Source: Kappaphycus alvarezii
Lineage: Eukaryota; Rhodophyta; Florideophyceae; Gigartinales; Solieriaceae
Reading direction: 5' to 3'
DNA: 64,000 bases
Assembly (NCBI GenBank): GCA_002205965.3
Contig: NADL03000534.1
Coordinates: forward strand, 186,001 to 250,000
This document shows positions 1-64,000 of this stretch, piece by piece. The position numbers and the translations under genes were made by a program. The notes under the pieces are model-generated. The model was not told the DNA's origin. It worked only from the letters and a program-made list of their open reading frames with translations, and ran no database searches. Position 1 is the stretch's first letter, and every line of letters starts with the position of its first letter.

Positions 1-2641
1 TTCCCCTCGGAATCATTATCTTTGTTACTGCCAGAGCTTCCTTCCTTTGCATTTCGAGTTACAGATATATTACTTTCGCCTTTGCATTGAGCTCCTCTTA
101 CATCTCTATGAGAGCTATATTTTGCAATTTCCGGGAAAACTACAATTTGAGGCCTTTAAATGTTCCGTCTGTATCAAACGCCTCCTTGCAAGTTCTATTT
201 TTGTTGCAGCGAGCATTGGACTGGTAAGCCGCGGTAACTTCTTTAAAGATTTTATTTCGCTCCTCCCCGACTTTCACCAGCTTGCCATGTTTAAGTTGAT
301 ATTGAGCGACAATCGCGATTTATTTTTACCCTCTAAGAATTTTTTGGCTCCCAAAGGACGGCTGCGTTTACATTTAGTCACTTTCTTTTGCTCCCAAATT
401 CCAGCATCACCATTCTCCGCATCAGATTAGATAGAAGCTAAATTATTCATTCATCTTTCTGCTGCACTGATCGCAAAAGATTTAGTGCTCTCGGCATCCG
501 CTTCTTGAGAATATCTCTGCCAAAAATATACTTCAGATTATTCCTTGTTTGGAGATTTTAACACTGTCTTCATGTGCTCCTAGAGACTTCAGGTACCTAT
601 AGCACTCCATAAATGAAAAACTGCAATACACGGGATCACCATTCAAAGTTTTGTATATATCCATCTCACGTGTCCATCTTTTAAAATTAGCTATATTTGC
701 ATTCAAAACTTGCTAATCAGTAGGACTGATGGTAAGATTCATAGTCAGAACGAGTTTCGTAGCACCTTGGGGGAAAAATACACTCTTTCGTAATCCTTTT
801 TATCTTTCAAAGTACGAGGAACCATTTCTGTCATGCATTTGAGCACCTCCAGTTCTTTCTTTTTGAATACCTAAAAAGTACTCTTGAATTCGACTTTTTG
901 CAGACGGGTAGCTTCTGGTGCACCCCTTTGCCGGAATTTCCTGACGCCCTAACAACGGCTATACATGCGAGAATTTTCTCCTCAGAATTACAAGTCTTAC
1001 AGCTTCCTATTGTTCATTCGATGCAGTATGCTTGAGTAAACGAGGCGAGATCTGAGTTTGGGGGATAAAGGGAATGTTGATCTCAGAAGGCTTACTCCAC
1101 TTTTCTTCGTCTCCCCGACCTGAAATCAGTGGATATTTGGATGGCTTGGCCACTCGATCAGGCGGGGAAAATATTGGAAACACTGCACCATTAGAAGAGA
1201 GGGAAAATTATCTGCGAGGTTGCGGCTGTAGCATTAAGATTGGCTCGATATGCCTGATATGCAGTACGTAGTCCTAAAATGGGCTTCAAGCGGTTTCGGG
1301 GTGTGGTAGCCATTAAATTTCTATTGCACAGTGCTGCTGGTTCCTTACCACTGTTGTAAATACAAGGACCGTTTCAAACCGATTGACGAATTCTTGGTGG
1401 GATGATTTTTGTTTTGAAATGATCTGGCCGTTTCAACTGGAGTTATTTTGGCTCCAAAAAAAGTTCAAATATTGACAATTCTTGCACGAACCAATCAATT
1501 ATTTCGGATAGTTGAATAGTCCGTACAATTCGGCCGCACCGCTGAAGACGCTCTTATGATCAGAAGGGCTACGTTTGCGTCATTTGTGTCGAATATATTG
1601 CCATGTGTCACAACAACGTATCTGATGATTATATGCGCAATGCTATTAGAATCAAGCGGAATTGCGTATACGTATTCAACCTATCGCTGTAGATTATTAT
1701 ATGTTAAGGCAGTTTTCATAAGTACCAGTTTCGTCAATGTCAATTACATTGATACGCACTCGTGCTCGGCGAGGAGGAGTGCTGCAGGTAACCGCTATCA
1801 AGTGCGCCTTTAACCTGCCACAATTGTTCTTTTCAATACAGTACCGGAGCAGTTCATACGGTACCCTAGTTCGTTACGTACAGTAGAGTCTCCGTTCATT
1901 TTCGCACTTCTGCCACGAAGTACATTACAGTACCCATTCATTTGAACGTTTGAAATTCAATCTGGATATTACTTGAATGCTGCGCTTTTGTTGTTGAAGA
2001 AAGCAGCCGATCCAGTAATTTCAATCTCACCTCACCCTTTTCAGATTTCACAAGTTAAGGGAGGCTCTTATACTACCTAAATCACCTAAGAAACCACTAT
2101 AGGGGGGCCTTTCCACCACATATCACATCAATCCCTCATAATTGCTTCTACGGCAGTCGTGGTAGCGTTTCTCTCATTTGAACTTTTACTTGGGACACGT
2201 CCTGTGAAATTTTTCCCCACCTTGGAGGAAATAGAGGTCAATAACTTGAGTCAGTATACTTTGAGAGAGTTACTGCTGGACTTGGAGTGGAAAGCGGTGT
2301 TCTAATATCCAAATCATTAGAGAAAACAATTCTTTGCATGTGAAATTTTAAATTGATCAATTGTTACCAAAAAGGGCTCCGTATTCCAGAGGAAGCCTTT
2401 TGGATGAAAAGTTTCTAAGATTGCGTTAGGTGGTGAAATAATTACTAAGATTCAAATTCACTTGTAAATGTTGAATGATAGAAGTAATAGAACCAAATTA
2501 GTGGATGAAACTCTTCCTTATTAATCCAATTAATTTTCTACTTCAGATCAAGCATCCAAATTTTTCTTCTGGGGAAAGCATGCGCCCAGTTAAAATTTAT
2601 TTTCAAAACGAATTTTAAATACATGCACAGATGTGTGTTCG
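1..2641. other. AT-rich non-coding stretch
   Basis: No coherent gene was recognised. The open frames here are short, overlap on both strands and carry no familiar motif. A slightly less AT-rich patch near 1.0-1.8 kb has open frames of 65-85 codons that look like chance frames. Confidence 0.5.
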
Positions 2642-2746
2642 GTATCCTTGGCTACATGGACAACTCACATTGCCAATTTATCCTCACGAGGACAATTTCA
2701 TATAGTCTTTAATGTTTCCAAACCTTATGTCTCCAGCAATACATGA
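2642..2746 (+). mobile_element. Scrap of LTR-retroelement integrase C-terminus (gypsy-like)
   Basis: One frame reads through a block containing HIANLSSRGQFHIVFNVSKP before a TGA. The pattern of a short beta-strand, a glycine turn and then a VFNVSKPY-like end resembles the small barrel at the C-terminus of Ty3/gypsy integrases, where an H-V-S-LKPY type block closes the domain. A second plus-strand frame at 13.6 kb shares the NIANLSS core. No start codon, no catalytic core and no LTR are visible nearby, so this is only a fragment. Family membership is inferred from pattern memory. Confidence 0.3.
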
Positions 2747-5299
2747 GTACGTTATCAGATGAAATGTACTCCATCGACAGTAAACACGCTAATCGGTAGT
2801 TGAGAACCTAAAACCCTCTCGATCACAAAATGATTCAAACTGCGATTAAATTGGTTAGTAGTATCTAATATCCTATCTGAGCACGTATGATTCCCTTTAT
2901 CCTTTGATACCTGATTTATTCTTCGCTAATTCGCCACATTTTACACTTTCAGTACCTGCAAAAGGAAACTTTAGCAATAGTTAAATGGAGTTTCAAGGTA
3001 CTTAGTAAGTTTTTAATGTGATTCTATATTTATAGAGTATCTTTCCTAGTCAAAACTTCCGGGACCAGAAAAACTTATAATCGCCTCACTTACTGTAAAT
3101 ATTTGTGTGAAAAAGATATTTCTCCTTATATGAGGACAAAGTGTGTCTCATATGAGGACAATGCTATGGCGGATAGACACTAGCACATTCGAATTACTCC
3201 TTGAGTCCCTCTTTTCTATATTTGAGAGATAAAATAAATAAATCTATCTTGTAGCTCACAAATCATCGGTCGCTTTTCGCTGACTTAAAAAAATCAACGT
3301 CCCTCATTCGCTCACCCTCACATGGTTTCTTCTGTCTGTTCAGTTGGAATATTTGCGTACCCTCAAGTTTTCAAAAATTCATAGAGTACTGTGAATGATC
3401 GAAACAAAGGATATGCAGTAGCCTGTACTGAATAAAAGTGGCGTTTAACCCTTTCATCATGGTTATTTAGTGATTCGTTGACCAAAATTACTTTATATTC
3501 TCTTATTTCTTCGAAAAAAATGGCTTCAACAATGGCAAAATCTATATTGTTATCTTAAAAAATCGCACGAAAAAAGTCATATTGGGCAAGAAGAAGTTCT
3601 AGCATTAAATCTCACATCATTTTTCTTTAAGACGGTGTGAGATATCAGATTTTATTCAGAAAGAAATAATTGAGATCTTTTGACAATTGGCAATTGGATG
3701 GGCTATGATTTTCACAAATATAAGGTAAATATGAATAAAACTAATTTAATCTGACCAGACCTCATTCTGTTCGGTGTTACTGAGAATTTTCTCAAAATAT
3801 TTACTCTGTTGACTACAGTTTAGCGATTATTTTTCCATCTTATTTAACTAGCTCAAACGCTGATGGTTTCGCTTGCATTGGTCCTGTTTATTTTCATTCA
3901 AGTAGAATTTATGAATACCTTGTCCTAGTTCTATCTTTCAGCAGCCATGTCAAACTTCTCCATTTCGAACGTTTTCGCGAGATTCATATTCATGCCTCTA
4001 AAACTTCACTAACGGAGATTGAATCATAAAAGGACATAAATTTAGCCCTCCGGATGATGGTGGTTCTCATCTCCACCTTGGTGTGTGCATTTGATGGTAT
4101 AAGTGCTTTATTCGTAGCTCTGGAGGATTTTAAAGATATACATTCTGTGTTTGAATATACTTATTATTCTTTATCTGCCTGTTACGCAGCAGAACTAGCT
4201 ATTTTTCAATGTTAATGATAGTAGAAATACACTGAATAATTACTTGGGGAGGATGGTTAAGTATAGTTCGTACGTGATCCATGAGAGACGTTAGGTGTAC
4301 AAATTGTAAATACATGAGAAAAGACTTGGAAAATCTACACGCTCAGTGCACGCAAATCGGGAACAAATGTAGATTTTATTTCAACAAAAATGTCTCATGT
4401 GAGGACTTCCGGTAATTTGATAACGCAGGATTCTGCAATTTTTTTGTAATAGAATTAAATTTTTCATCTTTTTATTACATTCTTTATTAATCCTAAATAA
4501 TTTCTGTCAAAGAGGTTGCAAAGGAGAATAGTAGAACGTTATTAACTTCTTTTTTCCTAAAATTGAATTTTGGTGGGTTAACCCGTACTTTTCTAGTATC
4601 CACGGAGGAAAGATCGTAATTCTTGCTTCTTAGGTCACTTGAATATGATTACATATTGTGTTTATCCCAAGAGTTCTTGGTCTTAACTCATTTTCCACCA
4701 ATATGATTTCCCTACTATAATTCGAATCTTGAATTATTAAGCTTCTATACGCCCTTCTTCACAATCTTCCATGCCAATTTCGGTTCGTTCCAGGCACATT
4801 TGCGACTTATGCAGGACTTACGCTAAATTTGTGCACAATGAGAACCGATTTTTTCCATTTAAAGTGTTAATCAGATATTAAATACGTATTATGTGCTCCT
4901 ACTACAGATATTCTTACAAGATCTACCTACACACATAAATTTCTTCAGTAACTTTCCAGCATAAATAGAATTTTATCAGAGAAAGTAGTGTTTATCCCCG
5001 AAGCTGGACAGGACCGTACTCCGATTACATGAAAAGGGGCCAGCCTCGTCGCCGAACACTAAAGTCTCCTGGTTACCCCAGGCTTTTTGGTTCACCATTG
5101 AAATGCAATTGCAACTGATCGCAGAAAGCTATACCATCAAAGGCTATGACAATCCTTTGCTATTCTTCCAATGAAGCTCTCTCTCTGTGTGTTTATAATG
5201 CTTCATTGTACGTTTGCGGTATTAATCTCTGCAAAATCAGGCAGATTTACAGTAACCTGGGGTGGTATATCTGTTCCCAGCTTTACTGATAAGGGAACA
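2747..5299. other. AT-rich non-coding stretch with repeated GAGGACAA words
   Basis: No gene seen. The word TCATATGAGGACAA or close variants occurs twice near 3.13-3.17 kb, with a weaker relative near 4.39 kb. This suggests small local duplications rather than coding sequence. Confidence 0.4.
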
Positions 5300-5410
5300 G
5301 GTTTAGGTGTTTTACTCTTGGAAGATATATCCGATCTATCCCATGGTTTTCCAGACAACCACAATCGACTAAAAAGGGGTATACCGACACAGTAATGGGA
5401 AAGGAACTAC
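5300..5410 (-). repeat. Dispersed repeat R1 copy, shared with 55.2 kb
   Basis: About 110 bases here match 55216-55325 in the same orientation with only scattered differences. Both contain a TTTACTCTTGGAA block, a CCCATGG block, and AGACAACCACAATCGACT followed by a similar tail. Read on the minus strand, the first third encodes the SKTPKP-like block that also lies inside the RT element at 27.8 kb, so this is probably a fragment of that family in reverse orientation. Confidence 0.6.
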
Positions 5411-6106
5411 TGATAGTGTCATGCTTTTTGGTCTACTTAAAACCTCGAAAGAAAAGTCATCAACAATGAAAAGCTATTTCAAAGCTAAGAAATCACCAGC
5501 GGAACTATTACCAGCATATAGTAGCAGCAAATATCAAATGTTCCATCAGGTAATCCCACATAGGCCAAATAGAATCGTTCAACACAGCAGGCGGAATACT
5601 CTTCTCCACAGAATTACATTTTAAGAACTTTACTGTATCACACCCACTCCAATTTCTTTTATTATTTTTTCTGGGTAAATACACAATCAGGTACTTGTTA
5701 AGGTATTTCGATAGACTATCCTATTTTCCATTCCCCTTTCTTCAAAATAGCAACGGATGAGCACAATTATTTTTTTATTCGATATGAGTTTGGTCATCTA
5801 AATCGGTAAAAGTTCTTGCAAATTATGATCTACAGTATAGGGGTAATGATGGGGTAGTTTACTTCGTCGTCTGACACTTCTAGCGAGGTGAATCTAAACG
5901 GAGTTTGAAGAGAAGGAAAGGAGAAAACAGAAAAGGGTCTGCGCCTTCGTGACCCTGTGACTACATCGACGGGTCGTCAAGGCAGGCGATCCTGATATGT
6001 AGGGCGTATTGATACTTGATAACTGATAATTCTTTTCTCCCTACTTTCTTACTGTTTTTTGGTAGTCATCGTGCTTTTAAATTTTGGACGACAGTACACG
6101 TAAAGG

Positions 6107-6640
6107 TCGAATATTTCTTCCAAGAATAAAAGCACCCAAACCTTTGGCGAGTTATACGTTAAGTACTAAATGACAATTTTCAAATAATGACCAGAAAGGT
6201 TGGTACACGAATGTTCGGGCACACAGACGGCGGAAAGCATTACGGTCTGGAGGAATTAGCTACAGAAAAGAAAAGAGTACTAAAATACACAAACTGACGT
6301 AATACTTTACGAACGAATTGCGTAGTAGAGTCCTAATAGATATTATTACATTAATTATGGAACTGGCTGCAATATGAAAATAGCTTTGGCATTCTGTCTA
6401 CCGTCTTATTACATCAATGTACTTAATATTGTGTTTGTAACAGAAATTATGTGCAACCGTCACTTACTCAGAGGCACGCTGCGCGCGGCCGTAATGGCCA
6501 ACGCCGCACCTGTCTGCTGGGGGGCTTGAGCCGGCTTTCTAGGGTAATTTTAAGGTAATTACTGGGCACCCTGTAGGATATTTCGGGCCACAACCGACCA
6601 TATTTTTTCAAATATTAAATCACCCACATTTCCCCCCTGT
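6107..6640 (+). mobile_element. Truncated 3' part of RT-family retroelement
   Basis: A motif copy at 6107-6149 (CTTCCAAGA then ACCCAAACCTTTGG) is followed at about 6467-6542 by the family's C-terminal block. That block reads TQRHAAR, then AVMANAA, then CLLGG, then EPAF and a stop, with frame changes between pieces. It aligns with the copies at 56.1, 58.5, 37.7 and 27.0 kb. The distance between the two landmarks is shorter than in the 27 kb copy, so the middle is deleted. A weaker motif copy (ACCCACATTTCCCCCC) lies at 6621-6637, after the stop. Confidence 0.5.
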
Positions 6641-7262
6641 TCGACATCACACTACTTATATACTAGACCGCAAAAACTGGGAATTCCAAACGGAAAACGT
6701 CTAATTATAGAATGTGCGTGAACCGAAGTGGCCTATCCAGTTAATTTTCAACGAAGTATCAGAGCCGGTCAGTCGGTATATATCCAGATATTGAATAATT
6801 AAGTATCATCAGCCAAGGGATAATTTATTAATTGGAGGAACATGCGCAATTTCTGTACGACGCGTGTGACATATACGAAAAATGTCGTTATGAAGTATTT
6901 ATAGTTCAGGAATAACACAAATTGAACAAAGTTGGCTAAGAAAACGATTGATGAAACAGTAACACCAGCTCATAGAAGGAGTTGTTACAGGTAAAACGAC
7001 AGAAGCGACGAAACTTTTCAGAAGAGGGGAACACGGGTGTTGGATCTTGGCTGTATTTTCTCCCGGAGTCCAGCAGACCCAAACTTTAATACCCTTTGCT
7101 CTAGTTCCAATATAGCCCTTGGATAATCTTGCTGATGCGCTTAAAAAACTGCAGCAGTAACGAGTGAGAATCATTTAATGGACAGCAAGCACAAAGTAGT
7201 TCTTCCCCTATTACTGTGTAGGAATCCCCTTTTGAGTCGATTGCTTTTGTTTGTGGTACTTT

Positions 7263-7576
7263 GGGATAGAGTCGAGCATATCTTTCAAGATTAACACACC
7301 CAAAACTTTCCCCCTACGTAGTAATAGAGTTCTGTGGGTAGGGCATGACTCACCTCAAGTATGTGGAGACCTTTAAACGGATACGATCCGTCCTCTTACA
7401 AAGACAGGCTGCTGCTGCCGTTTCGTCCAACATGACGTGTCTTACGGAAGGCCTACGCCATTCTTAAAAGAGAGCCCCCTCCTGCTCGTTCCCAGTGCGT
7501 GTGTGTGCATCCTCCCTTTCTAGAAACAGCCATCAGTGCCTCTAAGCAATAACGCACCCAAACGTTTCCCCTTGCA
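7263..7576 (+). mobile_element. Two short RT-family fragments around a C-terminal tail
   Basis: 7263-7318 carries the motif (ACACACCCAAAACTTTCCCC). 7378-7467 is an open run ending in TAA that reads RSVLLQRQAAAAVSSNMTCL and so matches the family's QRHAxxAVxxNAxCLL tail. 7512-7576 carries a second motif copy, which with its left flank is similar to 25601-25664. Everything is too short and too broken to be expressed as a functional protein. Confidence 0.5.
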
Positions 7577-8228
7577 AATAAAGAAATAGCTTTGAAATAA
7601 AATTTTGAGCAATACAACCCACTGCTTGCTGATTACAGATAAGTGCAAATCGCTAAAGACACTCTCCAAGTTCCGTGTTGCCGTAGTGTGTAATAGATAA
7701 ATTGAGTAAAAGCACATTCAAGTCTATTGCACAGAAGTGCCTGGACTTACTGCAATAGGCGTGTTTGTATTTATAAGCACCGCTGTCTATGTTCCATTAT
7801 TGAATGACTATGCTGTTTGCTGCATGATTTCCATGCTCTAGTTTGAATGGCTGGATCCCTGGGTAGGGGAGGGGGCTCACAATGAGTGGAGAATAAATCT
7901 AGGTTTACAGATGTATTTGCAAGTGTGTGAAACTAACACATTCAGATTAACAATGCAGTGAGGAAAATAGTTCTGAAGCTGGTTGACTTGAACAAACGTC
8001 TTTCAAATGACCTTTTGTAACTCAGTGGTACATTTGCTATGAACCGCCGATAGCGAACGGAATTCTTCTTTCCTAATTCTACAATGAAATGACGATTGAC
8101 TCCTTGTGTAAGGACGTCTTTTAGACTAGTCTAGCCAACAGTCTTGCAGGGCGCAGGTTTGCCGACACATTACGAGATTCCCCTTGCCACTGTCTGGTCT
8201 AGAGGGGTTCAATGGGGTGGTTTAAAGG

Positions 8229-8392
8229 GGGCACGCAATAAACTATACTGTACTCACAGTGTATTGTACAGTGTGTGTACTATTGTACTTGCTTGTACCG
8301 CTCTGTACCGTACATACACTACTGTACTGTACTGTACTGTACATGGGCTGGAATCCAATAGCCGGATCCGTACTGTACAGTACAGTACAGCA
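8229..8392. repeat. GTAC-rich repeat with a perfect 16-bp inverted repeat
   Basis: The stretch is built of ACTGTAC and GTACAGT words. Bases 8327-8342 (CTGTACTGTACTGTAC) are the exact reverse complement of 8375-8390, leaving a 32-base loop, so a strong hairpin could form. Similar clusters occur at 13.17-13.32 kb and 32.90-32.96 kb, and smaller ones elsewhere. Open frames across it on both strands follow from the repeat and should not be read as proteins. Confidence 0.8.
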
Positions 8393-9154
8393 GCAGTGCA
8401 TCTGCTTAGGAATGCTACTCCTGCATCTACACTTCATGTGAAAACGAGGGTAAAGGGGATTAGTGTAGATGGTGATCTGGTCATCAAACAAGCAGCGTTG
8501 AAGGCATTCATTAATGTTGCATGTCTTTGTGCAAAAGCGCGATTTCCCTCATTTCCTCGTATTGGTGTACGGCTCAGTTTTCTTGAAACACAGTGCTACA
8601 TCTGTAACGAGAGAGTACGCATGTGTGCGCTGATCTTGGTCCTCTAACCTTGCATTTTCATTTTACGGCGCTCATCCTTCTGGGAATACCGTACAATATC
8701 CTCGAGAATTCACCCCTACCGCAAAACAATGATAAGTGCAGTATCGACAACTCTATTGAGTCCTCAACTCAGGGGGAGTAGCAGAACAAGCAAAACAAAG
8801 GTCGCCACTTCAAAATTTACACTCTAGTCTCAGGATTTTGCAATTTTTGCAAGAATCGTTTTGGTCCACTTGCAAAGTAGCACCCTTCAGACACCAACGA
8901 TATCAGCATTTAATTCCTTTCCTTTGACCACCAGACAAGGTGGCCTTCTTCAAAAGAACTGCGAGAAAGCAACTCATGTGCACTGTTACAATGATCACAA
9001 AGAAATGTGTCGACTGCTTCACAGCCAAAGGGTCAGACGCAAGTGGTTGCAGACATCATGTAGGAAATGGATAGCGCAGAACGGTGTCTACCATTGTGAG
9101 CAATAAACTTTTCTAATTCTTGACTAATTTTAACCGCTGGAATTGTATCTTAAA

Positions 9155-9190
9155 TTGTGGGGGAAAGTTTGGGCAGTTTATTAATATTTG
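9155..9190 (-). repeat. Short copy of the RT-family motif
   Basis: The reverse complement contains CTGCCCAAACTTTCCCCCAC, matching the motif core seen inside the 27.8 kb retroelement. The flanks do not extend the similarity by eye. Confidence 0.4.
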
Positions 9191-12092
9191 GAAACAGGAT
9201 AATTTCCTAAGGTGAGCCCAGCTTTTTCCAAAGGAATTTATGAATGGTGTGGTGAACATTTATTTTAAACTCCTGACTAATAAAAACCGACTAGTGGGCT
9301 ATGTTGGATATAAGCTTACAAGCCAGGAGATCAGCAGTGAACCAAGATCAACCTAGAAGATGGGCTCGGGACCAGGCATTCGGCTAGCAGCAATGGACAT
9401 GATGTGAGTTAACTTGACTTTTTTTCTAGTTGTAAAGTATTTACATAGTCGCGGAAAAAAGGTAGTTTCGTACCGCTTTTGCTTGCTCGCACACAGAGGT
9501 GGAAAAGATCGGCAAGTACGCACTTTCATAGAATTTGTTGTACAAGCAGTAGAAAGTGCAGATGTAGAAAAGGAAGCAAAGATACTACAGCACATTGGTT
9601 CCTTCCGAATTGCATTTGAGCAAAACAATTAGAGCTACTAGTAGTGAACAGCTCCTCATGAATAGGTCCCGGTGTAAGCAACAAGGCAAATTTATTGCCC
9701 ACAACTTTTTCAACTAGACCATGTTACAGAAACTCTTCCGTACGTGTCAACTCCTCCCGATGCATCCATTTTCCCAAGGAGTGTGAACATTCAATTCACG
9801 TAAACTACTGTACACCAATCCACAAGCTTACAGTACAAACTGTAATGTGTCTCCAATATCTGTAAATCATACTCTGGCAACTATGCATTAATCCAATCAC
9901 AGGTTTTCCTTGCATACTGCACAGTATTACTGTACTGTACAATAATTCCTTAACCTCTCGCAAGTTCATGCCGGCCAAGTAATAATTAGATGTCCATATT
10001 TCACCTTCCTTATCAACATTAAGACACTCGACTGTCGTCAACGGCCAAACTTTTTCGACCTGCTGGATACAACGTCCCTTCAAGCCATCCTTGCTGCTCT
10101 TGCTCACGACTCGAACAACCTCAAATCTCAGCATCCCGACCTCAGATTATAGACCACCATCAAGCGATGTATGCACGTGGAATGCTGATTGAAACTTTCC
10201 TCAAATCAAAACAATTCCAGCCCCTGTTCAGCATCAATCGCTTTCCTATACTCTCACCCCAACTTCCATCCCAATGACTGCAAGCGGGCATCCTGCTCCA
10301 ATATCCCCACTATGAATGTGAACGTTTTATCAATCTAAGCGTCTTTATGCTCCTACTGCACACGATATCAACACCGCAGCACCGTTCAAGTCATCTGTCA
10401 TCTGTTGCGGGACTCAGTCTGAGGTACAGGCTGTTTCCTTCCATGATTGCATCTGACAGCCTCTCTGACTTACGCGCGTGGAAAGCAAACCACTCATTCT
10501 ATCATTTTCCATGCTACCTGTATGCATCTCATCGCGCATCCCTGTTTCTATTTCGAGATTAGACACAGTATAAGCTTAATCTGTCTTGACAATAGTCAAA
10601 CCCCAAACGGCTGAATCGAACTTTGATCATCCAAATTCATAGCTTCCTCTTCTCGTGAGTGCTGTCCTCAAAACTCACTTGCTGGTTGTCCTTAAATAGG
10701 GGCTTCTCCTACAATGAGCGTGGTTTTTGAACTACACTTGCTGATTGTCCTGAAATCGGAGTTTCTCTCACAAGGCCCCGTCGAGGATGATATTTTGCAC
10801 CGCGAACAGCGCTTTCCATTGAAATTTTCATGCCATGATTGCTCTCCCCACCAGCTACAGTATATTGTCCTGTGAGAACAAGTGTCTTGCGCAAGTTTTA
10901 TAATATCCCAATGACCAGAAAGAATCATATTGGAAACAGGAACATCACCTCCTCGACTTGTTTGCAATGTTTGCGGGCAACTACAGGTCAGAGGTGGAAA
11001 CTTTCCAACGGCACTGGCCAGACGTTCAAGCCGCTTGCTGAATCGCACCACGACTTTAGCACTCCAGCTTGTGCTCAGGCCACTGAGCATTCACCGTTTA
11101 ATCATTTTCACATTGTCGAAACACGATAAAGCCTAGCGCCAGAAATACACAACTAGTCCCAACGGATATCTTGCGCTTCTCCTTTTTATCCAGCAAGGCA
11201 AACTGCTCCACGAAATCGCGCCTCTTCGTCTCTGTAGTTACAACCAACTTCCTTTACAACAACCGTCTACTTGAAACTTGAAAGATTTCGTGAGATAACC
11301 CGAACAGGCGTATGCCTATGAGCAAAAGAAATCGAACGCCGATCTGTCTTCTCTGCAACTGCAGAGAACTGTCCCCGGCGACAACGAAATTCCGTAGGGA
11401 TGTTGTGTTACTTTCGTGGATATTGTCGTCAAATACTGATGAATGAAGCAGAGTACTTTAGGTATTTGCGATAATCGGGCTATGATACCGCAGGCCTCGT
11501 ATTGGGAAAGAAAATGACCCGTCAATGAATGAGAAACACATTACTACAAAACCATCATGAAATCAAGCAAACGATATTTTCCAGGATTGATCCAGCATGT
11601 AGATTACCCTGAATATTCTTTAGTAAAGCCACTTATCGCTCATTATCAGTTCCTCAAAGACTTTCGTGGATATCATGACGGCAAGTTGGAACGGAATTAG
11701 TAGTTTGTGGTCAGAAATGCAGGGATGCTCGAGTCGAACAGTAATAGATGTGTGACGAATCTGCATGTTGCAAGAATTTTCTTGCTGCGGAATGTTTGAC
11801 AACAGAAAATGTTGCGGATGTTACGAAGACTCCAAAATTTGGATGCAGGTGCATTTGTTTATTTGAGGGTTGCAAAGGTCAGATTCTAAAGAAAGACGAA
11901 GATCATATTTCGCGCCGAGGCGCTAGTTTCGAGGCATATCTTTTCCAGAAACGATGGAATAAGGTGAGCTCAAGCATGCCGGCACTGGAGATAATGTTCC
12001 AATGAACATGCATGGGATTGGTTTCCAATAAATATAGCGCTGAGGCCCCCTCATACAGGTTCCTTGCATACAGACGGTGCGTGGGGAGGGGA
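9191..12092. other. Mixed-composition stretch with unassigned open frames
   Basis: Several minus-strand frames look moderately protein-like: 9805-10134 (109 codons, charged, with WPLTTVECLNVDKEGEIW), 10692-11090 (132 codons) and 11903-12259 (118 codons). None matches a family I recognise and none has a convincing neighbour. They may be remnants of one decayed minus-strand gene or transposon together with the zinc finger just upstream. A splice-like GTGAGT...TTTTTTCTAG pair at 9404-9429 would give a 26-base intron, which is implausibly short. Confidence 0.3.
10674..10780. repeat. Diverged tandem duplication, period about 59 bp
   Basis: The sequence ACTTGCTGGTTGTCCTTAAA at about 10676 recurs as ACTTGCTGATTGTCCTGAAA at about 10735, with matching downstream flanks (GGCTTCTCCTACA against AGTTTCTCTCACA). 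On the minus strand both units read as variants of RE(T/A)PIxGQ(S/P)AS, so the duplication may have arisen inside a coding sequence. Confidence 0.6.
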
Positions 12093-12625
12093 TTAACGAT
12101 TTGAGCCCGAGCTTCTGACGATGCCTTGGGAATGGCATTGCCTCCTATGCCTGCTTCTAGAGCTGCGATGTCGAAACCTCTGATTGCAACCTTCCTCTTG
12201 GCATTCAAAGCGGTATCCGTTGTCATCGTCACGAGGTTCAATCGGTCCTCTAGGAGCAATTGTTATGGGTGTCGGGCGCGGGGCAGAGCGAGATGACTGA
12301 CTTGAACTTCCACCTCGTTGAGAAGACGAGTGATCGGATATGGGGGTATTGGATAAGTGTGGCCAGATGTAAGTGGTGTTGTTCGATCCCTCTGGTGGGT
12401 CGGGGTGGAAGGAATTAGGACTGTGTCCCAATAAGAGTGTGAAGCAGAGGATTGTTGACCTGAGGACCCCTGACCACGATGTGAGGAGGATTCGGGTCTG
12501 TGGGACGAATAAGATGGACGTCTCACATCCGTATCCGGCAAAGGGGATTTTCTGCGCTTTCTGCCTTCTGTCATTGTTGCTAAAGCGTGAAATGTTTTGG
12601 TGCAGCGGAGTCGGAAAAGTGGCAC
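12093..12625 (-). pseudogene. C2H2 zinc-finger protein, frame-broken
   Basis: Two overlapping minus-strand frames together resemble one protein. The first (from 12625) starts with a basic, Ser/Pro/Arg-rich segment containing MTEGRKRRKSPLPDTD. The second (ending at 12093) carries one clear C2H2 finger, FECQEEGCNQRF then HRRQCH, with spacing C-x4-C-x12-H-x4-H at residues 77, 82, 95 and 100 of that frame, and stops 12 residues later. A low-complexity Ser-rich linker precedes the finger. Single-finger proteins with disordered N-termini are usually DNA-binding regulators, but no target can be inferred. The frame change near 12.4 kb may be decay or a sequence error, as in the gene at 60-64 kb. Confidence 0.45.
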
Positions 12626-13168
12626 CGGATGACTGACTCTTGTAGAGATCGAGGAGGAGCGAAGAGAGGGCCGTTGGTCGCAGAGACAGAGGGCTTAAAA
12701 GGTTCGAGAGGGCACGGAGAAAGGACTGGTTGTCGTGCTGTAGGTGGAAACAAGGATAATGAAACTGAGCTTATCTGGAGTGGCGACGCAGCTGCGTTAG
12801 CCTTTCATGTATTGCCGGTGAATGCTGCGCGGTGAAGCGTCAAACGTGATGTTTCCATGGAATCCCACGCGCGCAAAAGCCGTTCTTTGGTGCGCATCAC
12901 AGCTATGCATGTAGCAAGAAAGGTACCTTCCAAGATAGACACTTTCCCTACAGGGCCTTTCAGACTGTAGGTTGCCACGACTTTGGATCAATATGCATTG
13001 CTGGAACAGATGCACGATTAACAGCACTCTTGATAAAACATTGTTTTAAGGCATGTAATTTTAGCGCCTTTTCATGTATGCCCCCTGAACTCCACTCGCT
13101 GCAAGTGCTTTTTAACCCTACCCTAAAATCAATCAGGGGATGCCTACCCAAATTTTCGCATGTATGCA

Positions 13169-13320
13169 AAGCACTGTACAGTGCAGCACTGTACCGTACA
13201 GTAAATGTACCGTACGTACTGTACAGTACTGTCCACTATTGCGGCTCAATTGCTGCACAGCACAGTACTGTACAGGACGTACAGTATAGTACTTTAATAC
13301 AGTACAGTACAGTACAGCGC
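13169..13320. repeat. GTAC-rich inverted-repeat cluster
   Basis: Same word set as 8.2-8.4 kb: GTACTGTACAGTAC-type palindromes on both sides of a short unique spacer (about 13234-13260). The two sides can pair. Open frames here on both strands are by-products of the repeat. Confidence 0.75.
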
Positions 13321-13596
13321 TGCACAATACGAGTTCATTATTACTCTTTAAGTCTAGACAAAAAGATAACTAACAAAAATTCAAAAATTAGCCGGAATAA
13401 ATGTTGGGCGAGGCGTATCTTGAAGTAAGTGTCCAAATATAATTCCTTATGATCATATTTGTCGAGAACACAGACAAAAACCCCTCAAAATTATCCACCC
13501 ACCTGTTCAGTCCATAACAAACCCAACATAAGTCCAACTAATGCGCGCTCTTTATTCATAATTCATGAAACTTAACGTTATTATTTCTCATCTAGG

Positions 13597-13752
13597 TCAA
13601 GCCTTGGTCCATATAAAAATGAGGAGATTAATATTGCCAATTTATCTTCATAGGAATCACCTTTGACCAAAGATATAACCATATCAAACTTCATTCCATT
13701 CATCTCTTATTCTTTATCCACAGATACTAAGTACCGCTTCCGTATTTCCTAA
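13597..13752 (+). mobile_element. Scrap of LTR-retroelement integrase C-terminus
   Basis: One frame reads SSLGPYKNEEINIANLSS, a TAG, then ESPLTKDITISNFIPF and on to a TAA. The GPY start followed by a NIANLSS core is the pattern of the GPY/F module at the C-terminal end of gypsy integrases. The block shares the NIANLSS core with 2642-2746. The internal stop shows it is dead. No LTR or catalytic core was found next to it. Confidence 0.35.
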
Positions 13753-16323
13753 TCTCCGAACTTCCAAGGTCTTACTAACCCTTATCTTCTGATTACACAA
13801 AAAATGATTTTTGCCCCAAAATGAGTTCCATTTAAACATGTAAACCCATTATTATCGTCAAGATGCCATCTCTACATAAATATCGGTATTTTATATGGCC
13901 TCAACTGCTTGTTGATTAACTGATATTGAGTGAGGGTCAAACGTTGGTGACATATTTGGAAGTCTGAAAAGATGAAAGGTTTGATCAATGAGGTTTCTGT
14001 GGGTTAGTTAAGTCCTGATGGATGAAATTGTGGTTATTTTTTTCAAATAGAGGTCTGTTTCCCATTGTATTCAAATCATTAGTCGAAAATTTTTGTATGT
14101 TTATATTACACTCCTGATTTTCCGTCAGTCTTGAAAAAAAAAGATGATCAAGAGGGTTATGACATTGAAATTATTTTCAAAAAGGGAGGGAAAAAGATGT
14201 AAAAAGACAGATAGAAAATAGAGGTGTAAAATTAACTCGATTTCACGAGGGAGAATAATTTAGGGTGCGTTAGAAAGGAACGCACCCGGACCCATTATGT
14301 ATCTATAAGTGAACATGAGATCTTCTTTCACTTCTGTAAGCAGAAAAATCATGAGTCTATTTCTTATCAAGAAAATGCTTGCAGAGCCACCCAAAATATT
14401 AAAATATTTCATATTTATGTTTACATTTCGAAATCGGTTATATCAGTGGATTAATACATTTTCATATGTATTATCTTGATTATCTGGGGCAATAGCCTCT
14501 ACTAGGAATACATTTTGGCTATTTTGACAACGAAATATTATAAAACATTTAACAGTAAACTATGTAACCGTATTAAATTAATTTCGTTTTTTGATTCGAA
14601 AATTTGGCTGATTTGCTCCAAGTATAGAGAAGGTTTCGAGTATTAATAAATTACAGTCAAAAAAGTGTACAGGATCCTTAAAACTATTGACAGAACATTT
14701 TTATCATCTAAAATGTAGCTAGTAGCCGAGTCAACAACAAGGCGATGTTAGAGGTGCACATGAATCCTTCGTTTCATTTGAAAGCTGCTGCTGTATTCCG
14801 CTTTTATTCAGGGGCCGATTCCTAAAATTTGGATGGATCTTCACATATCTACAGAGAAAACCACTGCCTACTGCCATTCTTTTTATCTTTCTTCTAGCAA
14901 AACGCACTCCGCTTATTATCAATCACTCGTTACAGAAAATTTGAGATTAAGTATACATTCGTACTTGTAGAGCCCGCATTAACCCAAATGAGATATGGTG
15001 CGCCCTTGCAACAAAATACAGAAGAAGCCCACAAACAAACAAGCGTTACAGAAACTTCAAAATTACTAATTAATGACAGAAAATTGAGAGAATAGAACCA
15101 GAAAAAGCGATCAATAACCCGCGAAACGATTTACTGAATTTCTTCGTCTCTACAGAACCACAGATATCCACTTAAACCAACGGGCATGGCAGCTATAATG
15201 TTGGTGTTGGGGATGATTTAAAGTCGTTCGGGGCCAATGGGACGTACAGGAGGTATATCCCCAGTTTCACACTCTACAACATCGTTTGAAATGTGTTAAG
15301 ATACGCTGAGACATCCTCGTCAATTCGGCGAACGCCAGTTCATTCTTCAAGTATAATTCTGTCCTTTACGCCTGACCGAGGATGAACTCCAACTTGGGGA
15401 TTTTGTGTTCCGCACTGGTTCAATATCTTTAATAAAAAGTGGGAAAACCAAATAATCAATGCAAATGGTCGACCTCGATCCAAAAGGACTTTTCCCTTTT
15501 TTATCGGCGAGCAGCATGTTACTCCTTTCCTATAAATGGTGCTTATTTCTCTTGAAAATTATCACTAGATCATTTGAATTTGCCTAGGGTCACTCTTAAG
15601 GCTCAGCCAGGAGACTTTGCAGTCCCTCGTAATCAATCCCAGCCACTATAATGGAAGGTTACTGTTATGAATGACCGCAGTTCATTTTAAAATACTCTAA
15701 TACATAAAGAAACACAAAAATCAAGTAAGCAGCAATACATTCCTTCCAGAACCGACCTGCAAGTACACCTAATAAGAACCTAACCATCCCTACAACTACC
15801 ATTTACCCTGTGGATCCACTGCACTTACCATGAACCTCTCTTGTTCTGGCATCACTACAGCCACTATGTCCCTCTTCATTACAGTCTGAGACATTTCGCG
15901 GGAATCTTACCAAGCGTTGCATTGCCAACTTGAGATTTGAGGAAAAATACAAGGTGCTTGTCTAGTTTCATCTCATACGGATCCAGGTAATACGGTTAAA
16001 ATGAGTTCCACCCCTTCTTCTCCTTATCAATACCGTAACCTCCAACTGATAGCGTTCAATCTGGAACTTTTTCTCCCACAAAAGAGCCTTGAACCTTCCT
16101 CCCTAGCCATCAGGCAGATATTTCTATTATTTTCATGATAATTTTCCAATATTCCATCATAAGAACGACCCCACCATTTAGCATAGGAATATATCTCGCA
16201 GCTAACCTGGACCCCTTTCCAAAAATAAGCTAGAATGGATAAATTACTTCTATATCGTTCCGAGCGTGATGTAAATTCATAACTACCTCAATCACTTCGC
16301 CCTAATCACTACTATTATTCCCA
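13753..16323. other. AT-rich stretch, no gene recognised
   Basis: Short open frames only. One plus-strand frame near 15.38-15.45 kb contains LTEDELQLGDFVFRTGS, reminiscent of the LxxGDxV segment that precedes the C-terminal module of retroelement integrases, but it is isolated and short. Confidence 0.4.
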
Positions 16324-16665
16324 TCAATCTTCACGATTTATCTCTACATTGTCACCAATATGTGCTTTGCGCGACTGTTCGCTTGTGGCAAGTAATAAAT
16401 GACTGGATTTCATAAGGAAATTGCTCCCCTCGATAATTTGAAACAAACAGCGGCTAAAACACTGGTTCATCCTCCGAGACAACAAATATCGGAATCTAAG
16501 CATATCCGGTATATCCTTCCCGACAAAAAAGACTGCTTGCTCACAGCTTTCATTCCTTTTTGCCATTATTGAGGGAAACTCACTCATGGGTTCCACTGCG
16601 ATCAATAAGAACCTTTTTCCTTTTTCGTATTTCTCAAAGTAATGGGAATTAAATATAATGCGTTT
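16324..16665 (-). mobile_element. Retroelement integrase core fragment
   Basis: The minus frame is open for about 113 codons in an AT-rich region, without a start codon at its left limit. It contains EKGKRFLLIAVEPMSEFP, which matches the beta-strand of the integrase RNase-H fold (GxxYILVAVDxxSxxP), and further on IIEGSNFLMKSSH, which matches the helix and strand before the QxNGxxER block. The conserved first Asp of the strand is Glu here, and the QxNGxxER residues are replaced by SEQSRKAH, so the enzyme would be inactive. Assignment to Ty3/gypsy-type integrase is from family knowledge; the flanks add nothing. Confidence 0.45.
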
Positions 16666-19600
16666 CTAATAAACCAGTGGCTGTCTTTCTGAATTGCGTG
16701 ACGTATTGATTCAACGGAAGGGCCTTCCGGAACTCATCACGGCAGTATGCACTTCACAGACCAACCTCGATAAGAACCAGCGCTCCTTCGCCAATTTTTT
16801 TCGCCGCGACTTATGCCGCTTCTAGAATCTTTTTCCTTGCTTCTATGAGAGGCAAATATGGAAGCCGTTCTTTCAAACTCCGAAAAGAATAGAATCCGAA
16901 ACGTAAAAATCCTATACTTGACAGAGGTACTTTTTGCTCGGGAGTGAACGGTCCCGAATATCAAAAATTCTAACAGTTGTCAAAACTTCCTTGAACGTAC
17001 CTCATTGCTCAGAAACACCGATATTATCGATTAAATTCCCATTAAGGAGGCATTTTCCACTTCATCCTTTTGCTCTACAACTCCCTGTTACAAATTCTTT
17101 AGGAACTCCGATTTCGACCAGTAATCCGCAGAAGTGTTATGGGTCTCGGCCAGATGGAGCACCTCGATCTATGCCATCACTTTTAGCCCTATTTAAAGCC
17201 AAAAATTCACATTATTTTTTGAACAAGTTGTGGGCATGATTGATTTCAGAGAAAAATACAAACGGGGAGCAGTGTAGATACAGCCTGAAAATTTTTGAGC
17301 GCAGAAAATAACCGCCGAAGCCTCTCACTTGAACGTATTGTAGCTTATTTACCTCCTTAGAAACTTACTGCTTGCAAATTGAGTCGCGTTATTTCTGCCA
17401 TCCTCATACTTCTGAACCAACACCGCCGCGAATGCAGCCTCTGACACATATGTATCCATAGCTTGTTCAGATCTGGCGATTGCAACACGAAAAGCGTGGT
17501 CATAGCTCTTTTCGCTTACTCAGACCTTCCTCTGACTCCAAAATAAACCCAAAACGTACCACTGAGGTTATTTTATAAGTGAAGAGAGTCTGCGATTTGC
17601 GCTTACCCAAAAAATCTCTTGTAAAATGATTCAATCCTTATATAAAATCTAGTCATTCTTTAATGTTCGTCTGGACGCTTCCGAAATCTCATTGGTATTA
17701 CTTGAATCCATTTGCACCTTTTTCTGACAGAGTAAATATCATAAGCTCGCCTCCTCAGGTGTAACAAACGTTTCTTTCTTCGTTTTGAACTACAAATTAG
17801 CCCCAGACGACCATTTGACGACTACTTTCAATACTGGTAAATATCTTCTTACATCTTCGATCCGAAAACGATTTGTTCTATGTACGGCGTAACAAGACGA
17901 AGACATCCAATTCGAATTTCCTCCATCCTATTAAAAAATCTTTCCATCGCCTGGAAACAGAAATGACAGTACCTAAACCGGAATTTATTCATTTCTGTAC
18001 GAAATCATAACAGTAGATGTTCCGATAACCTGTAAACAAATTTAGAGTTGTGCAAACTAGATATGTATCACTTGTTAATTTATATTTTTGGGATATGCCC
18101 CTTTAAGATTATCATCCTCTCATTAAAAGGGCGAAAAGCCAGGTAAAAAAGGGAGTAGCCATATTTATTCGTCAAATCACCACCAAAAACCCTCGCAAAG
18201 ACTGAGAAGGGCGTCTGATCCCTCACTTTACTTCAAGCTAAGATCCTCTTGAGATGTTCCATTGTCCCTCAGCAATCAGACTCAAAATCTCACAAACGGG
18301 TGTTTTATCATCGGGCTCAAAGTTTCGGCCAAAGGGGACCTTCCCGGGGTAATGTCTTTGATAAACCAAGAAAAAACATTTCAACTCTTAAAATAATCTA
18401 CTTTATCCAACCTTGCACTTTCCCCAGCACCGATGGTCGCGCTTCAACAAAAAGCATTGTCCTATCCTCCTATATTCACATAAATCTTCAATTTCATCAA
18501 ATATTGTCTGAGCAGCAAATTTATATCCCTTTCCCCGCAAACAGGGCAACTTTAGCTCACTCCAACCTACGGGTCACCATACTCCTCTTCATTCTCTTTT
18601 CTGACGAAATTTATTTCATCATTTCCTTAATCCTCCCTTTCCGAATCAGCATTAGCCTATCCCGCATCCAAAATCATTATAATTTTATCATTATTACTTG
18701 AGTCCACTGTACTTTATGCCTCATTATCAGCGTTCAAGGAATTTTTGAATTCTCTCTTCTTATCTCCGATTTAATGAACATGCTTCCAACATGCAGAAGG
18801 AATGTCACGAAGATTCCCACCTACTAAAAAATGGTAAAAGTCACTGACAAACTCCTCAAGTCCAAATGAGCTCCTATAACCTCCACAGTTTACTCTCCGA
18901 TTCTAAAGCCAAAAGTAGAATTTGCCAAAAAGAGGAAAATGAGCACTTTCAAAGTATGAAATGGTACTGAAACAACCTCCAACTCAACCATTATGTAGCA
19001 CCATAGAAAACAGAAATAAGGGGTTTACTCGGATTCCCTCATATTGAGACTGATCTTGAACTCATGGTAAAGCCTGTGTGATATAATATTAGACAACTCA
19101 TACGTATCAAACAAGTTTTGGTATCAATCCGATGCGCTTGCACTTCTAACATCCGTAGTTTGATTCCTCTTAGCGTAACCATCATACTCTCCAGTACTAG
19201 CGGTTTCAGCGGGACTAAAATTGAACTCCATTAGATGTTCGAGATCAGTCTGCCCGGGACGTATGCTTTGAGATGAAAGTACATGCACATCCCCTACTTT
19301 GTCGGACCTGCTGTCCAACCGCTCATTGAATGCTGAGACCCGATCCCTTTTGTTCTTCATCAACTTTTTCGAAGCCTTATCCGCATGTTTCAGATCGACC
19401 CACAATGTATGTCGAAATGAAACTACAATGTATGCCTCTGTTAAATTCACCTCTATTTCATATCTGTGCAAATCCTTCTAAAACTTTCTTTTTAACGTTA
19501 TGTCCAGAAAAACCTTATTCTTCTTCGATGCAGAGCTATTCTTGGTAGAATTTGGCACCTGTTGCAGCAGTGAAATTCACGACAAGCAGAATGTCTTTAA

Positions 19601-21420
19601 AATTTTAGCACGAATTTGTTTACCTCTTCTGTAATGGGTCTCAGTCTTGTTCTCGACAAACTGCTACAACTGGAAACCCTGAAGCAGTTGCATTCGTACC
19701 GCAATCATTACTTGACTGCATCTAATTTCCCCATTTCAGTCCAACAATCATCCTCCTCGTTTCCATGCTTCCTCCACCAGCTAAAATTCATGGGCGCAAG
19801 CTTTTCTGCTCTATTTTCCAGCATAAGACCTCACCACGCCAAAAATTCCACTATATCGGAACGCGATATGTACCTTGTTACTCATTATCCTGGCGAAGGG
19901 AATTGGTCGGTCCTTCTGAAAAACTAGTCGTTACATTACCAGTCTTTCCATTTCCTCAAAAGCCTTTACTGCGCAAGCTGTGTGAAATAATCTGTGCCTA
20001 TGAAATAATCTTATCATCCTACGTTTTTCTCTCCACTAATCTCATTTCACGGCGTGAAACCTGGTATTGCGGGAAAATAAATCCCACCAGAGCCAAAGAT
20101 ACCCGACCATAGATGAAAATATTTCTTGAATCTTACTATTGCATCAGCATCTCTTTCATGTCTTTGCACGACGGAAAAGCACGTTGAATTACGATTGAAA
20201 GTAATTCTTCTCCAGCAACAGCAGCTTTCGTGACAAGGAGGATTTTGATCTCCATAGAATACCTGTGCCTCGGATGACTATATAATTTCCTGGAGAGACG
20301 CACCAAGATGAATTTCTTCTGTAACCATCAGCGAGAGTCCCTTTATCACGGTCTAGGGGAGATCTTCTTTCCGTTCATACTTCAAACTTAGTGTGTCACA
20401 CACCTGACATATTCCACGCGTTGTTGGCTTTACCTTACCACCCTCCTGACCTTATGATAAAACTAAACTATCCTATATCCCTTGTGGAACTGGAGCAGTG
20501 CACCAGCATTCCTTCTCTGAGATCTATCTTCCCCGACAACGTTCTCGACGCAGAAGAAGAAATAATCGATATTGGACAAACTAGACCCATCCAATAAAGG
20601 GGCAAACCTTCTCTCATCTTCTTGAACTTCTGCCAAAAAGTATCCTCAACAGATGTACCAATGAAAGCGGCTACCCCTGTCAGCCTTTCACCAACGCCCG
20701 ATTCCGAAAAGGTTGATGGATTGTCACACCACAACCCAGAACACCATCGGTTCATTTTATGCTCTTTTCTCCTCTTCTACAGCACATCGCACTTTGGTTA
20801 CAGTACTGTTCATCACATATTCTACCAAAAGTAGGCTCTTGTGCAAAAACGTACACGTGGAGACGTAATCGTTCGAAGAGAACGTCTCTCGCCATGTAAC
20901 CTTGCTCACAATAAATATCTGTCTTTCTCTAGTGTCCAAAGGAAAAGCATGTGTACTCATATGAGTACAAATGATTGTTCGAAAATACCTAGATTTTTTT
21001 AATTAAAATTACATTAATGTGCTGAATCCCTGAAATCTAACATCCCCTAACATTTAAAGAAGTAGTTTCATCCCCATTCACAACAACCGCATCGGCCTGA
21101 TGGGCCTCAAGTATCCAATGGAAAATAAATCTGAGTCCGACTCGCTGCTCCACTGAGGGCAAAAATTTCTTTCCTGAAGGTCAACATTTCTGCGACAGCT
21201 GCTACCTCAGTTTGCTTAGCGCGCCCACTTGAACATGAGCAGAGGTTAATTCACTGATCACTCATAAAGGGGAATAACGCCATGGTACGTAGCTAATTCC
21301 GCAAGTCGAACGACGCGAATCAGAAATGTAGGCGGCTATAGTCAAGGACTCAATTTTTTTATTTTTGCCCAGCCTACAAAGAATGTAAGCATAGACAAGT
21401 AAACATCACTATAGATTAGT
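16666..21420. other. AT-rich to mixed stretch, no gene recognised
   Basis: Unassigned frames include a minus-strand one at 19124-19471 (115 codons, charged) and plus-strand frames at 18249-18701 and at 20391-20834 (one in-frame stop). None has a motif I can name and they do not chain into a longer product. They may be chance frames or worn transposon sequence. Confidence 0.35.
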
Positions 21421-21426
21421 TAAGCA

Positions 21427-22900
21427 TCATCTAATTATGACAGAAGTGGACATCGCGTAAGTGGTTTTGAAAGCAGTTACGTCCTGTCTCTGAATGGCAT
21501 ATCCAAACCTCTTGTTCAGTTTCAGGCACTCAGAGCAGAGAAATTTGGACTTCTTGTCAGATTTGCAAATTTGCATCTGCTTTGAAACACCGCTTTCGTT
21601 GGGGCCCATTGGCTCCTTTGCGCCTTTTCACTGTGGGCACAAGTATTCCAGTACGCAGGCCAATGACGAAATAGAATGATCCGAACGTCAACATCAGATC
21701 TGCGGAGGCCAATGAATCAAATGAATTGTCAATGAGTTGCTCTGCAAGTTTTGCATAAAAATCTTTTGCGACATGCAATTTCTCGCACCATCAAACCCTT
21801 GTACAGAAGCCATGAAGCAACGATGCAAATTGCAAGCAAAGATGTATTAACCCTTAACGACCAATCATTGACTTCGAATTTCTTCTCCAATCCGAGATCA
21901 TCCTGTCTGCATCTGTTATGCCTGTTAATCTGGGAGCAAGTTTCATGTATTGTGCTGAAACCGCTGGGACTGTAATTTCATTTCCGCAAGCAACATTTCA
22001 TTGCCAGCAGATCTCAAGAGATCTTCTGATGGCTCTGAAGGAACTGTTGTACGAAGTACTGACAAAATATCTTCTGTCTCTATCCATCCACATAACGGCA
22101 TCATAGAAGGTGGCTTTCCGTCCTCGAACATAACATGAAGATATGATCCCAAATTTCCAGCTCTGACAAAAATGACATAGAAACTGCCTTGTTGCATTCT
22201 TGAGGACACCTGTAAACCTCAGTCCATATTCGAAAAGTGCATTTGCTGTAGTCACAGAAGCAAATGCAGAGTCTGCGCAAACAAATCGATTGGATGAAAC
22301 CAAGGCTCTGTAAGGCGAAAAGCAGTAGCAGTTCCATGAGGGAAATTAGACTTACAACGCCGATTACTGTTGTCAGATGCTGACAAAACAATCTAAATTC
22401 AATACAATTCCACTGACACCACAGCAAGTAGTCTTGATTTCACATCCGTTTTCAGGCTTACGGTATAGCGACATAGTGCGGGAGTCTTCTGACCCAGGTT
22501 CCGCCCATTCCGTACCAGCGCGACATGCTTTCATCCACGCAAATTCTCTCCGATGGCGACACACTTGACCTCCTATACTGTTTTATGGCTTCCACGAGTC
22601 CACTGACCAAAAACATCTTCTGTTAGTGCTTTACTTTCCGTGTAGCGGCTGAACGTAATACATGAGACCAGTGCTTCGAAACGGTTCCTCGAAATTATTT
22701 TTCCAAACATTGCCAGTGGAATGTATTTGGATGTAGACTGTGTATCCAAGGTGAACTTCTGCTTGTGAACTCGAATCTGCATAGCAATATGAGAATCCAA
22801 AAATCAGAATTTCACCAGCTGTTGCATGCATGTGCCCATCATTAGCGAGTTTCCGGTTTGTAATTTCGGAAATTTGGAAAGGTGTTCGAGGGAAACATGC
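21427..22900 (-). pseudogene. PiggyBac-like (DDE_Tnp_1_7) transposase, frame-broken
   Basis: Five minus-strand pieces in the right order make up most of a PiggyBac-type transposase. In order they are IPLAMFGKIISRNRFEAL (N-terminal domain, about 22.72 kb), YRKPENGCEI and SGIVLNL (start of the catalytic core, about 22.45 kb), VCADSAFASV and GLRFTGVLKNATRQF (second catalytic Asp, about 22.26 kb), WMDRDRRYFVST (third Asp region, about 22.08 kb), and KSDKKSKFLCSEC (C-terminal cysteine-rich finger, about 21.57 kb). Pieces lie in different frames, so at least four indels or small deletions separate them. Terminal inverted repeats and a TTAA target were not located. Related transposases are frequent in algae and oomycetes. 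The family is clear; activity is excluded in this copy unless the indels are sequence errors. Confidence 0.75.
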
Positions 22901-25600
22901 AAAGGAAAAAATCGTACGGGTATTCTAATACTCGAAATGACCTTGAATGTACGTGTCACCTGCTGGACCAATTACCTTCCATGGCTGATATGCTGTTGAT
23001 CCATTTAACGGTAATAATACCTCCTGATTGGTCCAAATTTTTCCATGCTCTTTTTTTCATATCCCTCCTACTCCGGCCATCCCATTGGCTTCTTCTCGAG
23101 ATTCTTCTTCTGAAGATTGGCGATTCATTGGATGATGCTGGGCTACCTTCGGATGCTTGTCTTGGCTGGATGTCGACAAGTTTCGAGCTGACACGCTTTT
23201 TCCAGTCCTAAATGAAGCAGTCTCCGGTGAACGTTGTCTAACATCATCCGGTACTTGTTTCAATGTCTATGCTGACCATAATTCCATTGACGCGCTTACT
23301 TTTCCAAAGGAAACTGAATAGTCGCCTAGACTAAGCCGCTGATGTAAAAAGGGTTGCTCGAGTGTTGACAAGGTTTCCGGGCTTTTGACGGGGGTCATTT
23401 AGATTTGTCATTTTTAGTTAATTTTTGCGATATTGACAAACTTGTGTGATCGGTTGAAGTTGAGGTGTAAACTCCGAAGTTTTGCACAGTTGACTACCTA
23501 AGGGTGCTACTAGATATACTGAAAGGCTAATGGTGCCATTCTGTAATTTTTTCATATAAAATTTTGCCGTTAGATCTATGGACTCATAGGGGTACAATTG
23601 TCCTCTGGACACTAAAAGTATTGCTCTTTACTGTAAGTGGTTTCCCTTCTGAGAACAGCATGGTTGCCAGCTCGACCTTTCACAGTCTGGCTCCATTCGA
23701 AATCATTGACTCAAAATTCTCAGGAGGACCTTAAACTTCCTGTTGTTGAGGATCTGTACGTAGCATGTTCAATCAATTTGAAACCGAATCCATTCTTCTC
23801 TTTTTGCATTGAAATTGATCAAATCCGAATTCGGCGGATCTGCTTTCCTCAAGCTGATGGGAGGAACCTTTCAGGATTTTAGCATTTCTGAGCAAAACCA
23901 ACATGATACTGCGTCTTTGGAATCATTAGTCACGTTTCGCCTTCAACTTGTCTATAATTCTCTGTAACGTAAACTACGCACAGTAAACGCTCTGCTAAAT
24001 CGATCCAATTTAACTTCCTCTCCCGTTAGGGAAAAGATTTCACAACCACCAATTGGTGTCTTCGCTGTGAAAGGATGTTGAATCAGGCCTTCAGACTTCC
24101 ACATACACAGGTCGTATTGTATTTCTATGCAAGGGAGACTCAATGAGTGTCGCGTAGTCCATTCGATGATGGTGATATCCTATTGGTACATAGCTTTATT
24201 CTAACGAACAACATTTGCTAATACCCATTACGGTCATAGGCATCAATGCAAATACGCGGTGTGCCACCGACTCCTGAACCTTAGCCACCGTGATAGCCCG
24301 GCTCGAAAAGCAGTAATATTTATCTACTGCAGTGTGATACAGTACAGTACTCTCGTATGTATTTCTATACTACTAACTTGAGTTCAAGGTTCCGCAACGT
24401 TACTGGAGGTTGGTAGCAGAATTAAAATGAATAAAGCTCAGCTGTAATTGAACTTTCTGAGAGTATTTAGTCATCGCAACTGATGCCAATACGATAGGTT
24501 GCGGGCGGCTTTCTTCGCTGCAGCAGTAGTAATATATTATGATCCATGAGCTGATTAGATCATAATTATCGCAAGTTAACGAGATTCAAGATACAGCAGT
24601 ACATGCCTTTATTGTGCCTTAAAACAATAATCATGCGCCATTCCATCAGTTCAACAAAAAGCTATTCAAAGAAATCGCGTAAGACCCTGTCTGAATTCTG
24701 AGCACGAAAATGCCCCCTTGCACACAGAAGAGAACGTCAGTCTTGAAATGAGAGGTGCCTTGTATGCATTTTGACTCTTCATTAAGTTTTAAATGTTATT
24801 CAAAATCTCCTCACGTGCTTCCATTCAAGAAAATGAGAGCTAGCAAAAGTTTATTCTCTCTCTTCCAATGTAATGAATGGCTAGTTAAGCTGTAATATAT
24901 GAATGAGCAAGACGCCTAGTTGGCAAATTGGGATCATGTGACGTAAGGGAATTGAACATTTTATCCCTTTGATTGCATGATTCAACTTTAACGCCATGCA
25001 TGGTACTATACTGTACAATGTATATTATTGAACTTCACCAGTCCATATTTTGCAAAATTGATGATAAAACGTAGTCGATGGGTCATGCAGTGATTCCTGC
25101 GATATATGGACTTAACTTTCCATAAATCAGAGCGCTCGCGAGGGGCATAAAACTTTAAAGTGAATGTCACCGGAACAACAATCCTGAGCAATATATACCT
25201 GTGAATTCGATGTACAGTACATAGTACTGTCAGGGTTCAGATGGTTGATCACCTCCTTGCAGTCATTCAGTTGTTACTGCACATAGTGCTGGGGTTCTCA
25301 TTCTGAATTCTTACCCCAAAATTCTCTTGTCTGTCCAATTCTGATAAGGTTATGAGTGCTGAAAGACGTTCGGCGGATTCACTTTTCGAACTCTTTACAG
25401 TAGACTTGGCTTTGGTAACCTCAAGAACGCTCCAGAAAAAATTGTAACAATTTCCTCCAGTCTCTCCTGGTCCTCATTCAGCTTGATGCCTAGCCCCAGT
25501 GGTTCGAGAATTAGTACTTCAAGAGCAGTACGTAAATCCATTTTATAAAAGTACTTTTGAAAGCCTTTTTAAGTCGGGCTTCGCTATTAAGGCATGCCTA
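22901..25600. other. Mixed sequence, no gene recognised
   Basis: The first 350 bases may hold the worn N-terminus of the adjacent transposase: a minus frame at 23057-23263 is acidic and Gln/Ser-rich, as such N-termini often are. Beyond that only short frames and isolated GTACAGTAC words (24.33-24.36, 25.00-25.02 and 25.21-25.23 kb) are seen. Confidence 0.35.
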
Positions 25601-25664
25601 CCGCCTCTCTAGACACTGTCATCCGTGCCGCTAAACAGTAAAGCATCCAAAGTTTTCCTCCATA
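25601..25664 (+). repeat. Short RT-family repeat, partner of 7.51-7.58 kb
   Basis: The order CCTCTCTAGACACTGTCATC, CGTGCCGCTAA, CAGTAAAGCATCCAAAGTTTTCC parallels 7512-7570 base by base with about one difference in five. The right half is the dispersed motif. No coding continuation is visible on either side. Confidence 0.5.
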
Positions 25665-26945
25665 ATGTAATCTTTGGTATGAGCAAAAATGAGTAGGTGG
25701 TTTATTGCCCTACACGAGCTGCATTGAGAGGGGGCTTCTTCCTGTCTTCTTACTATCTAAAGAATACCTTTTGGTAAGGATAACGTCACACGATAGTAGT
25801 TCGAATTTTTCATCTCATACAAAAAAGTTTTGTCCCGAAACTTTCAAATGATTCGCTGCTATGCCTCCCAGCTACTGAAATTCCTCTTTCGCCGGCAGTG
25901 CCTATCTAAGTTCTGATCAAGTTTTATGTAAAAAAGTACCTTTGCTTCTTCTCCCTGAAGTTGCAGCATGTGAGGCCACGAATCCCCTTTGCAATCGCGT
26001 GCGACAAGCTGAATTGTATTCCTTTGGGATCACGGATATCAAATAGAACACACAATACAGACCACATGGTGCTTTTCAATATTTTTCTATTCTGTTCTAC
26101 ATTCAAATCGATGCCTGGTCTCGTGAATCAGATATACTCTCTTACATTAGTTACTTGGTACTGCAAAGATACCAGAAATCTCGATCATTGCTCCTATTTA
26201 GGTACAAGTTCTTATTTAAGAGAAAATAATTATGCTCTGGTCGTTACTCGAAGAGCATATCAACTTCGTCTTGCTTAGGGTGACTTTAATGAAGCCGTTG
26301 AAAGTGAAACTTAAGGTTAGTGCTCACCTGAAACATTGATGTCTGAACTATTTGAGGATTTGATAGCTGCAATTTCAGATCTCTGAAGGACATTTTTGTT
26401 TATGCCGGTGGCGGGTTTTGGCATACCAAGCCGCCGTGCCTCCTGCTTCTCAGCGGCTTAAGGCAGAAATTAACTGAAGCAACTGTAAATATCCTCTAGT
26501 GGTAATCTCCGTTTGACTGCCTCACGCGTTATCACATTTATGTGCGCTTCTTCAGCTAACAACTTCCAGGCAAATTCTTCATTACTTCAGGGTTTGACCT
26601 AGCATTGATCTAGTCAAATTGAGACACAATATCTTCGTATAAATAATCGAGGGCTCAAATCGTCAAATGCATCACCACTGGCATGTAAGTACTCAATACT
26701 CACTTTTGAAGGCTGAGGATTACCTTTTTCGCTGAGATTATGAACCGCTTCCTAACGGCAATAGCGTTAATCTATGGATTGAAACCCATGAATCAAATGA
26801 ATTCTTCGGAAAATGGTGCAATAGATATATGCTTCGGGAAACACGGGTGTATCATTTACTCAAACAGATAACCTGGCTGATATCCAGTCAACTTGCATAG
26901 TAGTATACATGAAAATAGTGAGGCAGGAGCTGATGGAACTTCTCT

Positions 26946-29400
26946 CTACCAGCAATCAGAGGGGAGGCGAGCAAGCAAACAAGCTGCATCAGGAGCTACT
27001 GCCGATGCATAGTGTCGCTGAAAAAGAATACGTTGCATCTTCGAAATCCATTCCATCGCACCACTGGCGACGGTTCTCACAAGCTTCTTGACGATTGCGG
27101 ACACCGCCGGATGCCAGCCTCCTCCAAGTGTTGAGATGGGAGAGGAGCTAGCCTGTTTTCCCCCGGCAATTCAACAAGAAATCTTTGATATTTCCGCTTC
27201 TACTCTAAGTGGGCTGCTTGAGGCTCGTGAGTGGGTTAAACCTCTTTGATCTGGCATAGGAGGGGGCGAGAGACTTGACAGCCGGTACGTCGAAATGGTC
27301 CGCGCCACCGGCAGTTCCCATCACCTTGTATCCAGCCTTGTCCTGTGTTGGCAGTGAATACGAGGCTCAATGTATAGAAGAAACTTTACTTCATTGAGTA
27401 TGGACGTCGGGCCGCCTTTGCCAAGTCATTTCCAAGGAGGGTCACCCGGTTGTTTTGGTGAGAACTGCGCTCACGGCAGTAACGACAGTGCAGCAAGTGG
27501 CTCCCGTAGATATCCAGTATTTCCGGAAACCCTGCCTCTGGACAATGGTATCGGGGGCGAATAAATACGTCTGGCAGAAGTATAGGAACCAAACGGAGAA
27601 ATCTTTGGTCTTGATATGTGTCTTAAAACGAGGGCACGGTGCACGGTTGACCCATCCTTTGGAGCGGGCAGGGAAATACTGGCGCAAAAGACGCATGTGC
27701 GGGTGTTGACGAGCGGCAGAGCCTCTCGTACAGCTGCGTGAACTGCATCTGTTAGTTTCTTTTGCAAGGAGAAAAGGTTTGAGTGTTTTACTCTTGGAAG
27801 ATGTATCCGATTTATCCATTCTTTTGCAATGGAAGGTTGGAGGAGCAGAAGTTGCTAAGCGGAAGTCGTTCCGAGGGTCGGCAAAAGGCGCTCCATGTAT
27901 TGACGGCAGCGATAGTATTCTCATTGCATCAAGTCTTGTGCGAAGGCAGCAAAAACTTATAACATAGCTGATGCGGAGCGGCACTAGATGCAAGATATAA
28001 GTGGCCTCAATGTCCTTCGCAGAGGTGACAGATTCCCAGGGTCGATTTTTCTCTTTTGAGCGATTTGACGGCTATACTATCTCCTTGAAGATAGTGCTGT
28101 CGAGCACTCCACCCGCTAGGGAATTTTTGGGTTATTTTAATGCATGAAGATGTGGTCGGTTATATCCACGAGGCTAATACGTTACGCGGATAAGTCCTCG
28201 CTGATGGTAACACTACAGTAAATGACCTTGCTTACAGACGGCTCAATGCCCGCTAGGGTGCGGACGCAATTTTCGATTAGGCCGTCGAAATATTCCGCTC
28301 CTTTCCTTGTGGGGGAGGGCGGCACGACTCGCAAAGGTTAGCCCACTTTGCGACGCCAAAGCAGTTATGAAGTAATTGGAATGAAGCCTGTGCGTCTTCA
28401 ATCACCATAACCGCGGATAGGAAAGGCTCGAGGGATTTTATATGGTCCTGTATGTACATTTCCATGGACGCCTGGGAACCATGGGCGGGTTTAAACCCAT
28501 AGTTCCCCGCTGTTTTCCTGTCGAATGTCAGCGGGTACGCGGCCTGAACCGACGCGAAAGGGGCAGTGGGCCACCACACCTTGCATTCGGAGACTGCCAG
28601 ATGAAGGCCACGACGTCTCAGGGGAAGAGAGAACTTCGATCGCCTTGAGTATGGGCTTGTGTTTGGCTGCAATATAGCCGTCGTCGCTGTACCACAACTC
28701 CAAAAGCAGAGTATCCAACCCTGTGTCCTCCTCGCCGAGTGCAGACCGTAATTCTTTGATTTTCAGGGCAATGGGGTTAAGCACAGAGGCAATGAGTAGG
28801 CGGCTGAGCTGGTATCCTTGCTAGCTACCCACACCAGGCCGGGTAATCTCGAAGCCTGTCCACAGGAACGCTGGGTCGGCGGCAGTAAAGCACCCAGGGA
28901 AGTAGCGGGCAGAGGTCTTGAACGTATATCTACCACCGTATGTTGTTCAATTTTAATAAATTAAGGGTTTTATCACTCGAAACCGTAAGGAGGGTAACCC
29001 TTAGAAGTTTGATGGTCAAAGTTACCGTGGCATGGCTTTCGGAATAAATGAGGTGGTGTCCAGACCAAACAGTATAACTTAGTGTCTGTTGAATTAGCTA
29101 TTCCATGCCCCGCTTGGACCAAAACGAGATTCGTTTAGAGTGCTCGTCGATTACAAGTTGCATGCGTGTGGAGAAGGCACTTGTACATCGAAACGTTGAG
29201 GCAACAAGTGACACTGCACGTGAGGGACTAGGTTGACCTCAGCAGATGGAGGAAGCCATCGAGCATCATCCGCCGAAAGGTCCGGAGCTTGCCAGTAGCA
29301 GTCACCTCGAGGAACTTGTAGACTGCCTTGAAGCGTTTCGGATCAAGGTGGGGTTGTAGGGAGAGTGGACTGTCGTGCTGAAAGCAGTGGACTTTTCGGT
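26946..29400 (-). mobile_element. RT and endonuclease-like retroelement, most complete copy
   Basis: The minus strand holds the largest copy of the window's dominant family. In order: a 50-codon coherent start (about 29.40-29.23 kb); fingers/palm text ARYFPGCFTAADPAFLW; a motif-B remnant (TRPGVGS, stop, then QGYQLSRLL, where functional enzymes have QGDPLGPLL); the motif-C box LWYSDDG at about 28.69 kb; thumb text KSLEPFLSAVMVIEDAQASF; the SKTLKPF block (27.79 kb); NRAPCPRFKTHI (27.65 kb); a GSHLLHCRYC zinc-finger-like block; GGADHFDV, resembling the Asp of a restriction-like endonuclease; STLGGGWHPAV; and the tail ILFQRHYASAVAPDAACLLA ending at the TAG at 26946. Stops and frame changes break it repeatedly. 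No LTRs were seen, so a non-LTR or Dualen-like class is possible. Class is inferred; the RT call is firm. Confidence 0.7.
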
Positions 29401-30080
29401 ATTACACCACAGGAGAAGGAGGCTGATTGAACGATGATATTAGTCAGATAATGCGAGCATTGGAATTGTTTAGATATGAGGCTGGAGATGTGAGAAAATG
29501 AGCTTTGTGGTAAATTGAAATACTGGATAGAACTTTCACGAACGGTTGATGAAGTGTCGCTAGTCTATGCCACTTATTGGACGAGGTAATGACTCGTCCG
29601 ACTCGTCCCATCACTAGCATAAACTATCGATTACGACGTAAGACAGCGATCAGACCTCTTGCAGACCTCTGATGTTGACATCAATGTTTGGAGCAATAAT
29701 TGTAATTAAACGTACCAATTGAATTGTTTCATATGCGACTTCACTTGCCTCCCATGTAATAGGCCAAACATCAGACAACAGTGCTGTCTACTATCTTATC
29801 GTCGTGGCTCGTGCTGCGTTGTCAGTTGTGAGGTGAAGCCGACTACTCACTCATCATGTACATCACTGTGACTGGATATGACGCTGGGCCCTTCTTTTTT
29901 TGCGCGTCAAGGTTAAATTTAGTAACTGCAGGATTCGAAGAAGGCATTTGATGGTGTCAAACACAGGAGAGGTTGATCTTTAATCAATCCCTTGGTATGT
30001 TCAAAGGAAATTCTCAAATACTGTACTCGAGCTTAAAAGGTATGCGAATCTCCTAGGGCTTTAACCTAGTTTGCTATCGC

Positions 30081-30300
30081 AGTAAGCTAACCCCACGTTT
30101 CCCCCTTCGTTCGAAGAATGGTCATTCTGAAAGCGCTGTTAATGACTACGAATAAATTAAATCATTGACCTCCAAGTTGATGTTATTAAGTTTTCTTTCT
30201 TCGCGACTATCTGAAAGAGCCGATTATATAGATAATGATGCTACGCACAATACCTGCCGCTCCCTAAAATGACCTGGGGCACAACCGACTGTCTCTTTCA
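30081..30300 (+). repeat. RT-family motif with a possible 3' flank
   Basis: AAGCTAACCCCACGTTTCCC at about 30085 matches the dispersed motif. About 170 bases downstream, GGGGCACAACCGACTG resembles GGGCCACAACCGACC, which follows the C-terminal tail at 6.58 kb, so this may be a non-coding 3' piece of the same element. Confidence 0.35.
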
Positions 30301-33300
30301 AAAAGACACCCTGATCTTCCTTCTTTTGTAAGAGACATCAAACGCAGTGCAGTTATTTCAAACAGGCAGAATGCTATTACGCATGTTTATTTCAAACAAG
30401 GAAAAGGCTAACATAGAGCTGAATTCGCCGCAAATATGAGATGTTGGGGATATTTTTTCACCTTGGTCGCAGATTTAACTGGGGACTGTCTTCTATCCTC
30501 GTGCCGAAAACAGTTAATTTATCACATGCAGTACATACGACTAAAGGCACGATGGCATTCTCTTTGCAAGCCACAGCGGGGGGTGTCTTTGAGTAGTCTT
30601 TTAAAATAGAGGTAATAATTGCGGGAATTTGAAACAGAGAGGCATGGAAAAGGGAAAAGAAGCTTTGCCACGGAACCGAGGTGCCGTCGCAAAGCTGCGT
30701 TCCCAAGTGTACTTCAGAAAAAATAACCCTACGGCTAACCTGACTCAGAGTATGAGCTTTGCCGTACCCTCCAATCCCTTGTGCAGATTTGTGTGCTTGG
30801 CTTGCTTCACTTACCGAGTCTCATTGACCATCAACTTCACCTTCTCTTGGGGACTTTTGCTGAATTTCTCTGATCCTACTTCAACCACAGACATCTCCCC
30901 CCTAGATACAGTTTCATTGTTTTCTTGTTTATTGGTGCAGGGCAAATAGTCCCTCTCGATCGTTAAGGTTCACTGACGGCTCTTTGGCGTTTGGCTTAAG
31001 AACCAACGCTACATTGAACTTCAATTGAAACGCTTTAAAACGGGGACGACATGCAAATCAGGAATGGCCCCCCGAAAGTGCTGCGTGTGTGGAGCATCGA
31101 CCTTGGTTGTGGTTGAATGATTAGAGGAAGGATTGACACTCTATTTTACGAAAGAATCTGTGTTGACAATAAGAAAAGCATTGTTGGCAGAAAGCGCAAG
31201 TATGAAATGTTGGGGTGCACTGACCCACCTGTAACAACATAGCCCACTGACGCCTCCTTTGTAGGATATCAGAAAAAATCAAACCACCAGTTAATTTGGT
31301 TGCTAGGAGACGTTTTATGAGCGGGTTCAGAAACTGTAGACCAGTGTGCAATTGAATAGGATATTTGAAACAGCTTGAGTGGGGTTTGCAATGGAAACGT
31401 AATCTGCAGGATTAGCCTAGACACCATGTTATTTAATGTATCGAGGATTGAAGGGATGAAAATGTTGCTGTTCAAGCTTGACAACATTGAACTTGGGGAA
31501 ATTATGGCAAGTTCAGCACCACGGGCAGAGTTAAAATTTGAAAAAGGGTATGTGTAGAGGGGTTATTTTTGTAAAGGTTGTGATAGATTATTGGTGGTTT
31601 ACAGTTATGCAAGGATAATAAAATGGAAGGGGACTAGGGGCGAAGGCGTCAACGGCGAGCGGGGTCTACTTAAATTAGTACTAGTGTACAGTTTCAAAAC
31701 TGCGTGGTCCTTTCCATGCAAAAAGGAGAGGCGGCGATACGGTTGGGATTGGCAACGAGTCCAGCTCTGGTTTTATTGGGACTCGAGAATAGAGGCATTT
31801 TGCAATGGAGTTGTAGGCTCTGATGTTAAGTTGCCCTGTGCTGTATTCCGTGCGACATAGTATAAATACACTCGTAATCATTACGGCAGAGACAATCCGC
31901 CTGCAGTTAATTACGACAATAAAGTGTGGCTGGTATCTCTGCATGATAATTTTGTTATGCTTTTGACACCTAAAGAAAGATATGCATTTGCCTTTGTCCA
32001 GCAAGAGAGTATCCTGCAAACTTTTTTGAAGTGCTGCTTCTCTAAATCTTTGCGATCGGCATGGGTGAATAAACTTCATCTCTCTCTCACATGCGCAAGT
32101 ACTGACCTGCATCATTTAGCCAATAATGGCTTAAAACGCCCGGAGCCTGTTTCCTACTGCGGTTCCTTATGTGATATATAAATTGAAAATGATACAAATC
32201 GTTCCCATAATTTATACAATTCTTTCTTCATGCAAACTTGGATATGCTGTGTACTTTTGTAAAGTACGGTAGCCCTTGCTGGCAGCGCTGTACTGTATCT
32301 CTGCGAAGTGACGCACGAAATGCTGTAGTGCTAACATCCTATTACGCACATCTTTCAATATTAAAATCGAGCACCTGCAGAATGACCATCTAAGTTTTTA
32401 TTCAAAGGGGCGACGGCAGTAATTGATTGCTATTGGTCCATTGTTATTGTCTAATGGAGCGGCACTATTTGGGTTAAATGGGGTGGCTTCATTTTCGTGA
32501 TAACAGCAATCGCAGGCGAGGCCAAAGTTGCCTAAGTTGGGTAAATGGAATGTTTGGATTAACATAGGGTGAAATTCCTATTAGCCTGTGCAGTGTGGCG
32601 GCGGCGGAGAAATCACTAGGGTGAAACTTGGCGAGCTATGGAATCCTGTATTGCATTTGAAAACAACGCATCAAGCTATCCAGAAGATATTCTACTTGCG
32701 CGTTCTACTATGATGCACTCTGCATTTAATCTCCACATGGCTCTATAGCCAATGTACGGTACTTTCATACTGGACTATGTAGACGGTATACAAATATTTA
32801 TGTACATATTAGACTTCTATATATACTGTATGAGCGTAAAGAAAGAAGTTAAATCCATTTAGTATCTAATTGGGATTGCGCACGGTCCAACTTCCAGGCA
32901 ACACTGTACTGTACAGTGTACTGTACACATTTACAATGCACTACTGTGCGGTACTGTTAAAACATATTTCAACGGGGTTTGATTATGTTCCTCATTCATA
33001 GAGAAGCATTTACTTGCCATTTTCAAAGCGTTCTCTGCAGTCGTCAATTAAATAGACCTCCATTGATATCCGTAGGATATGTTGCATGTTCACATGGATT
33101 GGTGCCGAGGAACCAGCAATTGAACTAGGTCCAGGGAGGCTGCTGCCAGAACATGTTAGAATAGATAAGGGAAGAAGATCATTGTCTGAATCTGAATTTC
33201 TTCCGTCTCGGAAAGCATCAACTGCTCCAAGATTGTCTGCTATGCTATGGATGGCAGCTGTTTGCTGTCACTGGATGAAAGCCAGGGTTCGCTAGCTGCC

Positions 33301-36300
33301 GACAATGTCAAATACGCATGGTCAACTAATTTCTCTGTTCTATTGCAGTTTGTGGAAACCCGTCCATAATTGCCCTAGTACGCACCAAAGCAACTTTTGC
33401 GGCTCAGTAAATTTTTTTGGTTATGATGCAGATGAAATGCACGGGGATGGATCACCGAGTCGTGCTAACCCAGACGTGGACTCAAAGATATCTCTCATCA
33501 CGGTGTGTTTATGACGAAGCATTGAAAAATGGAAAAGTGTGTCATCAATGCCTTGCGCTGGTGGCAAGTAGACAACCTTTAAATCCGGTAGATCTCATCA
33601 ATTCTCTAATTTTTCTCCTGAAATTCTGCTGCTGACGAGTTCTCCCAATTGACTGCTGATCAACGGACTTTTCGCAATCGGTTCCAACCGTCTTCGTTTC
33701 CCCTCTCAATGTATCTTCCGAGTCAACAGTTTGCGCCAAGCCGCAGTCGTGAGCGAGCAACGAATACACCTCTTGCAGGAGTTTTGAAGATATTTTCTCT
33801 TCTCAAATTCACAGGTTACCATGTTCCACTCCTGTCCCACTAAATCTAATGCCAGCATTACGACCCTAAAAATAGGCGCTAAGGACAGTCCAGCTTAACC
33901 ACGACCATATTTCTGCAGACATGAAAAGACCTTCAAGACACCAAAGTGTGGGTTATTTTACACCAGCGAAATTTCGTATGCTTCAGGCCCCCACTTTAAC
34001 CCCACATTTCTTTGCGTTTATGGTCTCCTTTGGAGCAGCCTCCCTGCTGTCTGGTCTCCCCACATCTTTCCATAAAGAACGAAAACGCGTGCCACTCTCT
34101 CCGCCACAAAGTGCCCACTACTAAAACTCACCCGGTTTTCAGCCCTCTGAAGTCTCGCAGTAGACAAACCTCTTACTTTCCCATTCGCGTTTTCGCAGTT
34201 CGCACCATCCAGCAACAGAGGCTGTGACGGCACGGAGAATAAAAAACGGGTTGTCCACTCTGGGACTAAGCGGGACTGACCTTTGGAAGGCGCCTGCTCG
34301 CTGGATGAACTGGTCTGCTTTCCATTCTTGAGAAACCAATGGCGTCGAAGAAGTCATCACAGAACAATAGGAACTGATCATGGCCAGGGAGGAGCCGTAT
34401 TTTGCTGTAGTACGGAGCACAACTATATCACATCTTTCAAGCATTGAAGTAACCAACGCCTACGCCGCTCTTGCGACAGTCAAGGTCAATTTCCGTCACC
34501 ATATTTGACAACCTGGGGTTCCGGTGCCAACCAAACCCACTTGCCCTGCCATTGCTTCGACGTGTTACTACTCACAATCTATTACTAGTCATACCTGGAA
34601 GAATTCTGACTGTCTGCGCTAATAATAGGAAATCTTGGTTAGAAATTGGCCCCAAGAGGAGTAGACCGGCGCGGCTGAAAAACGCAGCGTCTACTGTGTT
34701 AATAAAGAGGCGTTGGAAGCGACAAAATTGTTACCATCGTATAGTTGTAGGTACAAGGGAAGGTCAAAAAGAGCGAGAAACTGAGAGCTCACGAGTCTGA
34801 CTAAAAGCGGCAGTTCCTTTCACCGCCGCTCAGTTGCTAACTGGAAACCAAGCACGTGATTGGCCTGAAGTTGACTTCCGGTTTTATCACTACTAGAGCC
34901 CAGTCGTAAAGTTTCCTCTCAACTTTCTTGATTCATCACAGAGGGAGCACTCCATTACAATTATACCATCACCGTAGTTGATATGCCCCTGCTGACTTGG
35001 AGTGATGATGAATTTTTTCGCTGACGTCAGCTTAATACGGTGTCTACCATAATCGCATTATTCATCGATTATGTCTGTTCATCCCACTGTATCCTAGCTG
35101 AAGTGTACCAACGCGAAGTACACCTTCGAGGTCAGTGTTTGGTAGGTTTACATTGTAGCTATTACGCGACACGCAAGGCCAGTAGGGTTAGAATTTTTTC
35201 AAACCTTACCGGTACACTCAGCAACGGAAAATAGAACCACGAATTACCACAAACGGAAAGAATTCCTAGAGCCTCGCCCCTAAATAAAGACTGCGCTAAG
35301 GTTTACTGAGTCTATATAAGTAATTCGACTAACCCCAAAGCCGCAACACGGCATACCAAATACCAAAACGCATTTACATGAACAATGTACGTGAGAATAG
35401 CTGCTGGAAAGAGGACAAATCAAGAATATACGGCTTTCCTCCTGACAGTCAACACCTTTAAGACTGGAACAGAAAATCCCTTTGGAATGTCCATCTTGAC
35501 CACAAAAGGATTACAAATTACCGCGAAAGGCTCATGATTGTAGATTGAGTCTTCGGGCATACTTCATCCACGTCTTCATATCCTTCCCCAGTACTCTCAC
35601 CTACCAGGAAAGCATAGAATTGGCGTATTACTTATATAGTCCCTTAGAATCATATTTGTTACTTCCGAAAATTTAAGCGTCCACCACCATTAATTACTGA
35701 CAGCATGGAAACAAACAATAGAAAAAACAAATAATAAAAAAAATACCATGGATTGCGAAATCTTCATAAACTAAAAGATATACTTTAAACTCAAAAACTG
35801 CACGATATGCTCAAAAGTTCTTTGTTTTGATCGCTTGCCCCGGTTATTAGTTCTCTACCACTTTTCATCCTCTATCTTCTGTACTTTCTAAGCATTTTCT
35901 TCATGTCAGCCCCTGTGAAGAAGTTGGATATGCAGATCAGCTATGGTTTGCTGGCTCCGCTATAGCGCAAGCTATTATTTATGAACTATAATATATATCT
36001 GTATGTGAGGCCACATTCGAAAGAGAATGTGTGCTACGTTATGGCTGATCTGAATTTTCCCATTCGTGATCCATGAGTCAGAAATTCTTGTCCGAGAGTA
36101 TTAAAAGTATACTAAAAACGACACAAGTTTGAGAAATGGACTTTGAATGAGTTTCTTCTTAGTTCTTAGTTTACGCGCATGTAGAGGAAAGGTACAAGTA
36201 CAGATAAGTTAAAACGACATTTACTGGATAAATGTATTTTCAGCCATTTTTTCAACTATGACTCTCTCACTCAATATCTCGGGATTCAAGTTGGAGCGAA

Positions 36301-37679
36301 GTCATTTTATCAAGGAGCATTTTCCTCGTAACGCACTTAATCAGAAATAACAAATAAAATAATTTATCGTGCTCTTTTTAAATCGGGCTTAACAATTGCT
36401 CATTCTTTTTATACCTCAGACTCTGTCGAAGATTATAACTTGTATCGAAATATGGCTGAATAGGCTGTTTTGGAAGATATTATCCTTTACAAATCACGTT
36501 GTAGTTCATACTTTGATTGAAACGAACTGAAAGACCTCTAGAAATGTGTGTTGGGAAAGACGGTCGGGACTGAAGAAATCACAAAAAAGCTAGATTGGCA
36601 TCGCGTATCTTGCTTTAACCTGGTAAAAAAGCTATTTGGTATCCCTAGTATCATCAAAATATTGATATTCATTCAGAAGAGAACGGCTGAAGGAGCTGAA
36701 AAGATAAATTAAAGCTTGAAGAAAGAAAGAAGGGTGAAACGAATCAGAAAGCTGCAGTTTTCACCAATTGTACTTTCAAAAATCAAAAAGATGAAAGTAA
36801 ATTGTTAAATTTAATTACAGTTTCTGGATCTCAATTTTTGGTAATTAATCCAAAACATTAACCGTTAATAGGTGTATGAAATGGTAAGGGAAATAATCCG
36901 CCGCATTCAATAATTTATGATAACAGATTTTCTTCATCCAATGAATCTGATAAATACCTATCTTTCTCTTGGACCACATAGGTAAAGAGATGGCCATTAT
37001 ATGGTATCTACGCTCCGGTACAAATTTACAGGGTACCAACCCACATATCTACCACAGTAAATTAATCCCCGATTTTCCGCAGAGGAGATTATTGCTTTTA
37101 AGTTACTAAGATATTTAACATATTCATAGTCGAATCTGTTTGTAAAATATTTTCAAAGAAAGCTTTTAGAAAACGTTAAGATTAAAATGGGCATTCATAT
37201 TCTTTATATGATCCTGGATCTGTTGATCGCGCGAAAATTTCACTACACCGAAACTTTGCGCAAGGAGACACATAAGCAATGGCCATCATCAGCAAATACA
37301 GCATCACAAAGCAAGTGATCAGTACTTACTGTCCCCAGTGCTCACTCAGACTCTGGTTTCTAAGTAAGTAGAGGAATAGGGAGTTTTAACTATGAAATAG
37401 GTATAGAAAGTAGAGCGAACAGCTGACTACTCGTACTATGCCATCTTAATCGCATAAGTATCAAAGAAATGGACTAATTTTGTAAGTTATTGACTCTCGT
37501 CAGTAAACTTGTATTGGTCTGAAATACAATATGTTTAAGACTACTTGAGAATATTCATGACTCTTTTGGGCTGGAATCGTTGACATAGTTCACTATACTG
37601 TAAATATTCATTTTGGTTTGCGTCCAGATTCCGTTTTGAACAGAATTGTACTTTTCAATGTACTTTAGTGGCCAGGCGC
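30301..37679. other. Mixed sequence, no gene recognised
   Basis: Unassigned open frames of 100-144 codons occur at 30629-30949 (+), 31681-32115 (-), 34139-34456 (-) and 34471-34800 (+). They lack recognisable domains, overlap with frames on the other strand and do not chain. Base composition is less AT-rich around 32.9-34.9 kb than before or after. Nothing here could be supported as a gene. Confidence 0.35.
32903..32957. repeat. GTAC-rich palindromic cluster
   Basis: ACTGTACTGTACAGTGTACT followed by further GTAC words repeats the pattern of 8.3 and 13.2 kb in a shorter form. Confidence 0.65.
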
Positions 37680-37972
37680 GGGGGTCTGCACCACGATGCG
37701 TTCTCAATGATCACGGAGATAGCACGATCGGTCGCCAGCAGAGCCTTGCACTAGTACTACAAGGTGAGAGCTATCTTCCTTCAGCGACATTCCGCATTGA
37801 TGGTGACTTCCAACGCTGCGACCTTGTTGACTTGGCTATCAGCTACTTGAAATTGGGTGCAATGCCCAGGTAGCTAAATAATAGGTAGCTAGCACAATGT
37901 TTTGAATTAAAGATTCGTAGGTGCCCCAAACTTCACTCTGCTTGCAGTAAAATAGCCCAATTTTCCCCTTTT
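37680..37972 (+). mobile_element. RT-family C-terminal tail plus motif
   Basis: From 37680 one frame reads GGLHHDAFSMITEIARSVAS, RALH, a TAG, then VRAIFLQRHSALMVTSNAAT and ends at TGA 37848-37850. This is the same tail as at 27.0, 56.1 and 58.5 kb (GGWHPDA then QRHAxxxVxxNAxCLL). The motif CAATTTTCCCC follows about 100 bases later. The block is a GC-richer island in AT-rich surroundings, consistent with a relatively recent insertion fragment. Confidence 0.6.
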
Positions 37973-40900
37973 AGTTGTGCATGGTACAAGATTCTTTCAA
38001 TTTTTTTTCCTTAATTTAGAAATAGTCTTTTCTAGACTAGAAAATTGAATCAAATTGGGAAGGTATGCGACGGAGAGACGGAGAGTGTGAATTTAGCACT
38101 CTGAATTTATGCGTTTTTGGTTGATATCTCAAAAGATCCCATAACAGCTAGGGTTGAAAATTATTCCAAGCAATTGGTAAAATAGGGCTGTAATATTTCG
38201 AGAAAACGGACTCTTGAATTTTTAAACAGTCAACTTTCATTATTAGAAGGCTTACAGTACTATAAAAATGGTATTATACCATTTCTGAAGTCAATATGAG
38301 ATATTATATCCCTCTATAGGGTTTCGAGATATAAACAGAAATCATGGAAGTAATTTGAAGGATAAAATATCTGATTTTAATTCCTTGATGGTATTATTAC
38401 ATTAACTAACTGTAAAACTAATCCTTACTGAATTGGAGAAACGCTTTTGCTGGTACGTATTTTAAGAGTGGGAGCAGTTCAGAAAATGAAGTGGAAAGCA
38501 ACAGAGACTTATATATGAAAAATATAAATATTTATAAGTTAACTATCAACATAGAGCTCTCGGTGTCCCCCACAAAATTTTTTGATGGGAATTTTCCTTT
38601 TCCGAACCTTAATAATAGATTAAGGTTCAGTCAATTAGGATACTGACTTAGAAAATAGGGAAATGGAGCTGGAGTGAACGGAAATCTCTGCAAAGATAGG
38701 AAAAATTGGAAAAATAATCCTTCCTGCTAACCATCATGAAACAATACTGATTACCGAAATTGAAGCTATCCTGAACATACTAGAACGGCTAAATGACTGA
38801 ATTAAGAGCTAATTGAGAGATAGGGGTTACATTTAGTTAAAAAAAGCACTTTGTTGGGCACCGGAGGTTGGAAACATGGATTAATATAATAAATATAGCA
38901 TCATTTCAAAAAATTGCTCTATAACTTCAGCTATCGGAAAGGCATTAATCCAAAAACCACTATGTAGGAACCATACCACGAGGTTGCATATGTGTCGTAA
39001 TCTATTTCTCACACGTAAGAAACAAAAAGTCCATGCACGTCAGATATATTATTCCGATTTTAAAAATCTGTGATTGAAAAATTTCCACTTTTGATACTTT
39101 CGGCTGCCCGTAACACACGCTAAATTTGCTACTTTCTGCCGGAAGAAAATAATACAATACTAATTTATCATCCTATACACCACCACTCACATACGAAAAC
39201 CACATCATTTTAGTATCCCAAATAGATTCCGATGACTTCAAAAAGAGTCTGAAGCATTTAATCATAGCTTTAAAAAAAACTTTGTTATATTATGTAAAGG
39301 GCTATATGAATGAATCATTCTTATGAGGTCAGCGGATTTGATTCAGTAAGTATAATTAAACGGAATAGAATTCAACCTGAATATGGTACAAAGTTTCCGG
39401 AAAGTAGATACTATATGGAACCGATGGTAGAAGAATTACTTTCGAAATTCTTCGGTACCCAAAAAAGAATCGTTACGAAATAATTTATGCAATTTACAGA
39501 CAAAAACACTAAACGTTACTTAAATATAATCTTTATTTACATGAAATTATATCACTGCTTCTCATATTTAAGTATAGGGCAAATTAAGGGTTAAAAAGAG
39601 TTGTAGAGAACTTTATAGTTCTATTTAATTACTGGTAAAATGTCATGTGCATTCAACAGAAATGTGAGGGAAGTAAATTTTGCCCTTGAAAATATAATTT
39701 TCAGAACCTTAAAGTGGCTGAAGATAGTAAATTTTATCTCTTTCAGAGGATATTTTTTCCCCGTAGTGCTTGTATTGTCTTATAAGACTCCTCAATCTTT
39801 ATCAATTAGTATACATAAAACGTTTTAGCCTTACATTTGGAATATGTTTTTCCCCTAGAAAAGAATCTAAACTCGGATCAGAATCTGAAGGAGTACCTGT
39901 CTCCACGGGGTTACTCTAATTAACCGAAACATGCTTTCCTTTATTTTCATGAGAGGTTTAATTTGACCACGAAACAGATTTTTTTTGATAGATAACGGCA
40001 CTTGGCTTACTTGAAATTATGGGCATGGTGCACAATTAAATTAATTCCATCAACTGCTTTTCCTTTACAGGAAAAAACTCGCTTAAAATTTCCACCTTAA
40101 AGATCTCTTTATTCATACAATTGCTTCGGATACATTTAGGATCTTAAATGAGCTTCACATACCGTTTTAAATTCGATTAATAAATTTATACGCGTGATTT
40201 CGTGTGAATCCAGTCTTCAGCAAAAGCCCTTCATTTAACGTATTTCGTTCGTTTCGATTGAACTTCATCAGGATTTCGAAAGGCAAGTTTAAATATCCTA
40301 ATCAAATTTTGACCATCTCAGAAAAAAAATTGAAAAATATGTTTATCAAATCTAGAACTCGCAGCTGTAAAGCGGTTTTGAAAACAAAGGAACTAAGTAA
40401 TTAATACTGAAATATTCTCAAAATCATAATTTTGCAACCCCTATACTGCTAAAGGCTTATTCACGGTCTTTGCAATGACAATGCATAGCAGATGTATATA
40501 ACCTTAATAATTCAAGAAATAGACAAACTAATGAGTCTGGTGGCGAATCTTAATACATAATATTAAAGCAAAGTCGTCGTTTATGTTCTTATGCATGGTT
40601 AATTCGAGCCTTCCAAATTCCCAAATACAGAACATGGGGCTCTTAATGAAAATGCACAATCCCAAATACCAGTCTTCCATTGCCTAAGTTAATTCAAAAC
40701 AATAAAAAGTTTCCGAAATTCTGTATCCGCACTACCCTCTAAGAGTAGGTTTCCATTCTTCACAAGAACTTATGACAGCTTTATTTTTTAGCGTCTCAAG
40801 ATCTAGCCACTGGAAGAAACATCTCAAGAGATGAACGATTCTTAACAAAGCCAAAGTGCAAATGCCACAAATAGAAATATTTGATTCAAATAACTTACCA

Positions 40901-41602
40901 TGCTAGGATCAAACGCGATAAAGCAATTTATGCATCTCTCCATTAGCGTATTCGAAGTCTTGGTAAAGGAAATATGGGATTTCAAAATAAAATTCCTCAA
41001 ATTTTTCTTCCATGGAGGAAAATATATAATAGGAGCAGAGGTTTATGAATCTTTTCGCCTTTAAAAATACTTATTGCACCTCTTCTATTATTTAAAACTC
41101 TTTCATATTTATTTTTGAAATCTGCAACCAGGGCAGGGATACTGATCAATTTAGGGATAAATAATCGAAAGAAATATAGCTACTCAGCTAATCTTATGTA
41201 CTGTATTTTCTGATTGGTTTTTAGATCTTTCGGAATTTGCTCAGGGTTAACTCAACGAAAAGTAAGAAATTACCAAGGAAAAGCAAGATAAATCTGAAAA
41301 AGCACATTGGCTGCTGGCTCTTTATATCCGGCTCTCTTCCAGATCTAAGATAATACAGGAGTTTTAAATTTATATTAGGTATTCAATTTCAATCAATATA
41401 TAACTAGATGGTAAATTTAGATCATCAGTATTTCATGAGGAGTGAAAAAGTTTGAGGAAGCAGTAATAAGCTTAAAATGGAAGAAGGGTTGAAGATTTAC
41501 AAATTTTAGGCGAAAGGAATGAGATAAACAGACGAATTCATCTGAAAAGAAGTTTGAAACAGCAACTTATTATTTTTACCACAGATTAAACTTAAAAATT
41601 AG

Positions 41603-41881
41603 AAAACAGCGAAAAATCTGTTCAAAAGTCTAGATAACTACACATTCAAACATCGACGGATATTTCTACTTGACTTTGGAAAGGGAGAAATTTCAAAAGT
41701 CAAGAGATTTAGAAACAATCTATACAAAGCCCCTTTTAACATATTCTTGCCTTTTACCAAGGAAAGTTTTATTAATTGTCCGCGTAAAATTTCTGGAAGG
41801 GACCAAGGACAAAGAAAACTAGAAAGAATAAACTTAAGTACCATTGCAGGTGATAATAATGCAACATATCTAACTTCCTAA
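41603..41881 (+). other. Long ATG-less open frame in AT-rich desert
   Basis: Between TAG (41600-41602) and TAA (41879-41881) this frame stays open for 92 codons although local composition should give stops often. It is basic and aromatic (for example NNLYKAPFNIFLPFTKESF). A 68-codon frame is open on the other strand over the same place, which weakens the coding case. I do not recognise the protein. It could be a worn transposon or organelle-derived scrap, or chance. Confidence 0.2.
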
Positions 41882-42148
41882 CCTAGAGTTAGGATTCGCT
41901 ACAAAAAAGGCTGAATGAGAGTACAAGAGCGCTTTAATATGGATTAAGGTATACTATGATATCATAATTTGGAAGAATCGAATGAAAATTAAGTACAGAA
42001 TAAAGGCAGTTAAAAAATATTTTATTTCGACCTCTTTGGATGGAATAAACCCTAGGACATTAATATTTACATATTTACGCTTTTAAAGTTCATATGGTAA
42101 ACATCGCTATTTGATCTACTAAAACTGCAGTGATAGACAACGCTTATC

Positions 42149-42189
42149 CAAAAAAAGAAAGAAAAAAGAAAAGAAAAGAAAGAAGAAGT
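42149..42189. repeat. Polypurine tract
   Basis: About 40 consecutive purines, mainly A with regularly spaced G (AAAAAAGAAAGAAAAAAGAA and on). It is a simple-sequence tract; polypurine tracts can also prime LTR-retroelement plus strands, but no element boundary is visible here. Confidence 0.7.
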
Positions 42190-45100
42190 CAAGTAACAGC
42201 GATATAATCCAAGTAGTTTTTACGTACAAAATATTCTTACGGAAGTCTTGGGAATTACCTTCTATCATCTCTGGAGCCACTTTTTTGGCTCAGTTTAAGT
42301 TTTTCGGTGGCAGCAGTAAGGTTCGTAAGTTTTTCTTGTACTTCTAAAACGTGTATATGGTGGTAGCTAGGATTTAAGACAAAGCATTGATGTGATACGG
42401 ATCTCCAAAAAGAATTCAATTTGAGTTCTAAATAATACTGTTGCTGAAGATGGATATCTTTTGGATAGAAAAACGATAATCTGAAGTTATTCGTACCAAT
42501 ATCCAAAAAATACCCCAAAGCCCTTGATTTGGCTTATCGCACTTTTAAACCCAGTGGGGTCTTTAATGACATAAATTTTATAAGATATATAAACTATTTT
42601 ATGAAAAGTTTTGATTAGGAGGAAAGGATCAAATTTCTGTGATAAAGAACTTTCACAAAAAAAGAAATTTCTCAATGCTCTGACTGTAAAGGCAGGAGAG
42701 ACTGTGTAGATATCTCCAAATAGTCGAACAGGTTCTTATCTAAACTTCCAAATCACAGTTGATCTATCCTATACTTTCCATCAAACATTTTGCCGAGAAA
42801 ACTATGAACAGTCGCCGAACTTTGAGAGCACTCGAAGCAATATTAAACCTTATATTTGCGAATTTAAATTACCCGGACGAAAGCTGTCGGTCCGTGGCAA
42901 ATAAATGCGTATAAAACTACTTTATATAATAAAAAAGAACTAATTCAGCTTTTTATGTAAATATTGGAATAAAGATACGATGAAGATGCTAAAGGACCAG
43001 AACATGTTGATGTAAATGTAATGAACCCCTAAAATGAAACTGCTGGTAGTTAATTGTCTCGAAGGTTCTATATATCTTTTTCAAGTCGCAAAGAGTCAAA
43101 GAATCAACTATAAGAGGTAATACCCAAACCTCTAAATTAGGAAGTGAATCAAAGATGAAATCGTAGAAACAGTACAGTAATTATTCATAAATAAGAAATT
43201 ATCTTAGGTTTAGCTTTAAAGCAGAAATTAAAAAATGACTTTTTAAAAAAATGACGCATATTAAATCAGATGAAACCGAAAGAAGGGGTTCGAAAACATC
43301 TTTGAAACCTTCTGAAGAGATCACCACTGGTCATATAGTTCATAACATGTAGATAATTGTAATTTGAAATACGATTCCTTGAATTCATTAACTATGGATT
43401 AATTGGATCATTACTTCAAATAACTTGGATTCAAATGTCACTGAAAACGGCAGATAGTTCATTTCCATGAAACAGGTAACATCTAAAATTATTTGTAGGT
43501 GATGATTTAAACTGCTTTTCCTAAGCAAATAGATAACACAGCACATCCCAATACTACCTAAACTAACTTAAGATGAGTAATGACAAGGAAAAATAAATGG
43601 AACCAAGAGTTAATGCTTAATTTTCATTCCAATTTCTTCATTAATTCCATAAAAACTGAGAAATAAGGAGCAATCGCAAAAATTGGATATAAGTTTACAG
43701 AGAAGACCTCAAGAGAATTAAAATGAATATTTCCGCATATGACTAACAAATTTCGAGAGGAGAGACACAGGAACCAAATTTAGCACCTTTCTTCAAAAAT
43801 ACCTCGTTATATAGGAAGTTAAATTTCCAATAAATTATTTTTTGATCCACAATAGCTGCTCAATGTTTTAATCTACTCTGGGAAACATTTTCTGTTGCAC
43901 AGATTCTAATGGAAAACTTGATAGCAGTACACTACTGAAGGTCAAGAATTACAGGAAAACAAAATTTGTAATTTAGTGGAAAAATAAGCCTTCCGCTCCA
44001 AAGACAACATATTATCGCAGGAAGTAACAAAGTAGTTCTGCTAGACATTCATTTTAGAAAATAATGACCAATTGCATCCTAATATCATTGTTTTCAAAAA
44101 TTTTGGCAGAAAGTTAAACTTTAGTTACTTTTTACCATGGATCGAATACGTATTCAACAGATCAGCAAAAATACAGATTCGTCAAAGTAGATATTCCAAA
44201 ATTTTGTTTTCAAGTCCTAAAACATGAAAGAAGAATGTAAAATATACTTATTTACTTATTTTCTACCGTTAAAATTTGAAGTCTTCTCATTCGGCTCAGT
44301 GAACATTCCTCTTACATTTCAAAATAATAATAATGATTTCGGATCATAATCTACTCTAGTACGGAAACTGTTTCAAAACGCAGAAATTTACATATACATG
44401 CTTATATTTCTCTGGAGGCTATAGAAGGGTACAAGTATCTTGTACGAGTTGGATGAAAAGTTGGAGATCACATTCCGTAGGACTCTTCTTATGATTTCTA
44501 CTGTAATTTGAGGTCCTTTTAGACTTGAAAGAGCTCTGAGTTTATGAATAACAGGAATTGCGCATCTCTATACTTCAGTAACAATGTAGATATCATTTCC
44601 AGCAAACATACGAATATTTATTTACTAAACTTAAAACCTTTTGTTTAAATAAATATCTTAATTATTGTCATTGGACCATTGAGAAAAAATTATGATTATT
44701 TTGGTTCAAATATTGGTCTCTAAACCTAGCGAAATACTACCAACACCAAAAATAGCAACACATTCGGAATTACAGTCATTTATGTGAAGTTTATAGAACT
44801 ATCATGTGGAGCAATGAGAATCTTTGGTGCATTTAATGTATTCATCGTCCAGGAGCCCAGAATTTCTCTTTATTATTTACTATGGCATTTTAATGTGAAA
44901 ATTTCGAAGAATTTCTCAACTGAGTTGAAAACAAAAATCTGTGCCAAATTATTATTGATAGAAAATTTATTTAATCGTCTTACTTAAATTTTTGGGTTCC
45001 TTTGAAATATATATGTATGAGACTAATAATTGAAAAAATGAAACTGTGGTTCAGAACCCTTGCAATTTGAGCTTTCGGTCAGATTGCTATCTCTTACTTG

Positions 45101-45831
45101 GAAAATAAGGATCTTTGCATCGAATATAAAGACAATTCAGCCAACAGAAACAGAATATCGATATTATTAACAAACATCTAAAATAAAACTCGCGATTAGT
45201 AGGATACAGGAGAAGAGGTACATTTCCCTTGGTATGAAAAACGTTAGTCAGAATTTAGGGTAACTACTTTCAATTCCCTTGAAGAATAGAGCACTCATTG
45301 TTCCATTTCACTCTAGTCACATGATTGATGTAAATTAAAATTGAAGTAAGAAAGTAATTAGACCAATGTTTAAATGTTTTATGCCCGAATTCGTCTCGGA
45401 TGTATAGAACGGACCTATCGCTTCATGGAAACTAACTTTTTTATCTCTCAAATAAGTGAATCATTCCCAAATAGTCCCCCTTAAAATATCTAAATGTGGC
45501 GACGGTTTCGATGGTTAAGATATTGAAGAAAGAGGAAAATCTCAACATCAAGAAGAATCTGTGAAATATGAGAGTTTAACAATTGATTTGATATTTAACA
45601 ATAATTCAAATAAAAAATTCGATTGAATTTATAAAATTGAAAGACTCATCCTGAATAGGTCCTCACGGAATTCAAACGTCCAATCATATCTGCAAGAGAA
45701 ATAAAACAACGGCTGTCGTATAATAGGTTACATATGCTTTTTTTTCTAAGTAATATGCTGACTACACCTAAAGTATAAAATATAGATCGGAAGAGATATT
45801 TATTTTCACAAGCCATACCATTGGCACTTGA

Positions 45832-46708
45832 TTAACTTCTGCGAAACTCGGCGTTGGCAGAACCGTCCAATTCTGCTTTTCTGCTGGCTGGCATCCCATC
45901 TACTTTCTGGTAGACTGCTGCTGGTGCTAGCATTCGACAGCAATGACATTTACATTGTTTCGACCATCCAGTACATATATTTAATATAACATTCAGATTT
46001 ACAACTCTAAATTGTTCCAGCCAATCCTTACATCTCAGTAACACCTCTTTTTTCACTATTAACTTCTTACGACATTTTTAACGAAAGTAAAAGTCCTATT
46101 TGTACTCTCAAAGTCTTTTAAAGACTATTGAAAGATCAATATACGAATTCATAGATTGAAATATCTCTTCATTCGCTCGATTTCTATGTGTTGGAAGGTT
46201 CTGAGTTCCGATAGGTTGAGTAGTGAAAGTTATCTGTCAACTGAGAATACCTGAAGCAAATGAAAGTAGGATTTGTTCGTTAATAGCTCCAAGCGGAGTT
46301 AAAGGAACACCAGATTGTCCCGGTTGCGCCCCCATGCGTTTTAGCGGTGCATGATCTAACACGCTTCGGACACATTCAGTTACAGTGGTCCATTCCTTGA
46401 CGCTCAGTCCAAACTCGTGGATTAGTGCTCCGCAATAATGGAGTGGCCTCCCTAAAATACATTTCTACTGCTCTATTAGCCCACAGTGAATACGCATTCT
46501 TGAAGTGATGGCCAATTTTCATTTCGAAAGCAATTAGAATGAACGGTATATCCTTAAAATGGGGCCCTCGGTCTGAAAAAACCCACTTATTAATCTTGAT
46601 TTTCGCAATCCAAGCGGCAGTAACGTGTGCAGCGGCTTCACTATTAGCTTGCGCGGTAGTCCATAACCTAACTAATGACTAAATTAGTATGTTCATGTTT
46701 GTGGATTA
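45832..46708 (-). pseudogene. Gypsy-type retroelement integrase fragment
   Basis: The minus strand reads SEAAAHVTAAWIAKIKINKW, then VFSDRGPHFKD and YSLWANRAVEMYFREATPLL. This is the integrase catalytic core with the second Asp in SDRG and the third acidic residue in ANxxVE. A frame change then leads to LSVKEWTTVTECVRSVLDHA and PLKRMG, the segment that follows the core in oomycete-type gypsy polyproteins (NHTPxxRLG). A further frame at 45832-46056 contains ASRKAELDGSANAEFRR, a plausible linker before the C-terminal module. A stop precedes the core, so the N-terminal part is lost. No LTR pair was found. The core is confidently recognised; the 45.8-46.06 kb extension is less sure. Confidence 0.7.
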
Positions 46709-49528
46709 CAGTAGGTTAGAGTGCACCGAGCCATGCACAAGTACATACAGCAGTATTGTTTCATTATTTTAGAATAAGTGTTTTGTAAGCTTGCAGTGTG
46801 AGCGGTGCACGTAACCACTGTACCCCTGAATATGTCTACGCTTATCTACAGTAGGTGCAAATCTACTTACAGTAGAGGAATGGCGGGTTTACAGATACTA
46901 GGGTTAAATTTTAGAGTTCAAAGCACCTTTACACATCCTAAGTATAGAATCCAGTTTAAAATAACGATCTATGCTCAAATTGTGGCATGAGAAAAAATGG
47001 AAAAATACACTGTTTGATGCCCGCCGCCGAGAGCGTTTCATCAGCTCTTTCACTGGATATAATATCATAATGCCTTTGGCAGCTTGCATATATGAAATTT
47101 TATCCAATTGCAAACAATATTCTAAGTTTTGTTTTAAAATGATAAATTAGCTTAATTTTATAACTCGAAAATTAATTTGTATACTAGTTTTGAGAATTTC
47201 ATTTACCAGATTGCAGACTTTCTAGGCAAAAATGTAAACAAAAGTTCCAAGAAATAAGATAAAATTAAAATTTCGAGCGAAGTATCCATTCACAAAGATT
47301 GAGCTCATGGTAATAAGGGTATTTTTTCTTTTTTTGAATTTTTGAATACCTAGAATTGCTTTTTGCCTTAATTAGAGATTAAAGAAGAATAATCTGCCTA
47401 TGAAGAGTAAACTTAAAAATAATGAAAGTAACTACTATGCAAGTGAATGTATAGCAGCTGGAAGGGAAAAAATGCGATTAAACTGAAAAAATAGCCCTGA
47501 GAGAAGCAAAATGGCAACATATCAATTCTTTTGATCCTTCCGAGAACAAAAGCGTATCGTATGGGACCAGCAGCTAGTTAACTCTATAATTTTAATTATT
47601 TCTATTAATCGAAACTATTATAGGAAACCAGAATTGTTGGTTTGATCCCGCCGAGCTAATTGCCTAGGACCATTGTGAATTAAATCAAGGACTTCAAAAA
47701 ATCTGAAATACCTATCCAATAAGTTTTTTTGTAAGTTCAGACATGGTTTCAACTTTTGTTTCGATCCAGTACATCGGAACCCGTAACTATTCTGAGTGGA
47801 TAACTAGTTAGGGTTCTTAAATACTTGTGCCACATTATCTACTGGATAGCATAATGGACATGAAAGGATGTGCGATACCTTAAGTTCCTGTATATAATAT
47901 CATTTTTGACGAGAAAAATCAGCAAGAACCGATGAAATACTGTAATTTATAGAAATCTCCAATCAAAGCCTGTTTTCTGGCAAATACATTGTATAAAGGT
48001 TAAATATGGTCCCTGAATAGCTCCATACTATACTAAACTTGTCGGATTAAAAGAATCTCCCTAAAATATCATTTACCATGTTTCTTAGAGCATATGTATG
48101 CCCCAAACACCCCTTTTTGGTCTCGATTGAAACAAAAACTACCAAAATACATACGAAACCCCGGGATTATCTCTATAATAAATGGGGCCATTGAAAGAGC
48201 AATGCAAACAGCTCTCAGTCCAAAAGTTAAGGACACCAATAAGAGAATATGGAGCCCTAAGAGAAATTCAAATAATATATCAGAACAGACAGCAAAAATA
48301 CCATGCAGTCATCCCCTTAGTGACAGCAATAACATTTGTTCGGCGAAAGCGAGGCAGGAGGTTGTACCATACATCTACATTATCACGTAGGTGCCGTAGA
48401 GTGGAGCTCGTGGACAACGATCTGCAACCAAACAGCGAGAGGGGAGTTATCTTTACTGGTATGAGACAGGTTTCTGAGGCCTCCTGGGGGAATTAGAAAG
48501 CAAAGTAGGCAAAGCCGGCAATTTGTGTAATATACCGGAATTCGTACTCCATCTTAGAGCACTGAATCGGCTGTTAGGAATTTTTTCTGGGTCAGGGACT
48601 CGAAGAGTATGGAGAACAAAATTTTTGGGTCACTAAAATGCTATGGCAGAAAGCGAGTGCCATGGATGGATGCCCTCCATACTGAGCCCCTTAACAGGTT
48701 CGAATTTTCGATGTTTAGGTGTAGAGTTTTCGATCCGGTACTACATACTCTTGCGATAACAATAATGAAAAATGCAGGAGAGGATTCGATATTTTCTGCA
48801 ACTCTAGTCAACTGCTCGTAAAACTACAGTTTCCAGTGTGGATCAGTGTATGCGAGCAAAAAGATGTTCTTCGGTACCAAACAGGGAATTTATTGTCACA
48901 AATCCGTATTTCTGATAGACACGAATTACTAAGTTTTTGTCTGCCTGATAGTTGAAGTCCATTCCTTTCCATTATTTTCCCTTGAACATATTTACTGCAA
49001 CGTCTAGAAGTTCTTTTCAAATCCCTCCCCTGGTAGAAGATGAAAGCTTTCCCAAAGCAGGTATAAATCCCTTTCTAGCCAAGTAAGTATCCTTGCGTTT
49101 CCCTGTGGCATTCTAGATACAACTCATGGACGACGCCCGGCTGACAGAAATAATTTTATGCGGGCGCAATCTATGAGATCGGCTGTTGGGTGCAGTCAAT
49201 ACTGTTATGAGAAGGGAACGCGGTAACCAGAAATAATGCAGAGCGAAGCTTAAGGAGTGTTTGCAGCATCCTCTCCATAGAGCGTAAAGCTGCTCTCTAT
49301 CTTGGTACTTTAAACTGTTGCTCGAATCCTACCTTTTACAGGAGTTCAGTATCTATAATGCGGACCATTTTACGCTTAAAATGGATAATGGAAATGCCTT
49401 ATGTTTCAGAAGTAACCAGAAAACATTATATCAATTTAAAACGATTTTCACATCACAGATGGGAAGCTCTAAATTTGAATAAACCACATTTTTAATTTTA
49501 AAGAATAGAAATAGTTAATATCCCATCT
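46709..49528. other. Mixed AT-rich sequence, no gene recognised
   Basis: Plus-strand frames at 48094-48390, 48182-48496 and 48609-48821 are somewhat protein-like and could be the worn upstream part of the transposase at 49.5 kb, but I found no diagnostic motif in them. Confidence 0.35.
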
Positions 49529-50111
49529 GTGGCTTTCCTAATAAATACCGGCGTTGATTACAGTATCAGTCCCACAACGTGGATGGATGGGGATGAATTT
49601 TGCGACTGTTCGATGGAGGTTACGGAAATAATTCCCTTACATTGTGGAGCACAGCACATATCGTTTATGGATACTCGTGCAAGCCATACTGTAGATGATG
49701 AAACGTTGGAGGTCTTGGTTAAGATTGGAACGACAGAGCAGAAGCTTCCGTCAAACACTACAGATCTCATTAAAACGGCCGACTCATATTTCAATCAGAA
49801 AATAAAGGATAAATGTAGTGCCACAGGCACGAGGGGTGTTCTAGAAGCGAAAAGGGAAAATCGATCCGTATTTTATCGAGGACAAACTGACTTTTAGATT
49901 CAAAAAGGTTCTCGAAAAGAGAATAGGGAAAGACACAGACAAGCGCAAGGGAAAAGGGCAACGTAAAGAGACAAAGAAAGGACACGCACCACGCGTGAAT
50001 GTGACGCAGCGCAAAGCGCAAAGTAAAAGGGCAATAGCCACGGATACACGTCCTCCGCCCAAAGTGACGAGGGATACATTTCTTCTAATAGGACAAAGAC
50101 AAAAGGAATAG
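49529..50111 (+). pseudogene. DDE-superfamily transposase relic (jerky/pogo-like)
   Basis: The frame from 49529 contains TTWMDGDEF, ISFMDTRASHTVDDETLEVL, KLPSNTTDLIKTADSYFNQK and IKDK. These match the catalytic-core blocks GWMxxxLF, LxxDNxxxH, and FPxNxTxLxQPADSFxxxKIKDxW of DDE transposases found in oomycetes and other protists. The DN of the second catalytic block is DT here and the Gln-Pro before ADS is Lys-Thr, so the copy is degenerate. It stops at 49897. The +1 frame then stays open from 49863 to the TAG at 50109, giving an extremely Lys/Arg-rich tail that may be the shifted C-terminus. The minus-strand frames over 49.8-50.2 kb are shadows. Confidence 0.6.
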
Positions 50112-50965
50112 GTATGAACCTGAGGCAGCGCGACGGGCTCAAAAAGCAAAGCTGGCGGGCGGGGGCTGAAGCGTATAGCAGCTACTTCAGCTGCACGCAC
50201 GGCGCCTTAACGAAAAGGGAACGCGGGATGCATGAGCAACAACTAGAGCAGAAACCGAAAAACGGTGAAGAAGATGGTATCTCAGATACCTTTACTAGTG
50301 GTCGTTCGACCTTGCACTACAACAAATACTAAGTTAAAGTTACTAGCTAGTAGTTAGGACAATTGTCACTCTGTTAGTTGACTAGCCCAAAGTAAATACC
50401 AGGTCCAGGTGTTGGACCGCCACCATCCCGATAGGATCTCGACTATGTTCCTAGAGGGCCACTGTAAATAAACTGTACATACCTTAGTACAGTAACGGTG
50501 TGGCACGCGCCACCTACTATAAAATACACATTGACTTTTCAAATCAATAAAAGTGCTATTGCACTACAATAAATGGCGTAAGAGAAGAGTAGTCTACACA
50601 TCTGAGTGCACTCAAAGTAGAATATGGACATTTCCAAGTTTCAAAATCCCAAATCCATGAATGCGCTATTTTGTAAGGTTAGAGGTGCGTTGTTTTGTGA
50701 TAAGAATGATAAATTGGCTCTATGAGGGCAAATTTGTCCACAAATTTGTAATTAAAACAAGAATAAAGTATTTACGCAACTCATAACTTGGTGCAATTTC
50801 CGTACAAACGTACTACTTATCGCGCAATTGTGAAACGACCACGAAAATAGTACGAAAAAAGCCGACAAAATTCGATTACTTTGGGTTTCATACGAGCAAA
50901 CATTCGTATGAAATAGCGCCAAAATCAACAGCCCCCACAACAACCCTGACACCGACATAACCACT

Positions 50966-51505
50966 TTGCCGTTGGCACTACCACTTTTGCGCACACAAAA
51001 CCTCATTATGCCTGCGTCAGTACCTGCTGCAGGTTCAACATCGCCACCGGTAACATCCACTAGGTCACTGAATCCCTCTAGCAAGCCAGCTGCAAATCAT
51101 TACGTCGAAAACCACGTATCTAAGCCCAAACTAAAGCGGTTTCAATTTATCGAAACGTACGATATGACTTTGCTGAAGACAGTTAGAAGCGTCGATGCGC
51201 ACACACCAGATTGGGCCAAAGCTGAGGCACTCTACGATGAGGCGCTCAAATATTTTCTTCGTGACATACCTCCCCATGTCTTCCTATGCTCGCAAAAACC
51301 AACCGTCAAGACCATTTCTGATCGTTTTAAGCGTCTTGTTGCACAGAGTCGGGAAGACGTTAAAAATAGTGGCGCTGCATCTGGGATAATCGAGGAGCAT
51401 GGCGAGAAAGAGGTGCTATTGGATGATCTTATTATAGAGATCAACGAAAAGGAAAAGGCGGTCAGAGCAGAAAAAGCAGTAGCTGTTGAGGTTGAAAACA
51501 GTTGA
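50966..51505 (+). CDS. Myb/SANT-like domain protein, likely transposon-associated
   Basis: This is one intact frame of 179 codons; a second in-frame ATG at 51008 would give 165. After a Ser/Pro/Thr-rich start, residues about 55-130 form a trihelix or SANT-like fold: FQFIETYDMTLLKTVRSVDA (helix 1 following the usual W/F-D-xxLL pattern), then PTVKTISDRFKRLVAQSRED (recognition helix). The ending AASGIIEEHGEKEVLLDDLI and an acidic/basic coiled-coil tail match a protist family in which SGxxEExxEKExLLDD follows the DNA-binding helices. Such genes occur with Harbinger-type or other DNA transposons and as host regulators. The tail stops sooner than I would expect, so a C-terminal truncation is possible. 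It lies downstream of the DDE relic on the same strand, but about 850 bases away with no evident link. Confidence 0.55.
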   Translation: MPLALPLLRTQNLIMPASVPAAGSTSPPVTSTRSLNPSSKPAANHYVENHVSKPKLKRFQFIETYDMTLLKTVRSVDAHTPDWAKAEALYDEALKYFLRDIPPHVFLCSQKPTVKTISDRFKRLVAQSREDVKNSGAASGIIEEHGEKEVLLDDLIIEINEKEKAVRAEKAVAVEVENS

Positions 51506-52550
51506 ACTGACAATCATGGATCTTATCTTGATATTTTCGAGGTCAACGTTGACCTCTTTCACCTTTCCCCATGTCTTTAATTTAACCCATGCTGGGGCGT
51601 CCCCATGGAGGCAAAGCAGGAACAGTCGAGCCCTCTGTATTCATTTGGCCATGACACGGTCAACACAGTATTACTCCTGTCGTACCATGTCTTGATGGGA
51701 AGTGGACAATGTACTATAGTGCTCTTATGTTCCTTCCAGGGTACGAGATTCTTGTTACGTAAAAGTTTAATTATTTCTTCGTGCCAGATGTTTAGGTATA
51801 CGCGTGGCAAGCGTGGATACGAATACTGCTAAGAAAATTTCAGTCCGCAAATCTTCAAATGCCTCTCCAAGTGACTAGATTACAGTATGAAAAGCACCGC
51901 AGCTGAAAGACGTTCCGCAGGGGGTTGTTCCTAAAAAAATGCAATTGCCCAAGGGAAGGATTTGGATATGGAAAGTGATTATTACTTTGGTAGTACTGTT
52001 ATCAGTTCAGTGTGCAGTACAATAGTACCGCACAATGAGATTTAATTCTAAATTATTCTTTGCCAATAAATTAGTAAAAAAAAATAGCCCCATTTTGTGA
52101 CCAAACTACTGACTTTTTTGTATGCAGAAATTATTTGGTCTAATTTTTTCCTGTACTCCGCTCGAAAATTAATGTTCACAAATCTAGGTTAAATTAATTA
52201 CGTTATTCCTTGTAAAGATTTTGTTCGCAACTGTCGCGTGCTCACCTTCGCGCAAACGCGAGGCTCGAGCTATACAATCAGTTCGTCTGGTAAGGTCACG
52301 ATTAGAGTGTTGAAAGTGCGAGAAAGTAGCGAGTAAAAATAGGAAAGCGAGGGCGAGCTGAACGAACGGCGGTTAGTCCCAGCTACTTTATTCATAGTTC
52401 TAGAACAATAAACCATCTGTCTTCCTCGAGCCGGGGTCGCTAAAAGGGTCACCCGGCAGCGCAGTGCTTATGCTGTACGTTCCAGCGACCGGAGCGGCCC
52501 CAACGGCGGCGACAGTTTTGGCGAGTAAACACTGTAAGTAGGTACTGTAA
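51506..52550. other. Intergenic, no gene recognised
   Basis: Short overlapping frames only. The 52.2-52.5 kb part is more GC-rich and contains GTACTGTA words near 52.53-52.55 kb. It could include the left end of the copia-like element that follows, but I could not find a terminal repeat. Confidence 0.35.
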
Positions 52551-53575
52551 ATGACCAACTGTAATGATTCCCGTATACAAGGAGGAGATCAAGACACATT
52601 GGCTCTCTTGAACGAGTTCGATTCTATTTTCACGAGTACTTCTGCCCCAATGATACCCACAAGTAATTACAGCAGTGTTTCTGATTCCATTGCACATGCC
52701 GCCTTTTCTAACGCTTTGATGATCTAGCAAGAAACGTTTGCTCAGAGGATTTCCTCCGCTCTTGATTCCTCAGTGCAGCCTGCAGTACATTATTTTCGAT
52801 TCTGCGGCGGAATATGACCAACCCGCATCTGCGTCGCCCACCTCACACGACACACTTGGTATCTGGTGTCCCAGACTACAAGGAAATCGACATGACAGAC
52901 AGAGATCTCTCCCACGTTTCGAAACAGGCTATTGACCGACCAATTGGAATTTTTTGTGATATACGAGCTACCACCTCTGTCATCGGACGCAAAGAGATGG
53001 ACAGTATATTCCGCTCTCTGCGTCTCATCAATTTCATTCTTCCTGCATCCCGTCACCGCTTTCTTTTTGCAGATTCTGTGTACCCGTCTGTCGTCGAAAC
53101 TTCCCTGCTGCTCTACACACCAGTTGGTATCAAGTCCTTCTACGTCCAGCTTGACATCTTTGAGCTTGACATACCGTAATTATTGGGAATGAGTACCTTG
53201 GACATGGAATCATTGACAACCTGTACAATTTCCAATAGGCTTGTCAAGAGAGTCTGAGTACCCGTCGCTAATTCGTAAGTCGCCTACTTCGACGAATGGC
53301 CGTTGACACGGTCCCGCAGCAACCACCTGTATGTCCCCATCAAGCAAAAAATTTATGACATGTTCTTTACCCGACGTGAACTGGTCCGGATGCACAAGCG
53401 CTTCTTCCACCCCTCTGCTCAGAAATTATTGAACTTCCTTAAGGGCTCAAATCCAGACGATTTAAGACCGGAGAAATTGCGTACATTGCGGGATATCATC
53501 AAACGTTGTGACCCATTCCAGCGCATACAATTTGCACACCCGTTTCTGTTGAAAACGTTAAGGGGGAGAAAGTAA
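52551..53575 (+). pseudogene. Copia-like retroelement gag/protease/GAG-pre-integrase, nonsense-broken
   Basis: From ATG 52551 a gag-like frame (one in-frame TAG at about 52725) runs to 52817. The frame from 52814 then carries an aspartic-protease-like domain: PIGIFCDIRATTSVIGRKEM, where functional enzymes have D-T/S-G in place of DIRA, and later YVQLDIFELDIP followed by LLGMSTLDMESL. Beyond it lie TRSRSNHLYVP and the GAG-pre-integrase zinc module FTRRELVRMHKRFFHPSAQ with RCDPFQRI. The frame holds from 52814 to 53575 but is cut by three stops (53177, about 53258, about 53276), typical of substitution decay rather than indel error. One Cys of the zinc pair is Phe. Integrase and RT are absent downstream. 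Similar elements are known from fungi and protists. Confidence 0.65.
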
Positions 53576-55215
53576 TTTCTCCAGTGAATGTAACATATAA
53601 GGAATAAAAAGGGAAAGATCGAATACACGCTGGTAAGGGCGTATATACGTCGGTGCGAACGGTCACAATGTTGTTCTTTGACAAACGTTGATGAAAATAA
53701 TGATGTGGCTCTTTACTTCTGGACCCGAGAGATGATCCATACTTATACTTCTATCGCATCACCAGTCTTCCACGTTCAATTCGATCTAAAGCTAACAGGC
53801 AGTAACTAATGAATTGCTCCGAATTAAGAATCGGTTTGGATTCAATCGGACGGTTAATTCGAGTTGACACATGAAATGATTCAATTGCTAGAGCACTTGC
53901 CACTTTAATGTCTGCGATTCGCAACAGTTTCTGCGTTACCATCAGCGCTGAGAACTGCCGTTTCAACAAACGCATTCTTTTAGATATGGGATGATCATTT
54001 CGTCAACATGAAAAATCAATATCTGTTCTGGCGCGCAAACTGTAAATATATAGGGCGTACTGTAGCATGCAAGCGCAGCCAAAGCCGGTCTGTTCCATAT
54101 ACCGTACTGTAACTTTCACTTTTTTAAAGTGAATTTCCCCACTATTTTCTCCATCCTTTGGTTTTCCATTGAGTAACAGGCTATAACATCATTTCAATAT
54201 GTCAAATAATTTCTTAAAATATTCCTGGACTGAAAATATATACCATTCTTTCCCTGAAATATTTTTCTCTACGGCCTTAACGATATAATGCTCTCTTTAT
54301 TGACGAAGTCTATTAATTTAGAGGTCAAATAGTTCTCTCTGACCCATTCTATCTGTAAATCTGATTTTCGTGACTCCGCCATCGAAACTGACCTAGTATC
54401 TGTAACGAAAAAAATGGAAAAGAACCATGAATCAGTTTGAAAACATTTTGAAAAGAACTCTGCGGGAAGCCACGATGCTTACTTGATACGTCGAAATCAT
54501 CAAATAAAAAGTTATCAATTTGAATTCGTACCATCCATGTTGTCGCTCAAATTTAGTTCTTAAATTTCCCTCATACGATAATCGACAAACACAATTGCCC
54601 AAAGCCATGTTATATGTCAAGTGTCATAGTACTTTCGCTCTCACCAATATTCTTATTAGTCAGGAGTTTAAATAAATGTTCACCACACCAAAATACCAAA
54701 GGGCACATCTATTCTTTGTACCATCTGCCGATCTGAGCTTATCAATTTAGTCAGCTACTGGCCCAAATCAAAAAAGATAGATCTCCGATTCAAATTTGCG
54801 GTTATAAAAACGAAAAATGATCAGACCGAGCTCGTTATTGTAATATTACCCCGCTTCAAAAGATTTTTAACCCCCATTCTCAAGACTTTATTATGCTCAA
54901 GGGCAATTAAATTAAACTTGGAGTATGCTAGGACCTCCTTTATCAGCTCGGAAGAATTGGGGAGTTACGATGGCCTGGTCAAATCCAGAATTTTCCTATG
55001 ATATCAAATCCATGCCGCTGAGTTACTTCTTGAAAACTTGCGATCCTATCTCCCTGTGATTCCCCATCTCCAAAGCCAGTAGGACAGCCCGAGCATCTTA
55101 TTATTCTTCCGGAACAGTTCACTCGAATAAGGCCTGCCAGAGTCGAATTCGTAAAAACTTATTTTATTATAACTAACATTAACCGCTTTGAGTATCTCTT
55201 GGTCTAAGCGGGAAA
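53576..55215. other. AT-rich stretch, no gene recognised
   Basis: Only short frames, none continuing the copia-like element. A GTAC-type word cluster (TACTGTAGCATG, CCGTACTGTAAC) is present near 54.06-54.11 kb. Confidence 0.4.
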
Positions 55216-55325
55216 GGTTTAGATGGTTTACTCTTGGAAAATATATCCAATATATCCCATGGTTTTTCAGACAACCACAATCGACTCAAAAAGATATGCC
55301 GACAATGTAGTGGGGAAGGAACTAC
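55216..55325 (-). repeat. Dispersed repeat R1 copy, shared with 5.3 kb
   Basis: It matches 5300-5410 in the same orientation, as described there. On the minus strand its first part reads SKPSKPFPL, the RT-family block. The two copies sit some 50 kb apart. Confidence 0.6.
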
Positions 55326-55872
55326 GCTCCCTAAAAGACTATCTTCAGGCCAGCGGTGGTCTAAGTGGAGAAAACACCGCTAATAAGTAACTTCTTGGAT
55401 TCTTTAGTAGCAATAATTCCCGGTACCACTTCAAAATACGTTAGTAGCCGAGAGTTTCATTAGGTAGCGTGGCAAAAACTTCATTATTCCCACCTGTAAA
55501 GGTGCTTTGGTGGAGACTGCAATCAGGAGTCACCTTAAATGATCCCAAGGTAAGCCCCTGATAGTGGCATGAAAAAATGCACTGTTTACGATAAAGATGT
55601 TCAAATGCTCGGTCGATGACCTTACGAAACCATAACCTCTTTCACACAATCCCTGGCATGAGCAACTTTTGTACTTTATGAGGCTCTAGCTTTCATATAG
55701 AAACAATTGAACAATACTGTACATAATTCAAAATGACGCTTATTTTGTTCAACTTTGTTGCATACGTTGCACTTTATATTCAGCGACTTTGACCCGGATT
55801 AACTCCTTTTCTTGGTCCCCCATGGCGAGCACTTGTACCAATTATTTGATGCGTTTTGGAACATAGGCTAAC

Positions 55873-56232
55873 CTATTTTTCAATCATTAAAACAACCCAA
55901 TTTTCCCCCTTTATATTCATACATTCCATGGAAAAGTTTATGCTGTCACTTGATGACCTCTTGAAAACTATTGGCGAAGATACTGGTACTCAAAAATTAG
56001 GCACCTGTCTCATTTCACAATCTTTAGAGCAATTACTGTACCGTATATTGTCATCGTTGTATTTAATTCTAGAGACGCCTACACAATGCTAACGGACGTG
56101 GCGCGGAACATGGCTGTTAGGGCAATGGAGACATACGGGTCGTTTCGAGCGGTTTTAACCCAGAGGCATGCGACAGCAGCAGTGATGTCCAATGCATCAT
56201 GCCTGCTGACCGGCTTTGAGCCAGCCCTTTAG
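55873..56232 (+). mobile_element. Internally deleted RT-family fragment
   Basis: The motif (ACAACCCAATTTTCCCCC) at 55873-55912 is followed by a clean C-terminal tail at 56074-56232. The tail reads DAYTMLTDVARNMAVRAMET, then RAVLTQRHATAAVMSNASCL, and ends EPAL at a TAG. This is the best preserved tail in the window, with 52 codons and no interruption. Landmark spacing is about half that in the 27 kb copy, implying an internal deletion. Confidence 0.6.
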
Positions 56233-56811
56233 GCGCAAGAGTGACACTACCCATTATCCTCAACACTTTTAGCATACACCGGGGATAGCCGAACCGCACC
56301 TTTCAAATATTACAGAACCCAGTCGACCATTTAATTCTTGACAGAGTTGACAAATTATTGTTGGATAAAGCAGCATAATTCATGCACCGCCACGTGATTA
56401 CAAAAAAAATCTTTCCTCGTTGTAGTCCGCGCCGGAAAAGGAAGCGAATCTACTATGACAGGTGCGCCAGCAATACTCGCTATTTCTGAGAGCGAAAACG
56501 TGAAAATGTCTCCCAGGGCAGCGGTCTCTTTGTAATCTTTATCCTGGTCCCTTGAAAGGAGTGTCTTCATTTCATTGTGGAGTAAAAACATGCTGTTTTT
56601 CGCGATTATTTTATCGTCTTGAGATGATCTTCCACTACACTAAGTCGCGCTCTCAATTTGAAATGGCCGAAATTTCTACTGATACTAAGGACTAGTCTTG
56701 ATTGGTATTGACGGTCTCTTGGTTTCTCCAGCAATGGTTGGTGGTACACAATCAAGAGAATGATTATATGCCGGACAAGCATATCTAATGCCACTCGTGT
56801 GCGTTGTATGC

Positions 56812-56863
56812 AGTCAAATTTATCTTCAAAGAGTAAACTACCCAACCCTGTCCCCCTTTAGGT
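56812..56863 (+). repeat. RT-family motif copy
   Basis: TATCTTCAAAGAGTAAACTA followed by CCCAACCCTGTCCCCCTTT matches the extended motif, including its left flank. Downstream to 57.9 kb no further family block was recognised. Confidence 0.5.
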
Positions 56864-57995
56864 TATTCTTTATGCTGTACTTTTTCATCTGGATTTCGGT
56901 TGCATGTCGTAAAAACAATTGCGACATTTGGCCTCTAGAGGCTCATTTTGCCTTCGTCAGAATACCAATGGGAACCGGTGTAAGCACGGTTCTGTACTCG
57001 TCAAAGTTAAGGAACCTTGGCATGCGACAAGCCCAGCTAGAATCTCAAAACCGACCTCAAACTCCAAAATATCTCACCCAACAGTTTTCGTTTTGAATTC
57101 TGCACCGTTTAGCCATAGTTCCAAGGCTCAGCAAGTAGTCGAATATGAAGTACATCCATGTAACTCGTACTTTTAAGTGCCGAAAATGAAAGGGTTATTT
57201 GCCACCATCCTCATCTCGTTCAACGATGGTAGTATTGCTGAATTAGACAGACCATGTAGAAGGGGACTTCGAGAGATGCATGAAAGTAAACTCATCCAAG
57301 AGGTATGGGAGTAATTTTCGCTCATGAGGAACTGCAGAATATCAAGGTAATGAAGGCAAAAGTTGGGATTTGTATTGAGGAAGCAGGTGCTCCAGCATAG
57401 AGAAGGATGGAACCATTCTTTTGCAGGTCAGTGGAGTAAAAGCAGTTTCTATGCACATAAGCGTCGAATATGACGCGATGCTCCGTTCAATGCCCATTTT
57501 CAGTGGCCTGCGGTAAATACAGCACATGACTGTGCTAGTTCACCAAATTAGCCTCGTAGACGTCTCCTCAGACTACGAGCCAATGCGAAATGTTAAAGCT
57601 TTTTCCCATGGTGTATAACAGACCTACGCAAGGCGGCGCCGTCATAGCTGACAGATGGAGAGAGGCATTAGACAATTTGGAAGGTTTAATTTTCTTGAAG
57701 TGAACTATTCGCTTGGTACGGGGAATGAGCTAATAATTCATGAGGATAAGGAAGTTTCCAGGTAAGAAAGAAGTTTAATGCATACAGTACCGAACGACTT
57801 GCGTAACAATATGCAGATATAATGGTGAGGTGCAAACCGAGCCTCAATTTTTATTGCATCACATATGTATTGCATTATAGATATTATTGTCTGCAAGTCC
57901 GCAGTCGACCGCTCTATCAACCTCCCTTTGCTAAACGAACTGACGTATACAATTCGTGAAGCGACTCAATAGCGCATACCCTTTGCGACAGGAAG

Positions 57996-58600
57996 ATGCG
58001 AGCTTCTCGGTCGTCGATGGGCCTCCCCGATGCTCAGCAACGGATACAATGCGCACCATGCCCAAGTCTTAAGACGCACATAAATCCCAGAGCTTTCTCG
58101 ATCTGGTTCCAACACTACTATCAGGTGCCACTCTTCGCTCCCAACATCCCATGCCCCAGCAACACATGTCCGGAAACCATCGACATTTTCGCTGATCATC
58201 TCATGCAGTAATTTCATAGGCGGGAGAAAACCAACCGCCACAACCGAGTTAAAATCCACATCGGACTTGAGAAGGCCTTCGCTTGCTCCCTCCAACACAT
58301 GCACTCGATGCTTCAACCGCTGCACAGAATGTATTTCAAGTCCGGGAAAGCCTGCAAGTTGAAAAGGTATGAAGAGTTTTTCACGACGACTGCCTCTGAA
58401 TCGTCGCAGTGGCCGTATCCACTTTTGGAAGATGGCACCGTGACGTATCCGCGGTTCTGACAGACGTGTCCGGATATGTGGCTGTGTGTGCTATGAAGAG
58501 CTGTGGGCGGATGGGATCCGTCCTCAGGCAAAGACATGCTACGGTGACAGCATTTTCCAATGCAGTATGTCTTGCGGCTGGCCTTGCGGCAGTCTTGTAA
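57996..58600 (+). mobile_element. 3' half of RT-family element (plus strand)
   Basis: The piece starts with APCPSLKTHINPRAFSIWF and YYQVPLFAPN, parallel to APCPRFKTHIKTKDFSVWF in the 27.6 kb copy. It continues through FADHLMQ, a stop, then RREKTNRHNRVKI (zinc-finger-like block). After a frame change it ends with AVSTFGRWHRDVSAVL and GSVLRQRHATVTAFSNAVCL to the TAA at 58598-58600. This copy gives the distance between the central and terminal landmarks (about 550 bases). It ends where the GC-rich gene island begins. Confidence 0.65.
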
Positions 58601-59172
58601 GGTTGTCTGCTTGAATCTTGTCTCCCGTACAGAGACCGGATTCTTTCTGTCTCGGAAAAAATAACCATTCTACGTGCCTAATGAGTAAAGCGCCCAGGAT
58701 ACCAGCCAGCAAAGAGGTGAACGGTTGCAGCCAGTGTGCAAATGCCAAATTAACGAATATCAGCGCCTCACCACAGCCTATCTGAAACACACTGCCAACC
58801 CTCGGCGGGATTGAACGCAAGTTGACCGGCATCCAAAGAAATTCAATCGACGCTCAGATCTTGTCTTTGACACGTGTATTAAGTGTATGCACCCGGCATT
58901 GTGCGGTGTGGCATAGCCATCCAAGCCACGGAAGGTCAAGCCGAATTGCGGCTTTCTGACCTCAAGTTTTTGCCCATCTCACCCGATGGTCTGTCTACAC
59001 CAGGAAAGCAGCCAGGCACCATCGCTCTCAAAACCGGAAAACCGTCCAATCCCAATGTAGACCTCTTCACCTCACCAAGCCCCTCCTCACTCCTTCCCCA
59101 ATCCAAGCCCCAGACAACGCAGCATCCCTCCTCAACACCACCACCCGCCGACAAACACACACCCCACGAATC
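58601..59172. other. Upstream flank of the PDZ gene
   Basis: No firm gene. A minus-strand frame reaching to 58832 has a hydrophobic run (LAFAHWLQPFTSLLAGILGA) that could be a membrane segment of a broken gene, but it overlaps the retroelement tail and has no support. The last 80 bases before 59173 are rich in C and A and nearly free of G and T on the plus strand, like the leader of the gene at 63909. Confidence 0.35.
59095..59172 (+). promoter_or_regulatory. C/A-rich leader before ATG 59173
   Basis: The plus strand is dominated by runs such as CACCACCACCCGCC and AAACACACACCCC just before ATG 59173. The reverse strand upstream of 63909 has the same character. Seen at both gene starts, it is probably the 5' untranslated leader type of this genome. 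No TATA-like box was identified. Confidence 0.3.
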
Positions 59173-59312
59173 ATGTCATTCTGCACCGCATCACCCCCCG
59201 CATTCGCCCTCAACCCCGTTCTTTTTCCCGCACACCACCCCACGTCCACTCAATCACCACGCCAATACACCCCGCACCGCCAAACTATTTCGTCGCCCTC
59301 CCCGTTCACCCC

Positions 59313-59906
59313 ATGTCCCTCCGCCTCCACCATGTCCACAGACTCGCCGCACCCAAACATAACAAGCCCGCAGCAGTCGCTGGCAACGGTGCCCCTACCG
59401 GCCACCAATTGGAGGAGGACGACGACTTTCGCGACGAGTATGACGGCTTTTTGGATGATGCAACCGTTGTTTCGGTCCCTTTGCCCCTTGATTTGTATCT
59501 GTCGCAGTCAAGTAGTGGCAAGGTTTACGTCGATGAAATAGTTCCGCATGGCAATGCTGACAAGGTGGGTCGCATTTCTGTCGGCGATATTTTGATAGCT
59601 GTGTCAATTCCGTTTGGAGAAACTCTCATCCCCGTTCCTGACTCCAACGCATTGGATATGGTCGAGCAACACATTTCGTCGAGGGAAACGGGAGAGGATT
59701 TCCACATGGCGCTCATTCCGGGCGATATCCACCTCTTGTCGGCAGAGGAACCAGAGGATGGCCTGGACAGTCTCACTTTGGAAGAGATGGAGAGCAACGC
59801 GAAAAAGATCTACGTCAAAGAGTACCCCTATGTAGAGGAGCCTGAGCCTATCGAAGAACAGCAGCTCGATCTGGAGGCCCTCAAGGAGCAGGGCTTTGAT
59901 ATTTAG
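59313..59906 (+). CDS. PDZ-domain protein, possibly plastid-targeted
   Basis: One intact 197-codon frame. Residues about 50-135 form a PDZ-like domain: VSVPLPLDLYL (carboxylate-binding loop position), VYVDEIVPHGNADKVGRISV, GDILIAVSIPFGE, and a final strand HMALIP. The GNADKxGxIxVGDxL pattern is typical of the single-PDZ proteins common in plastid-bearing algae. The C-terminus is acidic (YVEEPEPIEEQQLDLEALKE). An ATG at 59173 in another frame, right after a C/A-rich leader, starts MSFCTASPPAFALNPVLFPA, which is rich in Ser, Pro and Ala and lacks acidic residues, like a transit peptide. One base indel between 59173 and 59313 would join the two. The convergent gene ends at 60046, only 139 bases away. 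Function is unknown; a membrane or thylakoid scaffold role would be a guess. Confidence 0.7.
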   Translation: MSLRLHHVHRLAAPKHNKPAAVAGNGAPTGHQLEEDDDFRDEYDGFLDDATVVSVPLPLDLYLSQSSSGKVYVDEIVPHGNADKVGRISVGDILIAVSIPFGETLIPVPDSNALDMVEQHISSRETGEDFHMALIPGDIHLLSAEEPEDGLDSLTLEEMESNAKKIYVKEYPYVEEPEPIEEQQLDLEALKEQGFDI

Positions 59907-60045
59907 TAGAGCGCAACGGCTTCAACACGCCTTGTTACCGCATTCCGCAACTCGCTTGGGGTCAGTTCAGTGATCTATCTTATCCTACATTTTTGCGTTC
60001 AAGTCTTTCAAGCTAGCCACCAAACCCTACCTCCTTTCCACACTC
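59907..60045. other. Short convergent intergenic spacer
   Basis: Only 139 bases separate the two stop codons, so both transcripts must end within or overlapping this spacer. No AATAAA signal is present. The compactness contrasts with the rest of the window. Confidence 0.6.
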
Positions 60046-62943
60046 CTACAACCCACTTTGCTCAAAATCCTCTACGATCTTCTGCAACACCTCTTTACCC
60101 TTGAAGAAATTCAGCGCCGCAGTCTTTCATCTGGAAGATGAGCTCCATCCGACGATTGCCCAAGTGGGACCTGCACAAGCGGTGCTCCGAGCCTTGGCAA
60201 GATAGGAAAACACCGGCATGCTCCCACCTTCGCATACGTACTCGGGAGTAACACCCCATACCGACCGAATAGCTCTTTCCGCAATCTGAAAATGAGGTTC
60301 AGAAGGGTCCCCGAGCCACCACCCCTTGTTCACACACTCCACCGTCAGTTATTTGGAGACCGTCTCTTGCGTATCTCAAATCCAAGGTGAGCTGCATGGC
60401 CTTTTCGATTTTTGATGGGTCTTGATCTGGCACAAATCGGACTGATACCTTTGCAGTGGCGCGGCGGGGGACAACTGAGAGGAAGCCAGATTCGTTACTA
60501 GTGTCAATGCAAGTTATGGAAACCGACGGCTTTCTCCACCTGGCCTCGAGCACCTCAGCAGCCTGATCGCAGTGAATCGCTCAACGCCGTCGCTTTGTGA
60601 TACTCGGCAATGTCAAAGTCCACCCCTCGGAGTAGGTCCCTGTCAGCTCCTGTTAACGGTCTTACGTCGTCATAGAATCCCGGCACACAGACTACCCCCG
60701 CTCGCGTCCACGAGGGTCCCCAGGATGGTAATCAAGTCATTCATCGGCTCATACAGTGCTCCTCCATCAACACCAGAATGCAAGTTTCGGGCACCGCCAG
60801 TGACTGAAACTCTGAGCTCAATAATACCACGGAAAGCTGTAAGTGATGCACGGCTTCTCTTCCCCCAACCAGTTCGAATTTGATGTTATGATGAGAGCGG
60901 TGTTTTCGAACCAATGCAAATGGGACTCAATGCATTCCCTGAACCCTTTGTTCGCAGTTTCCCCTTCCCCTTGAAGAACCAGCACGATATTGTTTTCGAG
61001 TCCATCTCTATTATCATCCATTAGTTTCTTTATAGCAAGATCATGGCGATTATGGGCCCCTTGTTGTCTGTGGCCCGCGACCGTAGAAATACCGTCCATG
61101 GAAGTAAGAGTCCATGGATTTGATCTCCATTGACTTTCGTCGACGGGCATTACATCATAATGACCATAAAATGCGACAGTTTTTGCGGCAGGATTCACTG
61201 CTGAGAACTTTGCAAGTACAACCGGATTTGATCCTCCTCCCCGCTTTTGTTTGCATCACATGCTGCAAACTTTACCGTGGCACCGAGCCCTTCCAAGAAA
61301 GTGCTGATGTAGCGAGCTCCTTGCCAGCAATCCTCCTTGTGATCTTCATTTCCGGAAACGGTAGGAAAGGAGACGAACCGTGCGAGCACGTCCTGCATGA
61401 GGCGTTTCTCAAGTACTTCAGTTGCAAACTCGGTGCAATCTCCGGCGGCGGAACAAACCTTACCAGACACTGGCATATCCCATGCCCTGCCTAATGCAAA
61501 CTTGTCTATTTTCGCCAGATCCTTCCCGTCGAAAAGTGTCGAAATCAGGGTGCGACCGGCTTTTCTCACATTCAATCATTGGTGACATCGGTGGGGCCAG
61601 AACCATTTCATTAGTCATGCCGAGGACAAGAGTCTCCGCATCATCGGCGTGTTCGTGGATTTCGGTGACAATCATGTCGTCAGAATTCGGCGAACTCTTA
61701 TCACCGTTACCCCTGATACCGTTAGTGACTTTTTGGCCATTGCTTGCAATGTCTGTCGGCGTGAATGAGTGCGCGAGGTGGTGATGGTTCCGTTTGTTTT
61801 CAATGTAGTCTCAAGGTTGCCGTTCGCAGTTCCCATTGCCACTGATGTATTCTCCTTGCGTAATTCTCGAAGATTAACGTCCCTGCCTGTGGAAATGAAG
61901 TCTCTCATCTGAATTAAGCCTTCGCTAGACGCTGTGAACAAAAGATTGTGCCGCAAGCTGACAGACCCCGCTGTGAGGCTCTTATCGCGATACTGGCATA
62001 TAAGTGCCAATGTCTCTACCGACCAGACGCACAAGTGACCGTCAGCAGACCCCGACACAAGCATGTTTGAGCACGGACAGAAATACAATCTCGTCCTTGT
62101 GTTTTCTCAGTGTTCTTTTGCAGAGAAATCCATTGTCACCATCCCAAACCCAAACCTTGACTGTATGGTCCCTGGATCCTGAGAATAGCATTGTCCAAGC
62201 TCGACTTCATAGGCGACCAAAGTCAGAATGGCGCCGGTGTGATCGTCCCTTTTTTGGACACAATCTTGGCTCTCCACGTCCCAAATGCGAAGCAAACCAT
62301 CACCACTTCCGGTGCACAGGAACCGGCCGTCTAAACACGAGGCCATCACAAAGACGTGTCCAAAATGAGAGGCACCGGCCAGATCCCGCGGAAATTCGCC
62401 TCCAGTGTAGAGGACGCCATTTTCAGCACATGATTCGTGGTCGGAGGACGTTTCGCCAGGTAGGATTTTGCCAGGCAACGGGTCTCCGTAAATTGTTGTG
62501 AGGTCTTCTATGATACAGCGTACTTTGGCATCTGAAAATCCAGCAAACACCCTCTTTCCAATAATTGTAATGAAAGTATGTCCCCGGTGCCTTCACAGCA
62601 CATGACAAATGCGGCTTCGAATTTCTCTTCCGGTGTTAGACGATACACAGCAACGACAGACGCCGAGGTGGCGCAGACGAGTATCCCTCTTCAACATGGG
62701 CAACCATAGCGAGAACGGGTCGGCGACCGGTACGGAACACTCGGACAAAGTGTTGTCCTCCATTTTCCAACATGAATGCTGCCGTCATCGGTGCCACTGC
62801 AAAGAAGCGAACCCATGACTAGACAACATAGGGCGGTCTTCCCTGGAATGGTGATGGTGGAACGCACTGTGGAGCCGACAACATTGCAAGTAACGACGCC
62901 TTTGTCAGGGAGGGGCCACGTCTCGCAGTTTTCCTGTTTGAAG
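60046..62943 (-). CDS. DUG2: Dug2-type protein: WD40 propeller plus M20 metallopeptidase
   Basis: Two domains follow in the order of yeast Dug2. WD40 blades: LLCSGTDDGSIHV, then FVMASCLDGRFLCTGSGDGL and LRIWDVE, LFSGSRDHTVKVW, and NMLVSGSADGHLCVWSVETL. M20 peptidase: LARFVSFPTVSGNE; YGHYDVMPVD (metal ligands His and Asp); TDNKGP (bridging Asp); VLVLQGEGETANKG (catalytic and ligand Glu); LHSGVDGG (dimerisation domain); and C-terminal SSDGAHLPDER with the last His ligand, ending at the TAG at 60046-60048. All key residues are present. In yeast, Dug2 with Dug3 cleaves glutathione to Glu and Cys-Gly in the cytosol, and Dug1 then splits Cys-Gly. About fifteen single-base frame changes interrupt the path; no intron boundaries explain them. 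It is separate from, or fused to, the amidotransferase just upstream. Confidence 0.8.
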
Positions 62944-63909
62944 GGATCCTTTCAACTTGCTTTGCGTCCAGTTGGTCAGCACCCTGGACATGAGGGTCAG
63001 ATTTTGGTTCCAACGGGGATACAAGAATATGCATGGATTTCGTGACGACGAGACAGGCATTTCTCGGAACGGCGACCCAATCGGCTCTTCTCTCCGTCAA
63101 AGGTTCCGAGGAGACGATGACCAAAGAGGGGCGACGATCGGTATGCATCATAGCATAATTGCCGGGAGCCCGAGCCATCCGACTGATAACTGGTGCCTGA
63201 TGCGTAGTAGAGGCTGGCGGCGGCGGCGTTTGGGTTGCGCAAATCGATAACGTAGCGCGAGGCGACCATACTCTCGCCGTCAGAAACGACAAAGTTGAGC
63301 AAAGAGGTCTCATTTGCATTTGCGTGGACGAGGGCACGTTGAATGATGCGAATGGTTCACTGAGACATGCACGGAGCTTATCCGGACTTCCCTGTGCCAT
63401 GGGATCATGGATTAGGCTGAGAAAGACGGCAAAGCAAAGGGCGGTATCGCTACCGCCATGCTCGACTGCAAAATCAAAGGCAGTGTCCGACAAGCCGGCG
63501 AGTAAATGACGTCTGACTTTTGAAAAGTTGCCAAGATTTCCATTATGCATCCAAAGGTACCTGCCAAAGCGGAAGGGATGGCAGGTTGTTTCAGTGACGC
63601 CGAGGCCCTGAGAAGCGGCGCGGACATGAGCGAAGAGAACGGGGGTATAAACTTTCTCGGCGATGGAGGAGAGGTTGGGGTCATTCCATGCGGGACGTGC
63701 CTGACGGTAGACGCAGGGGATTGTGTCAAGGGGGTCGTTGCTATACCAGCCGAGACCAAAGCCGTCGCCGTTGAGATAGGCGGGTTGGGGGGATCGGCGG
63801 AGAGTCGCTCGCGCGAGTCAAAGGATTGAGTGATGATGGAACGAGAGGGACGGGTTACAAGGTCTGCGGCACAGATTGGGGCGCCGAAGAAGGCGCTGAG
63901 ACGACACAT
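62944..63909 (-). CDS. DUG3: Dug3-type class II glutamine amidotransferase
   Basis: The ATG at 63909 is followed at once by Cys (MCRLSAFFGAP), the N-terminal nucleophile exposed after Met removal in class II amidotransferases. Then come QSFDSRERL, NGDGFGLGWYSNDP, VLFAHVRAAS, WMHNGNLGNFSKVRRHL (glutamine-binding loop), HGGSDTALCFAVFLSL, LLNFVVSDGESMVASRYV, and AMMHTDRRPSLVIVSSEPLT with VPRNACLVVT. The order and content match fungal Dug3, the subunit that shares the glutathione-hydrolysing site with Dug2. Three clear one-base frame changes occur (near 63.79, 63.32 and 63.14 kb), the first in a run of six C. The amidotransferase frame would stop at 62819-62821, but switching frame once near 62.94 kb gives WD40-like sequence that runs on into Dug2. 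Length is close to yeast Dug3. Confidence 0.8.
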
Positions 63910-64000
63910 GGCGGGTTGAGGGTAGTAAGTGTGGCTTTGGTTGAGGTTTGGTTGGATTTGAGTTGTGTTGTTTCGGGGTTGACTGGGTTGCGGGGGAGGG
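63910..64000 (-). promoter_or_regulatory. C/A-rich leader upstream of the amidotransferase ATG
   Basis: Read on the minus strand the 91 bases before the ATG are mostly C and A with little G (for example AACCTCAACCAAAGCCACAC). This matches the leader type before 59173. The window ends here, so the promoter itself is not visible. Confidence 0.3.

Follow-up and report, generated by a model that had tools for sequence, protein, structure and literature searches.

The window, by which we mean the whole stretch of 64,000 nucleotides that was analysed (C530:186001-250000, in a genome of 336 Mb and 884 contigs), carries on its minus strand, from 63909 to 60046, a Dug3-type class II amidotransferase, WD40-like blades and a carnosinase-type M20 domain, in this order and within 3864 bp. 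Read from the sequence, the domains and frame-tolerant alignments of two of its parts, the gene begins at the ATG at 63909 (MCRL...) and ends at the TAG at 60048-60046; its C-terminal end, ALNFFKGKEVLQKIVEDFEQSGL with the stop (60046-60117), was read by eye. The first-pass annotation had named these modules, their order, their strand and their limits, and the Pfam and Protein Data Bank matches bear all of this out. Judged by its domains, the module set is that of Dug3 plus Dug2. A frame running without interruption from the amidotransferase to the M20 domain is absent from the sequence as deposited and opens up once frame changes are allowed for, and since such changes run throughout, the deposited gene has no translation as a whole.

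The amidotransferase (63011-63909) is of class II, with an N-terminal nucleophile, and lies in three frames with three shifts. Its piece matches GATase_6 (1.5e-7) and GATase_4 (6.9e-7) in Pfam, both above the cut-off, and 3mdn in the Protein Data Bank (1.5e-22). The Cys2 nucleophile adjoins the initiator methionine. In frame-tolerant alignments, 107 of 282 aligned codons are identical to the homologue of Legionella anisa and 93 of 262 to that of Streptomyces anulatus, with three shifts and no stops in either case. Searched against the 336 Mb genome, the Dug3 piece gave a single match (five candidates scored). The first GATase_4 matches in the genome were PurF twins and not Dug3.

About seven WD40-like blades can be counted by eye. 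Blade 1 (PGKTALCCLVMGSLLCSGTDDGSIH, 62770-62846) stands in a stop-free frame and scores 52 against a WD40 consensus; the other two frames score 15 and 13, and none of 2000 shuffles reaches 52. Pfam assigns no family to the blade-1 piece. The remaining blades, about six by eye, occupy several frames between 61675 and 62690. Three pieces have WD40-type matches in Pfam, every one below the PF00400 cut-off, and one piece has many WD40 matches in the Protein Data Bank. Low scores against the consensus (13, 24 and 23) were obtained for the pieces taken to be blades 2, 3 and 7. The WD40 part and then the M20 part follow each other on one strand, and the joints cross frame changes.

The M20 domain with its dimerisation lid lies at 60223-61392, and its sequence is of the carnosinase/DUG1 type. 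Pfam matches its pieces to M20 (5.1e-5, slightly below the cut-off) and to M20_dimer (2.3e-7, above it). In the Protein Data Bank, four of its pieces find CNDP2, carnosinase and yeast DUG1, with best E values of 3.9e-12, 1e-7, 4.9e-6 and 1.1e-6 and with matches lying between about positions 79 and 433 of these chains; the piece 61575-61198 found no match there. Aligned with the genome's own M20, a separate Dug1-type protein encoded on contig C637, 132 of 390 codons are identical, with nine shifts and no stops. Compared with CNDP2 and this protein, the domain keeps GHYDV, TDN and LHSG; in place of the Glu-Glu pair it has Gly-Glu, and in TDNYW the Asp is replaced by Asn. Both changes would suit a domain that lacks peptidase activity, with the reservation that errors at these bases may play a part. 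An earlier impression that a bridging metal Asp had been lost, gained from a one-frame reading, was withdrawn, as the frame-tolerant alignment shows TDN to be kept. There are five M20 matches in the genome, and the four outside the locus are 28-30% identical. The protein on C637, an ORF of 522 codons, retains the residues that are altered in the M20 part of the locus, and its C-terminal end departs from the family.

The junction between the amidotransferase and the propeller

Are the amidotransferase and the propeller parts of one protein? From the last codon homologous to Dug3 (63011, against L. anisa) to the blade-1 codon at 62838 (TALCC) there are 172 nt, or about 57 codons, close to the roughly 60 estimated in the first-pass annotation; this linker (62838-63010) contains the disputed frame change. 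One frame switch does leave a path without a stop, as had been proposed. The C run near 62.944 kb is not the only place for it, since a switch anywhere between 62954 and 62821 would do. Moreover, 11 GT-AG pairs of 20-140 nt also join both frames without a stop, among them 62982-62867 and 62919-62843, so that either a single shift or a GT-AG pair lets the Dug3 and WD40 modules read on. As deposited, the Dug3 frame ends at a TAG (62821-62819) that falls within blade 1 of the other frame; the blade-1 frame has its first ATG shortly after, at 62816-62814. The stop and the nearby ATG were thus correctly noted, with a spacing of two bases rather than about four. Codon usage was tried as a means of choosing the junction frame and set aside: it is nearly flat in this genome, the frame decoder called the entire region non-coding and the leave-one-out scores were small.

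We consider it likely, from these comparisons, that one gene encodes one Dug3-WD40-M20 protein, whether an error or a small intron underlies the shift at the junction. This reading is favoured because the Dug3 frame has no homology past about 62950, blade 1 lies in the other frame and no ATG precedes it there, and also because similar indels break strongly selected genes elsewhere in the assembly. The proposal of one fused gene is thus supported in part: its domain calls hold and it is the favoured reading, but the frame as deposited is broken at the junction by the stop at 62821-62819.

Could there instead be two tandem genes, with DUG3 ending at 62819 and DUG2 starting at the ATG at 62816, transcribed separately or on one transcript with trans-splicing or reinitiation? 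The stop and the ATG do stand two bases apart as deposited, and yeast makes both proteins separately (PMC7617739, in the part cited). The score of blade 1 is nearly independent of the residues before the ATG, which add one point (51 without them), and because dropping them costs so little the score leaves the start undecided. A bacterial precedent for neighbouring genes also exists: in Blastococcus (L063:5818-8098) an ORF for a Dug3-like amidotransferase is followed directly downstream by an M20 match, on the same strand and in the same order. This is the one locus with M20 near the amidotransferase among 80 bacterial loci searched by tblastn, and WD40 was found near none of the 80, among the matches listed. 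Against two genes stands the tail of the Dug3 frame after 63011, for which frame-tolerant alignment found no homology. From the anatomy of WD40 domains, a separate Dug2 starting at 62816 would lose the first strand of blade 1. Any separate Dug2 would need either a start inside blade 1 or a further shift. The 3' end of one gene and the promoter of the next would also have scant space; our promoter scan covered bacterial types and is uninformative here. Taken together, we regard a pair of tandem genes as unlikely.

Within the reading as one fused gene, the frame change at the junction might be a small intron and not an error. The 11 GT-AG candidates would allow it. Elsewhere in the gene, however, the frame changes sit where the alignments have few gaps, which makes indels the commoner cause in this gene, and a further shift is ordinary here because frame changes occur throughout. 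We therefore think an intron at the junction quite unlikely.

Frame changes in the gene and in the assembly

The alignments place three shifts in the amidotransferase and nine in the M20 part, that is 12 in 672 aligned codons, with no in-frame stop; by eye, the whole gene, the WD40 part included, has about 20 frame changes. In the aligner, the penalties for a shift and for a stop were equal and chosen by us, so that a stop can be traded for a shift at the same cost. As several genes of this genome exist as twins about 93-97% alike, we compared three twins broken by indels (HSP70, PurF and a Dug1-like M20) with their partners as controls. The HSP70 twins differ over 594 codons by 1, 0 and 39 changes at the three codon positions (40 synonymous, 0 non-synonymous, 0 stop), and the broken copy lacks three single bases. 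For PurF the changes over 408 codons are 4, 0 and 20 (21 synonymous, 3 non-synonymous, 0 stop), with two indels in the compared stretch of the broken copy and one more elsewhere in its ORF. The Dug1-like M20 twins differ over 405 codons by 3, 1 and 20 changes (20 synonymous, 4 non-synonymous, 0 stop); the broken copy has eight indel columns, which represent fewer events, and seven of them fall within codons 231-290. An intact pair of HSP70 genes has no indels in 598 codons. The breaks in the three genes look like artefacts, since the broken twins are under purifying selection and are so conserved that real frame loss is unlikely; judging by these pairs, indel breaks of this type are most likely assembly errors, which are able to cluster. 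The cluster of missing bases in one copy of the Dug1-type M20 twins, L024 (C637) and L108 (C590), is also a quality warning for gene models of this assembly.

Perhaps, however, the breaks in the Dug gene are real and it is a decaying gene or pseudogene, fused or not. Its frame changes are locally dense: their density exceeds that of the HSP70 and PurF controls and resembles that of the M20 control only when indel columns are counted. Its neighbours are intact. A PDZ-like ORF on the plus strand (59361-59903), with a weak Pfam match to PDZ (0.0059), converges tail to tail on the Dug gene, with about 140 bp between their ends. A clathrin adaptor gene lies at a distance of about 7.5 kb, and between it and the Dug gene there is a frame that is open for about 670 codons and has no Pfam match (C530:255202-257220). 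Some 9 kb from the Dug gene, a bile-acid symporter gene is split over two frames. An intact second copy is also absent: neither DNA searches nor searches with the Dug3 piece found another Dug locus in the genome. This lack is not special to the Dug gene, because the PDZ-like neighbour has no second copy in the genome either. Some other gene copies contain in-frame stops, for example HSP70 at C120 (seven TGA) and at C749 and several light-harvesting matches, and the HSP70 copies indicate that real decay may also occur in this genome; in the genome search for HSP70, four matches cover nearly the entire family in one open frame and others are split. On the other side, the 672 aligned codons of the Dug gene hold no in-frame stop, with the reservation that the aligner could exchange a stop for a shift, the amidotransferase retains Cys2 and all columns that are invariant in five sequences, and a similar cluster of indels was seen in the twin of a selected gene, the Dug1-like M20. 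On balance decay seems to us improbable, and we prefer to read the many breaks in the fused gene as probable base-level errors of the assembly.

Host and surroundings of the gene

The host is a photosynthetic eukaryote that is not a fungus, and is probably an alga. The genome has 22 light-harvesting matches, pieces included, and no match to a silicon transporter, hence no hint of a diatom; four of the light-harvesting loci look red-algal to us. Elsewhere in the window, the near-palindrome CTGTACAGTAC and its variants have 32 matches (both strands, at most one mismatch) against 0.49 expected, at sites that include 8261-8390, 9930-9942, 13171-13317, 24340-24350, 25210-25220 and 32904-32928. GTACTGTACAG occurs in 1 of 84 bacterial loci and in 14 of 32 loci of the genome, some of which overlap or are twins; these lie near genes for PurF, HSP70 and light-harvesting proteins. 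The near-palindrome could be a dispersed repeat, or its role could be regulatory. By eye, 53279-53572 and 27445-28762 look like old pieces of retroelements (integrase or reverse transcriptase); Pfam gave no family for either apart from one unrelated match at 0.14.

A putative one-chain enzyme and its counterparts

We hypothesize that the locus encodes a single chain, made from one transcript, in which a Dug3 amidotransferase is joined by a short linker to a WD40 propeller and an M20 domain. By analogy with the yeast (Dug2p-Dug3p)2 enzyme, the target of Cys2 would be the gamma-glutamyl bond in glutathione, whose attack would yield glutamate and Cys-Gly. The WD40 part would serve to hold the amidotransferase, and the M20 part to pair two chains into a dimer. 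Cys-Gly could then be cut by the separate Dug1-type M20 peptidase of this genome. Kaur et al. in 2012 reportedly found that the WD40 domain of Dug2p binds Dug3p and that its M20 domain dimerises and has no peptidase activity. If these roles apply, the chain may be a tethered version of the yeast enzyme: with the amidotransferase first, Cys2 would be left free at the mature N-terminus, and the Dug3-binding propeller would come directly after Dug3. The fixed 1:1 ratio of the two subunits suggested in the first-pass annotation would also follow from one chain.

We are inclined to think that a photosynthetic lineage outside the fungi has its glutathione degradosome in one chain, Dug3-WD40-M20, as a natural Rosetta-stone fusion of the two-protein enzyme of fungi. 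The DUG route has been called fungus-specific or fungal-specific (PMC9012958; PMC6508711, in the parts cited). If the fusion is real, the pathway would not be specific to fungi, a one-gene algal version would widen its range and the two-protein state of fungi could be a split. Such a gene would also be independent genetic evidence that Dug2 and Dug3 act as one enzyme, and would offer a single-chain protein for structures of a glutamine-type amidotransferase turned onto glutathione. A search of the literature for phrases on a Dug2-Dug3 fusion gave no described case, in agreement with the earlier remark that none was known.

How does the gene compare with known systems? Relatives were sought in phages, viruses, plasmids and prokaryotes. 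None was found in phages and none was confirmed in viral_contigs; in the plasmid collection 44 records had a match, all below 60% identity, and four regions were opened. Among the matches listed for bacteria in genome_contigs, 540 were confirmed and 80 loci kept, with amidotransferase ORFs of 256-471 codons from stop to stop; the four bacterial Dug3-like class II enzymes that we compared are 42-49% identical over a core of 125 residues. The fungal DUG3 proteins of Magnaporthe oryzae (469 aa) and Fusarium graminearum (476 aa) have a similar GATase type 2 domain and, unlike the predicted algal protein, are described in the parts of the sources cited with this domain only (PMC9012958, PMC12653102).

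The (Dug2p-Dug3p)2 complex of Saccharomyces cerevisiae has the same modules, a class II amidotransferase, WD40 and M20A; it is made of two polypeptides from two genes, whereas the alga probably has one, with the amidotransferase first. According to the passages cited, Dug2 and Dug3 are separate proteins in yeast, where glutathione and gamma-Glu-Met are both cleaved by their complex (PMC7617739), which is also capable of gamma-glutamyl transfer (PMC6508711). A parallel may lie in Euglena gracilis, also a photosynthetic eukaryote, for which orthologues of the degradosome have been reported and a single contig, GDJR01091960.1, is named for proteins of the 'GSH degradosome' (PMC6351624). The passage in question states no fusion, unlike our reading for the alga. 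It may be, nevertheless, that the single contig of Euglena reflects a fusion that went unremarked there.
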